Source: Crossiella sp. CA-258035
GTDB lineage: Bacteria > Actinomycetota > Actinomycetes > Mycobacteriales > Pseudonocardiaceae
Reading direction: 5' to 3'
DNA length: 64,000 nucleotides
Assembly: GCF_030064675.1 (NCBI RefSeq)
Contig: NZ_CP116413.1
Span: 963,001-1,027,000, forward strand
Position numbers and translations under genes: made by a program. Below the pieces are notes generated by a model, which was not told the DNA's origin, made no database searches, and saw nothing but the letters and a program-made list of their open reading frames with translations. This document shows positions 1 to 64,000 of the stretch, piece after piece; the stretch's first letter is position 1; every line of letters starts with the position of its first letter.

Positions 1-1
1 G

Positions 2-1888
2 ACCCCGACCACGCCGCACAACCTCGCGGTGGCCGTGCTCAACGGCATCAGGGACACCTGCCGCGCGGCAGGGGCAGACCCCAAGCTGATCAACCACGTG
101 CTGCACGGCGGATCCGTGGCCAGCAACGCCATCCTGCAGGGCAGCGGCGCGCGGGTGGGGCTGGTCACCACCAGCGGCTTCCGCCAGGTGCTGCAACTGG
201 CCCGCAGCTACGCGGCCGAACCGCTGGCCAGGCCGGAGGACACGGTCGAGGTGGTCGAGCGGATCGGCGCGGACGGCGTGGTGGTGGTGCCGCTGGACAC
301 CGGCGCGGCCCGGATCGCGTTGCGCCGCCTGCGCGCGGCCAGGGTGGAGGCGCTGACCATCTCGCTGCTCAACGCCGGGGCGAACGACCGGCACGAGCGG
401 CTGCTGGGCAGGCTGGCCGCCGAGGAGCTGCCAGGGGTGCCGGTCTCGCTGTCCGCGCACGTGATCGCCGAGCCGCGGGAGTACGAGCGCACGGTCTCCG
501 CGGTGGTCAACAGCTACCTGCGCCCCCAGGCCACCAGGGTGGTCCGCGACCTGGAGGCCGCGCTGGCCTCGGCCGGGATCACCGCCCGGATCTCGGTGCT
601 GCGCAACGACGGCCGCGCCACCGCGGCCGGCCACGCCGCGGAACGCCCGATCGCCGCGCTGTCCTCCGGCCGCGCGGGCGGCCTGCGCGGAGCCACCCAC
701 TTCGCCGGACTGGCCGGGTACACCGACTTCCTCAGCCTGGACCTGGGCGGCAGCTCCGCCGACGTCGCACTGGTGCAGAACGGACGACCGCGGATCGACC
801 GCCAGACCGCCGTCGGCGACCTCACCGTGCGCTCCACCGGGGTCGACGTGCATACGGTTGCACTCGGCGGCTGCTCGCTGGTCCGGGTGTCCAAGAGCAC
901 CATGGAACTGCGCATCGGCCCGGCCTCCGCCGGCGCCCGCCCTGGCCCGATCTCCTACCGCAACGGCGGCACCAAACCCACCGTCACCGACGTCAACCTG
1001 GCCCTGGGCTACCTGCCAGAAGCCATCGCGGGCGGCCGCATCCGCCTGGACCCCGAAGGCGGCCGCAAGGCAGTGGCGGCCCTCGCCGACGCCCTGGCCC
1101 TGCCCAGCCCCGAGCGCGCCGCGGGCGAGGTCCTGGCCATGGTCAACGACAAGCTCTTCCGCGCCCTCCGCCTGGTCAGCGTCCGCAACGGCCACGACCC
1201 CAAGGACTTCCCCCTGGTCGTCTTCGGCGGCGCGGGCCCCCTGCACGCCAACGCCCTGGCCCGCATCACCGGCACCTGGCCGGTCATCGTGCCCCCGTCC
1301 CCCGGCACCCTGGCCGCCCACGGCCTGGCCACCACCGAACCCAGCGAAGAGGTAGTAGCCGCCCCCGGCCTAACCGGCATCGGCCCAGCCCGCCTCCGCG
1401 CGGTCCTGGCCGACCTCCTCACCTCCGCAGCCGACCGCCTGGCCACCAGGGGAGTCCCAAGAGACCGCCTCTGCGCCCAAGCGGACATCACCCTCCGCCA
1501 CCCCAGCGGCCGCACCACAGACCTACTGACAGACCTGGGCGAATCAGTGCTCGCAGCGGCAGACCCGCGATCCGCCCTGGGCATCGCCCCAGACGCGGAG
1601 ATCGTGGAACTCCGGGTGATCGTCCGCGGCCCCCGCCCACCCCTGCTCACCCACGAGCCCCTGCCAGGCAGGAAAAAACCGATCCCAGACGCCCTGCTCC
1701 GCACCAAGAAGATCATGGTCGACGCCACCCTGGTAGCAGCAGACGTCTACGACCGAGCAAAGCTGTTGGCAGGCAACGTGATCAGCGGCCCAGCCCTGAT
1801 CGTAGAACCAGACTCAACAACCCTCGTCCAACCAGACCACGCCGCCACAGTCCACCCCAGCGGCTGCCTACTGATCAACCCGGAGTAA
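2..1888 (+). CDS. Hydantoinase/oxoprolinase family protein, 5' end outside window
   Basis: The frame is already open at base 2 (residues TPTTPHNLAV precede the first internal GTG at 29), so the gene starts upstream and the glycine-rich ATP-binding N-terminus typical of HyuA/OplA proteins is missing here. What remains shows the family pattern: HGGSVASNAIL near the visible start (the HGTTVATNAL-type motif), DLGGSSADVAL in the middle (actin-like ATPase fold), and VFGGAGPLHANALA further on. Members hydrolyse hydantoins, 5-oxoproline or N-methylhydantoin with ATP, usually with a HyuB partner. No HyuB follows; a repeat and a tRNA-like gene do, so the partner, if any, lies upstream. Codon choice becomes more A-rich towards the 3' end. 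The substrate cannot be inferred. Confidence 0.85.
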   Translation, partial: TPTTPHNLAVAVLNGIRDTCRAAGADPKLINHVLHGGSVASNAILQGSGARVGLVTTSGFRQVLQLARSYAAEPLARPEDTVEVVERIGADGVVVVPLDTGAARIALRRLRAARVEALTISLLNAGANDRHERLLGRLAAEELPGVPVSLSAHVIAEPREYERTVSAVVNSYLRPQATRVVRDLEAALASAGITARISVLRNDGRATAAGHAAERPIAALSSGRAGGLRGATHFAGLAGYTDFLSLDLGGSSADVALVQNGRPRIDRQTAVGDLTVRSTGVDVHTVALGGCSLVRVSKSTMELRIGPASAGARPGPISYRNGGTKPTVTDVNLALGYLPEAIAGGRIRLDPEGGRKAVAALADALALPSPERAAGEVLAMVNDKLFRALRLVSVRNGHDPKDFPLVVFGGAGPLHANALARITGTWPVIVPPSPGTLAAHGLATTEPSEEVVAAPGLTGIGPARLRAVLADLLTSAADRLATRGVPRDRLCAQADITLRHPSGRTTDLLTDLGESVLAAADPRSALGIAPDAEIVELRVIVRGPRPPLLTHEPLPGRKKPIPDALLRTKKIMVDATLVAADVYDRAKLLAGNVISGPALIVEPDSTTLVQPDHAATVHPSGCLLINPE

Positions 1889-1906
1889 CGGTCCGCGACC
1901 AGAAAC

Positions 1907-2098
1907 CCAGCGACAACTTCTTGCGAAGAGGCGTGGCGCGCCAGCGACACGGCGGGCTCTTGACCCAGCGGTGGGGTTGATTTTTTCGCGTCGCCTTGTC
2001 GTGCGTCCGACGCATCCGAAGCTTGCTTCGCGTGCGGCGGATGCACGACGAGGCGACTCAAGAGCGAAAAAATCCCGCGTGCGGAGCACGCCAATGTG
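1907..2098 (-). repeat. Structured interspersed repeat, copy 1 (pairs with 43202-43395)
   Basis: Read on the minus strand, the element starts 4 nt past the 3' end of the tRNA-like gene. It has a small hairpin (GCGTGC tcc GCACGC, 2077-2091) followed by a run of six T, then a 24-position stem (1991-2014 with 2033-2056; 21 Watson-Crick pairs, two wobbles, one mismatch) capped by the 18-nt loop cgcgaagcaagcttcgga, then a run of six A and a conserved tail rich in tcgctgg. Copy 2 at 43202 has the same order, an identical loop and the same stem length, but different stem sequence. It may act as a bidirectional terminator; the mobility class is unknown. Confidence 0.8.
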
Positions 2099-2102
2099 CC
2101 AG

Positions 2103-2176
2103 CCTCGCTGACCGGGCTCGAACCGGTGACTACTCGGTCCTGAGAGCCGAGCGCTCTACCACTGAGCTACAGCGAG
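2103..2176 (-). tRNA. tRNA-like gene with 9-nt anticodon loop, isotype undetermined
   Basis: The minus strand folds as a cloverleaf: 7-bp acceptor stem (CTCGCTG with CAGCGAG), TA, D-arm GCTC-AGTGGTA-GAGC, a 5-bp anticodon stem CTCGG/CCGAG, a 5-nt variable loop TAGTC, and a T-arm ACCGG-TTCGAGC-CCGGT. The CCA end is not encoded. The anticodon loop between the perfect stems is CTCTCAGGA, nine bases instead of seven. With T as position 33 the next bases would read CTC (Glu), but no 7-nt loop with a paired stem can be drawn, so CTC, TCA and CAG remain candidates. It could be a frameshift-type tRNA or a decayed gene; every other arm is intact. Confidence 0.8.
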
Positions 2177-2200
2177 TCGAACATCCACAGTCGCACAGCC

Positions 2201-3562
2201 CTACTCGGCCGCGCCAGGTTTTCGCCCGATCGGCCGCCCGCTGAAGAACCCGGACCGCCGCAGCACCTGCGCCCAGGCCGGATCCGCGATGCTCACCCCG
2301 TGCACCAGCTCCGGCGTCGGCGCGAACTCGGCCACGTCGCCGACCGGCCGGGGCGCGGTCCAGCCGGAGAGCCGCGGGTCCAGTCCGACCCTCGCGCAGA
2401 CCTCCTCGACCTTGGCCCGCCCACATTCCACGTGCCCGTCCAGCACGTCCCACGGCAGCGGCAGCCCGGCCCACACCGCGGTGTCGGGGGACAGCTCAGC
2501 CCCCGCCGCGTGCCACTGCACCAGGTCGGCGGCCATCAGCCGCATGGCCTTGCCGGGGCAGGCGATGTCCAGCAGGCGTTCGGTGCCGGTGGCGGCCAGG
2601 CAGGACAGCCAGGCGGCGCGGGCGGCGTTGTAGCCCTGGGCGAGCAGGTTCCAGGTGCTGGAGTCGTTGCCTCTGCGCACAACCATCCGCACGCGGTCAA
2701 AACCGCCGGTGCGCCACATCCGTCCCAGCAGGGTGGCCGCCTGGTGCATCACCGCGGACCAGCGGCCGAGCAGCTCGCCGCGCTGGGCGTCGTCGAGTCG
2801 TTCCAGCACCTCCTGGCTGGGCAGGACGAGCGCGATCATCGCCCAGTCGGTGTCCGCGCCGCCGCGTTCGCAGCGGGCCAGCAGCGCGTCGGCGATCTGG
2901 TCGAACGGGTTGGCCCGGCCGGACAGGGAGAACTCGCGGCGCAGGTTGCGGCGGGCGGTGTAGTAGGCGATGAAGCAGGCCGCGTTCTCATCGGCGCGGA
3001 AGCGGTCGAAGTCCAGTTGGCCGGCGAAACCGGAGCGGCCCAGCATCACCAGCCGCCGTTTGAACTGCTCGTGTTCCAGCTGCTTGGCCTTGGCGGCCAG
3101 CCGGTGCAGCGCCCGCCAGCGCCGGTTGTACTGCCGCGCGGTCAGCTCCATCCCGGCCCGCTGCCGTTCCTGCCGGTCCAGCCGGTGGGCCAGGAAGTCA
3201 GCCCGGTCGGTGTGCCAGCCGATGGCCTCGCCGAGGGAGTTGGCCACCGCGCGCAGCGCCTGCGGGTCGTCCGGGTTCACCGCGGGTGGTCTGTCCAGGC
3301 CGAAAACCTTTGCCGCGCAAGCGAGCTGGGCGGTGCCGCCGACCGGGCGGGCGAAGTCCTCCGGCATCGAGGAGAAGTAGCCGTTGCCGCGTCCCTTGGC
3401 CGCGGCGACCCCGAGCAGCGCGGCCTCCTCGGCGCTCAGCCGGGGGCCGAGCGCCTGGAGCACCAGTTCGGCGACGTCCTCGGGCCGGCGCCGCTCGTCG
3501 AGGGAGGCGTGCAGCTCCTTGAGCGCCGACTCGGCTTCCTCGCCTGGGGTCATGGTCTCCAT
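2201..3562 (-). CDS. Uncharacterised soluble protein
   Basis: A 453-residue protein of unrecognised family. It has no signal peptide or membrane segment and is rich in Ala, Arg and Leu. The first 110 residues are mostly acidic and helical; residues from about 120 to 180 are strongly basic with many Arg/Lys/His (HRLDRQERQRAG, QYNRRWRALHRLAAKAKQLE), which could be a coiled coil or a nucleic-acid contact surface. No Walker motif or metal site is obvious. The ATG at 3562 is chosen because upstream codons lose coding character; an inverted repeat GTGACA-4-TGTCAC lies 76 bp upstream at 3638-3653. It is separated from the glycosyltransferases by about 115 bp and is probably transcribed on its own. 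Its function is unknown. Confidence 0.75.
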   Translation of the reverse strand: METMTPGEEAESALKELHASLDERRRPEDVAELVLQALGPRLSAEEAALLGVAAAKGRGNGYFSSMPEDFARPVGGTAQLACAAKVFGLDRPPAVNPDDPQALRAVANSLGEAIGWHTDRADFLAHRLDRQERQRAGMELTARQYNRRWRALHRLAAKAKQLEHEQFKRRLVMLGRSGFAGQLDFDRFRADENAACFIAYYTARRNLRREFSLSGRANPFDQIADALLARCERGGADTDWAMIALVLPSQEVLERLDDAQRGELLGRWSAVMHQAATLLGRMWRTGGFDRVRMVVRRGNDSSTWNLLAQGYNAARAAWLSCLAATGTERLLDIACPGKAMRLMAADLVQWHAAGAELSPDTAVWAGLPLPWDVLDGHVECGRAKVEEVCARVGLDPRLSGWTAPRPVGDVAEFAPTPELVHGVSIADPAWAQVLRRSGFFSGRPIGRKPGAAE

Positions 3563-3637
3563 GCTGGCAGCATCCCGCCCCGCTCACGAGGACTTTCCCG
3601 TGCGCGGAACGCGTTTGGAGCAACGGGTTACTCCGTC

Positions 3638-3653
3638 GTGACAACCCTGTCAC
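3638..3653. promoter_or_regulatory. Inverted repeat in the promoter region of the gene at 3562
   Basis: GTGACAACCCTGTCAC is a perfect 6-4-6 dyad located between the stop of the GT4 gene and the start of the uncharacterised gene at 3562. Spacing between half sites (GTGA-N8-TCAC) is two bases longer than the CRP/GlxR consensus, so the regulator cannot be named. Confidence 0.4.
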
Positions 3654-3677
3654 ACACCCGTTTGACGGGCTCCGGAC

Positions 3678-4763
3678 TCAGCGCCCGGCGGCCTGCCGGT
3701 AGGCCGCCACGGTCTCCTCCGCGCAGCGCCGCCAGGTGAACTCCGAGGCGTGCGCCCGGCGCTTGGCCAGCGTGTCCGAGGCCACCCCATCGTCCATTGT
3801 GGACGACAGCGCGACGGTGAGCGCCTCCACGTCGCCGACCGGCACCAGGGTGGCCAGGCCGCCGGCCACCTCGCGCAGTGCGGGCACGTCCGAGCACACC
3901 ACCGGCACGCCGCAGGCCATCGCCTCCAGCACCGGCAGACCGAAGCCCTCGTCCCGGGAGGGCAGCACCAGCAGTGCGGCCCCGGCCACCACCCGGCGCA
4001 GGTCCAGCTCGGAGAGGTAGCCGGTGCGGATCACCCGGTTGGTCCCGCCGATGTGGTCGGTGCCGGGCCCGACCAGCACCAGCGGCGGCAGCTCCGGATC
4101 GGCGGCGTGCGCGGCGACCAGGCTGGCCAGGCCCTTGCGCGGGCCATCGGCGCCGACGAAGAGCAGGTACTCCGCGGGCAGGCCGAGGCGGCGGCGCAGG
4201 TTCTCACTCGGCGCCCTGGCCACGAACCAGGCCGGGTCCACGCCGAGCGGGGTGACCCGGATCCGCTCCCGGGGCACGCCCAGCCGCTCGGTCACCGTCT
4301 CGGCCACCGCCCGGGTCGGCGTGCACACCACGTCGGCGCGCTTGGCCGAGCGGCGGACCAGCTCCGGCAGGTCCACCTCGGAGGACGGGATCTCCTCCGG
4401 CGCGTCCAGGAAGGCCAGGTCGTGCACGGTGAGCACGCTGCCGGCCCGCAGTGAGGGCGGCAGCACGAAGTTGGTCGCGTGCACCACGTCGGTGAACCCG
4501 GCGAAGACCTCGATCGGCGGCAGCGGCGAGCGCAGCCAGGCCGCGCGCAGCAGCCGCGCGGGCACCGGCAGGCCGCGGGCGCGCACCCCGTGCGGCACGG
4601 CCGAGCGCAGCGCCCGCCAGCCGCGCAGGGTGAAGGCCACCGCGCGAACGTCCACAGTGGACATCGAGGCGAGCTCCTCGGCCAGTGCGGCGGTGTACCG
4701 GCCGACGCCGGTCCGGTCCCCGAGCAGCGGGTTGCCGTCCAGCAGCACCCGGAGCGGCTTCAC
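3678..4763 (-). CDS. Glycosyltransferase family 4 protein
   Basis: About 361 residues with the GT-B fold of retaining GT4 enzymes. The start is GTG at 4763 (VKPLRVLLDGNPLLGDRTG), preceded by GAGAGGAAAC; the same frame stays open further upstream but there it only shadows the neighbouring gene. The N-terminal half has the GVGRYTAALAEEL acceptor loop and VVHATNFVLPP/LTVHDLAFLD. The C-terminal half has LFVGADGPRKGL and the donor-nucleotide signature PSRDEGFGLPVLEAMACGVPVV, with the catalytic-type E-x7-E pair. It lies 14 bp downstream of the GT2-GT4 fusion gene and is probably co-transcribed with it. It likely transfers a hexose to an envelope glycan; the sugar is unknown. Confidence 0.9.
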   Translation of the reverse strand: MKPLRVLLDGNPLLGDRTGVGRYTAALAEELASMSTVDVRAVAFTLRGWRALRSAVPHGVRARGLPVPARLLRAAWLRSPLPPIEVFAGFTDVVHATNFVLPPSLRAGSVLTVHDLAFLDAPEEIPSSEVDLPELVRRSAKRADVVCTPTRAVAETVTERLGVPRERIRVTPLGVDPAWFVARAPSENLRRRLGLPAEYLLFVGADGPRKGLASLVAAHAADPELPPLVLVGPGTDHIGGTNRVIRTGYLSELDLRRVVAGAALLVLPSRDEGFGLPVLEAMACGVPVVCSDVPALREVAGGLATLVPVGDVEALTVALSSTMDDGVASDTLAKRRAHASEFTWRRCAEETVAAYRQAAGR

Positions 4764-4777
4764 GTCAGCGTTTCCTC

Positions 4778-7291
4778 TCACTGGCTCTTCTCGTCCCCGC
4801 CGCGCAGCCGGTCCTTGGCCAGCCGCGCCAGTCGCCCACCGGCCCTGCGGGCCACCTCGCCCGCGCCACCGGCGTTGAGGTACTCCCGGAACAGGCCGAG
4901 GTCCCGGCGCAGCTTCTGCCCGGAGTTCAGCGGCGGCGTCCTGGTCAGCGGCGCGCTGGCGGAGAGCCGGTCGGCGGCCGGGCGCGGGTTGCGGCAGAAC
5001 TCCACCAGCGGCGCCAGCGCGTTCTCCCAGGTGAACTCCTCGCGCACACCGGCGATCCGCTCCCGGCAGGCCGCGGCGAACTCGGTGTCGTAGAGCACCA
5101 GGTCCAGCGCCTCGGCCAGCTCTTCGGGGTCCTCGGCAGGCACGACCAGGCCGAGGCCCTCGGCGCGCACCAGGTCGGCGAAGGCGTCGCCGTCGGTGGT
5201 CACGATCGGCAGCCCGGCCCACAGGTAGTCCAGCACCCTGGTGCGGAAGGCGAAGGTGGTTTCCACGTGCTCGAAGTGCGTGGTGACCCCGCAGTCGGCG
5301 TCCATCAGGAAGTTCTGCCGCTGGTGGTAGGGCACCCAGCTCTCGTTGAAGAACACGTGCCGGTTGACCAGGCCGAGCTGGTGGGCCAGCCGCCGGGTGT
5401 CCGCGGTGATGCCCATCTCCGGCACGTCCGGGTTGGGGTGGCGCATGCCGAGGAAGAACAGCCGCAGGTCATCCCGCTTGTGCCGCAACAGCTCCACCGA
5501 CTGGATCAGGGTCAGCGGGTCGAACCAGCTGTACACGCCACCGGCCCAGAGCACCACCTTGTCGGTCTCGCCGATGTTGGGCGCCACCCCCCGGATGCCG
5601 CGGCCGGTGCGCTCCGGCGGCTTGCCCGGCAGGCCGAAGGGGGCCACCGCGAGCAGGGACTGCACGGTCGGATCGGCGTCGTAGAGCGAGGGGGTGAGGC
5701 GGCCCAGCGCCATCAGGTTGCCCAGCCAGAAGTGCCGCTGGCGTTCGGAGGCGCACAGGAAGAAGTCGCCGCGCTGGAGCTGGTTGTTGAGCACCTTGGT
5801 GACGCCGACGACGTCCTTGGCCCGCCGCTCGTCGTCGCTGTCCTTGCTCTGCTCCAGCAGCTCCAGGTGCATCGGGTCGTAGACGTCGCAGACCACGATC
5901 TTGGTGGAGTCCTTGCGCTTCAACGAGGGCACCAGCTCCAGCACATGGCCCTGCAGCACCACCACGTCGGCCCACTCCACGTGCTGCGGCAGATCCCGTT
6001 GCGGCGCCTGCACAACCGCGAACGGCGCGGCGGGCGGGGCGAAGCTCTTGTTGATGCTGACCAGCCGCACCTCGTGCTCGGCGGAGAGGGTCAGCGCCAT
6101 GTTCCAGGCCCGGATCGCCGGTCCGGCCATCCGCTCGGCCACCACGTCGCCGGTGATCACCAGGATCCGCCGTGGCCGCCCGAACACCTCGTCCAGCCCG
6201 AAGGCCTTGACCAGCACCTCGTGCGCGGCCAGGTAGCGCGGCAGCGGGTAGGCGGGCTCCATCGCCTTGCGCATCAACGGGAGCAGGTCGTGGTCGGTGA
6301 CCACCCGCGCCGCCTGCTCGGCCGCCCGGGAGGTCCCGAGCGAGGGCAGCAGCTCGACGAACTGGTCGATGGCCAGGAAACCGGCCAGCGTCTCCCTGGA
6401 GATCTGCACCGGGGCGTCGTCCTCGGCCCGGTCGGCCGGTCGCCTGGTGATCTCCAGCTGGGTCGGGTCCAGCTCGCCCCGGGCGGTGGCGCGGCGCACG
6501 GACAGCGCGAGCGCGGCGGGCAGCACCTTGGCCAGCGAGGCGTCGGAGAGGTTCTTGTAGAGCATGGCGAGCGCGTTGCGCTCCAGCAGGTAGTACTCGC
6601 GGGCGGGGTGCACGCCGGACATCGAGGCGTGGTGCCGGTGGTAGGTCAGCGAGGCCGGTTCGTAGCGCACCCGCCAGCCGCGCAGGTTGAGCCGCCAGCC
6701 GAGGTCGACGTCCTCGTAGAACATGAAGAAGCGCTCGTCGAAGCCGTGCAGCGCGCGGAACAGCTTGGCCCGCACGAACATCGCGGACCCGGTGCCGAAG
6801 AGCACGTCCCTGGGCGCGTCGTGGCTGCCGTCGTCCGGCTCGCCGGCGTGCCGCTTGTAGCCCATGCCGAACCAGGTGAGCCCGCCGTCGACGAAGTCGA
6901 TGGCCGTGCCCTCCCAGTCGAGCACCTTGCTGGCCACCGCGCCCACGGTCGGGTCGGCGCGCAGCACCTGCACCGCCGCGCGCACCCACTGCGGGTCGGG
7001 CCGGGCGTCGTTGTTGAGGAAGGCCAGCACCTCGCCGTGCGAGTGCTCGACGCCGAGGTTGCAGCCCCCGGCGAAGCCCAGGTTGCCCGGCGCCCGGACC
7101 AGCATGACGCCCTCGACCTCGGCCTCGATCCGCTCGGCGGAACCGTCGCCGGAGGCGTTGTCCACGCAGATCAGTTGCAGGCGGTCAGCCGGGTAGTCCA
7201 GCTGTTCGCGCAACGCCCGCAGGCAGGTGATGGTGTCCTCGGCGCCGCGGTAGTTGACCACCACCACCGACACCAGGGGCAGCTCCGCCAC
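4778..7291 (-). CDS. Bifunctional GT2-GT4 glycosyltransferase
   Basis: An 837-residue fusion. The first 300 residues are a GT-A family 2 transferase: VSVVVVNYRGAEDT at the start, VDNASGDGS, the metal-binding region LNNDARPD near residue 113 and the base-type motif YEDVDLGWRLN near 190. After a linker, residues from about 370 form a GT-B family 4 domain: RRILVITGDVVAERMAGPAIR, VVLWAGGVYSWFDP, and a donor site around THFEHVETTFAFRTRVLDYL and GLPIVTTDGDAFADL, in which the usual EGFG motif is replaced. No transmembrane helix is evident. It is the first gene of a two-gene minus-strand operon with the GT4 gene at 4763. The fusion suggests two consecutive transfers on one acceptor, such as a surface polysaccharide; this is an inference. 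Confidence 0.88.
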   Translation of the reverse strand: MAELPLVSVVVVNYRGAEDTITCLRALREQLDYPADRLQLICVDNASGDGSAERIEAEVEGVMLVRAPGNLGFAGGCNLGVEHSHGEVLAFLNNDARPDPQWVRAAVQVLRADPTVGAVASKVLDWEGTAIDFVDGGLTWFGMGYKRHAGEPDDGSHDAPRDVLFGTGSAMFVRAKLFRALHGFDERFFMFYEDVDLGWRLNLRGWRVRYEPASLTYHRHHASMSGVHPAREYYLLERNALAMLYKNLSDASLAKVLPAALALSVRRATARGELDPTQLEITRRPADRAEDDAPVQISRETLAGFLAIDQFVELLPSLGTSRAAEQAARVVTDHDLLPLMRKAMEPAYPLPRYLAAHEVLVKAFGLDEVFGRPRRILVITGDVVAERMAGPAIRAWNMALTLSAEHEVRLVSINKSFAPPAAPFAVVQAPQRDLPQHVEWADVVVLQGHVLELVPSLKRKDSTKIVVCDVYDPMHLELLEQSKDSDDERRAKDVVGVTKVLNNQLQRGDFFLCASERQRHFWLGNLMALGRLTPSLYDADPTVQSLLAVAPFGLPGKPPERTGRGIRGVAPNIGETDKVVLWAGGVYSWFDPLTLIQSVELLRHKRDDLRLFFLGMRHPNPDVPEMGITADTRRLAHQLGLVNRHVFFNESWVPYHQRQNFLMDADCGVTTHFEHVETTFAFRTRVLDYLWAGLPIVTTDGDAFADLVRAEGLGLVVPAEDPEELAEALDLVLYDTEFAAACRERIAGVREEFTWENALAPLVEFCRNPRPAADRLSASAPLTRTPPLNSGQKLRRDLGLFREYLNAGGAGEVARRAGGRLARLAKDRLRGGDEKSQ

Positions 7292-7407
7292 GTCCTGACT
7301 CCTCCCCGCAGACCGCTCGACCGGGCTAAGCCTGCCTCATCCGGTGTTGATCGTAGGTACGGCCCGCACCGGACGGGTGTCAACCACCACTAGACGAACC
7401 TTCAGCT

Positions 7408-7424
7408 GTCTATCTACCGTAGAC
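7408..7424. promoter_or_regulatory. Inverted repeat overlapping the start region of the zinc-finger gene
   Basis: GTCTA-7-TAGAC spans the -10-like hexamer TACCGT (7415-7420) just before the ATG at 7427. TAGACGA also occurs at 7391. The position suits an operator that would block transcription of the two-gene cassette, possibly bound by its own helix-turn-helix protein. Confidence 0.45.
7415..7420 (+). promoter_or_regulatory. -10-like hexamer TACCGT, leaderless type
   Basis: TACCGT lies six bases before the ATG at 7427 and no ribosome binding site is present, so the transcript may begin at or next to the start codon. Confidence 0.4.
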
Positions 7425-7426
7425 GA

Positions 7427-7939
7427 ATGCCGTTGGACGAACCGCTGCTCGCCGCCGCCCACGCCGCCACCCGGCGCTGGCGGGCCGCCCAGCAGGCCAC
7501 CGAGCAAGCCAAGGCCGACTACCAGCAGTCCATCCGCCGCCTGCACCTGGCAGGCGCCTCCCTGCGCGAGATCGCCGACGCCCTGAAACTGAGCCACCAG
7601 CGGGTGCACCAGCTGGTCGAGGCGGCAGGCGGCACCCCGGACTGGCGACCGAAGAAGAAGTCCGCCGGTCTGGCCTGCTCCTTCTGTGGCACCCCCGACG
7701 AGGAGTGCGGTCGCCTGGTCGCCGGGCCGAAGGTGTTCATCTGCGACGGCTGCGTGGAGCAGGCCCAGCGCGCCCTGGCCGGTCAGCCGACCAGGCTGGA
7801 GCAGGCGTTGGGCCGGTTCAGCTGCTCCTTCTGCGGCAAGACCGGGGGCGGGCCGCTGGTGGCCGGGCCGGGAGTGTTGATCTGCGGTGGCTGTGTGAGT
7901 TTCACCGCTGAGGTGGTGGCCGCCACACTGGGCGGGTGA
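7427..7939 (+). CDS. Helix-turn-helix protein with two ClpX-type C4 zinc fingers
   Basis: 170 residues. Residues 1-45 form a basic helix; residues about 45-70 (SLREIADALKLSHQRVHQLV) look like a sigma-70 region 4 or MerR-type helix-turn-helix. Two tandem C4 zinc fingers of the ClpX N-terminal type follow, CSFCG-x20-CDGC and CSFCG-x17-CGGC, separated by about 30 residues. In ClpX this finger dimerises and binds substrates or adaptors; here there is no AAA+ domain, so it is not ClpX. Its TGA overlaps the GTG of the STAND gene (GTGA), implying translational coupling. A role as regulator or sensor partner of the downstream ATPase is an inference from context. Confidence 0.82.
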   Translation: MPLDEPLLAAAHAATRRWRAAQQATEQAKADYQQSIRRLHLAGASLREIADALKLSHQRVHQLVEAAGGTPDWRPKKKSAGLACSFCGTPDEECGRLVAGPKVFICDGCVEQAQRALAGQPTRLEQALGRFSCSFCGKTGGGPLVAGPGVLICGGCVSFTAEVVAATLGG

Positions 7940-10023
7940 GCACGCACAACCGGATCAGCGGGCAGGTCTACGCCAACCTGGTGGTCCAGGGCCGGGACAT
8001 CACCATCCAGCAGCCGGTGGTCCCGTCCAAGGCGCTGTCATCCCTGCCACCGCAGCCGATCTTCGTCGGCCGCGAGCAGGAGCTGGCGAGTCTGCTGGAG
8101 AGCTTGCGTGCCGGTTCGGTGGTGATCACCGGTCTGCCCGGGGTCGGCAAGACCGCGCTGGCGGTCCGCGCCGCGCACGAGCTGCGCGCGGAGTTCCCCG
8201 GCGGCGTGCTGTTCCTGGACCTGCGCGGCTACGACGACACCCCGCTCACCCCGGAACAGGCCCTCACCGACCTGCTCACCGCCCTCGGCCAGCCCGCCCC
8301 GGCAGGCGAGGGCCACTACCACTCAGTCCTGGCCGAACACCCCCCGCTGCTCCTGGTCGCCGACAACGCGGGCACCGCCGCCCAGGTCCAGCCCCTGCTC
8401 CCCGGCGGCCACCACCGCGTGCTGATCACCAGCCGCCACACCCTGGCTGAACTGGACGCCCGCCTGCTCGCCCTGGACGTCCTGCCGCCCGATCAGGCCG
8501 AGACCCTGCTCACCGACCTGCTCCGCCAGTCCGGCGACGACTCCCGCGAAGGTCCGGAACTCGCGGAGCTGGTCCGGCTGTGCGGCTACCTGCCACTGGC
8601 CATCCGGATCACCGCCGCCGACCTGGCCGCGCATCCCAGCCAGACGCTCTCCGCCCGGGTGCGGGCGCTCACCGACGAGCGGAACCGGTTGTCAGCGCTG
8701 GAGTTCGGGCCGTCGTTGGCGGTGCGGGCGTCCTTCGACCTGTCCTACCGGCAGCTGCCGCCGGAGCAGGCCAGGATGTTCCGCCTGCTGTCGGTGAACC
8801 CCGGCGAGCAGACCAGCACCGAGGCCGCCGCGGCACTGGCGGAACTGCCGGAGTTCCAGGCGGAACGACTGCTGTCCGAGCTGGCCCGCGCGCACCTCAT
8901 CGAGCCCGGAACGCCCTGGGGCTACTGGCGGATGCACGACCTGCTCGCGGTCTACGCGGCCGAGCTGCCGGAGGACCGGCCGCAGGCGCTGTTCCGGTTG
9001 ATCATGTACTTCGGCCCGGCCGCGGAAGCGGCCAGCCTGCACCTGATGCGCTCCGACCGTCCCGCTGACATCCAGCAGGCCGTGGACTGGCTGGACCTGG
9101 AGCACCGCACGCTGCTCGAACTGGTGCGCATCGCCGAGGAATATGACCAGCCCGTGCTGATCCTCAAGCTGAGCAACACCCTCACCACCTACCTGACCCT
9201 GCGCCACCGGGTCACCGAACTGGTGTGGGTGAGCGAGCTGGCGGCCACCGCGGCCACCGCGCTGGGCGATCCGCGGACCGCCTACCTCGCCACCCAGGTG
9301 CTCGCCAACGCCTACACCACCGCGGGCCGCCCGGCCGACGCGCTGGCCTGCGCGCGGCAGGCGCTGGCGCTGGCCGGGGGACTCGGCCCGGAAACCGAGG
9401 CCGACGCGCTGGGGGAGCTTGGCGGGCGGCTGCTGCGGGGCAAGGACTTCGCCGCTGCCGCCGAGGCGTACCAACGACAGTTCGACAGCTGTCAGCGGCT
9501 GGGCGACCAGGCCGGGCAGGTCCTCGCGCTCTCCGGACTCGGCCGGGCCAGGCTCGCCGGGGGAGAGCCGGGCGGGCTCGACCAGTGCGCGCGGGCGGTG
9601 GCGATCAGCAGGGCCATCGGCGACCAGGTCGCGGAGCTGGCCGGACTGCGGCAGCTCGCCGAGGCGCAGGCACAGCTCGGATGGCACGCCGAGGCGGCGG
9701 CGAGTTGGCGGCAGCACCTCGCCGTTGGCCAGGCCCGCGGCGACCGGCACAGCCAGACCCTCAGCGTGCTGGGCCTGGCCGCCTCGCTGAGCAGGCTGGG
9801 GGAGACCGCGGAGGCGATCAGCTGGGCCAGGGAGGCGGTCCGGCTGGCCGAGGGGGTGGCCAACGACTACGCGGTCGGCACCGCGCTCGGCCTGCTGGCC
9901 TCGCTGCTGCGCACCGCGGGCGAACACGAGGAGGCGCAAGCCTGTCTGCTGCGGGCGCTGGCCATCGCCGAGCGCCACGACCACCAGGAGCTGGCCGAAC
10001 AGCTGCGGCTGGACCTCGACTAA
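7936..10023 (+). CDS. STAND (NB-ARC type) ATPase with C-terminal TPR repeats
   Basis: 695 residues. A short N-terminus, VYANLVVQGRDITIQQP, resembles the small beta-strand tags that precede STAND modules in actinomycetes. The NB-ARC domain follows: GLPGVGKT (residues 66-73, Walker A), PLLLVADNA (about 137-145, Walker B), RVLITSRHTL (RNBS-B) and GYLPLAIRI (GLPL-type). A winged-helix region and, from about residue 400, Ala-rich TPR-like helices (ALGDPRTAYLATQVLANAYT, GDQAGQVLALSGLGRARLA) complete it. It resembles AfsR without the SARP DNA-binding domain. It is translationally coupled to the zinc-finger gene, and its TAA overlaps the stop of the convergent GT2 gene. Likely a signal-triggered oligomeric switch, either regulatory or defensive; no effector enzyme is seen. 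Confidence 0.87.
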   Translation: MSTHNRISGQVYANLVVQGRDITIQQPVVPSKALSSLPPQPIFVGREQELASLLESLRAGSVVITGLPGVGKTALAVRAAHELRAEFPGGVLFLDLRGYDDTPLTPEQALTDLLTALGQPAPAGEGHYHSVLAEHPPLLLVADNAGTAAQVQPLLPGGHHRVLITSRHTLAELDARLLALDVLPPDQAETLLTDLLRQSGDDSREGPELAELVRLCGYLPLAIRITAADLAAHPSQTLSARVRALTDERNRLSALEFGPSLAVRASFDLSYRQLPPEQARMFRLLSVNPGEQTSTEAAAALAELPEFQAERLLSELARAHLIEPGTPWGYWRMHDLLAVYAAELPEDRPQALFRLIMYFGPAAEAASLHLMRSDRPADIQQAVDWLDLEHRTLLELVRIAEEYDQPVLILKLSNTLTTYLTLRHRVTELVWVSELAATAATALGDPRTAYLATQVLANAYTTAGRPADALACARQALALAGGLGPETEADALGELGGRLLRGKDFAAAAEAYQRQFDSCQRLGDQAGQVLALSGLGRARLAGGEPGGLDQCARAVAISRAIGDQVAELAGLRQLAEAQAQLGWHAEAAASWRQHLAVGQARGDRHSQTLSVLGLAASLSRLGETAEAISWAREAVRLAEGVANDYAVGTALGLLASLLRTAGEHEEAQACLLRALAIAERHDHQELAEQLRLDLD

Positions 10024-10934
10024 CCCCGCCCGGCCCAGTCCCGCCAGAGCACCTTGCGGTTCCCGTTCACCCCACGCCGCTCCCGCAGCGTCCCGGGCAG
10101 CCGCCGCAGCACCTCACCCAGCACCCCGAGCCGCAACCCGACCCGGAAGTTGGCCGCCCCGGAGGGATCCCGGCGCACCAACAACTTCAGCGTGATCAGC
10201 ACGAACCGCACCAGCTGCCACCCAGCCACCCACGCAGGCGCGCACCGCAGCAGCATCAGCAGCCGGTTGCGCTCGTTCCAGCGGTGGAACTTCGGCGATC
10301 CCGGCTCCGAGCTAGCGCCGTGCCGGTGCCAGACCACCGCCGAGGGCACGCTCACCACCCGCCAGCCGGCCAGGCGCATCCGCCAGGAGGTGTCGGTGTC
10401 CTCGTAGTAGCAGAAGAAGTCGCCGGGGACGCCGCCCACCGCGCGCAGCACCTCGGTGCGCATCAGGGCCGCGCCGCCGCAGAAGCCGAACGGCTCGCCG
10501 ACCTCGGTGCGGTCCGCGCCGTGGCCGTCGGCGGTCAGCCGCACGCCCAGGGACTGCACCACGCCGTTCTCGGTGATCAACCGGGAGCTGGCGGCGGCGG
10601 CCTTGGGATCGGCGTCCAGGGCCGACTCCAGGGCGGCCAGCCACTTCGGCTCGGGGGCGGCGTCGTCGTTGAGCCAGGCCACGTACGGGGTGTCCACGAT
10701 CGACAGGGCCGACTCCAGCGCGCCCGCGTAGCCGGCGTTCTCGTCCAGGCGGAGGATGGTGCCCGCCATCGGGTGCCCGGCCAGCAGCGCCGAGGTGCCG
10801 TCCTCGCTGGCGTTGTCCACCACGACTGTCCACAGTGGACGGGTTTGCTCGGTCAGGGCGTTCAGGCAGTCCACGATGTGGTCCCGGCCCCGCCAGGTGA
10901 CGACAACGACCGTGGTGCGGGGCTGCTGCGACAT
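10020..10934 (-). CDS. Glycosyltransferase family 2 protein
   Basis: 304 residues starting at ATG 10934, preceded by GAGGGC; the upstream part of the same frame shadows the divergent gene. Family 2 features: TTVVVVTWRGRDHIVDCL, VVDNASEDGTS, LNDDAAPEP (metal site) and CYYEDTDTSWRMRLAGW. This set resembles rhamnosyltransferase-like GT2 enzymes of actinobacterial cell walls. The basic C-terminus (LLRCAPAWVAGWQLVRFVLI onward) may touch the membrane. Divergently transcribed from the GT4 gene at 10977 with 42 bp between starts, and convergent with the STAND gene with overlapping stops. The acceptor is unknown. Confidence 0.88.
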   Translation of the reverse strand: MSQQPRTTVVVVTWRGRDHIVDCLNALTEQTRPLWTVVVDNASEDGTSALLAGHPMAGTILRLDENAGYAGALESALSIVDTPYVAWLNDDAAPEPKWLAALESALDADPKAAAASSRLITENGVVQSLGVRLTADGHGADRTEVGEPFGFCGGAALMRTEVLRAVGGVPGDFFCYYEDTDTSWRMRLAGWRVVSVPSAVVWHRHGASSEPGSPKFHRWNERNRLLMLLRCAPAWVAGWQLVRFVLITLKLLVRRDPSGAANFRVGLRLGVLGEVLRRLPGTLRERRGVNGNRKVLWRDWAGRG

Positions 10935-10964
10935 GCCCTCGACGTTAATGCGTCGCCGACGTGG

Positions 10965-10970
10965 CAGGCT
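10965..10970 (+). promoter_or_regulatory. -10-like hexamer CAGGCT, leaderless type
   Basis: CAGGCT is six bases upstream of the ATG at 10977, and no ribosome binding site separates them. Confidence 0.35.
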
Positions 10971-10976
10971 GACCGG

Positions 10977-12107
10977 ATGCCCGAGCTTGTGGTGCTCACC
11001 GAACAGCTGCTCGCCCCGGTTCCCGGCGGCACCGGCCGGTACACCAGGGAACTGGCCGCCGCGCTGGCCGCGACCGCGCCCGCGGGCTGGGAGGTCACCG
11101 GGGTGGTCGCCCGGCACGCCGATCCCACCGCCGCGGCGATTCCCGGCGTGCTCGGGCCGCGCAGGCTGCGGTTGCCGCGCCGGGCGCTGGCCCTGGCCTG
11201 GCAGCGCGGGCTGCCGCTGTGGCCGGGCGGGGACTCGGTGCACGCGCCCACCCCGCTGGCCCCGCCCGCGCCGCGCGGCGGCCGGGGACTGGTGGTCACC
11301 GTGCACGACACGGTGCCGTGGACGCACCCGGAGACGCTCACCCGGCGCGGGGTGGCCTGGCACCGCGCGGTGATCGGCCGGGCGGTGCGGCGGGCGGACG
11401 CGCTGGTGGTGCCGACCGCGGCGGTGGAGACCGAGCTGGCCAGGTTCGTGCCGGGACCGGCCAGGGTGCACGTGGTGGGGGAGGGCGTGGCCGGGGTGCT
11501 CACCGAGCCGGTCCCGGCGGACTCGGCGGCCGCCATCGCCCGGCGGCTGGGGCTGCCGGAGCGGTTCGTGCTGGCCGTGGGCACGGTGGAACCGCGCAAG
11601 GGCATCGACGTGCTGATCGAGGCGATGGCCCGCCCGGCCGCGCCCGCGCTGCCGCTGGTGCTGGTGGGGCCGCCCGGCTGGGGCGGGGTGTCGGTGGCCG
11701 AGCTGGCCAGGCGGCACGGGCTGGCGCCGGAGCGGCTGGTGGTGCTGGGCCGGATCAGCGACCGCGAGCTGTCCGTGGTGCTGGGCCGGGCCACCGTGCT
11801 GGCCGCGCCCAGCCGCGCGGAGGGCTTCGGGCTGCCGGTGCTGGAGGCGATGGCCGCCGGGGTGCCGGTGGTGCACTCGGACGCGCCCGCGCTGGCCGAG
11901 GTGGCCGGGGGCGCGGGGATCACCGTGCCGCGCGGGGACGCGGGCGCGCTGGCGGCGGCCCTGCACCAGGTCGCGGCGGACCCGGAGCGGGCGTCGGCGC
12001 TGGTCGCGGCCGGTCGGCGGCGGGCGGAGCGGTTCAGCTGGCGGAGCGCGGCCGAGGCGGTGTGGCGAGTACACGTTGAGTTGTACCGGCGTCCCACTCC
12101 TGGGTGA
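10977..12107 (+). CDS. Glycosyltransferase family 4 protein
   Basis: 376 residues. ATG at 10977 is chosen because it begins MPELVVLTEQLLAPVPGGTG, the expected N-terminus of a GT-B protein; the frame upstream is a shadow. Features: GGTGRYTRELAAAL, VHAPTPLAPP, VVTVHDTVPWTHP, AVGTVEPRKGIDVLIEAM and the donor-site motif PSRAEGFGLPVLEAMAAGVP. Very close in layout to the next gene (12191), which also begins with a GVGRY-type loop, so the two may act in sequence. The sugar specificity is not visible. Confidence 0.9.
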   Translation: MPELVVLTEQLLAPVPGGTGRYTRELAAALAATAPAGWEVTGVVARHADPTAAAIPGVLGPRRLRLPRRALALAWQRGLPLWPGGDSVHAPTPLAPPAPRGGRGLVVTVHDTVPWTHPETLTRRGVAWHRAVIGRAVRRADALVVPTAAVETELARFVPGPARVHVVGEGVAGVLTEPVPADSAAAIARRLGLPERFVLAVGTVEPRKGIDVLIEAMARPAAPALPLVLVGPPGWGGVSVAELARRHGLAPERLVVLGRISDRELSVVLGRATVLAAPSRAEGFGLPVLEAMAAGVPVVHSDAPALAEVAGGAGITVPRGDAGALAAALHQVAADPERASALVAAGRRRAERFSWRSAAEAVWRVHVELYRRPTPG

Positions 12108-12145
12108 TCAAGGACACCGCGACCAGTAAGAAAACCAGTGAAGTT

Positions 12146-12162
12146 CGCATTCCAGCAATGCG
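12146..12162. promoter_or_regulatory. Inverted repeat upstream of the GT4 gene at 12191
   Basis: CGCATT-ccagc-AATGCG is a perfect 6-5-6 dyad in the 83-bp gap before the next glycosyltransferase, just upstream of its -10-like hexamer. It could be an operator. Confidence 0.35.
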
Positions 12163-12178
12163 TTGTTCGAGCTGGCCT

Positions 12179-12184
12179 TAGTCT
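12179..12184 (+). promoter_or_regulatory. -10-like hexamer TAGTCT, leaderless type
   Basis: TAGTCT fits the actinobacterial TAnnnT pattern and lies six bases before the GTG at 12191, with no ribosome binding site. Confidence 0.4.
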
Positions 12185-12190
12185 GCATGG

Positions 12191-13342
12191 GTGGCGCAAG
12201 CAGAACCCAGCGTGTTGATCGATGCGACGGCGGTCCCGGCGGACCGTGGCGGCGTCGGCCGGTACGTGGACTCGCTGGTCGCCGCGCTGGACGCGGACGG
12301 GGCCCGGATCACCGTGGTCTGCCAGCCGAGGGACGCCGAGCTGTACCACCAGATGGCCCCGGCCTCCCGGATCGTGGTCGCCACCGAGTCGGTGGCCACC
12401 CGCACGGCCCGGCTGACCTGGGAGCAGAGCAGCCTGCCGGTGCTGGCCAGGCGGCTCGCGGTGCAGGTGGTGCACTCCCCGCACTACACACTGCCGCTGG
12501 TCAACCCGGTCGCCTCGGTGGTCACCCTGCACGACGCGACCTTCTTCACCGACTCCGCGCTGCACTCCCCGGTCAAGTCCCGGTTCTTCCGCGGCTGGAC
12601 CAGGGCCTCGCTGCGCAGGGCCGAGGTGTGCGTGGTGCCCTCGCGGGCGACCGCGGCCGAGCTGGTCCGGGTGGCCGGGGCGGACCGGCGGGTGCTCCAG
12701 GTAGCTCCACACGGGGTGGACACCGAACGCTTCCACCCGCCCGCGCCGGAGGAGGTCGCCGCGGTCCGCGCCGACCTGGAGCTGGGCGACACCCCGTACG
12801 TGGCCTTCCTGGGTGCACTGGAACCCCGCAAGAACGTGCCCGCCCTGATCCGCGGCTTCGCCAGGGCCTGCCGCGGCCGGGAGGACCCCCCGGCGCTGGT
12901 GCTGGCCGGCCAGCCCGGCTGGGACACCCACGTGGAACGCGCCCTGGACTCCGTGCCGCACCGGCTGCGGGTGATCCGCGCCGGTTACGTCCCCTTCGAA
13001 CGCCTCTCGGGCCTGCTCGGCGGCGCCGACCTGGTCGCCTACCCCAGCCTCGGCGAGGGCTTCGGCCTGCCGGTGCTGGAGGCGATGGCCTGCGGCGCCT
13101 GCGTGCTGACCACCCGGCGGCTGAGCCTGCCCGAGGTCGGCGGCGACGCGGTCGCCTACTGCGGGGTCGGTGCCGGCGACATCGCCGCCGCGGTCGCCGA
13201 GCTGCTGGACGACCCGGCCCGCCGGTCCAGCCTGGCCACCGCCGCCCAGCAGCGCGCGAAGGACTTCTCCTGGCAGGTCAGCGCGGTGAAGCACCGCGAG
13301 GCCTACGCCAGGGCGGACGTGCTGCACCGCCGGGGCCGCTGA
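12191..13342 (+). CDS. Glycosyltransferase family 4 protein (mannosyltransferase-like)
   Basis: 383 residues from GTG 12191. GT-B features: VLIDATAVPADRGGVGRYVD, VVHSPHYTLPLVNP, VVTLHDATFFTD, FLGALEPRKNVPALIRGF, and the donor signature PSLGEGFGLPVLEAMACGAC. The combination resembles actinobacterial GDP-mannose-dependent GT4 enzymes, which would fit the GDP-mannose genes nearby, but donor choice cannot be read directly. Probably transcribed alone or with wbbL, whose start is 20 bp downstream. Confidence 0.88.
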   Translation: MAQAEPSVLIDATAVPADRGGVGRYVDSLVAALDADGARITVVCQPRDAELYHQMAPASRIVVATESVATRTARLTWEQSSLPVLARRLAVQVVHSPHYTLPLVNPVASVVTLHDATFFTDSALHSPVKSRFFRGWTRASLRRAEVCVVPSRATAAELVRVAGADRRVLQVAPHGVDTERFHPPAPEEVAAVRADLELGDTPYVAFLGALEPRKNVPALIRGFARACRGREDPPALVLAGQPGWDTHVERALDSVPHRLRVIRAGYVPFERLSGLLGGADLVAYPSLGEGFGLPVLEAMACGACVLTTRRLSLPEVGGDAVAYCGVGAGDIAAAVAELLDDPARRSSLATAAQQRAKDFSWQVSAVKHREAYARADVLHRRGR

Positions 13343-13347
13343 GACGG

Positions 13348-13353
13348 CAGAAT
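13348..13353 (+). promoter_or_regulatory. -10-like hexamer CAGAAT, leaderless type
   Basis: CAGAAT lies eight bases before the GTG of wbbL at 13362, where no ribosome binding site is present. Confidence 0.35.
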
Positions 13354-13361
13354 GTCTCGGC

Positions 13362-14240
13362 GTGGCCGAGCAGAAGCAGTACGGAGATCGCCTCGCCGTC
13401 GTCACCGTGACCTACTCGCCCGGCAAGACGCTGGCGCGTTTCCTGGACACCCTGGACGAGGCGAGCACCCAGTCCCCGCTCAAGGTCGTGCTGGCCGACA
13501 ACGGCTCGGTGGACGGCGCGCCGGAGCAGGCCGCCGCCGAGCGCGAGCACGTCCAGCTCCTGGTCATCGGCGAGAACGTCGGCTACGGCACCGCGGCCAA
13601 CCGGGGCGTGGTCCAGCTCCCGGACGAGTACGGCTGGGTCGTGGTCGCCAATCCGGACCTGGAGTGGGGCCCCGGCTCCCTGGACACCCTCCTGGAGGCC
13701 GCCAAGCGCTGGCCGCGAGCAGGCGCCTTCGGCCCCCTCATCCGCGAACCCAACGGCGAGGTCTACCCCTCAGCCCGCCTGGTCCCGTCCCTGGGCCGGG
13801 GCATCGGCCACGCCCTGTTCGGCAAGATCTGGCCCGGCAACCCCTGGACCAAGGCCTACCGCCAGGAAGACCGCGCCGTCGGCGAACGCCCGGCAGGCTG
13901 GCTCTCCGGCTCCTGCCTCCTGCTCCGCCGGGAAGCCTTCGACTCCATCCAGGGCTTCGACCCCAGGTACTTCATGTTCTTCGAGGACGTGGACCTGGGC
14001 GACCGGCTGGGCAAGGCGGGCTGGCTGAACGTGTACGTGCCGACGGCCGAGGTGATGCACATCGGCGGCGTCTCCACGGCGAAGGTCAAGCCGAAGATGC
14101 TCGCGGCACACCACGACAGCGCGTATCGATTCCTGGCCGACCGGAACCCGGGGCTGGTGAACGCGCCACTGCGGTTGGCGATCAAGGCGGGATTGGCGTT
14201 GCGGCTGAAGCTGGAGACCCGGGGCGCGACGAAGTCATAA
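13362..14240 (+). CDS. wbbL: Rhamnosyltransferase WbbL-like (GT2)
   Basis: 292 residues, close to the length of mycobacterial WbbL. In that family the enzyme adds rhamnose from dTDP-rhamnose to decaprenyl-PP-GlcNAc, making the linker between peptidoglycan and arabinogalactan at the inner membrane face. Features: LAVVTVTYSPGKTLARFL, LADNGSVDGAPE, VANPDLEWGPG (metal site), GWLSGSCLLLRREAF and FFEDVDLGDRLGKAGW. In M. tuberculosis wbbL is next to the mannose-1-P guanylyltransferase gene, as it nearly is here, but rmlD is absent upstream. Identity rests on motifs plus synteny. Followed by the 684-bp hairpin-rich gap. Confidence 0.85.
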   Translation: MAEQKQYGDRLAVVTVTYSPGKTLARFLDTLDEASTQSPLKVVLADNGSVDGAPEQAAAEREHVQLLVIGENVGYGTAANRGVVQLPDEYGWVVVANPDLEWGPGSLDTLLEAAKRWPRAGAFGPLIREPNGEVYPSARLVPSLGRGIGHALFGKIWPGNPWTKAYRQEDRAVGERPAGWLSGSCLLLRREAFDSIQGFDPRYFMFFEDVDLGDRLGKAGWLNVYVPTAEVMHIGGVSTAKVKPKMLAAHHDSAYRFLADRNPGLVNAPLRLAIKAGLALRLKLETRGATKS

Positions 14241-14294
14241 CGGCACGCGAGGGTTGAGCTTTTGCCGTTGCTTTTGATCGCAAACGGAGCGGCC

Positions 14295-14450
14295 GGTCTG
14301 GGTGGTTCTGCTTCGACGGCCTGGAGAAGACACACCACATCCCGTCAAGCGCCCCACCAACGCCGCCAACCGCACCGGAGGCTGGGACCGGGGCGCTTGA
14401 CGGGATGTGGTTTGGTTTCGTAAGGCCGTCGAAGCAGAACCACCCAGACC
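14295..14450. repeat. Giant bipartite hairpin A
   Basis: Perfect inverted repeats in two tiers. The outer stem is 28 bp (14295-14322 with 14423-14450) and ends inward in ACGGCCT. It is followed by a symmetric internal loop of 12 and 12 nt, then an inner stem of 21 perfect pairs (14335-14355 with 14390-14410) beginning CCACATCCC, and a 34-nt apical loop. Hairpin C has the same plan in inverted orientation. It lies 54 bp after the wbbL stop in a 684-bp stretch (14241-14924) with no supportable gene. It could terminate wbbL transcription, but the length and bipartite design far exceed a normal terminator. Confidence 0.85.
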
Positions 14451-14545
14451 CCGCGGAACCACTCACGCTGCCGCAGGTGCGCCAACACAAACTGGCACTG
14501 GTCTGCAACTCATCTCGCTGCCTTTGATCTTCCCCCTGCTTTGAT

Positions 14546-14621
14546 GGTCTGCCCGTCCGGCGAGGACATTCTTTTCGCTTTTGAAAAACCAAAAGAAGTG
14601 TCCTCGCCGGACGGGCAGACC
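14546..14621. repeat. Giant hairpin B
   Basis: A 23-bp perfect stem (14546-14568 with 14599-14621) continues, after one bulged G at 14598, into TTCTTTT/AAAAGAA (14569-14575 with 14591-14597) with a 15-nt loop. It sits between hairpins A and C. Weaker mirror-image flanks extend the symmetry: CAACACAAAC at 14483-14492 and GTTTGTGTTG at 14674-14683, plus partly matching sequence between them and the core, so about 200 bp form one imperfect dyad. Confidence 0.82.
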
Positions 14622-14706
14622 CCCGGAGGGGTGGGACAAGTCAAAAGCCGGGACGAGCAGATTGCGGGGCGGGGTTTGTGTTGCCGACGAGCGAACCAGC
14701 GTGCTC

Positions 14707-14868
14707 GCGGGCCTCTTGTCTTCTCCGCACGGCCTTCCGACAGCGAACCACATCCCAGCGAGCAGCCGCCGTCACGCTGGTCGGCGTTGGCGGCGGTTGC
14801 TGTGAGCGTCTGCTCGCTGGGATGCGGTGCGCGGTCTCCAGGCCGTACGGAGAAGACAAGAGGCCCGC
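14707..14868. repeat. Giant bipartite hairpin C, inverted relative of hairpin A
   Basis: The outer stem is 21 perfect pairs (14707-14727 with 14848-14868), one mismatch, then ACGGCCT/AGGCCGT (14729-14735 with 14840-14846). A symmetric 12/12-nt internal loop follows (14736-14747, 14828-14839). The inner stem is 17 of 18 pairs (14748-14765 with 14810-14827) beginning CCACATCCC. Its reverse complement aligns with hairpin A at the ACGGCCT junction, at eight of 12 positions in each internal-loop strand and at the CCACATCCC start, but the stems differ in sequence. This is the pattern expected of a structure under selection, or of elements that exchange arms. Confidence 0.83.
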
Positions 14869-14924
14869 TTTGTGGGTTTTCACCCCGAGCTGCCCCGAGC
14901 TGGCCCCGGGCCTTGCCCGTCGCT

Positions 14925-15455
14925 CTACGAGCGCCGGTCAGGCCACTGGGGTTGCTGGGCCTGTTGCTGCTGATGCTGTTGCTGCTGGGGATGCCCGCCG
15001 TTCTGCGTCCCGGGCTGCTGCTGCCCCTGTCCCTGCCCTTGCATCGGCTGGGTGGGTTGCGCGTGCTGCATCGGCTGGGTCGGCTGGGGGTGCTGACCCA
15101 TCGGCTGCGTTGGCTGCGCGTGCTGCATGGGCTGGGTCGGCTGGTGGCCGTGCGGGGGGCGGGGCTGGGGCGGCATGGTCTGCTGGCCGTGACCTTGCGC
15201 ACCCGGGTGCATGTGTAGGGATTGCCCGTGTTGTGGCCCATACCCTGCCTGCATGGCCTGGACCGCCTCCGGTGACAGGATCACGGTTGAGTCCGGATCG
15301 GCGTGGTGCGGGTCGTTCGCCGCGACCACGATCCGGGGTATCTGTACCGTGTTGGCCGCATCCATCGGCGAGGTGGCGTCGTCTGGTGTGACGACGAAGG
15401 AGCCACGCGCCCTGGCACGGGCTAGCAGCTCATCGGCCCGTTCGCGGGGATCCAT
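14925..15455 (-). CDS. Short protein with Gln/Pro/His-rich repeat tail
   Basis: 176 residues from ATG 15455. Residues 1-95 are ordinary (MDPRERADELLARARARGSF, then NTVQIPRIVVAANDPHHADP and STVILSPEAVQAMQAGYG). The rest is low complexity: repeats of QPTQPMQHA and QPTQPMQGQGQ, then poly-Q/H stretches. No signal peptide or membrane helix is seen. A VxVSPE-like core before a disordered Gln-rich tail may be a scaffold or phase-separating segment, but there is no known family to name. It stands alone between the hairpin region and the divergent guanylyltransferase gene. The repeat tail is prone to length changes. Confidence 0.7.
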   Translation of the reverse strand: MDPRERADELLARARARGSFVVTPDDATSPMDAANTVQIPRIVVAANDPHHADPDSTVILSPEAVQAMQAGYGPQHGQSLHMHPGAQGHGQQTMPPQPRPPHGHQPTQPMQHAQPTQPMGQHPQPTQPMQHAQPTQPMQGQGQGQQQPGTQNGGHPQQQQHQQQQAQQPQWPDRRS

Positions 15456-15633
15456 CGCGCTGGCCTCTCCTGCGTTGCCTCGTCGCCTGGGGCGGATTTG
15501 CCGGCAGGCGGATACGGAGATCATCCCCCACGCTGTGGTGGTCGCTCTCCGGAGCCGCCGCTCGCCTGGTCCGGGTTCTCTGCAAGAGTATTCCGTCCCA
15601 GGGGGTCTCGTCAGGGTGAAGAGGAGTAACGGC

Positions 15634-16755
15634 ATGTCGGCCAGTCCGGCGCCAGTCGAGGAGCAGGGGGAACGTGTGCGAAAACTGTCCGGTGTTGACG
15701 CGGTCGTGCTGGTCGGCGGCCAGGGCACCCGGTTGCGGCCGCTGACGCTGTCGGCGCCCAAACCGATGTTGCCGACGGCGGGTGTTCCCTTCCTCACCCA
15801 CCTGCTCTCCCGGATCAGGGCGGCCGGCATCACCCATGTGGTGCTCGGCACCTCGTACAAGGCCTCGGTCTTCGAGGAGTACTTCGGCGACGGGTCCCGG
15901 CTGGGCCTTGAGTTGGAGTACGTGGTCGAGGACACCCCGCTCGGCACCGGCGGCGGCATCCGCAACGCGGCCTCCCGGCTGCGCGCCGAGCACATCATGG
16001 TCTTCAACGGCGACATCCTCTCCGGGGTCGACCTGGGCGCGGTCGCCGAGACCCACCTGAGCAACGACGCCGACGTCACCCTGCACCTGGTGAAGGTGCC
16101 CGACCCGCGCGCCTTCGGCTGTGTGCCCACTGACGCCGACGGCCGGGTGCTCGCCTTCCTGGAGAAGACCGAGAACCCGCCCGCGGACCAGATCAACGCC
16201 GGTTGCTACGTCTTCAAGCGCTCGGTGCTGGAGGACATCCCGGCCGACCGGCCCGTCTCGGTGGAGCGGGAGACCTTCCCCGGCCTGCTGGAGCGCGGCG
16301 CCCGCCTGCAGGGCCACGTGGACTCCTCCTACTGGCTGGACCTGGGCACCCCGGCCGCCTTCGTCAAGGGCTCGGCGGACCTGGTCCGCGGCCTGGCTCC
16401 CTCCGACGCGCTGCCCGCGCCCGCCGGGGAGTCGATCGTGCTGGACGGCGCGCTGGTCCGCGCGGACGCCAAGCTGGTCAACGGCAGCACGGTCGGCGCG
16501 GGCGCCCAGGTCGGGCCCGGCGCGACCGTGGACGGCTCGGTGCTCTTCGACGGTGCGGTGATCGGCGCGAACGCGGTGGTCGAGCGCAGCGTCATCGGCG
16601 CCGGCGCGCGGATCGGCGACAACGCGGTGCTGCGCGGCGCGGTGATCGGCGACGGCGCGGTGGTCGGCGCCCGCTGCGAGCTGCTGGACGGCCTGCGGGT
16701 GTGGCCGAACGCGGCGCTGGCCGACGGCTCGGTGCGCTTCAGCCACGACGCATGA
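15634..16755 (+). CDS. Mannose-1-phosphate guanylyltransferase (nucleotidyltransferase with beta-helix tail)
   Basis: 373 residues; the ATG at 15634 follows GAGGAG at 15621. The N-terminal nucleotidyltransferase domain carries AVVLVGGQGTRLRPLT with the dinucleotide-binding Arg, PKPMLP, the metal site FNGDILSG and EKTENPPADQINAGCYVF. The C-terminal part is a left-handed beta-helix of hexapeptide repeats (LVNGSTVGAGAQVGPGATVD and following). It makes GDP-mannose from GTP and mannose-1-P in the cytoplasm, matching M. tuberculosis Rv3264c by layout and position near wbbL. Its stop overlaps the start of the DNA glycosylase gene (ATGA). Specificity for mannose over glucose is inferred from synteny and from manA/manB further along. 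Confidence 0.87.
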   Translation: MSASPAPVEEQGERVRKLSGVDAVVLVGGQGTRLRPLTLSAPKPMLPTAGVPFLTHLLSRIRAAGITHVVLGTSYKASVFEEYFGDGSRLGLELEYVVEDTPLGTGGGIRNAASRLRAEHIMVFNGDILSGVDLGAVAETHLSNDADVTLHLVKVPDPRAFGCVPTDADGRVLAFLEKTENPPADQINAGCYVFKRSVLEDIPADRPVSVERETFPGLLERGARLQGHVDSSYWLDLGTPAAFVKGSADLVRGLAPSDALPAPAGESIVLDGALVRADAKLVNGSTVGAGAQVGPGATVDGSVLFDGAVIGANAVVERSVIGAGARIGDNAVLRGAVIGDGAVVGARCELLDGLRVWPNAALADGSVRFSHDA

Positions 16756-17759
16756 CCCTGGCCGCCCCGGCCGCCGAGCGGGCCTGGACCCCGCCGTTCG
16801 CACTGGACCTGGCCGCCGTGCTCAAGCCGCTGCGCCGCGGCCCGGCCGACCCGTGCCTGCGGATCGGCCAGGACGGCACGGCCTGGCGCGCCAGCAACAC
16901 CCCGGCCGGGCCCGCCACCCTGGCCCTGCGCCGCAGCGGCGGTGAAATCAGGGCCAGTGCCTGGGGACCGGGCGCGGACCTGGCGCTGGCCGCGCTGCCG
17001 GACCTGCTGGGCGCGGGGGACGACGACACCGGCTTCGTCGCGCACCACCCGCTGATCGCGGAGTCCCGGCGGCGCGCGCCGGGGCTGCGGATCGGGCGGA
17101 CGGGGCAGGTCTGGGACGTGCTGATCCCGGCGGTGCTGGAGCAGAAGGTGACGGGCAAGGAAGCCTGGCGGTCCTGGCGCGAGCTGTGCCGCCGCTTCGG
17201 CACAGTGGCCCCTGGCCCCGCGCTGCCCGGCTCCCCGATCTCCGGCCCTGCGCTGCCCGGCACGCCGGAACCCGAGCCCGTCCCGCCCGGCGCGCCTCTT
17301 GCCCCGGCCGCGGCCCCGCTCTACACCCCACCCACCCCGCGCGCCCTGCTCGCCATCCCCGACTGGGAATGGCACCGCGCGGGCGTCGACGGCGCCCGCC
17401 GCCGCACCCTGCTCGCCGCCGCCTCCGTGGCCACCCGGCTGGAACGCGCCGTCGACCTCGGCGGCGAGGCGGGCCGCGAGCTGCTCCGCAAGGTCCCCGG
17501 CATCGGGGTCTGGACCGCGGCCGAGGTCGCGCAACGGGCCTGGGGCGACCCGGACGCGGTCAGTGTCGGCGACTTCCACCTGCACGACGTGGTGGGCTGG
17601 GCGCTGGCCGGGCGCAAGGCCAGTGACGAGGAGATGCTGGAGATCCTCGCGCCCTACGCCCCGCAGCGGCAGCGGGCCATCCGCTACCTGGAGTGCTCCG
17701 GGGCCCGCAAACCACGCTTCGGGCCCCGGTTCGCCGGTCGGGACTACCGGGCGATCTGA
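16752..17759 (+). CDS. DNA-3-methyladenine glycosylase-like HhH-GPD protein with proline-rich insert
   Basis: 335 residues from an ATG that overlaps the guanylyltransferase stop. It belongs to the AlkA/OGG type of base-excision glycosylases. Landmarks: ILPAVLEQKVTGKEA-like helix (here LIPAVLEQKVTGKEAWRSW), the helix-hairpin-helix LRKVPGIGVWTAAEVAQRAW and the catalytic-Asp region GDPDAVSVGDFHLHDVV. Between about residues 153 and 197 there is a proline-rich insert (GPALPGSPISGPALPGTPEP and following) that splits the helical domain and contains a short internal repeat. Its 3' end overlaps the convergent Nudix gene by 16 bp. It likely removes alkylated purines; the insert is probably a flexible linker. 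Confidence 0.83.
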   Translation: MTLAAPAAERAWTPPFALDLAAVLKPLRRGPADPCLRIGQDGTAWRASNTPAGPATLALRRSGGEIRASAWGPGADLALAALPDLLGAGDDDTGFVAHHPLIAESRRRAPGLRIGRTGQVWDVLIPAVLEQKVTGKEAWRSWRELCRRFGTVAPGPALPGSPISGPALPGTPEPEPVPPGAPLAPAAAPLYTPPTPRALLAIPDWEWHRAGVDGARRRTLLAAASVATRLERAVDLGGEAGRELLRKVPGIGVWTAAEVAQRAWGDPDAVSVGDFHLHDVVGWALAGRKASDEEMLEILAPYAPQRQRAIRYLECSGARKPRFGPRFAGRDYRAI

Positions 17760-18286
17760 CGCAGCGCCAGCTCCACCAGCCGCGGCACACTGTCCACATT
17801 GGACGGAATTCCGTCGACCGGCCACCACTGGAGGTCGACCGACTCCGCGCTGCGCACCGGCCGCGCGCCCACCGGCGCGCGCACCAGGTACCGGACGTCC
17901 AGGTGCCTGGTCGGCTGGCCCAGCGAGCAGGTGATCGGGTGCACCTCCAGGTGCAGCGGGACCGGTTCGATCACCAGGCCGTCGATACCGGACTCCTCGG
18001 TGGCCTCGCGCAGGGCGGCGGCCAGCAGGGTCGGGTCCTCCGGTTCGCAGTGGCCGCCCAGTTGCAGCCAGCGGCCCACCCTCGGGTGCAGGGTGAGCAG
18101 CACGTGCTCCGCGGTGGCGTCCAGCACGATCGCGGAGGCGGTCAGGTGCCCCGGCACGCAGGAACGCTGACAACCGTCCTCGCGGGCGGCCAGGAAGCTC
18201 AGGAACGCGTGCCGCAGGCTCTCCTGGTTCTCATCCTGCGTCCGCCAGTGCGACAGCTCGGCGACCGCTTCGGCGTGCAGGCTCAC
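17744..18286 (-). CDS. Nudix hydrolase
   Basis: 180 residues from a GTG at 18286 that overlaps the stop of fbiB (GTGA), so it is translationally coupled to the F420 genes. The Nudix box is intact: [20 protein letters not shown] followed by EESGI (G-x5-E-x7-RE-x2-EE-x-G). Upstream sequence [20 protein letters not shown] and a WWPVDGIP-like C-terminus fit the alpha/beta/alpha sandwich. Such enzymes hydrolyse nucleoside diphosphates linked to another moiety. The coupling suggests housekeeping of a nucleotide by-product of F420 synthesis, but that is inference. Confidence 0.87.
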
Positions 18287-19623
18287 AGCTCGATCAACTC
18301 CCCCTCGACGGACCGCGGCGGCCTCGGCGCGAGCGGGCCGTCCGCCGGATAACCCACCGCCACCGCGCCCAGCGGCGCGTAGTCGGCCGGCAGATCCAGG
18401 ATCGAGCGCACGGTGTCCGGGCAGAAGATGGTCGAGGACACCCAGCAGGAGCCCAGCCCCTCGGCCGCCAGCGCCACCAGCAGGCCCTGCACGGCCGCGC
18501 CACCGGCCACGGTGAACATCGTCTGCTCCGCCGCGCGACGTCGCTCGTCCGGGTAGTCATGTGCGCCGTCGGGAACTCCGAACGGCAGCACGATCTCCGG
18601 CGCCCCGTACAGCAGGTCGCCACGCTTGATCCGCCGCTCGATCCGCTCCACCGGCCAGCCGTCGGCGCGCAGGTCGGCCCGCCACTGCTCGCGCATGCCG
18701 TCCAGCAACTTCGCCCGCAGCGCCCGGTCGCGCAGCCAGACGAAGCGCACCGGGTGGGTGTGGTGCGGCGCGGGCGCGGTCAGCGCGACCCCGACCGCCC
18801 GGCGCACCAGCTCTTCGGGCACCTCGTCCTGGCTGAAGGTCCGGATCGAGCGCCGGGTCAGCACCGCCTCCCGGCGGCCCTGCTCGACCGCGAGATCCGT
18901 GCCCAGCCGGAACAGGTCCTCCTCCAGTGGCCGGACCAGGTCACGGGCGGTGGAGCCGTCGTCCACAATGGACATTCCGCGGACCACGGCCACCGGCAGC
19001 CCGCCCAGCTTGCCCTTCACCAGGTCGGCCGCCGCGGCCAGCTCGTCGGCCACCGCCACCTCGGTGACGTGCAGCTCGTTGCCCTGCGCGTCGGTCGACC
19101 CGGCATAGCGGTGCAGCACGGTGAGCCCGGCCGCGCCGATCGCCGCGTCGGTCTGCCCGACCCGCCAGGCCCGGCCCATGGTGTCGGTGACCACCACCGC
19201 CACCGTGACACCCAGCCGCTCGCGCAGCTCCGCGCGCAGCTCCGCCGCCGAGCCGTCCGGGTCCTCCGGCAGCAGCGCCAGCTCGTCGGCAGCCACGTTC
19301 GAGCCGTCCACCCCGGCCGCCGCCTGCACGATGCCCAGCCGGTTCTCGGTGATCAGCGTGCGGAACTTCCGCGCCACCAGCCGGACCGACTCGGCGGCCA
19401 CCAGCTCCCGGCGCAGCGCGTCCCGCTGCTCGGGATCGGCGGGCGCGCTGACCAGTCGGCCCTCCACTTTGGACAGAACCTTGCTGGTCACCACCAGCAC
19501 GTCGCCGTCCCGCAACCACGGCGCGGCCCCGGCCAGCGCGGCCGCCAGGTCGTCACCCGGCCGGAACTCCGGCAGACCGGTGACCGGCAGGATCTCCAGG
19601 GAAGCCGCGGCGTGGTCAGCCAA
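18283..19623 (-). CDS. fbiB: Coenzyme F420 biosynthesis protein FbiB (gamma-glutamyl ligase plus nitroreductase domain)
   Basis: About 446 residues, the usual length of two-domain FbiB. The N-terminal half is the CofE ligase ([56 protein letters not shown]), which adds glutamates to F420-0. The C-terminal half is an FMN-binding nitroreductase fold ([41 protein letters not shown]), which in mycobacteria reduces dehydro-F420-0. The start is probably the TTG at 19623, overlapping the cofD stop by eight bases; a GTG or ATG start further upstream cannot be excluded. Middle gene of the operon fbiA-fbiB-nudix. Confidence 0.92.
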
Positions 19624-20602
19624 CGGACACCCCGCCCAGCTCGAAGGCATCCCTCGCCATCTGCGCGGTAGCGTCCACAGTGGACATGAGCAGTGGCACT
19701 GCGCGCACCTCGACCCCGTCCACCAGCGCGGAGTCCCCGGTGTGCACCAGCCAGCCGTCCAACACGCCACCGGACTTGCGCGATCCGTAGTGCCTGCCCA
19801 CCGCCTCCGCGGTCGAGGCCACCCCGATCGCGGTCAGGCAGGCGTCGGCCATCCCGCGCAACGGTTTGCCGTCGATGATCGGCGACAGCCCGATGACCGG
19901 GGCCTCGGTCGCCGCGACCGCGGCCCGGATGCCCGGCACCGCCAGGATGGTGCCCACGCTGACCACCGGGTTCGACGGCGCGAGCAGCACGATGTCCGCG
20001 CCCGCGATCGCCTCGGCCACCCCGGGCGCCGGCTTGGCCTGCTCCGCGCCGACCGCCACGATCGCCCGCGCCGGCAGCTGCGCCCGGTACCGGACCCACC
20101 ACTCCTGGAAGTGGATCGCCTTGGGCTCACCGGAGTCCGGGTCCTCGATCGAGACATAGGTCTCACACCGGTCGTCGGTGGCCGGCAGCAGCCGCACTCC
20201 CGGCTGCCAGCGGTCGCACAGCGCCTCGGTCACCGCGGAGAGCGGGTAGTCCGCGCGCAGCATCCGGGAGCGCACCAGGTGGGTGGCGATGTCCCGGTCG
20301 CCGAGCCCGAACCAGCTCGGCTCCGCGCCGTAGGCCGCCAGCTCCTCCTTGACCGTCCAGCTCTCACCTTCGCGGCCCCAGCCGCGCTCGGTGTCGATGC
20401 CACCCCCCAGGGTGTACATGCAGGTGTCCAGGTCCGGACACACCCGCAGGCCGTGCAGCCACACGTCGTCGCCGTTGTTCACCACCGCGGTGATCTCGTG
20501 CGGCGACGCGCCCGCGCCGACCGCGGGCAGGCCGAGTGCGGCCTTGACCCCTTGCAGGAAACGGGCGCCACCGACGCCACCTACCAGCACAACGACCTTC
20601 AC
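19616..20602 (-). CDS. fbiA: 2-phospho-L-lactate (PEP-lactyl) transferase FbiA/CofD
   Basis: 328 residues from GTG 20602 ([20 protein letters not shown]). It joins the deazaflavin Fo to an activated three-carbon acid, phosphoenolpyruvate in mycobacteria, to give dehydro-F420-0. Visible motifs: [11 protein letters not shown] at the start, [21 protein letters not shown], and [20 protein letters not shown]. The reading frame upstream of 20602 is a shadow. First gene of the F420 operon; cofG/cofH for Fo and cofC/fbiD are not in the window. A GGATGG sequence precedes the start at suitable distance. Confidence 0.93.
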
Positions 20603-20666
20603 AGTCGCCCATCCTCCCCGTTTTGCCCGAACGGGCGAACTTGGGGGCCGCACTCGGTAATCATGA

Positions 20667-21431
20667 TCACCACGGCGAACGCCCCTCCCAGAACCGGAAC
20701 CCGGTCTGGCCCTTGAACAGCTCGAAGATGTCGCCACCCAGCGACCCATAGATCCACAGCACCGCGCCGGAGAACGCCTGGCCGACCAGCGGCACCCCGA
20801 TCAGCAGCGCGAACAGCACGAAGGGCGCCCACGGCCGGGCCTTCGCGCCGAACTCCCTGGCTTGGTAGGACAGGTACGGCTCGATCACGCCGAACCCGTC
20901 CAGGCCGGGAATGGGCAGGATGTTGAGCACGAAGGTGAACAATTGCAGGTAGGCCAGATAGGACAGTCCGGCTGCCAGTCCTTCGGGTGGATTTGTCAGA
21001 ACGACCGTCGCAATGAGCAACAGACCGATCACCAGATTCGCCATCGGCCCGGCCAGCGAGACGAAGGACTCCCCGCGCCGGGTGCGCAACGCGTGCCGAT
21101 CGATCCACACCGCACCGCCCGGCAGCGGGATGCCACCGACGGCGAGCAGCAGCAGCGGCAGCAGCAGGCTCAGCACCGGATCGGTGTACCTGCGGATGTC
21201 CAGGGTGAGATATCCCTTGTGCCGCACCGAATAATCGCCGTTGCGGAAGGCGAGATAGGCGTGCCCGAACTCGTGCAGGCACAACGAGACCGCCCAGCCG
21301 CCGAGCACCAGCAGGACGATTCCGGCAGTGCGTGCCACATTCTGGTCCAAGGTGGACAGCACGCCGCCGCCGACCGTGACGGCCAGCAGGATTAGGAACA
21401 GCGGGCTTGGGGCAACCGAGGATCTCGTCAC
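20667..21431 (-). CDS. Site-2 protease family (M50) zinc metalloprotease
   Basis: About 254 residues starting at GTG 21431. An integral membrane protein with roughly six hydrophobic segments. The catalytic HEFGHA (HExxH) motif sits in the second hydrophobic segment, and the C-terminal metal ligand region is NILPIPGLDGFG (NPxxDG-like). There is no PDZ domain, so it belongs to the short Rv0359/YwhC-like group rather than to RseP. It may cleave membrane-bound regulators. It is divergent from whiB2 across a 172-bp promoter region, an arrangement that hints at shared control. An alternative start up to 87 bp upstream is open but has no better ribosome site. Confidence 0.85.
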   Translation of the reverse strand: MTRSSVAPSPLFLILLAVTVGGGVLSTLDQNVARTAGIVLLVLGGWAVSLCLHEFGHAYLAFRNGDYSVRHKGYLTLDIRRYTDPVLSLLLPLLLLAVGGIPLPGGAVWIDRHALRTRRGESFVSLAGPMANLVIGLLLIATVVLTNPPEGLAAGLSYLAYLQLFTFVLNILPIPGLDGFGVIEPYLSYQAREFGAKARPWAPFVLFALLIGVPLVGQAFSGAVLWIYGSLGGDIFELFKGQTGFRFWEGRSPW

Positions 21432-21503
21432 AGCAACACTCTGCCCTGCCGGTGAACCTCCTTGCCAGCGGGGCAGATTCGTCCCCCGTCGTGTGTACTT
21501 GGC

Positions 21504-21532
21504 TTGACCCTCTTGCATCCCACAGGTCTAAT
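21504..21532 (+). promoter_or_regulatory. Promoter of whiB2
   Basis: TTGACC (21504-21509), a 17-base spacer and TCTAAT (21527-21532) closely match the housekeeping sigma-70-type consensus. Start at 21604 leaves a leader of about 65 bases that contains the ribosome site GGAGGAG at 21591. Confidence 0.65.
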
Positions 21533-21603
21533 CACATTGGTGTCATTCGTCGGGTGGGACGGCGAATGGGGTCCGCCACCGGGGAGTGCGGGAGGAGCGG
21601 ACA

Positions 21604-21924
21604 GTGGAAGAGAACGAAGGGAGCCGAGTGGGAGAGCGGGACTCCGCACCCACTGGCGTGGGAGTGCTGGTCGATCTCTTCGACCCCGCCCTGGAGGCGG
21701 ACGAGGAGCACGACTGGCAGGAACGGGCACTGTGCGCGCAAACCGACCCGGAGGCGTTCTTCCCTGAGAAGGGTGGATCCACCAGGGAGGCCAAGCGGAT
21801 CTGTGCCGGTTGCGAGGTTCGGGCCGAGTGCCTCGAGTACGCCCTTGCGCATGATGAGCGCTTCGGCATCTGGGGCGGTCTGTCCGAGCGAGAGCGCCGC
21901 AAGCTCAAACGCCGAGCGGTGTGA
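21604..21924 (+). CDS. whiB2: WhiB-family iron-sulfur regulator, WhiB2/WhmD type
   Basis: 106 residues from GTG 21604, eight bases after GGAGGAG. The four cluster-binding cysteines are present: RALCAQTDPEAFF, then ICAGCEVRAECLEY, the C-x29-C-x2-C-x5-C layout. The turn GIWGGLSERERRKLKRR with a basic tail completes the family pattern and contacts DNA or sigma factor. The WhiB2/WhmD branch is needed for septation and cell division. Assignment to WhiB2 rests on position next to the DUF3499 and phosphomannomutase region, as in M. tuberculosis Rv3260c. A sigma-70-type promoter is visible upstream. Confidence 0.93.
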   Translation: MEENEGSRVGERDSAPTGVGVLVDLFDPALEADEEHDWQERALCAQTDPEAFFPEKGGSTREAKRICAGCEVRAECLEYALAHDERFGIWGGLSERERRKLKRRAV

Positions 21925-21977
21925 CATAACGGTTCGGTGTGGCCGGGTGAGATCACCCGGTCGCACCCCGTAGCGTT

Positions 21978-22018
21978 TTCCACCACGTGCCAGTGGAATC
22001 CACCGGCACGTGGTGGAA
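21978..22018 (+). promoter_or_regulatory. 14-bp inverted repeat covering the start codon of the giant glycosyltransferase
   Basis: TTCCACCACGTGCC (21978-21991) and its exact complement at 22005-22018 are separated by 13 nt and contain two CACGTG hexamers. The GTG codons at 22010 and 22013 lie in the right arm. As RNA the hairpin would bury the start; as DNA it would be a strong operator. Confidence 0.6.
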
Positions 22019-25000
22019 GCGCCGCCGACTCGAGGGACCAGCTTGCCGCACCCGCAGCCGGGCACCGCGCCGGTGCTCGCCGTGATCGTCTGCCACGAGG
22101 GCGCGGAATGGTTGCGGCCGCTGCTCTCCGCGCTGCGCCACCAGACCGTGCGCCCCCGGCACATCCTGGCCGTGGACACCGGATCCACCGACGCCACCGC
22201 CCGCCTGCTCGCCGCCGCGGCCACTGGTCCGGACCGGCTGCTCGACGGCGTGCTCACCGAAGCCCCAGGCACCGGATTCGGCGTCGCCGTTGCCAAAGCG
22301 GTCGAAGCCGCCACCGAGCGCTGGGGCGATCCCGGCAGGTGGATCTGGTTGCTGCACGACGACTCCGCGCCCGAGCCCGACTGCCTGCCCGCCCTGCTGA
22401 GCACCGCCGACCTCGCGCCCTCGGCGGCCATCCTCGGCCCGCTCGCGGTGGACTGGGCCGACCCCAGGCTGGTGGTGCAGGGCGGACTGTCCCTGGACGC
22501 CTCCGGCCACACCCAGACCGGCATCTCCGGCGCGGAACTGGCGCACGGCGGCGGCTTCGACCAGAGCCGGGACGTGCTCGCGGTCGGCACCGCGGGCGCG
22601 CTGGTCCGGCGGGAGGTGTGGGAGGCCCTCGGCGGGCTGGATCCCGCGCTGCCACTGGGCTGCGACGACATCGACCTCGGCTGGCGGGCCAACCTGGCCG
22701 GGCACCTGGTGCTGCTGGTGCCCGCCGCCCGGATCCGCCATGTCCGTGCCGCGGAACGGGATCAGCGTCCGGTGCACGCGGTGCCCAGCCTGGCCCGCGC
22801 CCGCCGCGCGCACGGCCTGCGCACCTTCCTGGTCAACACCAGCGGGCCATCGTTTGCCCTGGGGCTGCCCCGGCTCGCGGTGCTGTGCCTGCTGCGCGCG
22901 CTGGGATTCCTGTTGCTGCGCCGGACAACTTCCGCGGGTGCCGAGCTGGCCGCGCTGGGTTACCTGTTCAGCGGCCGGGCCGGTCTGCTGGCCGCGCGGC
23001 GATCCCGCGCCGCCACCCGCACGGTGCCGCCGTCGGAGATCCGCGGACTGTTCACCTCCCGGCTCACCAGGCTGCGCAACGCGGTGCAGGGCGGACTGCT
23101 GCACCTGCTGCGCAACCGGGTGCGCGCCGATGTCAGCCTCGGCCGGATCCCGGCCAGCCCGGTGCCGGAGTGGACCGAACCCGGTGCGCCCCAACGCCGA
23201 CCCGGCCCACCCGAACTACCGGCGGGCGCGCTCGGACCGAGCCGCCGCCGGGATGCCGCGCGCAGGTTGGGACCCGCCGGACTGCGCCGCCCGGCCGGAC
23301 CGGTGGTGGTCGAGGTCGCGGCCACCGCGGCGCTCCAGCGCAGGCCCAGCCCGCGCCCCCGGCCCTCGCCGGTGCCGCGCGGCACCCCGCGACCGGCCGA
23401 GCTGGTGCTGGTGGAGATCGACCGCGGCCGGGTGCTGCGCGAGCTGCTGCTCAGCCCGGTGCTGTTCCTGGTGCTCGGCCTGGCCGTGCTGGCGCTGGCC
23501 ACCCAGTGGGCCCGGCTCGGCGGCGACCTCGCGGGCGGCAGGCTGCTGCCCGCCGGGAGCCTGGCCGAGACCTGGGCCGGTTACGTGGCCACCTGGCAAC
23601 CGGTCGCGGGCGGCAGCATCGCGCCCGCGCCCACCACCGCCGGGGTGCTCGCGGTGCTCGGCTCGGTGTTCGGTGGTCCGTCCGCGGTGGTCTCGGTGCT
23701 GCTGCTCGGCGACCTGCCGCTGGCCGGGCTGACCGCCTACCTGGCCACCCGTCGCCTGCGCGCCCCGCGCGCGGTCCGGGCCGCGGTGGCCGCCGGGTAC
23801 GCGCTGCTGCCCATCGCCACCGCGGCCACCGCGCAGGGCAGGCTGGACGTGGTGGTCGCGCACGTCCTGCTGCCGCCGGTGCTGGCCGGGGTGGCCGCGA
23901 TCCTGTGGCCCCGGCGGCCGGACATCGGCTGGCTGTCGGTCACCTGCGCCACCGCGCTCGCGCTGGCCGTGCTGGGCGCCTTCCACCCGCTGCCGCACCT
24001 GCTGGTGCTGCTGGCCGCGCTGACCGGGTTCGTGCTGGTGCCAGGGGAAGGCCGCCGCCGGGTGGCCGCGCTGTTCACCCTGGTGCTGCTGCCGCTGGCG
24101 CTCCAGCTGCCCTGGCCCGCGCAGGTGCTGCGGCACCCCTCGGTGCTGCTGCACGGCACCGGAGCCCCGGTCCGGGAGACCAGGGCCAACCCGCTCGACC
24201 TGCTGGCCCTCTACCCCGGCGGGCCCGGCGCGCTGCCCTGGCTCGGCCTGGTCGCGGTGCTGGCCGCGCTGACCGCCGCGGTGCTGCGTCCCCGCCCGCT
24301 GATGCTGCCCGGACTGGGCCTGTTCGTGCTGGGCGCGGCCGCGGCCATCGCGACCGGGCTGATCGAGGTCACCCCGGTCAACGGCGGCCCGCCCAGCACC
24401 GGCTGGACCGGCGCCCCGCTGCTGCTGGCCGCCTGCGGCCTGGCCTGGATCGTGCTCACCGCGGCCCTGCCCGGCCCGCCGGTCGCGATCCCGGCCCGCC
24501 TGCTCGCCGGCACCGGAGCCGCGACCCTGGCCGCCCTCGCCGCGAGCACCCTGCTGGTCGGTCCGGACGGCCCGCTGAAGTCCGCGCCGCCGGTGCTGGT
24601 GAACAGCCTGCTGGCCGAGCTGCGGGAGACCGGCACGGCGGTGCTGGAGGTCGGCGCGTTCGGCCAGCCCAGCCGCCAGACCACCGGCCGCCCGGCCCGC
24701 TTCGGCGACGACGAGGTGCTGGCCGCGCCCGGTGCCGCCCAGCGGATCAACGACACCGCCACCGCCCTGCGCGCGGGCACGTCAGAGGCCGTCCGCGCCG
24801 CCCTGCAGTCGGCGGGCGCCAGCGGCATCCGGTTCCTGCTGCTACCCGACCAGGGCACCGCCACCAGGGTCCGCGCCGCCGCCCCCGACCTGGTGGTGGC
24901 CGATGCCACCGCCACCGACGGCCGCCCGGTGCTGCGCCTGCCCACCGCCCGCGGCCCGGTCACCCTGCTGGCCGGCGAGGCCGCGCTGCGCGCCCGCACC

Positions 25001-25321
25001 GGCGGCCTCCCGGCCGGAGGAGTCGAGTTCACCTCGGTCGAGGCCCGGCCGCCGGAGATCGCCGTCGCGGTCAGCGCCGGACCGCTGGGCCGGGTGCTGG
25101 TGGTCGCCGCCGAGGACGAGCGCGGGTGGGTGGCCACCGTCGACGGCCGCGAGGTCCCGCTGGCCAGGGCCTACGGCCACCTGGTCGCGGTCGCCCTGCC
25201 GGAAACCGCCGCCGAGATCCGCGTCACAGTCCCGGCCACGCTGCCCACCCTGCTCCTACTGGCCCAGGCCGCGATCGCCCTGTTCACCGCGCTGACCGCG
25301 ATCCCCAGCCGCCGCCGCTGA
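22010..25321 (+). CDS. Giant membrane glycosyltransferase (GT2 domain plus polytopic region)
   Basis: Up to 1103 residues. The first 290 form a GT2 domain: VLAVIVCHEGAEWLRPLLSA, VDTGSTDATARLL, WLLHDDSAPEPD (metal site) and CDDIDLGWRANLAG. A basic linker with Pro/Arg runs to about residue 470. Then come ten or more hydrophobic helices (LLLSPVLFLVLGLAVLALAT and on to about residue 850), with a soluble C-terminal domain and a last helix at the end. Large GT2 proteins next to whiB2 are usual in actinobacteria and are thought to move or add sugars at the membrane. The GTG start lies inside a 14-bp inverted repeat, and no ribosome site is visible, so the true start may be somewhat downstream. Confidence 0.85.
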   Translation: MVEAPPTRGTSLPHPQPGTAPVLAVIVCHEGAEWLRPLLSALRHQTVRPRHILAVDTGSTDATARLLAAAATGPDRLLDGVLTEAPGTGFGVAVAKAVEAATERWGDPGRWIWLLHDDSAPEPDCLPALLSTADLAPSAAILGPLAVDWADPRLVVQGGLSLDASGHTQTGISGAELAHGGGFDQSRDVLAVGTAGALVRREVWEALGGLDPALPLGCDDIDLGWRANLAGHLVLLVPAARIRHVRAAERDQRPVHAVPSLARARRAHGLRTFLVNTSGPSFALGLPRLAVLCLLRALGFLLLRRTTSAGAELAALGYLFSGRAGLLAARRSRAATRTVPPSEIRGLFTSRLTRLRNAVQGGLLHLLRNRVRADVSLGRIPASPVPEWTEPGAPQRRPGPPELPAGALGPSRRRDAARRLGPAGLRRPAGPVVVEVAATAALQRRPSPRPRPSPVPRGTPRPAELVLVEIDRGRVLRELLLSPVLFLVLGLAVLALATQWARLGGDLAGGRLLPAGSLAETWAGYVATWQPVAGGSIAPAPTTAGVLAVLGSVFGGPSAVVSVLLLGDLPLAGLTAYLATRRLRAPRAVRAAVAAGYALLPIATAATAQGRLDVVVAHVLLPPVLAGVAAILWPRRPDIGWLSVTCATALALAVLGAFHPLPHLLVLLAALTGFVLVPGEGRRRVAALFTLVLLPLALQLPWPAQVLRHPSVLLHGTGAPVRETRANPLDLLALYPGGPGALPWLGLVAVLAALTAAVLRPRPLMLPGLGLFVLGAAAAIATGLIEVTPVNGGPPSTGWTGAPLLLAACGLAWIVLTAALPGPPVAIPARLLAGTGAATLAALAASTLLVGPDGPLKSAPPVLVNSLLAELRETGTAVLEVGAFGQPSRQTTGRPARFGDDEVLAAPGAAQRINDTATALRAGTSEAVRAALQSAGASGIRFLLLPDQGTATRVRAAAPDLVVADATATDGRPVLRLPTARGPVTLLAGEAALRARTGGLPAGGVEFTSVEARPPEIAVAVSAGPLGRVLVVAAEDERGWVATVDGREVPLARAYGHLVAVALPETAAEIRVTVPATLPTLLLLAQAAIALFTALTAIPSRRR

Positions 25322-25475
25322 CCCGAGTGTTGGCCGAAGTCGTACGCCGTGTTGGCCGATCTCGTACCCGGTCTTGGCCGAACTTGGACGGCAAGCGACG
25401 CCACTGGCGTGCGGAAACGGCCAACACGGCGTCCAGATCGGCCAACACGGCGTACGAGATCGGCCAACACTCGGG
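25322..25475. repeat. Giant hairpin E filling a convergent intergenic space
   Basis: Arms of 41 nt (25322-25362 and 25435-25475) pair over 16 bp, a 2-nt mismatch and 23 bp. GTGTTGGCCGA is repeated directly in the left arm with a 22-base period (25327, 25349), and a decayed third copy lies in the loop; the right arm holds the complements. A small apical hairpin ACGCC-act-GGCGT sits at 25399-25411. The element begins one base after the stop of the giant glycosyltransferase and ends five bases before the stop of the minus-strand metallopeptidase gene, so it can serve both as terminator, though its structure is far larger than needed. Confidence 0.85.
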
Positions 25476-25480
25476 TGGGG

Positions 25481-25954
25481 TTAGTCGCCGTCGATGACTT
25501 CCGGGTCGAGGCCGAGGTAGGTGGCGACCTGCTCGACGAGCACGTCGTGCACCAGGTCGGAGAGGTCCGCGCCGTCCTTCGCGCGGGCTTCCAGCGGGCG
25601 GCGGTAGAGCACGATGCGCGCCCGGGTGGGCAGGCCGCGGCGGTCCACGCCGGCCGGCACCAGCCGGGCCAGCGGCACGTTGCCGTCCTCGACCACGTCA
25701 TCGCCCCAGCTCAGCGCCTCGGGCTTGGCCGAGGGCAGCTCAGGGACGTCGTCCACCGCGACGTCCAGCTGGGTCAGCTCGTTGCGCCAGCGCTGCTCGA
25801 TCGGCTCCAGGGCCTCCAGCACCACCGCGTCGAAACGCTCCGAGCGACTGCGGGCAGCAGGCATCGTCGAGGGGTAGAGCTGCCCTCGCATACCTCGCCC
25901 GTGCCGGTCCCGACGCTGCCTGATCCCCCGTCGGGTACCCCTTGCCATCACCAC
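25481..25954 (-). CDS. Metallopeptidase-family (zincin-like) protein, active site degenerate
   Basis: About 157 residues. The N-terminal RQRRDRHGRGMRGQLYPSTM and the central RSERFDAVVLEALEPIEQRW match the family represented by M. tuberculosis Rv3259, and the gene keeps that place beside DUF3499 and whiB2. In catalytic members the C-terminus holds HExxH before a glycine and an Asp/Glu; here it reads LVHDVLVEQVATYLG, so the first His remains but the catalytic Glu and second His do not. It may be a structural or binding protein. The GTG at 25954 is chosen because TACCCT (25963-25968) lies eight bases upstream on the minus strand; the ATG at 25948 is an alternative. Confidence 0.82.
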   Translation of the reverse strand: MVMARGTRRGIRQRRDRHGRGMRGQLYPSTMPAARSRSERFDAVVLEALEPIEQRWRNELTQLDVAVDDVPELPSAKPEALSWGDDVVEDGNVPLARLVPAGVDRRGLPTRARIVLYRRPLEARAKDGADLSDLVHDVLVEQVATYLGLDPEVIDGD

Positions 25955-25962
25955 GGCCACTG

Positions 25963-25968
25963 AGGGTA
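25963..25968 (-). promoter_or_regulatory. -10-like hexamer TACCCT, leaderless type
   Basis: On the minus strand TACCCT is eight bases upstream of GTG 25954 and no ribosome site is present. It is back to back with the similar element of DUF3499 at 26016. Confidence 0.35.
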
Positions 25969-26015
25969 CGCGGATGTCATCCGCGTGCCTGCCGCACAGG
26001 GTGGACAGGAGGCGC

Positions 26016-26021
26016 TATCGT
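26016..26021 (+). promoter_or_regulatory. -10-like hexamer TATCGT, leaderless type
   Basis: TATCGT lies eight bases before GTG 26030. The only ribosome-site-like sequence, AGGAGG at 26008, is too far away (about 17 bases) and upstream of this hexamer. Confidence 0.45.
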
Positions 26022-26029
26022 CCCCAATC

Positions 26030-26389
26030 GTGCGGAGCGTAAGAAGGTGCTCGCGGACCGGGTGCACGAACCCGGCCGTTGCGACGCTGACCTACGCCTA
26101 CGCCGACTCCACCGCGGTCGTCGGGCCGCTGGCCACCTATTCCGAGCCGCACAGCTATGACCTGTGCGAACAGCACGCGATGCGGCTCACCGCCCCCCGT
26201 GGGTGGGAGGTCGTCCGGCACGAGGGCGAGTTCGCCGTTCCCCAACCTACGGTGGACGACCTGACCGCGCTGGCCGAGGCGGTGCGTGAGGCAGGCCGGG
26301 CGGACCGCCCGATCGAGGCGACCGAGCCCGCGTACGGCACCGGCCGACGAGGCCACCTCAGGGTGCTCCCAGACCCTCTCGAGGACTGA
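26030..26389 (+). CDS. DUF3499 family protein
   Basis: 119 residues from GTG 26030 (VRSVRRCSRTGCTNPAVATL). The pattern CSRTGCTNPA, then ADSTAVVGPLATYSEPHSYD and LCEQHAMRLTAPRGWEVVRH, is that of the conserved actinobacterial DUF3499 proteins (Rv3258c). The C-x4-C plus C-x2-H arrangement suggests a structural zinc site. The C-terminal tail is acidic and variable. It lies between the metallopeptidase-like gene and phosphomannomutase as in mycobacteria. No biochemical function is known; a role in the envelope or in division is only suggested by its constant neighbours. Confidence 0.88.
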   Translation: MRSVRRCSRTGCTNPAVATLTYAYADSTAVVGPLATYSEPHSYDLCEQHAMRLTAPRGWEVVRHEGEFAVPQPTVDDLTALAEAVREAGRADRPIEATEPAYGTGRRGHLRVLPDPLED

Positions 26390-26459
26390 ACACAACCGCA
26401 GAGTCGCCGCCGGTAGGCTTCGGGGCAGCTGTCCAAGTGAGCCGAAGTCAGGAGAAGGC

Positions 26460-27809
26460 GTGCGAGACCTGTCCGGCATCGTCAAGGCATACGACGTCCG
26501 CGGGTTGGTGGGAGAACAGCTCGACACCGACGTGGTGCGCGACCTCGGTGCGGCCTTCGCCCGGCTCGTCGGTGGCCCCGCCGTGGTCATCGGGCACGAC
26601 ATGCGCGAGTCCTCACCCGGCTTCGCCAGCGCCTTCGCCGAGGGGGTCACCGCCCAGGGCGTCGACGCCGTCTCCATCGGCCTGGCCAGCACGGACATGC
26701 TCTACTTCGCCTCCGGCAAGCTGAACCTGCCCGGCGCGATGTTCACCGCCAGCCACAACCCGGCCCAGTACAACGGCATCAAGCTCTGCCGCGCGGGCGC
26801 CGCGCCGGTGGGCCAGGACAGCGGGCTCACCGAGATCCGCGAGATGGTCGAGCAGGGCGTGCCCGAGTTCCTCGGCGCCCGCGGCTCGGTCTCCGAGCGC
26901 GACCTGCTCACCGACTACGCCGCCTACCTGCGCGGCCTGGTCGACCTCACCGGCATCCGGCCGCTGAAGATCGCGGTGGACGCGGGCAACGGCATGGGCG
27001 GCTACACCGTGCCCGAGGTGTTCAAGGGCCTGCCCATCGAGGTCGTGCCGATGTACTTCGAGCTCGACGGCAACTTCCCCAACCACGAGGCCAACCCGCT
27101 GGACCCGAAGAACATCGTGGACCTGCAGGCCAAGGTGCGCGAGATCGGCGCGGACGCGGGCATCGCCTTCGACGGCGACGCCGACCGCTGCTTCGTGGTC
27201 GACGCCAACGGCGACCCGGTCTCGCCGAGCGCGATCACCGCGCTGGTCGCCGTGCGCGAGCTGGCCAAGGAGCCGGGCGGCACGATCATCCACAACCTGA
27301 TCACCTCCAAGGGCGTGCCGGAGATCGTCGCCGAGCACGGCGGCAAGCCGGTGCGCACCAGGGTCGGGCACTCCTTCATCAAGCAGACCATGGCCGAGAC
27401 CGGCGCCATCTTCGGCGGCGAGCACTCCGCGCACTACTACTTCCGGGACTTCTGGCGGGCCGACACCGGCATGCTGGCCGCCATGCACGTGCTGGCCGCG
27501 CTCGGCGAGCAGGACAAGTCGCTGGCCGAGATCACCAGGGACTTCGCCCGCTACGCCGCCTCCGGTGAGATCAACTCCACCGTGCACGACCAGGCCGACC
27601 GGCTGGCCGCGATCAAGGCGGCCTTCGGCGGCAGGGACGGGGTGACGCTGGACGAGCTGGACGGGCTCACCATCGAGCTGCCGGACGGCTCCTGGTTCAA
27701 CCTGCGCGCCTCCAACACCGAGCCGCTGCTGCGACTGAACATCGAGGCCAAGGACGCCGAGGCCGTCGCCGCGCTGCGCGACGAGGTCCTGGCGATCGTC
27801 CGGGCCTGA
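26460..27809 (+). CDS. manB: Phosphomannomutase/phosphoglucomutase
   Basis: 449 residues from GTG 26460 with AGGAGAAGG just upstream. All four loops of the alpha-D-phosphohexomutase family are present: phosphoserine TASHNPAQYNG, metal-binding FDGDADRCF, sugar-binding GGEHSAHYYF and phosphate-binding RASNTEPLLRLN. It interconverts mannose-6-P and mannose-1-P (possibly the glucose pair too) in the cytoplasm, feeding the guanylyltransferase at 15634. Equivalent in place to Rv3257c. First gene of a run with Trm112-like, SIS and manA genes at 14 bp, -4 bp and 44 bp spacing, so probably one operon. Confidence 0.94.
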   Translation: MRDLSGIVKAYDVRGLVGEQLDTDVVRDLGAAFARLVGGPAVVIGHDMRESSPGFASAFAEGVTAQGVDAVSIGLASTDMLYFASGKLNLPGAMFTASHNPAQYNGIKLCRAGAAPVGQDSGLTEIREMVEQGVPEFLGARGSVSERDLLTDYAAYLRGLVDLTGIRPLKIAVDAGNGMGGYTVPEVFKGLPIEVVPMYFELDGNFPNHEANPLDPKNIVDLQAKVREIGADAGIAFDGDADRCFVVDANGDPVSPSAITALVAVRELAKEPGGTIIHNLITSKGVPEIVAEHGGKPVRTRVGHSFIKQTMAETGAIFGGEHSAHYYFRDFWRADTGMLAAMHVLAALGEQDKSLAEITRDFARYAASGEINSTVHDQADRLAAIKAAFGGRDGVTLDELDGLTIELPDGSWFNLRASNTEPLLRLNIEAKDAEAVAALRDEVLAIVRA

Positions 27810-27823
27810 GGAGGGAAACAGAG

Positions 27824-28051
27824 GTGAGCACCGTGTCCACGCAGCTCGACCCGGATCTGCTGGAGATCCTGGCCTGCCCGTGCCCCGCGCACGGCAAGCT
27901 GACCCCCGGCACGCCCGATGACGCCGAGGCCGACTACCTGACCTGCACCGCCTGCGCCCGCCGGTTCCCGGTGCGCGACGGCATCCCGGTGCTCCTGCTC
28001 GACGAAGCCGAGGGCGGCCCGGCCGCCGACGGGCCGTCCGCCGCAGGGTGA
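27824..28051 (+). CDS. Trm112-family small zinc protein
   Basis: 75 residues from GTG 27824 after GAGGAGGGAAACAG. The core LDPDLLEILACPCPAHGKL, then YLTCTACARRFPVRDGIPVL with C-x-C and C-x2-C pairs, is the Trm112/YcaR fold. Eukaryotic and archaeal Trm112 activates methyltransferases; bacterial members such as YcaR are of unknown function. The last 15 residues are Gly/Ala/Pro rich. Its stop overlaps the GTG of the SIS gene (GTGA). Between phosphomannomutase and the SIS protein its partner may be one of them. Confidence 0.88.
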   Translation: MSTVSTQLDPDLLEILACPCPAHGKLTPGTPDDAEADYLTCTACARRFPVRDGIPVLLLDEAEGGPAADGPSAAG

Positions 28052-29139
28052 CCCTGGTGCTCGACGACGTCCTGCTCGACGACCCGGCCCGGCTCGCCGA
28101 GGCCGACACCGGAGGGCTGTTGCGGGCGGCCGCCTCGGCGGGCGCCCAGATGCGCTCGACCATCGAGGCCGCGCAGGAGTTCGGCCTGGACCGCCTCGCC
28201 GAGGACCGCCCCCGCGCGCTGGTGCTGCTCACCAGGCCCGGAGTCGGCCCGGCGGCCGCGGCGCTGCTGGCCGCGCTGCTCGGCCCGGCCTGCCCGGTGC
28301 CAGTGGTGGTCACCGACGTGGTGCCCACCTGGATCGGCGCGCTGGACATGATCATCGCGCACGCCGACGACCCCGGTGACCCGGTGCTCGCCGAGTCCAT
28401 CGACCGCGCCGCCCGCCGCGGCGCGCGGATCGTGCTCACCGCGCCCGCGGAGGGCCCGGTGGCCGCCGCGGCCGCCGGACAGGCCCTGCTGTTACCGCCA
28501 CGGGTGCACGCGCCGCACGGCCTCGGCTTCGCGCGTGCGCTGGCCGCCGGGCTGCTCACGGTCACCAAGCTCGGCCTGCTGCGCACCGACGTCGGCCTGA
28601 TCGCCGACGAGCTGGACCGGGAGGCCGAACGCGACCACCCGATGCACGAGTCCTTCGTCAACCCGGCCAAGGCGCTCGCGCTCCGGCTGGCCGACCGGAC
28701 CCCGCTGCTGTGGGGGCTGGACCACGTCGCCACCGCGGTGGCCGCGCACGCCGCGCAGTCACTGGCCACCTTCGCCGGGGTGGTCTCCGACGTGGCCGGA
28801 TACCCGCAGGCCGTGCTCCGGCCCGCGCTGCACCGCGCGGCTGTGCAGGGCAGCTCCGGCCACGACCTGTTCGCCGACCCGGACGACCTGTCCACCGGGC
28901 CGACCCCGCGGGTGCTGCTGCTCGCGGTCCGCCGCGGCCCGATCGCCGATGCCACCCGCCGCGCCGCCGAGGACACCCTCCCCGGCGCCGACCTGGTGGC
29001 CCCGGCCGAGGAGGTCACCGGCGACGAGGCCCTGTGCGCCGCGCTGCTCGCGGTGCGCTTCGACCTGGCCGCCCTGTACCTGGGGCTGGCCGCCGGCACG
29101 CTGGGCGGGCCGGGAGTGGTGTCGCCGGTCATCGCCTGA
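28048..29139 (+). CDS. SIS-domain phosphosugar isomerase-like protein (TobH/Rv3256c type)
   Basis: 363 residues. Two sugar-isomerase-like Rossmann segments are visible: residues about 50-140 (RPRALVLLTRPGVGPAAAAL, TDVVPTWIGALDMIIAHADD) and about 225-320 (PLLWGLDHVATAVAAHAAQS, QGSSGHDLFADPDDL). It is a divergent member related to bifunctional phosphoglucose/phosphomannose isomerases, but the Glu and His of the catalytic site are not obvious. Translationally coupled to the Trm112-like gene and followed by manA, which matches Rv3256c. Likely acts on hexose or amino-sugar phosphates of the mannose route; the reaction is unproven. Confidence 0.85.
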   Translation: MTLVLDDVLLDDPARLAEADTGGLLRAAASAGAQMRSTIEAAQEFGLDRLAEDRPRALVLLTRPGVGPAAAALLAALLGPACPVPVVVTDVVPTWIGALDMIIAHADDPGDPVLAESIDRAARRGARIVLTAPAEGPVAAAAAGQALLLPPRVHAPHGLGFARALAAGLLTVTKLGLLRTDVGLIADELDREAERDHPMHESFVNPAKALALRLADRTPLLWGLDHVATAVAAHAAQSLATFAGVVSDVAGYPQAVLRPALHRAAVQGSSGHDLFADPDDLSTGPTPRVLLLAVRRGPIADATRRAAEDTLPGADLVAPAEEVTGDEALCAALLAVRFDLAALYLGLAAGTLGGPGVVSPVIA

Positions 29140-29183
29140 GGCGAGCGACCCGCGAGACCCGAACCAGGAAGCGAGAAGGAACA

Positions 29184-30419
29184 GTGGACCTGCTGCGCAA
29201 CGCGGTGCGGCCCTACGCGTGGGGCTCGCGCACCGTGATCGCGGAACTGCTCGGGCGCGAGGTCCCGGCCCCGCACCCGGAGGCCGAGCTGTGGCTGGGC
29301 GCCCACCCCGGCGACCCGTCCACGCTGCTCGGCGCGGACGGCGCGGAGACCTCGCTGCTGGCCGCGATCAACGGCGAACCGGAGTTCCACCTCGGCAAGG
29401 CCTGCGCCCGCCGCTGGGACAACCGGCTGCCGTTCCTGCTCAAGGTGCTCGCCGCCGAGGAGCCGCTGAGCATCCAGGCGCACCCCTCGGCCGCCCAGGC
29501 CGCCGAGGGCTACGCCAAGGAGGAGGCGGCAGGCATCCCCAGGGACGCGCCCAACCGCAACTACCCCGACCCGACCGCCAAGCCGGAGCTGATCTGCGCG
29601 CTCTCGGAGTTCCACGCCCTGGCCGGGTTCCGGGACGCCGACCGGACGGTGGCGCTGCTGGCCGCGCTGGACGTGCCCGAGCTGGCCGGACACGCCCAGC
29701 TGCTGGCCGCCGACCCCGGCCCGGACGGGCTGCGCGCGCTGTTCACCACCTGGATCACCCTGCCCCAGCTCGCGCTGGAAGGGCTGCTGCCGCCGCTGCT
29801 GGAGGCCTGCATCCGGCACCTGCGCGAGCGCGGCGAGTTCGCCCTGGAATGCCGCACCGTGCTGGAGCTCGGCGAACGCCACCCCGGTGACGCCGGCGTG
29901 CTGGCCGCGCTGCTGATGAACCGGCTGGTGCTCCAGCCCGGCGAGGCCATCCACCTGCCGGCCGGCAACCTGCACGCCTACCTGCACGGCACCGGCGTGG
30001 AGATCCTGGCCAACTCCGACAACATCCTGCGCGGCGGCCTGACCCCCAAGCACGTGGACGTGCCGGAGCTGTTGCGGGTGCTGGACTTCTCCTGCGGGGA
30101 CATGCCGGTGCTGCGCGGCGAGCGGGTCAGCCGCCACCTCACCGCGTACCCGACGCCCGCGCCGGAGTTCGAGCTGTCCAGGGTGGACATCCCGGCGGAC
30201 GCCCCGGCCGCCGAGGAGGTGCTGCTGCCAGCCGACGGGCCGCAGATCCTCATCTGCACGCAAGGGAAAGCCCTGCTCACCGCCGAGGACGGCACCCGGC
30301 TGGAGCTGCCCCGCGGCGCCTCGGCCTGGCTGGCCGCCGGTGATCCGAAGACCAGGGTGTCCAATCCGACGGACACCGATCTACAGGTCTTCCGCGCGAC
30401 CGCGGGCACGGACGGCTAG
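29184..30419 (+). CDS. manA: Mannose-6-phosphate isomerase, class I
   Basis: 411 residues from GTG 29184, preceded by AGAAGGAAC; codons further upstream belong to a shadow of the SIS gene. It is a type I PMI of the cupin fold: RNAVRPYAWGSRTVI at the start, LPFLLKVLAAEEPLSIQAHP (zinc Gln and His), YPDPTAKPELICAL (zinc Glu), then LPAGNLHAYLHGTGVEIL with a further zinc His and the catalytic Arg region SDNILRGGLTPKH. It converts fructose-6-P to mannose-6-P as the entry to GDP-mannose. Last gene of the mannose operon; a separate transporter follows. Confidence 0.94.
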   Translation: MDLLRNAVRPYAWGSRTVIAELLGREVPAPHPEAELWLGAHPGDPSTLLGADGAETSLLAAINGEPEFHLGKACARRWDNRLPFLLKVLAAEEPLSIQAHPSAAQAAEGYAKEEAAGIPRDAPNRNYPDPTAKPELICALSEFHALAGFRDADRTVALLAALDVPELAGHAQLLAADPGPDGLRALFTTWITLPQLALEGLLPPLLEACIRHLRERGEFALECRTVLELGERHPGDAGVLAALLMNRLVLQPGEAIHLPAGNLHAYLHGTGVEILANSDNILRGGLTPKHVDVPELLRVLDFSCGDMPVLRGERVSRHLTAYPTPAPEFELSRVDIPADAPAAEEVLLPADGPQILICTQGKALLTAEDGTRLELPRGASAWLAAGDPKTRVSNPTDTDLQVFRATAGTDG

Positions 30420-30477
30420 TCTCCCTCCCGACCAGCCGGGGCAGGACAATCCGGACACGACACCACGAGGAGTTGTT

Positions 30478-31401
30478 GTGGCAGCAGGGGGCGGCACCAA
30501 GGCGATCGTGGCGGCATTGGTCGCCAACGCGGGGATCGCCGCCGCGAAGTTCGTCGGCTTCGCCATCACCGGCTCGTCCTCGATGCTCGCCGAGGGCGTG
30601 CACTCGGTGGCCGACACCTCCAACCAGGCGCTGCTGCTGGTGGGGCAGAAGACCGCCGCGCGCAAGCCGAGCGAGTCGCACCCGTTCGGCTACGGACGGG
30701 ACCGGTACTTCTACTCCTTCGTGGTCGCGCTGCTGCTGTTCACCCTGGGCTCGGCGTTCGCGCTCTACGAGGGCATCCACAAGCTGGAGGACCCGGAAGG
30801 GCTGACCTCGCCGCTGGTCGCGGTGGGCATCCTGGTGGTGGCCATCGGCCTGGAGAGCTGGAGCTTCCACACCGCGATCCAGGAGTCCAAGAAGATCAAG
30901 GGCAACGCCACCTGGTGGCAGTTCATCCGCAACGCCAAGACCCCTGAGCTGCCGGTGGTGCTGCTGGAGGACCTCGGCGCGCTGGTCGGCCTCGTCCTCG
31001 CGCTCGGCGGTGTCGGCATGACCGTGCTGACCGGCGACCCGGTCTGGGACGCCATCGGCACCCTGTGCATCGGCGTGCTGCTCGGCGTGATCGCGATCAC
31101 CCTGATCATCGAGACCAAGAGCCTGCTCATCGGCGAGGGCGCCAACCCGGACGTGCTCGCGGTGATCGTGGACGAGCTGGCCACCGCCACGGTGGACCAC
31201 GTGATCCACATCCGCACCCAGTACATCGGCCCGGACGAGCTGCTGGTCGCGGCCAAGATCGCGTTGCAGCCCAAGCTCTCCGTGGCCGAGGTGGCCCAGG
31301 CGATCAACGACGCCGAGGCGCGGGTGCGGGCCAAGGTGCCGGAGGCCCGGCTGATCTACCTGGAGCCCGACCTGGACCACTCGGTCAAGGCAGGCGCCTG
31401 A
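30478..31401 (+). CDS. Cation diffusion facilitator transporter
   Basis: 307 residues from GTG 30478 after GAGGAG. About six membrane helices: residues 7-30, 35-55, 75-98, 108-130, 150-175 and 180-205, then a cytoplasmic C-terminal domain with beta-alpha-beta character. The metal site of helix 2 is EGVHSVADTSNQALL (H-x3-D). The partner in helix 5 is LLEDLGALVGL, where the usual HxxxD appears as ExxxxG with one Asp, a change seen in some FieF-like or ZnT9-like members. It probably exports Zn, Fe or Mn. Length and the long helix 4-5 loop (KKIKGNATWWQFIRNAK) resemble the ZnT9 branch. Confidence 0.85.
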   Translation: MAAGGGTKAIVAALVANAGIAAAKFVGFAITGSSSMLAEGVHSVADTSNQALLLVGQKTAARKPSESHPFGYGRDRYFYSFVVALLLFTLGSAFALYEGIHKLEDPEGLTSPLVAVGILVVAIGLESWSFHTAIQESKKIKGNATWWQFIRNAKTPELPVVLLEDLGALVGLVLALGGVGMTVLTGDPVWDAIGTLCIGVLLGVIAITLIIETKSLLIGEGANPDVLAVIVDELATATVDHVIHIRTQYIGPDELLVAAKIALQPKLSVAEVAQAINDAEARVRAKVPEARLIYLEPDLDHSVKAGA

Positions 31402-31549
31402 GTTCTCCCTCCACCGGCGGGCGTTGATTTGTGGATAACCGTCAGAAACCACAGAACGTCCGCCGGTAGGGTGAGCGCCGCCCACGACAGTGTTGTCGGG
31501 GGCGCCCCCACCGGGGCACAGGCGGGAGAACTTTTTCAGGAGGTTGGGC

Positions 31550-33073
31550 GTGCCAGGCAGTGGCTTGTGGCGCACTAAGGGCGTTGAGCAGTCGATCGCC
31601 GACACCGATGAGCCGGAGACCAAGCTCAGGAAGGACCTCAACGCCTGGGACCTCACGGTCTTCGGCGTCGCGGTGGTGATCGGCGCGGGCATCTTCACCC
31701 TGGCCGCGCGGACCTCAGGGGACATCGCCGGTCCCGGTGTGACGATCTCCTTCGTGCTGGCCGCCATCACCTGCGGCCTGGCCGCGCTCTGCTACGCCGA
31801 GTTCGCATCCACCGTGCCGGTGGCGGGCAGCGCGTACACCTTCTCCTACGCGACCTTCGGCGAGTTCATCGCCTGGATCCTCGGCTGGGACCTGATCCTG
31901 GAGTTCGCGCTGGCCGCGGCCGTGGTCGGCAAGGGCTGGTCGAGCTACCTGGCCAACGTGCTGGAGATCGCCGGGCTCAAGGCGCCCACCACGGTCACCA
32001 TCGGCGGGCTGGACTTCGACTGGGGCGCGGTGCTCGTGGTGCTGGTGCTGACCGCGCTGCTGGCCCTGGGCACCAAGCTGTCCTCCAGGGTCAGCCTGGT
32101 GATCACCGCGATCAAGGTCGCGGTGGTGCTGCTGGTCATCCTGGTCGGCTTCTTCTACATCAACACCGCCAACTACACCCCGTTCATCCCGCCGGCCGCC
32201 GAGGCCGGTGGCGCGGTGGCGCACGCGGGCAGCGGGCTGGACCAGTCGCTGTTCTCGCTGATCTTCGGCGGGGCCAGCAGCACCTACGGCCTCTACGGCG
32301 TCTTCGCCGCGGCCTCCATCGTGTTCTTCGCCTTCATCGGCTTCGACATCGTGGCCACCACCGCGGAGGAGACCCGCAACCCGCAGCGCGACGTGCCGCG
32401 CGGCATCCTCGGCTCGCTGGCCGTGGTCACCGTGCTCTACATCGCGGTGTCCCTGGTGGTCACCGGCATGCGCCCGTACACCGCGCTGGCCACCAAGCCC
32501 GGCCCGGACGGCAAACCGGTGCGCTCCACGCTGGCCTCGGCCTTCTCCGACGTCGGCGTCACCTGGGCGGCCAGCATCATCGCCATCGGCGCGCTGGCCG
32601 GTCTGACCACCGTGGTCATGGTGCTGCTGCTCGGCCAGAGCCGGGTGCTCTTCGCCATGTCCCGCGACGGCCTGGTGCCGCAGGGCCTGGCCAAGACCGG
32701 CAAGCACGGCACCCCGGTGCGCGCCACCCTGTTCGTCGGCGTCGTGGTCGCCATCGCGGCCGGTTTCTTCGACGCCGGGCGCTTGGAAGAGATGGTCAAC
32801 GTCGGCACGCTGTTCGCCTTCGCGCTGGTCTCCGCCGGTGTGCTGGTGCTGCGCAAGACCCGGCCCGACCTCAAGCGCGGCTTCCGCACCCCGTGGGTGC
32901 CGTTCGTGCCGATCGTGGCGATCGTCGCCTGCCTGTGGCTGATGCTGAACCTGACCGCGCTGACCTGGGTCCGCTTCGGCGTCTGGATGCTCGCCGGTGT
33001 GGTGCTCTACTTCGCCTACGGCCAGCGCAAGTCCGTGCTCGCCCGGCGTGAGCGCGAGGGTGTGCGCAGCTAG
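31550..33073 (+). CDS. APC-superfamily amino acid permease
   Basis: 507 residues from GTG 31550 with AGGAGG at 31538. Twelve or more hydrophobic helices. The first unwound helix carries the APC signature GVAVVIGAGIFTLAA; FYAEFAS-type sequence (ALCYAEFASTVPVAGSAYTF) and FFAFIGFDIVATTAEETRNP follow. It is closest in layout to cationic-amino-acid (CAT/YfnA) transporters and matches Rv3253c by position. The upstream 148 bp contains outer 8-bp inverted repeats (GTTCTCCC at 31402, GGGAGAAC at 31524) and ACCGGCGG/CCGCCGGT, which may fold in the leader RNA. Its TAG shares a CTAG with the convergent stop at 33070. Confidence 0.88.
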   Translation: MPGSGLWRTKGVEQSIADTDEPETKLRKDLNAWDLTVFGVAVVIGAGIFTLAARTSGDIAGPGVTISFVLAAITCGLAALCYAEFASTVPVAGSAYTFSYATFGEFIAWILGWDLILEFALAAAVVGKGWSSYLANVLEIAGLKAPTTVTIGGLDFDWGAVLVVLVLTALLALGTKLSSRVSLVITAIKVAVVLLVILVGFFYINTANYTPFIPPAAEAGGAVAHAGSGLDQSLFSLIFGGASSTYGLYGVFAAASIVFFAFIGFDIVATTAEETRNPQRDVPRGILGSLAVVTVLYIAVSLVVTGMRPYTALATKPGPDGKPVRSTLASAFSDVGVTWAASIIAIGALAGLTTVVMVLLLGQSRVLFAMSRDGLVPQGLAKTGKHGTPVRATLFVGVVVAIAAGFFDAGRLEEMVNVGTLFAFALVSAGVLVLRKTRPDLKRGFRTPWVPFVPIVAIVACLWLMLNLTALTWVRFGVWMLAGVVLYFAYGQRKSVLARREREGVRS

Positions 33074-33705
33074 TCCCGCAGGCCGAGGAGGTCGCTGGCG
33101 GCACACCAGTCGGCGACCTCCTCAGCCAGCTCCGCCTCGGTGCGTCCGGCCACCTGGAGCTCCAGCACCGGCAGCACCGAGCGCGCGGCCAGCTTCCGCA
33201 GCTGTTCCTGCTCGCGGACGAACACCGACAGGTCGTCGTACTGCGCCGGATTCCCGGACACCGTCAGCCGTTCCGCCCGCGCCGCCGGGAACGTCGCCGG
33301 CTCGCGCAGGCACAGCACCAGCCCAAAACCCAAGGGCCGCAAGCGCTCCTCGATCCAGCCGAAGTCGAACTCCCGGCCCGCCCGGTGCTGGAAGGCCGCG
33401 GTGGACAGGTGGAACCGGTCCACCAGCCACGAGTAGTAGCGCTGCAACTCGAACATCCGCAGCCAGGTCGAGTAGGTCTCCCTGGCCAGCTCCGCCTCGG
33501 ACTCCGCGAAGTTGATCAGCCCGCGTCCCCACGGCCGGTTGGTGAACCCGCACCACTCCGCGGAGATCAGCGGCGAGTGGTACCGGTACTTGCGCGGCCC
33601 GACCAGCCGCGGGTGCTCGTTGAGCGCGAAGGCCAGCTCGGTCTTCCCGGTGAGCCGGGTGCCTTCCAGGATCAGCTTCGGCGCGAGCTTCGGCGGCGGC
33701 CTCAT
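33070..33705 (-). CDS. P-loop kinase-like protein of unknown function
   Basis: 211 residues. LILEGTRLTGKTELAFALNE is a Walker A motif; the rest resembles deoxynucleoside kinase-like folds (RWYHSPLIS-type basic loop RKYRYHSPLISAEWCGF, VDRFHLSTAAFQHRAG with a DRFH motif, LVLCLREPATFPAARAERLT). A Walker B acid is not obvious. The start ATG overlaps the stop of the upstream gene (ATGA), so the pair is co-translated. Substrate may be a nucleoside or small molecule; the gene is not recognised with certainty. Confidence 0.72.
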   Translation of the reverse strand: MRPPPKLAPKLILEGTRLTGKTELAFALNEHPRLVGPRKYRYHSPLISAEWCGFTNRPWGRGLINFAESEAELARETYSTWLRMFELQRYYSWLVDRFHLSTAAFQHRAGREFDFGWIEERLRPLGFGLVLCLREPATFPAARAERLTVSGNPAQYDDLSVFVREQEQLRKLAARSVLPVLELQVAGRTEAELAEEVADWCAASDLLGLRD

Positions 33706-34244
33706 GCCAGCGCCCGCACAACCGGGTCGAACTCGATCTCGAAGGCCTTCGGGTCCTCCAGCAGCGACCGCGAGGCCAGCAGGTCGGCCGACCCGCGCTG
33801 CCAGAAGAACCGGCCGCGCACCGGCACCACGGTGATGGTCAGCCCGAACGGCCGCACCGGCCGCCCCAGCCGGTCCTCGAAGGAGTTCACGAACTCGGTG
33901 ATGAACAACCCGCCGTAGCGCGGCCCGTCATCCCCGGACCGCCGCTGCCGCTCCCACTCCCGCAACGGCTCCACCAGCTCCAGCGCCGCCGCGGTCAGCA
34001 CCGGCCGGTCCCGCGCGCTGCGCCGCTGCCCGTAGAGCAGCTCATCCAGCCACGCCACCCACTCCCGCTCGGCGGCGTCCCGGTCCACCCGGTTCGCCCC
34101 GATCACCGGCACGGACGGCTCGGCCAAGGGGAAGGGATCTTCGGGAGCGCTCAGGGCCAGCGCGTCCCGAACGAACAGAGCGCCACTGAGCGCACTGTCC
34201 TCGCTGATGGAGACGGTCCAGGTGGGCTGTCCGTGTTCGCGCAT
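33702..34244 (-). CDS. Uncharacterised protein coupled to P-loop gene
   Basis: 180 residues from ATG 34244. No signal or membrane segment. Contains VSISEDSALSGALFVRDALA, REWVAWLDELLYGQRRSARD and a C-terminal RGRFFWQRGSADLLASRSLL. No family is recognised. It is the upstream member of a translationally coupled pair with the P-loop protein, so the two probably act together, perhaps with this one as substrate- or target-binding subunit. It is divergent from the MutL-like gene with 30 bp between starts. Confidence 0.7.
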   Translation of the reverse strand: MREHGQPTWTVSISEDSALSGALFVRDALALSAPEDPFPLAEPSVPVIGANRVDRDAAEREWVAWLDELLYGQRRSARDRPVLTAAALELVEPLREWERQRRSGDDGPRYGGLFITEFVNSFEDRLGRPVRPFGLTITVVPVRGRFFWQRGSADLLASRSLLEDPKAFEIEFDPVVRALA

Positions 34245-34262
34245 CACGATCCAGTGTGCCGG

Positions 34263-34268
34263 TAGCGT
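34263..34268 (+). promoter_or_regulatory. -10-like hexamer TAGCGT, leaderless type
   Basis: TAGCGT lies six bases before the GTG of the MutL-like gene at 34275. With only 30 bp between divergent starts, there is room for little else than the two core promoters. Confidence 0.45.
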
Positions 34269-34274
34269 GCCGTC

Positions 34275-35588
34275 GTGACCATCCTTTGCCTCGACGTCGG
34301 TTCGACGTGGACCAAGGCCGCGCTGGTCGGCCTGGACGGCGCGCTGCTCGGCACCGCCCAGCACCCCACCACGCCGCCGGAGGTGCTCACCGGCATCGAC
34401 GCGGTCACCGCCGAACTGCGCGCCACCGGCGCCGAGGTGCTGGCCTGCTCCTCGGCCGGTGGCGGCCTGCGGCTGGCCGTGGTCGGCCAGGAACGGCTGG
34501 TCAGCGCCGAGGCCGCGTACCGGGTCGCGCTCTCGGCCGGGGCGAAGATCGTGCACGTGGCCGCTGGCGAGCTGGACGGCGCAGGCATCAAGGCGTTGCG
34601 GGCCAGTACGCCCGATGTGCTGCTGCTGGTCGGCGGCACCGACGGTGGCGAGACCAGGGTGTTGGCGCACAACGCGAAGCGGGTGGCGGCCAACCGGTTG
34701 CGGGCGCCGGTCGTGCTGGCCGGGAACCGGGAGGTGCGGGCCGAGGCGACCGCGGCGCTGACCGCGGCCGGGCGGACCGTGATCGCCACCGACAACGTGC
34801 TGCCCGACGTCGGCGAGCTGGCCCCAGGCCCGGCGCGGGCGGCGATCCGGGAGCTGTTCCTGACCCACGTCATCGGCGGCAAGGGCCTGTCCAGGGGACC
34901 GCGGTTCCGGCGGCTGGTCCGGGCGGTCACGCCGGACGCGGTGCTGCGCGGGGTGGCCGAGCTGGCCGCGGCGCTGGCCGACTCGGACGCGCCCGGCGCG
35001 GTGCTGGTGGTGGACGTGGGCGGGGCGACCACCGACGTGTACTCGGCAGTGGCGACCGTGGACGAGCTGGCCGGGCGCAGCACGGTGGAGCTGCCGCCGG
35101 ACCGGCGGACCGTGGAGGGCGACCTGGGCATGCGCTGGTCCGCGCCCGGGGTGCTGGCCGAGGCGGCGGCGGAGCGGTTGATCGACGCGGCGGAGGCGGA
35201 GTCCCTTGCCGCGCGGGCGGAGTTCCGGGCCGGGGCGGTGGACTGGGTGCCAGCCGATGCGGTGGAGACCGCGGTGGACGGCCGGATCGCCGAGCTGGCC
35301 GCGGTGCTCGGCCTGCGTCGTCACCTGCGGCTGGTCGCCGGGCGGCTGGGACCGCAGGGTGTCGGGCTGCTGGTGTTGTCCGGCGGCGTGTTCCGGCACG
35401 CCGAGCCCGCCAGGGTGGAGGCCGTGGTGACCGCGTTGCGCGCCGATCCGGTGCTGCGGCCGGTGCTGCGCAACGCCAGGGCCGTGGTGGACCAGCGCTA
35501 CGTGCTCGCGCCGGCCGGACTGCTCGCCGAGGCCGGGCACAGTGCGGCCAGCCGGAAACTGCTGACCGGGACGCTAGGGTTTTTCTAG
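34275..35588 (+). CDS. MutL-like ATPase (glutamate mutase MutL family), orphan
   Basis: 437 residues. Actin/HSP70-like ATPase motifs at both halves: ILCLDVGSTWTKAALVG (phosphate 1) and VLVVDVGGATTDVYSAVATV (phosphate 2), with LLLVGGTDGGETRVLAHNAK and VLSGGVFRHAEPARVEAV. The family is encoded beside adenosylcobalamin-dependent glutamate mutase or aminomutases and may help assemble or repair them. No mutase gene is in the window, so the partner is elsewhere or the role has changed. Convergent with the membrane lipase-like gene, with a 15-bp overlap of 3' ends. Confidence 0.85.
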   Translation: MTILCLDVGSTWTKAALVGLDGALLGTAQHPTTPPEVLTGIDAVTAELRATGAEVLACSSAGGGLRLAVVGQERLVSAEAAYRVALSAGAKIVHVAAGELDGAGIKALRASTPDVLLLVGGTDGGETRVLAHNAKRVAANRLRAPVVLAGNREVRAEATAALTAAGRTVIATDNVLPDVGELAPGPARAAIRELFLTHVIGGKGLSRGPRFRRLVRAVTPDAVLRGVAELAAALADSDAPGAVLVVDVGGATTDVYSAVATVDELAGRSTVELPPDRRTVEGDLGMRWSAPGVLAEAAAERLIDAAEAESLAARAEFRAGAVDWVPADAVETAVDGRIAELAAVLGLRRHLRLVAGRLGPQGVGLLVLSGGVFRHAEPARVEAVVTALRADPVLRPVLRNARAVVDQRYVLAPAGLLAEAGHSAASRKLLTGTLGFF

Positions 35589-37883
35589 CCCGGCGGCGAT
35601 GCTCACCGCGCGGTCCCACTCCGGATCCGGCTGGTACTCCACGTGCCCCAGCACGCCGGGCGCCCAGCGGCGGAACGGGAACGGGCCGCGCATCGGGTCC
35701 GGCAGCCAGTGGTCGCCGCCCAGCACCAGCGCGCCGTTCGGGCCGACCGTGGCCGCGGGCAGCGGTCCGGTGGTGCCGTCGGCGCGGAAGCCCACGCCCA
35801 GCATCATCCCGTCGTAGACCTGCCTGGCCCAGGTGGTCACCGCGCCGCCCAGCGGGTCGGTGCCCCGGCACAGCGAGCGCCACCGCCCGCCCAGCTGCCC
35901 GTGCAGGGCGGTCAGCGAGGAGACCGGCACCACCGCGGGGAACGCCCTCGGGTACGCCCACTGCAACTGCGAGCCCGCGGTGACCAGGCCGATCCGCTCC
36001 CGGTCGTACTCCGAGGCCGAGTCCAGCAGCCGGGACACCGCGACCGCGGCCAGCAGGCTGCCCTGGCTGTGCCCGACCAGCACCACCCGGTTGCCCGGTT
36101 CCTTCAGGTGCTCCTCGGCGCGGGCCACCAGCTCCGGCACCACCTTCATCGCGTAGCACGGCGGCACCGTCGGATGCGCCTCGCGCGGCCAGAACGCGGC
36201 CAGATCCGCCAGCACGCCAACCTGTTTCGCCCGTTCCGGGTGCCGCGCGGCCAGCCACACCAGGTACAGCAGCCCGCCGCCGAGCACGCCGAGCGCGAGC
36301 ACGCCGACCCCGGACAGCGGGGCCAGCCCGGTGGGCAGCGGCGTGCCCAGCGCCTGCATGGTCACCGAGGCCGCCGCGCCGAGGCCGAGCAGTCCGGCGA
36401 AGCAGATCAGCAGGTGGTGCGCGTGCGCGCGCTGCCACTCCGCCCGTCGCCAGGCCCGCGCCGCGCGCAGCTCGTCCTTGGGCCGGTCCTTGTGCAGCAG
36501 GCGCACCTCCGGCGGGACGTAGCTGCCGCGCCGCACCCGCAGTCGCCGCAGCAGCAGCACCACCGGCGCGCACAGCGCCGCCACGGTCACCGCGACCCCG
36601 GCCGCGGTGCCCCACACCAGCGTCACCCAGCGGTAGCCCGAGGGCAGCTCCAGCTGCACCGGGGTGAGCAGCTGCTCGAAGGTGATCGCGATCCCGGCGC
36701 CGAACCCGCCGCCCAGCAGCCCGGCCAGTCCCAGCACCGGCGCGGCCATCCAGCCACCGGCCCACGGCCGCAGGTTCCTCGGCAGCTTGCGCCAGGTCGG
36801 CCGGGCCAGCAGCGCGGCCGGGATCAGCAGCAGCCCGAACAGCACGCAGCACAGGCCGAGCCCGACCGCGATGCCCTGCACGGTGCCGTCGGAGGCGGGC
36901 AGCGGCCCGGACAGCTCCGGCGTGTACGCCGCGGCCGCGCCCAGCAGCACCAGCGAGGCCAGCACCAGCATCCGCCGCGGCGCCGGGGCCAGCGCGGCCC
37001 GCAGCCAGCGTCCGGCCCGGTCCGGATGGCTGCCGCCGGGGTCGTCGAGCAGCAGCACGCCCAGCGCGCACAGCCCGAGGATCAGCACCGTGGTGCCCCA
37101 CAGGGCGGCCAGGTCCGCCCGAAGGGGTCCTGCCGGACCGCCCAGCAGCAGCCAGGCCACGGCGGCCGGCCCGGCCGCGGTGTGCAGGCCGCGCAGCGCG
37201 GGGGTGTCCGGATCGGGGATGACCCCGGCCCCCGGCAGGTTCGACATGGCGTGCCCCGGCGGGTCCGCGGTGTGCGGCACGGCGAGCTCCCAGTCCACCC
37301 CGGAGACCCGGTACAGCACCGCGATCGCGACCAGCACCGGCAGCAGCCCGGAGATCATCCGCAGGGTGGCGGAGTCGCGCAGCCAGGTCGGGGTCAGCCC
37401 GCCCGCGCACTCCAGCGCGGGGGAAAGGCACTGCGCCGCGACCAGGTCCACCGAGACCACCGCGAGCTGCCCGATGAACAGCATGGTCAGCCCCAGCGCG
37501 GCCAGCCGCAGCAGCGCCCGCAGCAGCACGCCAAGCCCCTTGGCCAGCCGCGATCCCGGCGGCACCGGCGGCAGCATCCAGTGCGCCACGTTGGCCAGGG
37601 TGAACGGGAACAGCAGCGCCCAGGTGGCCTTGGCCACACCGCCGGAGGTCATCGCGCCCCACACGTAACCCTCGATCACCCTGGCGATCGGCCGCCCGCC
37701 CAGCGACAGCGAGGGCCCGGAAACCGGCCGCTCCATCCGGTCCGCGGGCCGCACCACCCGGCCCAGCCCGTCCCCGGCCACATCGACCGCGCTGGCAGAG
37801 CCGGTCACCGACTCCGGGGTCGCGCCGAGCACCCCCGGCACGCGCAGCTCGATGACACGGGTGTCGGGGCCGGGAAGAAGCAC
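35574..37883 (-). CDS. Large membrane protein with C-terminal alpha/beta-hydrolase-like domain
   Basis: 769 residues from GTG 37883 preceded by GGAGACAAC. The N-terminal 100 residues are soluble (LPGPDTRVIELRVPGVLG, a feature seen in similar actinobacterial proteins). About ten hydrophobic segments follow to residue 560. The final 200 residues hold a nucleophile-elbow motif NRVVLVGHSQGSLLAAVAVS, so Ser is likely catalytic, with VTTWARQVYDGMM and PDPMRGPFPFRRWAPGVLGH downstream. It may be a membrane-bound esterase or lipase. No operon partner is seen: it faces ahcY on one side and overlaps the MutL-like gene on the other. Confidence 0.78.
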   Translation of the reverse strand: MLLPGPDTRVIELRVPGVLGATPESVTGSASAVDVAGDGLGRVVRPADRMERPVSGPSLSLGGRPIARVIEGYVWGAMTSGGVAKATWALLFPFTLANVAHWMLPPVPPGSRLAKGLGVLLRALLRLAALGLTMLFIGQLAVVSVDLVAAQCLSPALECAGGLTPTWLRDSATLRMISGLLPVLVAIAVLYRVSGVDWELAVPHTADPPGHAMSNLPGAGVIPDPDTPALRGLHTAAGPAAVAWLLLGGPAGPLRADLAALWGTTVLILGLCALGVLLLDDPGGSHPDRAGRWLRAALAPAPRRMLVLASLVLLGAAAAYTPELSGPLPASDGTVQGIAVGLGLCCVLFGLLLIPAALLARPTWRKLPRNLRPWAGGWMAAPVLGLAGLLGGGFGAGIAITFEQLLTPVQLELPSGYRWVTLVWGTAAGVAVTVAALCAPVVLLLRRLRVRRGSYVPPEVRLLHKDRPKDELRAARAWRRAEWQRAHAHHLLICFAGLLGLGAAASVTMQALGTPLPTGLAPLSGVGVLALGVLGGGLLYLVWLAARHPERAKQVGVLADLAAFWPREAHPTVPPCYAMKVVPELVARAEEHLKEPGNRVVLVGHSQGSLLAAVAVSRLLDSASEYDRERIGLVTAGSQLQWAYPRAFPAVVPVSSLTALHGQLGGRWRSLCRGTDPLGGAVTTWARQVYDGMMLGVGFRADGTTGPLPAATVGPNGALVLGGDHWLPDPMRGPFPFRRWAPGVLGHVEYQPDPEWDRAVSIAAGLEKP

Positions 37884-38057
37884 AGTTGTCTCCGAACCAT
37901 TTTGATCTTGCGTGTTTCAGGTCACACTGGGGCCGGTGAAATCCCGCCGAGGGGTCATCTTCGGACATCCAGCTGTTGAATTACGTCATATGCCGTTCCC
38001 GGCGTGGCTGGTTGTAGGGTGGCCAGCGGATTCCCAAGACTTGGATGGAGCCGGTTC

Positions 38058-39521
38058 ATGACCGCCGAAAGGCTGCAGACCCGTAATGGCATCGACTTCG
38101 CGGTAGCCGATCTTTCGCTGGCCGAGTTCGGCCGCAAGGAGATCCGCCTGGCCGAACACGAGATGCCGGGCCTGATGGCGCTGCGCCGTGAGTACGCGGA
38201 GGTCTACCCGCTGCGTGGCGCGCGGATCGCCGGCTCGCTGCACATGACCGTGCAGACCGCGGTGCTCATCGAGACCCTGGTGTCGCTGGGTGCGGAGGTG
38301 CGCTGGGTCTCCTGCAACATCTTCTCCACCCAGGACCACGCCGCGGCCGCGGTCGTCGTCGGCCCGCACGGCACCGAGGAGGAGCCCAAGGGCGTCCCGG
38401 TGTTCGCGTGGAAGGGCGAGACCCTGGAGGAGTACTGGTGGTGCACCCGCCAGCTCTTCGACTTCGCCGACGGCCAGGGCCCGAACATGATCCTGGACGA
38501 CGGCGGCGACGCCACCATGCTGGTGCACAAGGGCACCGAGTTCGAGAAGAACGGCGTGGTGCCCAACACCGAGGCCGACGACCCGGAGGAGTGGCAGGTC
38601 TTCCTGGAGCTGCTGCGGCAGTCCCTCAAGGAGTCCGACAACCGCTGGACCAAGATCGGTGAGGGCATCCTCGGCGTCACCGAGGAGACCACCACCGGCG
38701 TGCTGCGCCTGTACCAGCTGGCCGAGGCGGGTCAGCTGCTCTTCCCCGCGATCAACGTCAACGACTCGGTCACCAAGTCGAAGTTCGACAACCGCTACGG
38801 CTGCCGCCACTCGCTGATCGACGGCCTCAACCGGGCCACCGACGTGCTCATCGGCGGCAAGGTCGCGCTCGTCGCGGGCTACGGCGACGTCGGCAAGGGC
38901 TGCGCCGAGTCCCTTCGCGGCCAGGGCGCCCGGGTGATCGTGGCCGAGATCGACCCGATCTGTGGCCTGCAGGCGGCGATGGACGGTTACCAGGTCGGCA
39001 CCATCGACAAGCTGGTCGACCAGGCGGACATCATCATCACCGCCACCGGCAACAAGGACGTGCTGCTCGTCGAGCACATGGCCCGGATGAAGCACCAGGC
39101 GATCGTGGCGAACATCGGCCACTTCGACAACGAGATCGACATGGCCGGGCTGCAGCGCTACCCCGGCATCCACCGCACCAACATCAAGCCGCAGGTCGAC
39201 GAGTGGCGCTTCCCCTCCGGCCGCACGGTCATCGTGCTCTCCGAGGGCCGCCTGATGAACCTGGGCAACGCCACCGGCCACCCGAGCTTCGTCATGTCGA
39301 ACTCCTTCTCCAACCAGGTGATCGCGCAGATCGAGCTGTTCACCAAGAACGAGGAGTACGACAAGGAGGTCTTCCGCCTGCCGAAGGCACTGGACGAGAA
39401 GGTCGCCAAGATCCACCTCGAGGCCCTCGGTGGCGAGCTGACCAAGCTCACCAAGGAGCAGGCCGAGTACATCAACGTGGACGTCGAGGGCCCGTACAAG
39501 CTGGAGCACTACCGCTACTGA
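38058..39521 (+). CDS. ahcY: Adenosylhomocysteinase
   Basis: 487 residues, the length of actinobacterial enzymes. ATG 38058 follows GGATGGAG. It hydrolyses S-adenosylhomocysteine to adenosine and homocysteine in the cytoplasm, removing the inhibitor of methyltransferases. Visible: [13 protein letters not shown], the NAD-binding loop [20 protein letters not shown], the Lys/Asp region [14 protein letters not shown] and the C-terminal KLEHYRY that closes the neighbouring NAD site. Synteny matches Rv3248c sahH upstream of tmk. A terminator follows. Confidence 0.97.
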
Positions 39522-39546
39522 TCCTGCCGGTCAGTTCGGGTTCTTC

Positions 39547-39580
39547 ACGGCGGGCTCGTCCTTCGGGGCGGGCCCGCCGT
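39547..39580. terminator. Terminator after ahcY
   Basis: ACGGCGGGC (39547-39555) pairs with GCCCGCCGT (39572-39580) and is followed by CGTTTC. It sits between the convergent ends of ahcY and the small zinc-ribbon gene, so it could serve both. Confidence 0.7.
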
Positions 39581-39584
39581 CGTT

Positions 39585-39689
39585 TCACAGCCGGTGCCCG
39601 CAGTTGGTGCAGGTCCACTCGCCCTTGACGATCTTGTACGTGTGCCCCTTGGTGCTGTTCGGGCACGAGCTTTCCGGTGTCAGTCGCAT
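39585..39689 (-). CDS. Very small zinc-ribbon-like protein (34 residues)
   Basis: ATG 39689 follows AAGGGGAC at good distance and encodes MRLTPESSCPNSTKGHTY and KIVKGEWTCTNCGHRL. The pattern C-x6-H, then C-x2-C-x-H could hold one zinc. At 34 residues it is short enough to be missed by gene finders. The coding sequence ends four bases from the ahcY terminator. Function unknown; small zinc ribbons often act as protein or RNA clamps. Confidence rests on the ribosome site and the paired cysteines. Confidence 0.65.
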   Translation of the reverse strand: MRLTPESSCPNSTKGHTYKIVKGEWTCTNCGHRL

Positions 39690-39796
39690 GACGTCCCCTT
39701 GCCGAGTTCCCCCGGCGAGTATGGGCTGGCCAGGGCGTCCGCTGTCCAGACCGGCCAGCCTGATTCCACCGGACGTGCGTTGCGGCCTGGCTTTTT

Positions 39797-40738
39797 TCAG
39801 CGCCAGTCCACCGCGATCCCGGCCAGTCCCGGCCCCGCGTCGGCGAAGAACGCGCTCACCCTGGCATCCGCGCACACCAGCTCCTCCGACTCCGCAGGCA
39901 CCGCGTCCTCCCTGGCCAGCACCCGGCGCACGCACCGGGCGGGCAGCGCCTTGCGGTGGAAGCTCAGCTGCAGCAGGTACGCGCCGCAGTGCGTGCGCAG
40001 CATCCGGTGGTAGCCGGGCGACTCGGCCCCGGTCCCGTCCAGCACCGAGTACTCGAAGACGTGCGTCTCGCCCTCGGCCAGCCGCCGGTCGAACAGCAGC
40101 TCGATGGCCAGCGCGCCCGGACCGCCGTCCCGCCAGCGGACCCGGCCGATCCGGCAGCCCTCCTCGGCCCGCACGGTCACCTGCGTCATGTCCGCGCCGT
40201 CATCGCCGTGATATACCGCCAGATACCGGTACGGCCCCGGCTGCACCGCCCTGACCACCAGTTTCGACCGCACGGCGCGCTGCACCCGGTCCTGGCCGAA
40301 GGCCACCACCTCGTGCACCATCCGGACCCGCATCGCGGTGTTGCACCGGTGCACCTCCGGCGCGGCGTCCAGCTCCTCCAACAGGTCCGCGGTGATCTTG
40401 CCGACCTCCACCAGATCGGCGAAGGAGGTCAGCTTCTCCCGGTCCGCGCCCGGTGGCCGGTGCTGCGGGCCGAGCAGCACCACCAGTGAGTCCGAGGGCA
40501 GCCGGAGCACCGTCTCCAGCGCGCGCACCGTGGGCAGCGAGCCGGGCACCTCGGGGTGGCGCAGGCCGCGCTGCCAGTAGCTCAGGGTGGACTGGCCGGT
40601 GCTGATGCCCAGGCGGCGCAGGTGCGCGGTGAGCCGGGCCAGGGACAGGCCGCGGCAGCTGATGGACTCCCGCAGGGCGCGGTGGAACGGGCCGTAGCGC
40701 AGCGCGTCGGCGAGACCCTCTGGGACGTCGGAGACCAT
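39797..40738 (-). CDS. Xre-family transcriptional regulator
   Basis: 313 residues from ATG 40738, after GGAAGGTGAG. Residues 20-75 form a helix-turn-helix (LSLARLTAHLRRLGISTGQS with TLSYWQRGLRHPE), longer than the usual Xre N-terminus. The C-terminal 200 residues (ADLLEELDAAPEVHRCNTAM, VLDGTGAESPGYHRMLRTHC) form an uncharacterised sensor or dimer domain. Divergent from the secreted protease pair across a 293-bp region rich in TTCAC/GTGAA sites, so it is likely to regulate itself and those genes. Confidence 0.82.
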   Translation of the reverse strand: MVSDVPEGLADALRYGPFHRALRESISCRGLSLARLTAHLRRLGISTGQSTLSYWQRGLRHPEVPGSLPTVRALETVLRLPSDSLVVLLGPQHRPPGADREKLTSFADLVEVGKITADLLEELDAAPEVHRCNTAMRVRMVHEVVAFGQDRVQRAVRSKLVVRAVQPGPYRYLAVYHGDDGADMTQVTVRAEEGCRIGRVRWRDGGPGALAIELLFDRRLAEGETHVFEYSVLDGTGAESPGYHRMLRTHCGAYLLQLSFHRKALPARCVRRVLAREDAVPAESEELVCADARVSAFFADAGPGLAGIAVDWR

Positions 40739-40762
40739 GCCACTCACCTTCCGCCCGCGATT

Positions 40763-40795
40763 TTCACGCCCTGTGAACGGGCTGTGAACGTTCAC
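40763..40795. promoter_or_regulatory. Cluster of TTCAC/GTGAA half sites, probable Xre operator
   Basis: TTCAC at 40763-40767, GTGAA at 40773-40777, and the perfect palindrome GTGAACGTTCAC at 40784-40795 lie 25-57 bp upstream of the Xre start. CTGTGAACG is directly repeated. They probably bind the divergent Xre protein. Confidence 0.5.
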
Positions 40796-40801
40796 GGTAA
40801 C

Positions 40802-40815
40802 CACTCGACCGAGTG
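40802..40815. promoter_or_regulatory. Inverted repeat CACTCG-ac-CGAGTG
   Basis: A perfect 6-2-6 dyad right next to the Xre operator cluster, on the side of the protease genes. It may be a second operator. Confidence 0.4.
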
Positions 40816-41031
40816 TGATCCAACCGCCAACAAGGCAGGTCAGGCCAGCAGTTCCCTCGTTCGCGCTACATCGTCCACCCCGGAACGGTCCTGCCCGGTC
40901 GGCCAGACCAACCTCCGTCGGTTGTCGCCCAACCGTTTGCGCCGGACTCTTCCGCAACCACCGCCCGAGCTGCCCGCGCCAACCCTGCGGCGTGCGGTCA
41001 CCGGGTGGACCGGCGAGAGGAGAAGACCACC

Positions 41032-41694
41032 GTGTCACGGAGGTCCGAACTGCGCAGAGCCGTGGCCGGCATGGCCGCGGTGCTGGCCAGCTGGCTGCTC
41101 GTCCCCGTCCCAGGAGCGTTCGCCGCTCCGGCCACCATCGAACAGGCAGCACACACCCAGAGCGCCGCGGCCCTGCCTGCCGCAGACACACGCACCGCAG
41201 CGGCTCTGCCGGCGGCGTATCGAGTCAACATCACCATGCAGGCCCAGGAGAAGACCAACTGGTGCTGGGCCGCCGCGGGCAACACCATCGCGGCCTGGCA
41301 CGGCGTCAGCGTCAGCCAGAACCACTTCTGCGCGCTGGCCAAGAACCGCGCCACCAGCTCCGCCTGCCCCAACGACCAGGCCCACCTCGGCGAGGCGCAG
41401 AACGCGCTGCGCAAGCTGAACTTCACCAACCCCGGCCAGTACCTGAGCAACACGCTCAGCTACGCCACCATCCAGCAGCAGACCGCGGCCGACCAGCCCG
41501 TCGAGACCCGGATCGGCTGGCAGTCCGGCGGTGGCCACATGCACGTGCTCTACGGCTACGACACCACCAAGAGCTGGGTCTACTGGGGCGACCCGTGGCA
41601 GTCCAGCAGCCGCTACAACTGGGCCACCTACAACTACTACCGCAACAACTCGAGCTTCACCTGGACGCACACGCTGACCGGGATCAGGAGGTGA
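41032..41694 (+). CDS. Secreted papain-like cysteine protease (AvrRpt2/C39-like)
   Basis: 220 residues from GTG 41032 following GAGAGGAGAAG. A signal peptide with basic start and AVLASWLLVPVPGAFAA is followed by an Ala/Thr-rich pro-segment to about residue 65. The protease domain opens with the catalytic NWCWAAAGNTIAAWHG; the His is in GGGHMHVLYGYD, and the Asn/Asp region is VYWGDPWQSSSRYNW. No family-specific pro-domain is visible. It is probably exported by Sec or Tat. The next gene starts six bases after the stop, so they form a unit. Confidence 0.85.
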   Translation: MSRRSELRRAVAGMAAVLASWLLVPVPGAFAAPATIEQAAHTQSAAALPAADTRTAAALPAAYRVNITMQAQEKTNWCWAAAGNTIAAWHGVSVSQNHFCALAKNRATSSACPNDQAHLGEAQNALRKLNFTNPGQYLSNTLSYATIQQQTAADQPVETRIGWQSGGGHMHVLYGYDTTKSWVYWGDPWQSSSRYNWATYNYYRNNSSFTWTHTLTGIRR

Positions 41695-41699
41695 GCGCG

Positions 41700-42470
41700 A
41701 TGCGCGGGATCACCAGGACGCTCGTGACCGCGGCACTGGGCGCCGGCCTGCTGCTGGCCAACGGCTGGGGCGCCAGCGCGGCGCCGGCGGCGAACGAGCC
41801 CTCGGCCCAGGACCTGGCCGCGGCGGCCCAGGTCGCGGCGGACCCGGCCAACCGGGCCACCCTCGGCAAGTTCTTCCAGGCCGATCCCTCGGGCTCCTCC
41901 ACCGGTGGGCTGTCCTCCACCGGCGGCGCGCCCGGCCTGGACGCCGAGATCGCGGTCGCCCCGCAGCCGGTGCCGGTCTACCAGCTGGCCAAGGACTTCG
42001 TCGCGGGCAAGAGCGCCGCGCCGGGCTCGCTGGCCTACGTCGCGGTGCCCGCCACCGGCGCGGGTGGCGCGAGCGCGACGTTGTGGACGGTGCGCGACGA
42101 GCGCGGCGCCTGGCAGGTCGGCAACATCGCCTCCGGTGACCGCGAGCGCCAGCTCGCCGCCAAGCTGCCACCGGGCGCGTACCTGTTGCAGGAACCGCAG
42201 ATCAACGCCTGGTACGCGGTGCACGGCGACACCGTCCGCCGCCTCGACGGCGACGGCGCGACCGTCTCCGTCGCCGACTACCAGCGCGCCGTCGCCACCA
42301 AGTACGGCGACAAGCAGGCCGGCTCGAACTACGCCCAGCGCGGCAACGCCGGTGGTTACGGCTACGCCGCCCCTGCGGACGAGGGCAGCTCCCTGCCGCT
42401 GGTCCTCGTCCTGCTGGGCTCCCTGCTGGTGATCGGGTTCGGCTCGGTGTTCCTGCGCCGCAGCGCGTAG
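41700..42470 (+). CDS. Exported protein with C-terminal membrane anchor, partner of protease
   Basis: 256 residues from ATG 41700, eight bases after AGGAGG at 41686. Signal peptide LVTAALGAGLLLANGWGASA, then a soluble domain (AQDLAAAAQVAADPANRATL, AKLPPGAYLLQEPQINAWYA) and, at the end, LPLVLVLLGSLLVIGFGSVF with RRSA, a membrane anchor with positive C-terminus. The anchor has no LPxTG. It lies downstream of the cysteine protease with overlapping signals, so it may hold, activate or be cut by it. No known family is recognised. A terminator follows at 42483. Confidence 0.78.
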   Translation: MRGITRTLVTAALGAGLLLANGWGASAAPAANEPSAQDLAAAAQVAADPANRATLGKFFQADPSGSSTGGLSSTGGAPGLDAEIAVAPQPVPVYQLAKDFVAGKSAAPGSLAYVAVPATGAGGASATLWTVRDERGAWQVGNIASGDRERQLAAKLPPGAYLLQEPQINAWYAVHGDTVRRLDGDGATVSVADYQRAVATKYGDKQAGSNYAQRGNAGGYGYAAPADEGSSLPLVLVLLGSLLVIGFGSVFLRRSA

Positions 42471-42482
42471 GAGCACCGGAGC

Positions 42483-42523
42483 CCCGTGGGGCGGGCGTTG
42501 CCCGGAAGCCCCCGCCCCACGGG
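42483..42523 (+). terminator. Terminator after the protease operon
   Basis: A 13-bp perfect stem (42483-42495 with 42511-42523; CCCGTGGGGCGGG) and 15-nt loop lie between this operon and tmk. Confidence 0.75.
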
Positions 42524-42541
42524 ACTCACTCCTTCGTCGGG

Positions 42542-42547
42542 TTAGAT
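42542..42547 (+). promoter_or_regulatory. -10-like hexamer TTAGAT, leaderless type
   Basis: TTAGAT lies six bases upstream of the GTG of tmk at 42554, without a ribosome site. Confidence 0.35.
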
Positions 42548-42553
42548 GACGAC

Positions 42554-43192
42554 GTGGGTCGACTGGTGGTCATCGAGGGTCTGGACGGCGCGGGCAAGCG
42601 AACGCTCGCCGACGCGCTCACCGCGGAACTGCGCCAGCGCGGCAAGACCGTCGCCCGGCGCGCTTTCCCCCGCTACGGCGAGGACGTGCACGCCGACCTG
42701 GTCCGCGACGCCCTGCAGGGGCGGCTCGGGGACACCGTGGATTCGGTCTACGCGATGGCTGTGCTGTACGCGCTGGACCGGCGGGGTGCCGCTGACTCGC
42801 TGCGGGCTGATCTGGCCACGCATGACGTGGTGCTGCTGGATCGGTACGTCGCTTCCAACGCGGCTTACTGTGCTGCTCGGCTGCACCAGGACGCGCATGG
42901 CGAGTTCGTTGGCTGGGCTTATGACCTGGAGATCCGGCGGTTCGGGGTGCCGGTGCCGGATCTGCACCTGTTGTTGCAGGTGCCGGTTGAGGTGGCGGCC
43001 GCGCGGGCGGTGCAGCGGGAGGCGGTTGAGGCGGACCGGGCTCGCGACTCGTATGAGACGGATGCGGGGTTGCAGGCTCGGTGCGCGAAGGTTTACCAGC
43101 AGCTGGCGGCTGAGCACTGGCTTGCCGACTGGCACGTGGTTGATGGGGTGGGGTCGATGGACATCGCGGAGCTGGGTGCTCGCGTGCTGTAG
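42554..43192 (+). CDS. tmk: Thymidylate kinase
   Basis: 212 residues, as in mycobacterial Tmk. P-loop GLDGAGKRTLADAL, the DRYVASNAAYCAARL (DRY/H) site that binds dTMP, and FGVPVPDLHLLLQVPVEVAA are visible. It phosphorylates dTMP to dTDP for DNA synthesis, cytoplasmic. It stands between ahcY and mtrA as in M. tuberculosis. From about 42780 onward third positions become visibly less GC-rich (many GTT, GCT, TAT), a sign of different codon history near the repeat element that follows 10 bp after the stop. Confidence 0.92.
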   Translation: MGRLVVIEGLDGAGKRTLADALTAELRQRGKTVARRAFPRYGEDVHADLVRDALQGRLGDTVDSVYAMAVLYALDRRGAADSLRADLATHDVVLLDRYVASNAAYCAARLHQDAHGEFVGWAYDLEIRRFGVPVPDLHLLLQVPVEVAAARAVQREAVEADRARDSYETDAGLQARCAKVYQQLAAEHWLADWHVVDGVGSMDIAELGARVL

Positions 43193-43201
43193 CTGGACTG
43201 T

Positions 43202-43395
43202 CACATTGGCGCGCTCCGCGCGCGGGATTTTTTCGCTCCTTATGTCGTGCGTTCGTGACCCCGGCACACGCGAAGCAAGCTTCGGAGTGCCGGGGTCACG
43301 AACGCACGACGCGAAAAAATCAAGCCCGTCGCTGGTCAAAGGGCCCGGCGTGTCGCTGGCGCGCCACGCCTCCCAACGCGGCAAGTTGTCGCTGG
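43202..43395 (+). repeat. Structured interspersed repeat, copy 2 (pairs with 1907-2098)
   Basis: Begins 10 bases after the tmk stop in the same orientation. A small hairpin (GCGCGC tcc GCGCGC, 43209-43223) and six T are followed by a perfect 24-bp stem (43244-43267 with 43287-43310) capped by the same 18-base loop as copy 1, then six A and the same tcgctgg-rich tail. The small hairpin also differs from copy 1 by a compensatory T-A to C-G change. The remaining gap to 43487 shows no gene. Confidence 0.82.
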
Positions 43396-43486
43396 CGATC
43401 TTTCGCGAGCCGTGCCCCGGTGCTGCTCCGCGCGGCCCTGGCCCGGTCCCGTTCAGCCCTGGCCCTGCCCTCGCCCCTCGCTCCCG

Positions 43487-43975
43487 CTAGAGCGCGCCTA
43501 CCAGGTCGCCACCCCATCGGGTGATTTCCTGGTCCAGGTCCAGGGGGAGGGTTTTGGGGTGGGCTCGCATGTCCTCGGTGACCTTGGCCAGGGGGACCAG
43601 CCAGGAGACCTCGAACTCCAGGCCGTCCGGGTCCTTGGCGTAGAGGGCCTTGGTGGTGATGTGGTCCGAGGCGCCGACCAGGGCTCCTGCCGCGCGCAGG
43701 CGCTCCGCGTAGTCGGCCAGTTCGGTCAGCGTGTTCACCGACCAGGCCAGGTGGTAGAGGCCCACGCTGGTGCGGCCCGCGGTGGACGGGCCGGCGTGGT
43801 CGCCGATCTGGAACAGGCCCAGGTCGTGGTCGTTGTCCGACTCGGGTGCCTGCAGGAAGGCCGCGCCAGGGAGCTGGTGCACCACTCGGAAACCGAGTAC
43901 GTCCTGGTAGAAGGCCTGGCTGCGGGTCACGTCGCGGACGTAGAGGACTGCATGGTTGAGACGCCGGATGGCCAT
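43487..43975 (-). CDS. VOC-family (glyoxalase/dioxygenase-like) protein
   Basis: 162 residues from ATG 43975, preceded by GGAGGGAA. Two beta-alpha-beta-beta-beta modules of the vicinal-oxygen-chelate fold: RRLNHAVLYVRDVTRSQAFY with a His metal ligand near the start, and GLYHLAWSVNTLTELADYAE with a further His, followed by YAKDPDGLEFEVSW carrying the Glu ligand. Substrate is unknown; this layout suits extradiol-dioxygenase or glyoxalase relatives. In the leader, TTGAAGATTGAA-like symmetry (AGTTGAAGATTGAACT at about 44002-44017, minus strand) could be an operator. Confidence 0.85.
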   Translation of the reverse strand: MAIRRLNHAVLYVRDVTRSQAFYQDVLGFRVVHQLPGAAFLQAPESDNDHDLGLFQIGDHAGPSTAGRTSVGLYHLAWSVNTLTELADYAERLRAAGALVGASDHITTKALYAKDPDGLEFEVSWLVPLAKVTEDMRAHPKTLPLDLDQEITRWGGDLVGAL

Positions 43976-44149
43976 CAGAGTTCCCTCCACTGGTAGTTCA
44001 ATCTTCAACTTACTCCCTGAAGGGTTGACAAAGTTGACTCGATTGGTCGCAAATCGGTAACGCGGGGCAATGGGCGAGCGCTGTAGGCGGTGAGCGGCAA
44101 TGGTGCCGTGCCCGTCGGGCGGGAGGTCGTGATGGACAGGCACACGCGA

Positions 44150-44164
44150 ATAACTCTGGGTAAC
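44150..44164 (+). promoter_or_regulatory. Possible MtrA-type direct repeat upstream of mtrA
   Basis: ATAAC-N5-GTAAC (44150-44164) resembles the spaced GTAAC repeats bound by MtrA orthologues in other actinobacteria; a further GTAAC lies at 44057. The 303-bp gap 43976-44278 holds this and several CGATCG hexamers but no gene. Autoregulation is inferred. Confidence 0.35.
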
Positions 44165-44278
44165 CGTCCGATCGGGCAGTCGATCGGCCTGTCAGGGGGT
44201 CGATCGATAACGAACGGGTCTGCAAACGGCGGCAATGGTCAACGGGTGGTTCGCACCCGGGTAGCGGGCAGTGGAAAC

Positions 44279-44965
44279 ATGTGGCCAATGAAGGCGCGCG
44301 TACTCGTGGTGGATGACGACCCTGCGCTGGCGGAGATGTTGACCATCGTGCTCCGCGGGGAAGGCTTCGACACCGCCGTCGTCGGGGACGGGACGCGGGC
44401 ACTGCCCGCACTCCGCGAGCTCAAACCGGACCTTGTCCTGCTGGACCTGATGCTGCCAGGAATGAACGGCATCGATGTCTGCAAGGCCATCAGGTCCGAG
44501 TCGGGCATCCCCATCGTCATGCTCACAGCCAAGAGCGACACCGTGGACATCGTGCTCGGCCTGGAGTCCGGGGCCGACGACTACGTGGTGAAGCCGTTCA
44601 AGCCGAAGGAGCTGGTCGCCCGGATCCGGGCCAGGCTTCGCAGGACCGAGGCCGAGCCGGCCGAGGTGCTCTCCATCGGCGATCTGACCATCGACGTGCC
44701 AGGCCACGAGGTCACCAGGGAGGGGAAGGCCATCCAGCTGACCCCGCTGGAGTTCGACCTGTTGGTCGCGCTGGCCCGCAAGCCGCGCCAGGTGTTCACC
44801 CGCGAGGTGCTCCTGGAACAGGTGTGGGGTTATCGGCACGCGGCGGACACCAGGCTGGTGAACGTGCACGTCCAGCGACTGCGCTCGAAGGTGGAGAAGG
44901 ACCCGGAACGCCCGGAGGTCGTGCTGACCGTCCGCGGCGTGGGGTACAAGGCCGGTCCGCCGTGA
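44279..44965 (+). CDS. mtrA: Two-component response regulator MtrA
   Basis: 228 residues, equal to M. tuberculosis MtrA. The start MWPMKARVLVVDDD corresponds to MDTMRQRILVVDDD of that protein, which favours ATG 44279 over 44288. Receiver domain: acidic pocket VDDD, phosphorylated Asp56 in LLDLMLPGMNG, Thr/Lys switch residues (MLTAKSD, VVKPFKPKE). The C-terminal winged helix ends in RLVNVHVQRLRSKVEKDPE and VLTVRGVGYKAGPP. It controls genes of cell division, peptidoglycan remodelling and osmoprotection. Operon mtrA-mtrB-lpqB. Confidence 0.97.
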   Translation: MWPMKARVLVVDDDPALAEMLTIVLRGEGFDTAVVGDGTRALPALRELKPDLVLLDLMLPGMNGIDVCKAIRSESGIPIVMLTAKSDTVDIVLGLESGADDYVVKPFKPKELVARIRARLRRTEAEPAEVLSIGDLTIDVPGHEVTREGKAIQLTPLEFDLLVALARKPRQVFTREVLLEQVWGYRHAADTRLVNVHVQRLRSKVEKDPERPEVVLTVRGVGYKAGPP

Positions 44966-44987
44966 GGCGTGCCGCCGTGACCGTCCT

Positions 44988-46694
44988 GTGTGGACGGTCG
45001 TGACGGTCCTCCAACGTCGGTTCCCGACCCTGGTCCGCAGGTGCAAGCGCCTGGCGTACCAGGGTCGGCGACGCTGGCTGGCCTTCGCCGCGCTGTGGCG
45101 ACGTTCGCTGCAGCTGCGGGTCGTGGTGAGTACCCTCGCGCTGTCCTCCGCCGTGGTGTTCGTGCTGGGCATCGTGCTCCAGACCCAGGTCACCGACCGG
45201 CTGATGAACGCCAAGGAGAGCGCGGCGATCGCGCAGGCCTTCCGCAGCGCCGAGGTGGTGCAGCGGGAGCTGCTGGCGGTCGACCCGGCCAACACCGAGC
45301 TGCTCGGGCAGCGGCTGGCCAGCGCGCTGACCAAGCTGACCAGCCCCTCGCTGGAACGCGACGTGGCCAACCCGGCCGCCGGCGCGTTCGAGCCGGTGCT
45401 GGTCGACGGCGCCGGACCGGTCGCGCCGGGCGCCAGGCCCGCCTACGCCGGGCAGATCAACGACGTGCCCACCCAGCTGCGCAACGACGTCCAGCAGGAC
45501 CGCAAGGCCACCCAGATCACCACGGTGGCCAGGGACTCCGGCCGGGTCACCCTGCTCGTGGTCGGCCTGCCGGTGGCCAGCGCGGGCCGCGCGCTCCAGC
45601 TCTACCTGCTCTTCCCGCTCACCGCCGAGCAGCGCACCGTCGCGGTGGTGCAGTCCACCCTGGGCATCGGCGGCCTGGTGCTGCTGTTCCTGCTGGCCGG
45701 CATCACCAACCTGGTGACCAGGCAGGTGGTCCGCCCGGTGCGGCAGGCCGCCGAGGTCGCCGAGCGCTTCGCCGACGGCAAGCTGGACGAGCGCATGCAC
45801 GCCATCGGCGAGGACGACGTGGCCAGGCTGGCCGACTCCTTCAACGAGATGGCCGCCAGCCTGCAACGCCAGATCCAGCAGCTGGAGGAGTTCGGCCAGC
45901 TCCAGCGCCGGTTCACCTCCGACGTCTCGCACGAGCTGCGCACCCCGCTGACCACGGTCCGGATGGCCGCCGACGTGCTGCACGCCTCCCGCGAGCAGTT
46001 CCCGCAGGGCCTGGCCCGCTCCACCGAGCTGCTGGTCGCCGAACTGGACCGGTTCGAGGCGCTGCTGGCCGACCTGCTGGAGATCAGCCGACTGGACGCC
46101 GGGGTCGCCGACCTGTCCGTGGACGCCATGGACGTGCGCAGCATCGTGCAGCGCGCGGTCGACTCGGTCCGGGTGATCTCCGGCAAGGCCGGCGTGCCGG
46201 TCGAGCTGTACCTGCCTGCCGAGGAGGTCACCGCCGAGGTGGACGCGCGCAGGCTGGAACGCATCCTGCGCAACCTGCTGGCCAACGCGATCGACCACGG
46301 CGAGGGCCGCCCGGTCCAGCTGCAGCTGGCCGCGGACCGGAACGCGATCGCCTTCACCGTGCGGGACTTCGGGGTCGGCCTGCGGCCGGGCGAGGCCGAG
46401 TTGGTGTTCACCCGCTTCTGGCGCGCCGACCCCTCGCGGGACCGGCAGACCGGCGGAACCGGACTCGGGTTGTCGATCAGCATCGAGGACGCGCACCTGC
46501 ACGGTGGCAGACTGGAGGCGTGGGGTGAGCTGGGCGAGGGCGCCTGCTTCCGGCTGACGCTGCCCCGCAGGCAGGACATCGAGCTGCACAGCGGCAGCCC
46601 GCTGCCACTGCCCCCGCCGCTGCCCGGCGGCGGCCGTCCGCGGGCGGTCGCGGTGGCCTTGGGCCCCGGAGGAGACGAGGACCAGCGCGAATGA
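44988..46694 (+). CDS. mtrB: Sensor histidine kinase MtrB
   Basis: 568 residues. Two membrane helices (about residues 43-66 and 222-242) flank a periplasm-facing domain of 150 residues. Then a HAMP region, the HisKA motif DVSHELRTPLTT with His315, and HATPase_c boxes NLLANAIDHG (N), DFGVGL (G1) and GGTGLGLSI (G2). The proline/glycine-rich C-terminal tail is typical. It phosphorylates MtrA and localises to septa in mycobacteria. GTG 44988 is the first start after mtrA; GTG 45000 is possible. Its stop overlaps the ATG of lpqB (ATGA). Confidence 0.95.
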   Translation: MWTVVTVLQRRFPTLVRRCKRLAYQGRRRWLAFAALWRRSLQLRVVVSTLALSSAVVFVLGIVLQTQVTDRLMNAKESAAIAQAFRSAEVVQRELLAVDPANTELLGQRLASALTKLTSPSLERDVANPAAGAFEPVLVDGAGPVAPGARPAYAGQINDVPTQLRNDVQQDRKATQITTVARDSGRVTLLVVGLPVASAGRALQLYLLFPLTAEQRTVAVVQSTLGIGGLVLLFLLAGITNLVTRQVVRPVRQAAEVAERFADGKLDERMHAIGEDDVARLADSFNEMAASLQRQIQQLEEFGQLQRRFTSDVSHELRTPLTTVRMAADVLHASREQFPQGLARSTELLVAELDRFEALLADLLEISRLDAGVADLSVDAMDVRSIVQRAVDSVRVISGKAGVPVELYLPAEEVTAEVDARRLERILRNLLANAIDHGEGRPVQLQLAADRNAIAFTVRDFGVGLRPGEAELVFTRFWRADPSRDRQTGGTGLGLSISIEDAHLHGGRLEAWGELGEGACFRLTLPRRQDIELHSGSPLPLPPPLPGGGRPRAVAVALGPGGDEDQRE

Positions 46695-48409
46695 CCCGGC
46701 GACTGCTGGCGCTGTGCGCCATCGGCGGCGTGCTGCTGAGCACCGGCTGCGCCGCCATCCCCGAGTACACCGCGCCCAAACCGATCAGCACCGCCTCCGG
46801 GGACACCACCCGCACCTCCGCGCCGGCCGGCCCGCAGGGCGGGGAGGACCCGGCCAACCTGGTCCGCAACTTCATCGGCGCCTCCGGCAAGCCGGAGGGC
46901 AGCAGGGCCGAGGCCAGGCAGTACCTGGTGCCGCCGCTGGACAAGTCCTGGGACGCCAACCGGCAGCTGACCGTCATCGAGGACAACTTCAACACCCAGG
47001 TGACCACCGACGGCGGGGTCGGCGACACCCAGACGGTGACCGTGCGCGGCCGCCGGATCGGTCAGCTCGGCACGGACAACGCCTTCGTGCCCGGCCAGGA
47101 GCCACTGGACCTCGAACTGCCGGTGAAGGTGGCCAAGCAGAAGGACGGGCAGTGGCGGATCCAGGAGCCGCCGGCGGAGATCCTGGTCGCCCGCACCGAC
47201 ATGGACGCCAACTACAAGCAGGTCCGGCTGGCCTTCTTCGACCCCAGCGGCACCTCGATCGTCCGGGACGCCCGCTACCTGCCGCTGCGCCCGAACAACA
47301 CCCTGCCGCAGCGCACCATGGAACTGCTGATCGGCGGGCCCTCGGCGGCGCTGCGCAACGCCGTGCGCAGCGCGCTGCCCGGCGGGGTGAACCTGGACAC
47401 CAACGTCACCGAGGACAACCACGGCGCGATGTCGGTCAACCTGACCGGGCTCAACGAGGTGTCCAAGGAGGACCGGCAGCTGGTCGCCGCGCAGGTGGTG
47501 CTGTCCCTGCAGTCGGTGTCCAACAACCGGATCAAGCTGCAGAGCGACGGCGTGTCCATGATCCCGGACAAGCAGGAGTGGCGCCCTGGCGACGTGTCCA
47601 AGTACGAGCACAACTTCACGCTGAGCCCGGAGACCAACTACCTGGCCGTGGTCAACGGCGCGGTCCGGTACCTGCCCGGCGGCGAGCCGTTCCCCGGCCC
47701 GGCGGGCAGCGGCGAGCTGTCCGTGGTGACCGCGGCCCAGTCGCCCAAGGGGGACCGGCTGGCCGTGGTGGCCCGCTCCGGCGACAACGTGGCGCTGCGG
47801 GTGGGCGCGCCGACCGCGCTGCGCCAGGTGAGCCTGCCGGCCGGCGAGCTGACCAGGCCGACCTGGCGGCCGGAGGGCCCTGAGCTGTGGACGGTGGCCG
47901 ACCACAGCACGGTCATGCGGGTGGTGGAGTCCGGCGGGGTGTGGAAGCCGCAGCGGGTCAGCGCGGACGAGCTGACCAAGCTGGGGCCGGTCACCGACCT
48001 GCGGCTGTCCAGGGACGGCATCCGGATCGCGGCGGTGGTGGACGGCAGGCTGCTGGTCGGCTCGGTGGTCAAGGAGGGCGAGACCACCGCGATCCGTGCG
48101 GTCCGCCAGGTGGCCGCCGGGGCGCTGCCCAACGTGGTCGGCGTGGACTGGTGGCAGGCCGACCAGATGGTGGTGGCCACCGGCGGGACCTCCGGTCAGG
48201 TGCTGCGGGTGCAGGCCGACGGGCAGTCCTGGGAACGGTTCCAGTCCACCAACCTCTCACCCGGGTTCACCGCGATCACCGCCGCGCCCGGCCGCAACAT
48301 CGTGGTCGCGGACCGGCGCGGGCTGTGGCAGTCCCAGGGGCCGGATGAGCTGTGGAGCCAGGTCTCGCCGAGCCTGCCCTTCGACGTGGTCCCGTTCTAC
48401 CCCGGCTGA
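46691..48409 (+). CDS. lpqB: Lipoprotein LpqB, MtrB accessory
   Basis: 572 residues. Lipobox LLSTGC with Cys20 after a short signal sequence, then a GerMN-type domain (RNFIGASGKPEGSRAEARQY to DTNVTEDNHGAMSVNLTG) and a C-terminal beta-propeller-like region (VVTAAQSPKGDRLAVVARSG, DLRLSRDGIRIAAVVDGRLL). It is anchored on the outer face of the membrane, binds the MtrB sensor domain and modulates MtrA phosphorylation in mycobacteria. The ATGA overlap with mtrB supports one operon. Confidence 0.93.
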   Translation: MTRRLLALCAIGGVLLSTGCAAIPEYTAPKPISTASGDTTRTSAPAGPQGGEDPANLVRNFIGASGKPEGSRAEARQYLVPPLDKSWDANRQLTVIEDNFNTQVTTDGGVGDTQTVTVRGRRIGQLGTDNAFVPGQEPLDLELPVKVAKQKDGQWRIQEPPAEILVARTDMDANYKQVRLAFFDPSGTSIVRDARYLPLRPNNTLPQRTMELLIGGPSAALRNAVRSALPGGVNLDTNVTEDNHGAMSVNLTGLNEVSKEDRQLVAAQVVLSLQSVSNNRIKLQSDGVSMIPDKQEWRPGDVSKYEHNFTLSPETNYLAVVNGAVRYLPGGEPFPGPAGSGELSVVTAAQSPKGDRLAVVARSGDNVALRVGAPTALRQVSLPAGELTRPTWRPEGPELWTVADHSTVMRVVESGGVWKPQRVSADELTKLGPVTDLRLSRDGIRIAAVVDGRLLVGSVVKEGETTAIRAVRQVAAGALPNVVGVDWWQADQMVVATGGTSGQVLRVQADGQSWERFQSTNLSPGFTAITAAPGRNIVVADRRGLWQSQGPDELWSQVSPSLPFDVVPFYPG

Positions 48410-48472
48410 CCTGCAGTTTGGGGACAACTCGCGCCCTGTGGACAGCGCGCCCCACGGAGCCGTGATCTGGCG

Positions 48473-48478
48473 CAGGCT
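48473..48478 (+). promoter_or_regulatory. -10-like hexamer CAGGCT, leaderless type
   Basis: CAGGCT is six bases before the GTG of the comF gene at 48485, and no ribosome site is present. Confidence 0.35.
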
Positions 48479-48484
48479 GAACGG

Positions 48485-49306
48485 GTGCTCACCGCCCTGC
48501 TCGACCTCCTGCTGCCCCGCGTGTGCGCGGGCTGCCGCCGCACCGGCACGCCGTGGTGCCTGCCCTGCCGGGCCCGCTTCGCCGGGCTGTACCGGGTGCG
48601 GCTCGGCCTGCCCCGGCTGCCGCCCGTGCACGTGGTGGCGGAATATTCCGGCCCGGCCAGGGCCACCGTGCTGGCCTACAAGGAACGCCGCAGACGCGAC
48701 CTGGCCGCCGGACTGGGGGCCGCGCTGGCCGCCGCGGTGCCCCGGCTGCCCCGCGGCAGCCCGGATTCCGGCGGCCACTGGTGGCTGGTGCCCGCACCCT
48801 CCAGGAGGGCCGCGGCCAGGGCAAGGGGTGGCTCGCACATGCTCAGGCTCACCGCGAGCATCGCCGCACACCTCGAACGAGCGAGCGCACTCCCCATCCT
48901 GGGGCTCGACAGGACGGCCACAGACTCTGTTGGGCTCAGGCCGGATGAGCGGTTGGCCAACCTGCGGAACCGGGTACACCTGAGCGGGCGATGGTCCCCG
49001 CCGCCAGGCACGCCGGTGCTGCTCGTTGACGACGTTGTCACCACCGGCGCGACCGCGGCCGTCTGCACCGGGGTGCTGCGCGCCGCGGGGTTGCGGGTGA
49101 CCGGGCTGCTCGCCCTGACCGGACCGCCCGGTCGCCTTGAACCAGAGCTGGACCCCAAGAAAACACTGAGAAAAACCAGCAGGTCGGAGGGTCGCGGAAC
49201 CTATGGACGGGCTGAGCCGTTTGCCGGGTATGAGCCCGAGGAACCCCCCGTTCGGAGCACTGGGACTTCAGACAACGGTCTGCAATCCCATCCCCCGATC
49301 GAGTGA
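48485..49306 (+). CDS. ComF-family phosphoribosyltransferase
   Basis: 273 residues. N-terminal zinc finger of ComF type (LLPRVCAGCRRTGTPWCLPC) and the PRPP-binding loop VLLVDDVVTTGATAAVC. It corresponds to Rv3242c between lpqB and hpf. ComF in other bacteria takes part in DNA uptake; in actinobacteria it is poorly known. The PRTase domain ends near residue 222; the following 50 residues (KKTLRKTSRSEGRGTYGRAE and beyond) are basic, low-complexity and probably extra, either a tail specific to this lineage or read-through of a decayed stop. Confidence 0.85.
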   Translation: MLTALLDLLLPRVCAGCRRTGTPWCLPCRARFAGLYRVRLGLPRLPPVHVVAEYSGPARATVLAYKERRRRDLAAGLGAALAAAVPRLPRGSPDSGGHWWLVPAPSRRAAARARGGSHMLRLTASIAAHLERASALPILGLDRTATDSVGLRPDERLANLRNRVHLSGRWSPPPGTPVLLVDDVVTTGATAAVCTGVLRAAGLRVTGLLALTGPPGRLEPELDPKKTLRKTSRSEGRGTYGRAEPFAGYEPEEPPVRSTGTSDNGLQSHPPIE

Positions 49307-49604
49307 TGGTGAGGAGGGTTTGACGATCACCTGGGTGATCTTCGAGCACCACCGCTGGCCAGCTCTGGCCCCTGTTTGGTCGCGCACAGTCACGGCGTGC
49401 GGGGGATTGACGTCCTCCGTACAGGGGGCTGTTGCCTTCGGGGAACCAGGGCTAACGTGCTCCGCTATCAGCGACTCCGGGCTTGGGGAGGAGGCGAACA
49501 GCCCATGGACCTGGCGCCGGCAGGGAGCTGACAACCTCCGTCAGTTATCGGCGCCGCAATGACCGCTTTTCTGGCAACACCGCGCGACGCAAGGGAGGTC
49601 GTGT

Positions 49605-50288
49605 ATGGACATCGTCGTCAAGGGCCGTAACGTCGAGGTGCCTGATCACTACCGGGAGCACGTGACCGACAAGCTCTCCCGGCTCGGACGTTACGACAGG
49701 AAAGTTATCAGCTTCGACGTCGAGCTCTTCCACGAGCCCAACCGCAGGCAGATGAAGAACTGCCAGCGGGTAGAGATTACCGGTAAGGGTCGAGGCCCTG
49801 TCATCCGGGCCGAAGCATGCGCGGGCGACTTCTACGCCGCCCTCGACGCCGCCGTCAGCAAGCTGGAAGGCAGGCTCCGCAAAGCCCACGACCGCCGCCG
49901 TGTGCACCACGGCAGGCACGCCCCGAAGTCCGTGGCCGAGGCGACCGCGGCCACTGCCGCCACCCTCGTGCACGAGATCGACCATTCCGCCGGAAACGGC
50001 CAGGCGCAGCGGTCCAGGACCGCGCTGCTGGAGGCCACCGACCTCCCCTCCGGCGACGCCCAGGTGCCTGAGCAGCGCTGGGACAGCGACCAGTACGAGG
50101 AGTACCTGCCCGGACGCGTGGTCAGGGAAAAGGAGCACCCGGCCAAGCCCATGACCGTCGACCAGGCCCTCTACGAGATGGAACTGGTCGGACACGACTT
50201 CTACCTGTTCGCCTGCGCCGACAGCGGACGACCGAGCGTCGTCTACCGCCGTCGCGGCTTCGACTACGGCGTCATCCGCCTCGCCTGA
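49605..50288 (+). CDS. hpf: Ribosome hibernation promoting factor, long form
   Basis: 227 residues after GGGAGG. The N-terminal S30AE/YfiA domain (DIVVKGRNVEVPDHYREHVT, RVEITGKGRGPVIRAEACAG) binds the 30S decoding region; a linker of about 60 residues precedes the C-terminal dimerisation domain (KPMTVDQALYEMELVGHDFY, FACADSGRPSVVYRRRGFDY) that joins 70S into 100S dimers. The 298-bp gap before it (49307-49604) has a small dyad CTGAC-7-GTCAG but no gene. Regulation by stress sigma factors is usual in the family. Confidence 0.94.
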   Translation: MDIVVKGRNVEVPDHYREHVTDKLSRLGRYDRKVISFDVELFHEPNRRQMKNCQRVEITGKGRGPVIRAEACAGDFYAALDAAVSKLEGRLRKAHDRRRVHHGRHAPKSVAEATAATAATLVHEIDHSAGNGQAQRSRTALLEATDLPSGDAQVPEQRWDSDQYEEYLPGRVVREKEHPAKPMTVDQALYEMELVGHDFYLFACADSGRPSVVYRRRGFDYGVIRLA

Positions 50289-50319
50289 CCTCCCTCCCCG
50301 ATCCCGCTAGCCATCCGAT

Positions 50320-50352
50320 GGCCCCCGTTCGGCTGAACGCCGCACGGGGGCC
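50320..50352 (+). terminator. Terminator after hpf
   Basis: GGCCCCCGT (50320-50328) and ACGGGGGCC (50344-50352) with a 15-nt loop 30 bases downstream of the hpf stop. Confidence 0.7.
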
Positions 50353-50515
50353 GTCCGTTGTCTACCGACGGGCGGAGGTCGTCGAACACCGTATTGCCGC
50401 ACTCTGGGCAGGCTGCCGGGTTTCTGGTTTTCTGGAGTTCATGGCAGCCGGTGTTGGCTGGTTGCCTACGATGACGTCAAGGCGTCCTGTCCAGGGGCGC
50501 ATCCGATCAGCTAGT

Positions 50516-50527
50516 GAGGTCGACCTC
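50516..50527 (+). promoter_or_regulatory. Palindrome GAGGTCGACCTC over the secA ribosome site
   Basis: The only Shine-Dalgarno-like sequence, GAGG, forms part of a perfect 12-bp palindrome ending three bases before the ATG of secA at 50530. As RNA, GAGG-TCGA-CCTC could pair and hide the site. Confidence 0.4.
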
Positions 50528-50529
50528 GG

Positions 50530-53337
<2,808 letters not shown>

Positions 53338-53405
53338 CGCCCGGCCGACGCCGGCAGGCCGCGACCGCGGCCGACCGGCCCGGCAGGCGCTGACCCGAAC
53401 CGCAC

Positions 53406-53439
53406 GCGGCACCCGGTCCCCACCAGGACCGGGTGCCGC
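53406..53439. terminator. Bidirectional terminator after secA
   Basis: GCGGCACCCGGTCC (53406-53419) pairs perfectly with 53426-53439 around a 6-nt loop; GTTCGTCTTCCTC follows. It lies between secA and the convergent DUF6459-type gene. Confidence 0.85.
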
Positions 53440-53450
53440 GTTCGTCTTCC

Positions 53451-53873
53451 TCACAACAACGCCAGCGCGGTGGCCAGCCACTCCTCCCCGCGCCGCTCCA
53501 GCCGCCCCGCGATCGCCCGCACCCGCCCGCCGCCGGCCGCCGTCCCGTTGGCCTCGATCACCTGCCACACCGGTGAGCTCACGTGCACCGTCCGCAGCCG
53601 GTAGCTCACCGGGCCCCGGTGCGGCCGGGCCAGGAACGCCTCGAACACCCGCCGGTTCACCATCGGCCGCAGCTGCCACAGCGGCCGGTGCCCGCCCAGC
53701 ACCTCCAGCGCCACCACGAACAACCGCCACACCATCTCCCGCCGGGGATCCGGCGGCGGAGGCGCGGGCCGCCACAGGTCGAGGGCCAGCTGGCTCGCGT
53801 CGTGGAAGCGGGGCGCCGGGATCACCCGGTCCAGCCGGTGCAGCCGGGGCCGCGGCAGTTGCTCGCATCGCAT
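53451..53873 (-). CDS. DUF6459/Rv3235-like protein
   Basis: 140 residues from ATG 53873. Conserved-looking parts: REMVWRLFVVALEVLGGHRP, PLWQLRPMVNRRVFEAFLAR, VHVSSPVWQVIEANGTAAGG and RLERRGEEWLATALALL. The family is small, basic and found next to secA in many actinobacteria (Rv3235 in M. tuberculosis). There is no recognised enzyme motif; the fold may resemble a short nucleic-acid or protein-binding domain. The N-terminal 30 residues are Arg/Pro rich and disordered. Confidence 0.78.
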   Translation of the reverse strand: MRCEQLPRPRLHRLDRVIPAPRFHDASQLALDLWRPAPPPPDPRREMVWRLFVVALEVLGGHRPLWQLRPMVNRRVFEAFLARPHRGPVSYRLRTVHVSSPVWQVIEANGTAAGGGRVRAIAGRLERRGEEWLATALALL

Positions 53874-53929
53874 GCCGAACAGAGCGGACCCGGCGACCCG
53901 GGATACCGGGAGCACCCGGCAAGGTGATT

Positions 53930-53935
53930 TAGGGT
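53930..53935 (+). promoter_or_regulatory. -10-like hexamer TAGGGT, leaderless type
   Basis: TAGGGT ends seven bases before GTG 53943. The alternative GTG at 53934 would lie inside this hexamer, which decides for 53943. Confidence 0.45.
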
Positions 53936-53942
53936 GACCGGC

Positions 53943-54362
53943 GTGGACCTTGTCGCACTGCTCGTCGATTACGGCGGCGTGCTCACCGACTGGGGCGACG
54001 ACCCCGCCGCCGCCGAACCCCCGCTCTTCGGCGTGCTGCGCAGGGCGAAGGCGGCCGGGCTGCGGACCGCCTTGCTGTCCAACGCCGAGGGGCCGGGGCC
54101 GGATCCGGACAGCCCGTTCGGCGCGCTGTTCGACACCATGGTGCTCTCCGGCGAGGTGGGCATCGCCAAACCGGACGAGCGGGTCTACCGGCTGACCGCG
54201 GACCGGCTGGGGCTCGCGCCCGGTCAGTGCGTGTTCGTGGACGACCTGCGGGTCAACGTGCGCGCGGCCGCGGCCACCGGCATGGTCGGCGTGCACCACA
54301 CCACCGTGGCCAGCACCGTGGCGGAGCTGGAGACCCTGTTCGAGCGGAAGCTAGGCGGGTAG
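53943..54362 (+). CDS. Capless HAD-like hydrolase
   Basis: 139 residues. HAD motifs: LLVDYGGVLTDW (motif I; nucleophile Asp present, second Asp replaced by Gly as in the DxGG subgroup), LLSNAEGPG (motif II Ser), GIAKPDERVY (motif III Lys) and FVDDLRVNVRAA (motif IV Asp pair). The cap domain is absent, so it may act on a macromolecule or be a regulatory relative of haloacid dehalogenases. GTG 53943 is preferred for its spacing to TAGGGT. Its 3' end overlaps the convergent lipoprotein gene by 12 bp. Confidence 0.8.
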   Translation: MDLVALLVDYGGVLTDWGDDPAAAEPPLFGVLRRAKAAGLRTALLSNAEGPGPDPDSPFGALFDTMVLSGEVGIAKPDERVYRLTADRLGLAPGQCVFVDDLRVNVRAAAATGMVGVHHTTVASTVAELETLFERKLGG

Positions 54363-54989
54363 GCGACCGAGAGCCGCCTTGGCCGCGTCGATGAGCTTCT
54401 GGTCCTCGGCGATGACCGTCTTCAGCCTGATCTCCACCAGGTACTTCTCGGTGGCCACGTAGATCGTGCCGCCGTCGGGGATCTGCGCAGCCGGGTGGTA
54501 GACCGCGGACAGGCCGACGCCCTCCAGCTTGCGGCTGATCAGCACGTTCTGGTTGATCCGGTTGATCAGGTCGGGGGTGCTGGGACCGGCCGAGCCGTAG
54601 ATGTTGATCCAGCCGCTGTACCGGTCGCCGTCGGCGGCGTCGTAGTAGCAGCTGCGCGCCGGGCCCTGGCCCTCCAGCTCGACCACGGCGTTGCGGCCGG
54701 TCCGGGTGGGCTTGTCGATCATGGTGGTGAACTCGTCCGCGGTGAGCAGGCACTCGTCCGCGACCACCCCGGTCACCAGCGGCACCGAGCCCAGCGTCTG
54801 CGGCGACACCGAGCCCGCCGGCGCCCGCTCGGTGGGGGTGCCGGTGCGGTTGGTGGGGGAGAGCGCGATGTTGTCCGGCAGCTCCGCGGTGCCGGGGATG
54901 ACGTTCATGCAGCCCGCCAGCACCGCACCGGCCACGGCCAGCGGGACCAGGGCGGTCAGCAGTTCACGGCTCGCACGCACGGGCCCCAC
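54351..54989 (-). CDS. Lipoprotein with DUF3558-like domain
   Basis: 212 residues from GTG 54989. Signal sequence ELLTALVPLAVAGAVLAGC with Cys27 as lipidated residue. The secreted part has a Pro/Thr-rich linker, then LGSVPLVTGVVADECLLTAD, GPARSCYYDAADGDRYSGWI and PAAQIPDGGTIYVATEKYLV, with two conserved cysteines likely to form a disulfide. This fits the DUF3558 lipoproteins frequent in this group. The role is unknown; nothing in the neighbourhood predicts a partner. Anchored to the membrane outer face. Confidence 0.8.
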   Translation of the reverse strand: MGPVRASRELLTALVPLAVAGAVLAGCMNVIPGTAELPDNIALSPTNRTGTPTERAPAGSVSPQTLGSVPLVTGVVADECLLTADEFTTMIDKPTRTGRNAVVELEGQGPARSCYYDAADGDRYSGWINIYGSAGPSTPDLINRINQNVLISRKLEGVGLSAVYHPAAQIPDGGTIYVATEKYLVEIRLKTVIAEDQKLIDAAKAALGRLPA

Positions 54990-55001
54990 GGTAGGCCAGG
55001 C

Positions 55002-55796
55002 TCAGTGAGATCCCCGTCTGACCAACTCGAAGCAGAGCACGGCCGCGGCGGTGGCCACGTTCAGCGACTCCACCCCGCCTGCCATCGGGATCGACACCCA
55101 GCCGTGCACCTGCCGGGAGACCTCCGGCGACAGGCCCGCGGTCTCCCCGCCCATGACGAAGGCGACCCGGCGCGGGAAGTTCGCGGTGAACAGGGTGTCC
55201 TTGGCCCCGGCGTCCATGCCGAACAACCGGTACCCGGCCGCGCGCAGCTCACCCGCGGCCTCGCCGGCGGTGGCCGTCTTGAGGATCGGCGCGTGGAAGG
55301 CCACCCCGGCGGATGCCTTCACCACCAGCGGGTCGATGCTGGCCACGCCCCGGCGCGGCACCACGATGCCGCCGATCCCGGCCGCGGTGGCCGCGCGCAG
55401 GATCATGCCCACGTTGGCCGGGGTGGTGACGCCGTCGAGCAGCAGCACCGAGTCGGGCAGCCGGCCGGCCGAGAGCGCGGCGCTGAGCGGGCGCATCCGG
55501 GTGGCGACCACATCGGCCAGCACGCCCTGGTCCTGTTTGCCGTTGCCCGCCAGCACCTTCACCCGCTGCGCGGTGGCCCGCTGCACCGGCACCCCGCGCC
55601 GGGCGGCCGCGGCCAGGATCTCCTGGGCGGCCGGACCGCGGGCGTTGTCGGCGAGCATGACCTTGTCGACCTCGAGCCGGTCGTCGGCCAGCGCCTCCAG
55701 CACGGGCTTGCGGCCGTAGACGGTGACGAACCGATCTTTCGGGGACACAGCAGGTTGCACGAAGGCACAGGTTACGCGTTCAGCAGATGTGATCAC
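55002..55796 (-). CDS. TrmH/SpoU-family RNA 2'-O-methyltransferase
   Basis: About 264 residues. YGRKPVLEALADDRLEVDKV, VLLLDGVTTPANVGMILRAA (motif 1), FVMGGETAGLSPEVSRQVHG (motif 2) and SIPMAGGVESLNVATAAAV (motif 3) are those of SPOUT enzymes of the RlmB/TrmH group that methylate ribose in rRNA or tRNA. Start is uncertain: GTG 55796 has GGGAG at good spacing; 55760 and 55748 are alternatives. Divergent from the WS/DGAT gene with 39 bp between starts. Confidence 0.87.
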   Translation of the reverse strand: MITSAERVTCAFVQPAVSPKDRFVTVYGRKPVLEALADDRLEVDKVMLADNARGPAAQEILAAAARRGVPVQRATAQRVKVLAGNGKQDQGVLADVVATRMRPLSAALSAGRLPDSVLLLDGVTTPANVGMILRAATAAGIGGIVVPRRGVASIDPLVVKASAGVAFHAPILKTATAGEAAGELRAAGYRLFGMDAGAKDTLFTANFPRRVAFVMGGETAGLSPEVSRQVHGWVSIPMAGGVESLNVATAAAVLCFELVRRGSH

Positions 55797-55822
55797 CGGT
55801 CCGCTCCCGCCCCTGGGTGTGC

Positions 55823-55828
55823 CAGGAT
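55823..55828 (+). promoter_or_regulatory. -10-like hexamer CAGGAT, leaderless type
   Basis: CAGGAT ends seven bases before the ATG at 55836, and is preceded by TGTGC. No ribosome site lies between. Confidence 0.35.
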
Positions 55829-55835
55829 CGCTGAC

Positions 55836-57233
55836 ATGCCCGACCGGTTGTCTGCCCTGGACGCGTCCTTCCTCTACCTGGAGGACTCGACGACGCCCAT
55901 GCACGTGGGCGGGGTGGCCGTCTTCCGCAGGCCGCGTTCGGGCTTCGACTACGACCGGCTGGTCGGCCTGATCGAGCAGCGGCTCGGCCTGGTGCCGCGC
56001 TACCGGCAGCGGGTCACCCAGGTGCCGGGCAGGCTGGCCCGGCCGGTGTGGACCGACGACCCCGACTTCGACATCACCTACCACGTGCGCCGCTCCGCCC
56101 TGCCCAAGCCGGGCAGCGAGCACCAGCTGCACGAGCTGGTCGCCAGGCTGATGTCCCGGCCGCTGGACCACACCCGCCCGCTGTGGGAGGTCTACCTGGT
56201 CGAGGGCCTGGCCAGGAACCGGGCCGCGGTGATCACCAAGACGCACCAGGCGATGGTGGACGGCGCGGGCGCGATCGACCTGACCCAGGTGATCCTGGAC
56301 GTCTCGCCCTCGCCCCGCAAAGCCGACGCGGAGCTGTGGATGCCGCAGCCCGAGCCGAGCACCGCGCAGCTGGTGCTGGACGCGATGGCCGAGATAGTGC
56401 AGCGACCGGGCGAGCTGGTGGAGAACATGCGGGCGGCCGCGCTGGACGCCGCGGCCACCGTGCGCAAGGTGGGCGACGCGGTCGGCGGCCTGGCCTCCGC
56501 GCTGGGCACCGCCTACCGCCCGGCCCCCGGCAGCCCGCTGAACTCCCGGATCGGCACCCAGCGCCGGTACGCGGTGGCCCGCACCCGGCTGGAGGACTAC
56601 CGCGCGGTGCGCCGCCGCCACGGCGGCACGGTCAACGACGTGATCCTCACCGTGCTGACCGGCGCGCTGCGCACCTGGCTGCTCTCCAGGGGCGAGGCGG
56701 TCACCTCCTCCACCACCATCCGCGCCATGGTGCCGCTCTCGATCAGGGAGACCGAGCCCGGCGACGGCGTGGCGGGCAACAAGGTGTCCTCGTACCTGCT
56801 GGACCTGCCGGTGGGCGAGCCGAACGCGGTGGTCCGGCTGCACCACGTCAGCCACGCCATGCGCGCGCACCAGGAGTCCGGCCAGTCGGTGGCCGCGGAC
56901 GCGCTGGTCCGGCTCTCCGGGTTCGCTCCGCCCACCCTGCACGCGCTGGGCGCCCGCGCGGCCAGCTCCTTCTCCCGGCGGATCTTCAACCTGGTGGTGA
57001 CCAACGTGCCGGGGCCGCAGGTCCCGCTGTATGCCGCGGGAGCGAGGATGATGGAGATGTTCCCGGTCGTCCCGTTGGCGATGAACCAGGCACTGTCCAT
57101 CGGGGTCACCTCCTACGACGGCGGTGTCTACTTCGGACTCAACGCCGACCGGGACGCCATGTCGGATGTGGACGTGCTCGCGAGCATGGTCGAGGAGTCC
57201 TTGGAGGAACTTGTGGGAGCGGTCTCGGCATGA
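55836..57233 (+). CDS. WS/DGAT-family O-acyltransferase with altered active-site motif
   Basis: 465 residues from ATG 55836. Signature regions of wax ester synthase/diacylglycerol acyltransferases are present: MPDRLSALDASFLYLEDSTT at the start, RPLDHTRPLWEVYLVEGL, the active-site THQAMVDGAGAIDL, NDVILTVLTGALRTWL and VVTNVPGPQVPLYAAGARMM. In active members the core is HHxxxDG; here the second His is Gln (HQAMVDG). It may be low-activity or use another residue. In M. tuberculosis related genes (Rv3233c/Rv3234c) lie in the same region. Its stop overlaps the next gene (ATGA). Confidence 0.88.
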   Translation: MPDRLSALDASFLYLEDSTTPMHVGGVAVFRRPRSGFDYDRLVGLIEQRLGLVPRYRQRVTQVPGRLARPVWTDDPDFDITYHVRRSALPKPGSEHQLHELVARLMSRPLDHTRPLWEVYLVEGLARNRAAVITKTHQAMVDGAGAIDLTQVILDVSPSPRKADAELWMPQPEPSTAQLVLDAMAEIVQRPGELVENMRAAALDAAATVRKVGDAVGGLASALGTAYRPAPGSPLNSRIGTQRRYAVARTRLEDYRAVRRRHGGTVNDVILTVLTGALRTWLLSRGEAVTSSTTIRAMVPLSIRETEPGDGVAGNKVSSYLLDLPVGEPNAVVRLHHVSHAMRAHQESGQSVAADALVRLSGFAPPTLHALGARAASSFSRRIFNLVVTNVPGPQVPLYAAGARMMEMFPVVPLAMNQALSIGVTSYDGGVYFGLNADRDAMSDVDVLASMVEESLEELVGAVSA

Positions 57234-57733
57234 GGGTCTACATCCCGGCGACGGTGCCGATGTTGCGCAAGCTGGTGGAGCAGGGCGAGATCTCCGCGAT
57301 CGGCCAGACGGCCTTCGCGCTCACCCCGATGCTGCGGGAGTCCTACGCGGCAGGCGACACCGAGGAGCTGGAGTACGCGGCGATGACCGAGGCCGGGCGC
57401 GCCTCGCTCAGACTGCTCGCCGCCGAGCTGGAGAACGGGGACAAGCCGCCGCTGCGCCGCGCGGTGATCTCCGCCGACGTGGAGGGCGTCACGCTGCGGC
57501 CCGACCTGGACTACGCGGTGGTGAAGCTGCCCGGCGTGGTGCCGCTGTCGGCGGTGGCCGCGGTGCACGTGGACGGGTCCGACGCCGAGGACGCGGTCCG
57601 GGACGCCTCGGGCGTGGTGGACGCGGCCGACATGGGCGATCCGGACGCGGAGTTCCTGCTCGGTGAGGCCGAGGACCACGAGCTCCAGTGGTACGCCACC
57701 CAGGAGCTGCCCTTTCTGCTGGAACTGATGTAA
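57230..57733 (+). CDS. Conserved actinobacterial protein (DUF6912-like)
   Basis: 167 residues from an ATG overlapping the WS/DGAT stop. RVYIPATVPMLRKLVEQGEI, AFALTPMLRESYAAGDTEEL, RAVISADVEGVTLRPDLDYA and HELQWYATQELPFLLELM are conserved-looking. Mixed alpha/beta and acidic, no signal or metal site. Its coupling to the acyltransferase suggests a related role, but no function is established. I recall it as a family common in actinobacteria; certainty of the family name is moderate. Confidence 0.78.
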   Translation: MRVYIPATVPMLRKLVEQGEISAIGQTAFALTPMLRESYAAGDTEELEYAAMTEAGRASLRLLAAELENGDKPPLRRAVISADVEGVTLRPDLDYAVVKLPGVVPLSAVAAVHVDGSDAEDAVRDASGVVDAADMGDPDAEFLLGEAEDHELQWYATQELPFLLELM

Positions 57734-57850
57734 CTGAAACGGGCTACCGGGCGTTCAATCTCACGCCCTGGTGGGCGGTTACCTGCCGGTACGGATGTAA
57801 GGATGGGCCGTACCGACCCGTCCCATGTCTGCGCAAGGAGGCGCCACACC

Positions 57851-59479
<1,629 letters not shown>

Positions 59480-59494
59480 GCCCCCGCAACGACG

Positions 59495-59529
59495 AACGGC
59501 CCGCCGCGATCGAATCGCGGCGGGCCGTT
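59495..59529. terminator. Bidirectional terminator after pruA
   Basis: AACGGCCCGCCGCGAT (59495-59510), loop CGA, and its exact complement to 59529, then T residues. It lies between pruA and the convergent lipoprotein gene. Confidence 0.88.
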
Positions 59530-59536
59530 TCGCTGG

Positions 59537-60367
59537 TCAGCTGGGCTGGCCGATCTGAGCGGCAGGCGGCGCGGTGATCTCCACCGGCTTGCCCCAGTCC
59601 TGGAACTTGGCGTCCACGGTGGTGGTGAACTCGACCTTGCCGATCTCGGTGGCCCGCCAGCGCAGCGGCAGGTTGCCCGCGTCCAGCCACACCTCGTGCT
59701 TCATCGCGTTCCGGTTGAGCTTGACCTTCGACTCGTAGTTCGCCTTGACAAGTTTGTCGGTCGTGGCTGCCGCGAGCTTGGCGTAGTCGACGGTGATCGT
59801 GTAGCGGATCGCGGCCACGCCGTCGACCTGCTCGGCGACCGGGGCGTCGAGCTGCCCGGCTGCACCGAAGTGCGCGATGCCCCGGCTCGGATCGCTACCT
59901 TCGGTGAAGCGCGCCACGAACGGCGTCATGACCTTCGAGAAGACGTCATCGCCGTCAGCCTTGATCCGCCGCCACGGCTTGCCGGGGGTCTCCTGCTCCT
60001 GATCGGCGCTCTTCAGGAACGACTCCGTGGGCAGCTGAAGGACCGTCGTGGCAGCACCCGCGGGGTCCTCGGCGACTATCAGGGAGGAGACCCGGCCACC
60101 GTCCTCGAAGCGGAGCTGGCTCTTCGACGTGAGCGCTTCCGCGGGCTTGCGCGAGTCAGTGGCGGCGGAGCTGAGGTGGACCGTCTTCTTCGCCAGCATG
60201 GCCGCGTTGACCGCGGTGGCGAGCTCGGCCGGGCTGGCCAGCTTGGCCGCCGATGCCGCGGCCGACGTGGGCGCGGGGGACTGGGCGGCGGGCGAGCCCC
60301 CGGAGCAGGCGGCCAGCGTGGTCAGGGTGAGGGCGCTCGCGGCTGCCGCGAGCAGGGTGGTGCGCAT
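59537..60367 (-). CDS. Lipoprotein, tandem paralogue 1
   Basis: 276 residues from ATG 60367. Signal sequence with lipobox LAAC at Cys21, then an Ala/Ser/Pro linker. The globular part (LATAVNAAMLAKKTVHLSSA, AAIRYTITVDYAKLAAATTD, MKHEVWLDAGNLPLRWRATE, KFQDWGKPVEITAPPAAQI) resembles LppX/LprG-type folds that bind lipids, and closely parallels the next gene (ending DWGKPVEI-APPA-QI). Predicted to sit on the outer membrane face. The gap to the next start is 31 bp, so both are probably one transcript, read from 61178 side first. Confidence 0.82.
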   Translation of the reverse strand: MRTTLLAAAASALTLTTLAACSGGSPAAQSPAPTSAAASAAKLASPAELATAVNAAMLAKKTVHLSSAATDSRKPAEALTSKSQLRFEDGGRVSSLIVAEDPAGAATTVLQLPTESFLKSADQEQETPGKPWRRIKADGDDVFSKVMTPFVARFTEGSDPSRGIAHFGAAGQLDAPVAEQVDGVAAIRYTITVDYAKLAAATTDKLVKANYESKVKLNRNAMKHEVWLDAGNLPLRWRATEIGKVEFTTTVDAKFQDWGKPVEITAPPAAQIGQPS

Positions 60368-60398
60368 GGGGTGTCCTTCGGTGGTTTTTGGGACCGGG

Positions 60399-61178
60399 TC
60401 AGCGGATCTGGTGCGCGGGCGGGGCCGCGATCTCCACCGGCTTGCCCCAGTCCTGGTACTGGATGTCCGTGGTGGCCGGCATGCCGCCCTCGCGGGTCTG
60501 CTGCACCCACCAGCGCACCGGCAGGTGGTCGGCGTCCAGCCAGACCTCGTGCTGGGCGGTGCGCCAGCCCTTGTCGGCCCGGTCGGTCAGCCGGGCCTTG
60601 GCGGCCCGGTCGGTGGTCGACTCGGCGGCCCGGCGCAGGTCGACGGTGAAGGTGTACTTGACCGTGCGCCTGCGGTTCAGCTCGTCGTCAGCGGCGCTGT
60701 CCAGCTTGCCGACCTGGCCCAGCAGGTCGAGCTGCCTGCTCGGCTCGGTCAGCCAGGACATGCCGTGCTTCAGCGGCTCGGCGGTGTAGGCCAGCTCGGG
60801 GTCGTCGTCGCCGCGGACCTGGAGCCAGGGCTGGGCCTGGTTGTTCTCGGCGCTCTCCTTGGACCAGACGAACGTGCCCTCCGGCACGGTGACCAGGGTG
60901 AACGGCCAGGCGGTCGCCTCGGCGGCGAGATAGGAGTCGGCCTGCCCGCCGGGCGCCAGCCGGAGCCGGCCCTGGGCCCGCACGCTGAACTTGGCGCTGT
61001 CCGGGTCGATGAACACGCCGTGGTGCGCTGCCGTCTTCTTGGCCAGCATCGCGTCGTTGACCTTGGCCGCGAACTCCGCGACAGTGCCGATCTTGGGCAG
61101 TCCGGCCGGCGCGGGCGGGGCGCTCGTGCAGCCGGTCAGCAGAAGTGCGCCCGCGACGGCGAGCAGCAGTGGACGCAT
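60399..61178 (-). CDS. Lipoprotein, tandem paralogue 2
   Basis: 259 residues from ATG 61178, with GGGGGG eight bases upstream as part of a repetitive leader. Lipobox LLTGC at Cys17. Shared with the downstream paralogue: AAKVNDAMLAKKTA near the start, KYTFTVDLRRAAESTTDRAA, QHEVWLDADHLPVRWWVQQT and YQDWGKPVEIAAPPAHQI. Overall identity looks moderate, which suggests an old duplication. Likely binds a hydrophobic ligand or serves in envelope transport; no partner is visible. Confidence 0.82.
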   Translation of the reverse strand: MRPLLLAVAGALLLTGCTSAPPAPAGLPKIGTVAEFAAKVNDAMLAKKTAAHHGVFIDPDSAKFSVRAQGRLRLAPGGQADSYLAAEATAWPFTLVTVPEGTFVWSKESAENNQAQPWLQVRGDDDPELAYTAEPLKHGMSWLTEPSRQLDLLGQVGKLDSAADDELNRRRTVKYTFTVDLRRAAESTTDRAAKARLTDRADKGWRTAQHEVWLDADHLPVRWWVQQTREGGMPATTDIQYQDWGKPVEIAAPPAHQIR

Positions 61179-61185
61179 CGGTGTT

Positions 61186-61316
61186 CCCCCCAGAAGATGT
61201 GCCGGGCGCGCAGTACGACGCCACGACGTCCCCCCTGGTCGTCGCAGGCGCCGTACCGCTGCCCTCCCCCCAGCAGCCGGCCGGTTGCGGCCGGCGAGCC
61301 TGCTGGTGTTCCCCCC
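61186..61316 (-). promoter_or_regulatory. Leader with four G6 tracts and a duplicated 12-mer
   Basis: On the minus strand the lipoprotein leader holds four runs of six G (at 61311-61316, 61266-61271, 61230-61235, 61186-61191). GGGGGGAACACC occurs at 61305-61316 and again at 61180-61191 just before the start codon. An 8-bp hairpin GCCGGCCG-gttg-CGGCCGGC sits at 61276-61295. Repeated ribosome-site-like tracts suggest slipped duplication or translational tuning. Confidence 0.45.
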
Positions 61317-61396
61317 TGGAGAAGAACCTAAAGAAACCCACTGACGCCTCGCTGTCGCCGAGCTAGCCGCCGCGTTAGCCGGTCGGTTAGCTCAGG

Positions 61397-62413
61397 TCAG
61401 TCGGCCAGTTCGTCCTTGCCCGCGCGGGAGACCAGCAGCCTGCGCAGCGAGACGATCCGGTCCGCGGTCGGCCCGCCGTGGGCGAGCAGGGTCTCCAGCG
61501 CGCAGTCCGGGTCGGCAGGCGGGCCGAGGTGGCCGCAGTTGACCGGGCACTCCTCGGCCGTCGCGGCCAGGTCGTCGAAGTGCTTGACCAGGTCGTCCGG
61601 CTTGACGTGGGCCAGGCCGAAGGAGCGGATGCCGGGGGTGTCGATCACCCAGCCGCCCACCTCCGGCGGCAGCGGCAGGGCCAGCGTGGAGGTCGAGGTG
61701 TGCCTGCCCTTGCCGACCCCGCTGACCTCGCCGGTGGCCCGGTCCACGCCCGGCAGCAGCTTGTTGACCAGGGTGGACTTGCCCACGCCCGAGTGGCCGA
61801 CCAGCGCGGAGACCTGTCCGGCCAGCAGCGCGCGCAGCTCGGCAGGCTCCTCGTCGAAGCGGGTGACCACCACCCGCAGGTCCAGCCCGGAGTAGGCGGC
61901 GAGCAGGGCTTCCGCCCCGGCCAGGTCGGCCTTGGTCAGGCACAGCACCGGGTCCAGCTTGCCCGCGTAGGCCGCGACCAGGCAGCGGTCGATGAAGCCG
62001 GGGCGCGGCGGCGGGTCGGCCAGCGCGACCACGATCACCAGCTGGCTGGCGTTGGCCACCACCACCCGCTCGGTGTCGTCGGTGTCGTCGGCGGTGCGGC
62101 GCAGCACGCTGCTGCGCTCGCTCACCCTGACGATCCTGGCCAGCGTGTCGGTCTGGCCGGAGGTGTCGCCGACCAGGTCCACCTGGTCACCGACCACGAT
62201 CGGCGTGCGGCCCAGCTCGCGGGCGCGCATCGCGGTCACCTTGCGGCTGGGATCGCCGCCGACCGCGCAGGTCCACCGGCCGCGGTCCACGGTGATCACC
62301 ATGGCCTGCTCGGCGTCGGCGTGCTTGGGCCGCTGCTTGCTGCGCGGCCGGGTGCCCTTGCCAGGGCGCACCCGCACATCGGACTCGTCCAGGTTGCGCC
62401 AGCCCTGCTTCAC
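61397..62413 (-). CDS. rsgA: Ribosome small-subunit-dependent GTPase RsgA
   Basis: 338 residues. Circularly permuted GTPase order: CLTKADL (G4) precedes GHSGVGKSTLVN (G1), HTSTST (G2) and DTPGIRSF (G3). An N-terminal OB-fold and a C-terminal zinc knuckle (CPVNCGHLGPPADPDC, C-x3-C-H-x7-C) complete it. It acts in late 30S maturation. It lies 13 bp downstream of aroA in one operon, as in M. tuberculosis Rv3228. GTG/ATG start at 62413 with GGGGTGG upstream. Confidence 0.93.
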   Translation of the reverse strand: MKQGWRNLDESDVRVRPGKGTRPRSKQRPKHADAEQAMVITVDRGRWTCAVGGDPSRKVTAMRARELGRTPIVVGDQVDLVGDTSGQTDTLARIVRVSERSSVLRRTADDTDDTERVVVANASQLVIVVALADPPPRPGFIDRCLVAAYAGKLDPVLCLTKADLAGAEALLAAYSGLDLRVVVTRFDEEPAELRALLAGQVSALVGHSGVGKSTLVNKLLPGVDRATGEVSGVGKGRHTSTSTLALPLPPEVGGWVIDTPGIRSFGLAHVKPDDLVKHFDDLAATAEECPVNCGHLGPPADPDCALETLLAHGGPTADRIVSLRRLLVSRAGKDELAD

Positions 62414-62426
62414 CGTGCCACCCCGA

Positions 62427-63722
62427 TCACCCGGCGACCCCGACCGGCTGGCCGAGCATGGTCGACCACATGCCCCGGAAGTCCGGGATGGTCTTGGTGG
62501 TGCTGAGGATGTCGTCGACCACCACCCCCGGCACCACCAGGCCGAGGATCGCGCCCGCGGTGGCCATCCGGTGGTCCGCGTAGGCCTGCCAGGGCCCGCC
62601 GGTCAGCGGCCGGGGGTTGATCCGCAGGCCGTCCTCGGTCTCCTCCACCGCGCAGCCCAGGCCGCTGAGCTCGGCGCGCAGCGCGGCCAGCCGGTCGGTC
62701 TCGTGGCCGCGGATGTGCGCCACCCCGCGCAGGTGGGACGGGCCCTCGGCGAGCGCGCACAGCGCGGCCACGGTCGGGGTCAGCTCGGAGACGTCGCGCA
62801 GGTCGGCCTCGATGCCCTGGAGCCGGTCGGGGCCGCGCACGGTCAGCCCGTCGGCGGTCAGCGCCACCTGGCAGCCCATCCGGCCCAGCAGCTCGCGGAT
62901 GCCGTCCCCGGCCTGGGTGGTCTCGGCGGGCCAGTGCGGCACGGTGACCTCGCCGCCGGTGACCGCGGCCGCGGCCAGGAACGGGGTGGCGTTGGACAGG
63001 TCCGGCTCGATCACCAGGTCGTGCGCGGCGACCGGGCCGGGCAGCACGGTCCAGGTGTCCGCCTCGGCGGTGTCCACGATGACCCCGGCGGCGCGCAGCA
63101 TCCGCACGGTCATCTCGATGTGCGGCAGCGAGGGCACCGGCTTGCCCCGGTGCCGGACGATCACGCCGCGGTCGTAGCGGGCGCCTGCCAGTAGCAGCCC
63201 GGAGACGAACTGGGAGGAGCCGGAGGCGTCGATGGTCACCTCGCCGCCGCCCAGCCCGCCCTGGCCGTGCACGGTGAACGGCAGCGCCTCGCCGGTGATC
63301 TCCGCGCCCAGCGCGCGCAGCGCGTCCAGCACGGTGCCCATCGGGCGCAGCCGGGCGTGCGGGTCGCCGTCGAAGCGGATCTCGCCGTCGGCCAGCACAC
63401 CCACCGGCGGCAGGAAGCGCATGACCGTGCCGGCCAGCCCGCAGTCCACCTCGGCCGGGCCGGCCAGCGGGGCGGGGGTGACCGTCCAGGAGCCGTCGGC
63501 CGGGTTGTCGGCCACACCGACGCCCAGCGCGCGCAGGGCCTGGGCCATCAGCAGGGTGTCCCGGCTGCGCAACGGCGCGTGCAGGGTCGAGGAGTCCTCG
63601 GCGAGCGCGGCGAGCACCAGCGCCCGGTTGGTGATCGACTTCGAGCCGGGAACCGGCACGGTCGCGCGCACTGGCCCCTCGGCGACCGGCGCGGACCACG
63701 GAGTGCTGACAGTGGCGTTCAC
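62427..63722 (-). CDS. aroA: 3-phosphoshikimate 1-carboxyvinyltransferase (EPSP synthase)
   Basis: 431 residues from GTG 63722, with GGGGGAC nine bases upstream; an ATG at 63740 is possible. It adds enolpyruvyl from PEP to shikimate-3-P in aromatic amino acid synthesis. Motifs: [10 protein letters not shown] (substrate binding), [13 protein letters not shown] (GTxxR), [13 protein letters not shown], and [17 protein letters not shown] near the C-terminus with the catalytic-region [10 protein letters not shown]. Operon aroA-rsgA. Confidence 0.95.
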
Positions 63723-63788
63723 CCGCACATCGTCCCCCATGCCGATGGACATGCTCTGAACAGCCTCGACCCGATCCACTTTGCCGCT

Positions 63789-63828
63789 ATCTTGCGCCGC
63801 AAGGTACCTTGCGGTCATGACGCAAGAT
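63789..63828. promoter_or_regulatory. Nested palindromes, probable PadR operator/promoter
   Basis: CCGCAAGGTACCTTGCGG (63797-63814) is a perfect 18-bp palindrome, and ATCTTGCG (63789-63796) with CGCAAGAT (63821-63828) forms a second dyad around it. The -10-like TACCTT (63805-63810) lies six bases before the ATG of the PadR gene at 63817 and, by symmetry, also reads on the minus strand. Strong candidate for autoregulation. Confidence 0.65.
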
Positions 63829-64000
63829 CCGCAGCTGCTCGCCCAGCTCCGCCGGGGCGTGATCGAGCACTGTGTGCTGGCCCTGCTGGCCAGGGGCCCG
63901 CGCTACGGCTTCGACCTGGTCCGCGAGCTGGCCGCGAAGCAGGGCCTGGGCACCACCGAGGGCACGATCTACCCGCTGCTGTCCCGGCTGCGGAAGGAGG
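63817..64000 (+). CDS. PadR-family transcriptional regulator, 3' end outside window
   Basis: The visible 61 residues, [40 protein letters not shown] and [20 protein letters not shown], are the N-terminal winged helix of PadR proteins (GxxxY-type GPRYGFDLV and [12 protein letters not shown] recognition helix). The C-terminal dimerisation helix lies beyond the window. It is divergent from aroA and has an elaborate palindromic operator over its own promoter, typical of self-repressing PadR regulators that sense small molecules or toxins. Confidence 0.88.

Follow-up and report, generated by a model that had tools for sequence, protein, structure and literature searches.

A dispersed giant-hairpin repeat of Crossiella that may act as a two-way RNA element at gene ends

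Between two converging genes of Crossiella sp. CA-258035 lies a stretch of 684 bases that was read as three giant hairpins, two of them related and inverted. What kind of element is this, and is it the DNA or a transcript that folds? We analyzed it within a window of 64,000 nucleotides (the whole stretch of DNA under study) and compared it with its copies in the same chromosome and in related genomes. The explanation that we favor, with about even confidence, is that of a giant, REPIN-like repeat that is dispersed and does not code for protein, and that works as RNA in both directions at the 3' ends of genes.

Three hairpins in one intergenic gap

The gap (14241..14924, 684 bases, assigned to neither strand) lies entirely between two converging genes, and the repeat unit within it spans approximately 14248-14886. 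As the sequence-only reading had stated, it is gene-free, filling the interval between a plus-strand gene that ends at 14240 and a minus-strand ORF that ends at 14925. The left neighbor (13362..14240, plus strand) is a family-2 glycosyltransferase gene (Pfam PF00535, E 4.7e-13). The right neighbor (14925..15455, minus strand, convergent, start codon picked by eye) is a Gln-rich ORF that had no match in a Pfam search and is kept beside the glycosyltransferase in another Crossiella genome, G002. An Rfam search at the gathering score gave no match at the element, the only match in the window being a tRNA at 2103-2176.

Inverted repeats and folding both bore out the three giant hairpins. With DNA parameters, the folding energy of the 684 bases is -250.5 kcal/mol; 20 dinucleotide shuffles averaged -144.2 (sd 6.4), and none of them was as low (z = -16.6). 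Hairpin A (14295..14450, plus strand, type I), delineated by its inverted repeat and by folding, pairs 14295-14355 with 14390-14450 (61-nt arms, 90% complementary). Hairpin C (14707..14868, minus strand, core 138 nt) pairs 14707-14769 with 14806-14868 (63-nt arms, 87% complementary). Hairpin B (14546..14621, no strand assigned) was likewise defined by inverted repeat and folding; its arms are TCTGCCCGTCCGGCGAGGAC and GTCCTCGCCGGACGGGCAGA, the 5' arm being a 20-mer found across Pseudonocardiaceae, and the inverted repeat around it covers 14531-14582/14585-14636 (52 nt, 77% complementary).

The two-tier plan proposed for A and C also held: each has an outer stem running to ACGGCCT, a 12/12 internal loop and an inner stem starting from CCACATCCC, and when reversed C is read against A, letter by letter, 8 of 12 positions are identical in each internal-loop strand. 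The left end of the unit (14248..14294, plus strand, GCGAGGGTTGAGCTTTTGCC...) is conserved in type I copies and follows closely on a TAA stop codon at 14238-14240. The left linker, between A and B (14451..14545, plus strand), is pyrimidine-rich near B, and part of it can base-pair with the right linker (14622..14706, plus strand), which separates B from C and is purine-rich near B. The right end (14869..14886, plus strand) is GCCCGCTTTGTGGGTTTTCACCCC-like and conserved in both type I and type II copies. The element as a whole is an imperfect palindrome, query positions 67-616 matching themselves on the opposite strand at 68%.

A repeat family with a conserved fold

The element is dispersed, with copies in at least 26 places in the CA-258035 chromosome (one contig, 9.17 Mb, dnaA at 1.3 kb). 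This number is a lower bound because scoring covered 40 of the 104 initial candidates, and a B arm at 1684109 lies outside the 26 copies counted. Eight copies are type I (one truncated), including the one in the window, 13 are type II (one truncated) and 5 are partial. Type II copies have a different A hairpin and the same B and C as type I; the inner parts of their A and C are reverse complements of each other, and some sequence blocks are common to several copies.

A first search of relatives matched 6 of 31 genomes: CA-258035 itself, Crossiella G001-G003, and members of two other genera. Copies are many in G001 and G002 and few in G003. The other Crossiella genomes have subfamilies of their own: CA-258035 copies are alike, and those of G002 are ~71-79% identical to them (39 G002 loci were studied, compared to 72 matches to an 18-mer counted in that genome). 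In a named genome collection, the B-hairpin pattern was found in 19 stretches, 18 from Crossiella and one from Streptomyces, the latter appearing by eye to be coding and unrelated. The 20-mer CTGCCCGTCCGGCGAGGACA, allowing at most one mismatch, occurred in 52 of 150 sampled Pseudonocardiaceae genomes and 23 of 46 genera; some of these matches are single and coding-looking, and the reversed 20-mer, used as a control, was absent from the matches listed for the 150 genomes.

Several other genera have a single-hairpin unit with an outer stem CATCCCGTCG(A/C)CCT, followed by a linker and CATCCCGGAG-CCTGCCCGTCCGGCGAGGACA, and without a second B arm. Among 38 such loci (37 with the B motif), both hairpin arms were found in 27 (23 after deduplication), and 10 yielded no pair of arms. 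The hairpin core measures 122-132 nt (exceptions 107 and 165) and lies 54-67 nt from the B motif (exception 31). From its layout, the Crossiella element looks like an inverted dimer of this single-hairpin unit; the alignment of reversed C with A would follow from this. At four loci (L126 and L234-L236; G157, g38), hairpin A is absent and GGTCATCCCG directly precedes the B motif; since this 10-mer also starts hairpin A elsewhere, the 10-mer may form direct repeats between which A is deleted.

Hairpin lengths vary little among copies. Of 19 CA-258035 C hairpins found by pattern, 18 have a core of 138 nt and one has a core of 137 nt; in G002 the C core measures 138-141 nt. The A core is 140 nt in all 15 CA-258035 type II hairpins (137-142 in G002) and 150-152 nt in all 8 of type I. 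Internal loops and single mispairs are retained at fixed places across copies, and the intact Crossiella copies that we aligned repeat the bipartite folds, internal loops included. Thirty-six C hairpins (18 from CA-258035 and 18 from G002, 29 of them distinct) align without gaps. Under a plain nested structure, their covariation score was 0.194 on the plus strand (0.059 shuffled) and 0.263 on the minus strand (0.109 shuffled); none of 500 shuffles reached the observed score on either strand, and sliding the partners destroyed the signal. Further pair types were in excess on the minus strand (32 versus 27.8 in shuffles) and not on the plus strand (19 versus 19.9), and 97.8% of C cells are paired as minus-strand RNA compared to 87.6% as plus-strand RNA. 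The covariation anticipated for the stems is thus present, and the inner stems show compensatory changes. Together, the recurrent bipartite folds and the compensatory changes suggest that the fold is recognized or functional.

Gene-end placement, turnover and the search for a mover

To describe placement we used 62 copies, 23 from CA-258035 and 39 from G002; the fragments L032-L034 (3 of the 26 CA-258035 copies) were excluded from the placement, replication and isolated-mismatch counts. Thirty-four copies lie between convergent, 24 between tandem and 4 between divergent genes, compared to 19, 55 and 35, respectively, of 109 other gene pairs at the same loci with at least 60 bases between genes. 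The convergent excess (Fisher p 8e-7) and the divergent deficit (Fisher p 6e-5) were obtained with a simple, crude gene caller, which scored the window copy as tandem although its next ORF is convergent. Convergent or unidirectional gaps, the kind that also houses REP and BIME sequences, host 58 of the 62 copies. The window copy begins right after its TAA, and the distance to the stop codon ranges from 0 to >1000 bases across copies. Such placement could merely show that insertions are tolerated at gene ends.

That tolerance is part of an alternative that we consider unlikely, in which the element is selfish, REPIN-like mobile DNA whose single-stranded hairpins are recognized in trans by a transposase. 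The subfamilies amplified within each genome, the existence of monomer and inverted-dimer forms, and the retention of single mispairs are all consistent with it, as is the co-orientation of copies with replication in CA-258035 (20 of 23, p 0.0005) and G002 (26 of 39, p 0.05). However, three g38 genomes lack any orientation bias (33 co-oriented and 38 anti-oriented among the first places listed for each genome), and we rejected a lagging-strand insertion bias that is seen in two genomes and absent from these three. The expected enzyme did not appear either: the Y1 HUH transposase profile PF01797 had no match in CA-258035 or G003, and six PF01797 loci of other genomes held no element 17-mer, one of them (L060) having a single 10-mer of the outer stem. 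On these grounds an HUH/RAYT mover of the PF01797 type was discarded. The suggested association with tyrosine HUH nucleases found no support with this profile, and of the proposal that a protein recognizes the fold, the part concerning recognition or function of the fold is supported and the part concerning folded single-stranded DNA and an HUH nuclease is not.

Copies also appear to stay in place, which again argues against selfish spread. In SN42 (G099), a strain of the same species, all 23 element loci have flanks matching CA-258035 loci at ~92-97% identity, so that no recent insertion was seen; these shared sites cover 21 of the 26 CA-258035 copies, plus L031, and L013, L025, L032 and L034 are without a matching SN42 element locus. 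At the site of the window copy SN42 carries both halves of the element; they lie at contig ends, and the inner stem differs in the 5' arm of A. At the same junction in G002 the element is absent and another giant palindrome starts at the stop codon, its units being like the GTGTTGGCCG / CGGCCAACAC of a second palindrome family (see below); G003 has a short gap without long hairpins of such kind. The sequence-only reading had offered absence of the hairpins, or unpaired drift in their arms, in orthologous regions of close relatives as grounds for abandoning its interpretation: all 23 SN42 element loci are at sites shared with CA-258035, and the element is missing from the site of the window copy in G002 and G003. 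A test for MITE-like insertion found no clean empty site at the junction of the window copy in G002, G003 or SN42.

Other candidate movers fared no better. An autonomous, gene-bearing version was rejected, the largest shared ORF cluster comprising 6 ORFs from 4 of 25 CA-258035 loci, and searches of plasmid and phage collections returned no element match at E 1e-5. An IS30 family transposase gene (NF033563, E 4e-86) occupies L183 7005-8240 in SN42 (G099:C13), at a contig end; it was dismissed as the mover because it sits within the B stem of that copy, a later hit. The copies may have been spread by some enzyme and by gene conversion. Two SN42 loci have unusual structures. At L183, the right flank of CA-258035 L017 is joined to L013-like sequence (at one contig end only), as if L013 and L017, inverted copies ~15 kb apart, had recombined in SN42. 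At L182 3462-3640, the left part of an A hairpin is joined to the right part of a C hairpin, an internally deleted copy that SN42 has in common with L031.

Wobble polarity, known elements and neighboring palindromes

In a folded strand, the transition that keeps a wobble pair appears as G·T, and the same change read on the other strand appears as A·C. A stem under selection as RNA tolerates G·T-type wobbles and loses A·C. We counted both types in variable columns with a Watson-Crick majority, using length classes of at least three sequences and the outer 54 columns. Hairpin A has 14 G·T columns versus 1 A·C (5:1 in CA-258035 plus SN42, 9:0 in G002 plus G001), and hairpin C has the reverse, 15 A·C versus 1 G·T (10:0 and 5:1, respectively). 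Wobble cells in these columns number 81:1 in A (G·T:A·C) and 57:1 in C (A·C:G·T), counts that are not fully independent because the inner A and C are inverted copies and cells and columns share ancestry. Isolated mismatches follow the same pattern, with G·T:A·C ratios in A of 22:0 in SN42, 18:0 in G002, 8:1 in CA-258035 type II and 3:1 in type I, and A·C:G·T ratios in C of 55:2 in CA-258035, 24:0 in SN42, 65:2 in G002 and 12:0 in G001. Other genera showed a weak trend in A (15 G·T versus 8 A·C) and no clear signal in hairpins right of B (5:4). This wobble polarity of variable stem columns, G·T in A and A·C in C, is a new observation.

The opposite polarities imply that wobbles are tolerated in A when it is RNA transcribed from the left and in C when it is RNA transcribed from the right, and are at odds with both hairpins folding from one DNA strand, as the selfish reading would have it. 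The data therefore favor hairpins that form in RNA and are encountered by transcripts of either direction over one-strand folded DNA; most simply, selection would act at A on RNA coming from the left and at C on RNA coming from the right. Total folding energy agrees with this two-sided reading for C, which is more stable as minus-strand RNA in 67 of 67 hairpins, and not for A, which has no net strand preference (the plus strand is more stable in 25 of 56).

Action at the level of DNA seems to us improbable; here a nucleoid, replication or topoisomerase protein would bind cruciforms or hairpins of DNA, and the fold would be kept for that binding. The element is palindromic as DNA, its lengths are fixed and its internal loops are kept across copies, and BIMEs are thought to affect supercoiling (PMC3733652, excerpt). 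A cruciform, however, should tolerate G·T and A·C alike on both strands, which is not what we observed; the single symmetric hairpin of the second palindrome family does give a balanced ratio (3:4 in 8 hairpins).

More improbable still is an element without function, whose palindromes are kept by gene conversion and quasi-palindrome repair and whose polarity comes from transcription-linked mutation bias: the reverse-complementary inner stems of type II, the blocks common to copies and the altered inner stem of the SN42 ortholog would suit it, yet repair would restore pairing in the internal loops and at single mispairs, and both are kept. Base changes in the linkers (counts not corrected for composition: left, C>T 6 and G>A 2; right, G>A 8 and C>T 2) run in the same direction as those in the stems, so mutation could account for some of the polarity, but the biases of 6:2 and 8:2 are weaker than those of the stem cells. 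A transcription-linked mutation bias would, moreover, itself imply transcription from both sides.

On the preferred two-way RNA reading, the transcript leaving the left gene would fold hairpin A just past its stop codon, and the transcript leaving the converging right gene would fold hairpin C. Such very stable stems could halt RNA polymerase, hold up 3' exonucleases or serve as targets for RNase III cleavage, with the outcome that neither message would continue into the opposite gene. Closing or protecting the 3' ends of messages at converging genes is the likeliest role; transcription through the hairpins, and termination or protection by them, are what we infer from the sequence. A bolder version, possible but doubtful, is that these repeats form a new class of mobile insulators working in both directions at gene ends. 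Their giant hairpins would hardly vary in length, each being tuned to the transcript from its own side, and the repeats would have spread through Pseudonocardiaceae with no RAYT and be exchangeable for unrelated giant palindromes at the same convergent junction.

By analogy, the element looks like a scaled-up REPIN or BIME at gene ends. REP and BIME sequences are palindromic intergenic repeats, single or in inverted doublets, located mostly in convergent or unidirectional gaps; they plausibly act as RNA, and REPs are 20-40 bp long (PMC3733652, excerpt). A REPIN consists of two REPs in inverted orientation, separated by a spacer that forms a hairpin, and shows compensatory changes (PMC3116915, excerpt). 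Like REPINs, our element has two hairpin units inverted around a spacer, A aligning with reversed C, and its monomer (other genera) and inverted dimer (Crossiella) parallel single and doublet REPs. In contrast, its hairpins are 138-156 nt, and its host genome has no RAYT-type (PF01797) match. The conserved 20-mer CTGCCCGTCCGGCGAGGACA may stand where REPs have a GTAG or CGTC tag. A further likeness, by description, is to the Correia repeat enclosed elements (NEMIS) of Neisseria, which are non-autonomous palindromic repeats. Those are much smaller and have short terminal inverted repeats. They can act in RNA through RNase III (PMC2649163, excerpt).

High-G+C actinomycetes have few classical intrinsic terminators. 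A promoter and terminator scan produced nothing above chance (1 terminator versus 0.8 expected, and not at A, B or C). The window copy does resemble an intrinsic terminator in placing a G+C-rich hairpin soon after a stop codon, and the wobble pattern of the element looks like that of a terminator: in Bacillus cereus terminators, 89.5% of inferred AU-GC switches pass via GU and 10.5% via AC, and bidirectional terminators of convergent genes likewise prefer G·U-type intermediates (PMC5381666, excerpt). Unlike intrinsic terminators, the element belongs to a repeat family, has far longer stems and lacks a U-tract, so it is not a classical one; unlike bidirectional terminators, which share one hairpin, it has one per direction. 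Because it departs from REPINs in size and in lacking a RAYT-type match, and from terminators in lacking the U-tract, we place it in neither class. The claim that this form is undescribed agrees with the absence of an Rfam match and, more weakly, with a literature search of open-access papers that found no description; a word search of the accessible text of the Saccharothrix and Kutzneria genome papers found no matching repeat. A repeat family giving one giant RNA hairpin per direction would make the separation of converging genes testable, and asking which strand tolerates G·U may tell RNA from DNA palindromes by sequence alone.

The second palindrome family, with units GTGTTGGCCG / CGGCCAACAC, occupies at least 40 places in the CA-258035 genome among the candidates scored. 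Its units occur within 350 bp of 36 of 39 G002 elements, 3 of 23 CA-258035 elements and 7 of 811 background windows, and one copy, at 25321-25476 of the window, fills a convergent gap from the stop codon onward. Two other long foldbacks, at 1979-2074 and 43226-43321, have common outer arms (TTTTTTCGC.../...GCGAAAAAA) and are perhaps a third palindrome family.
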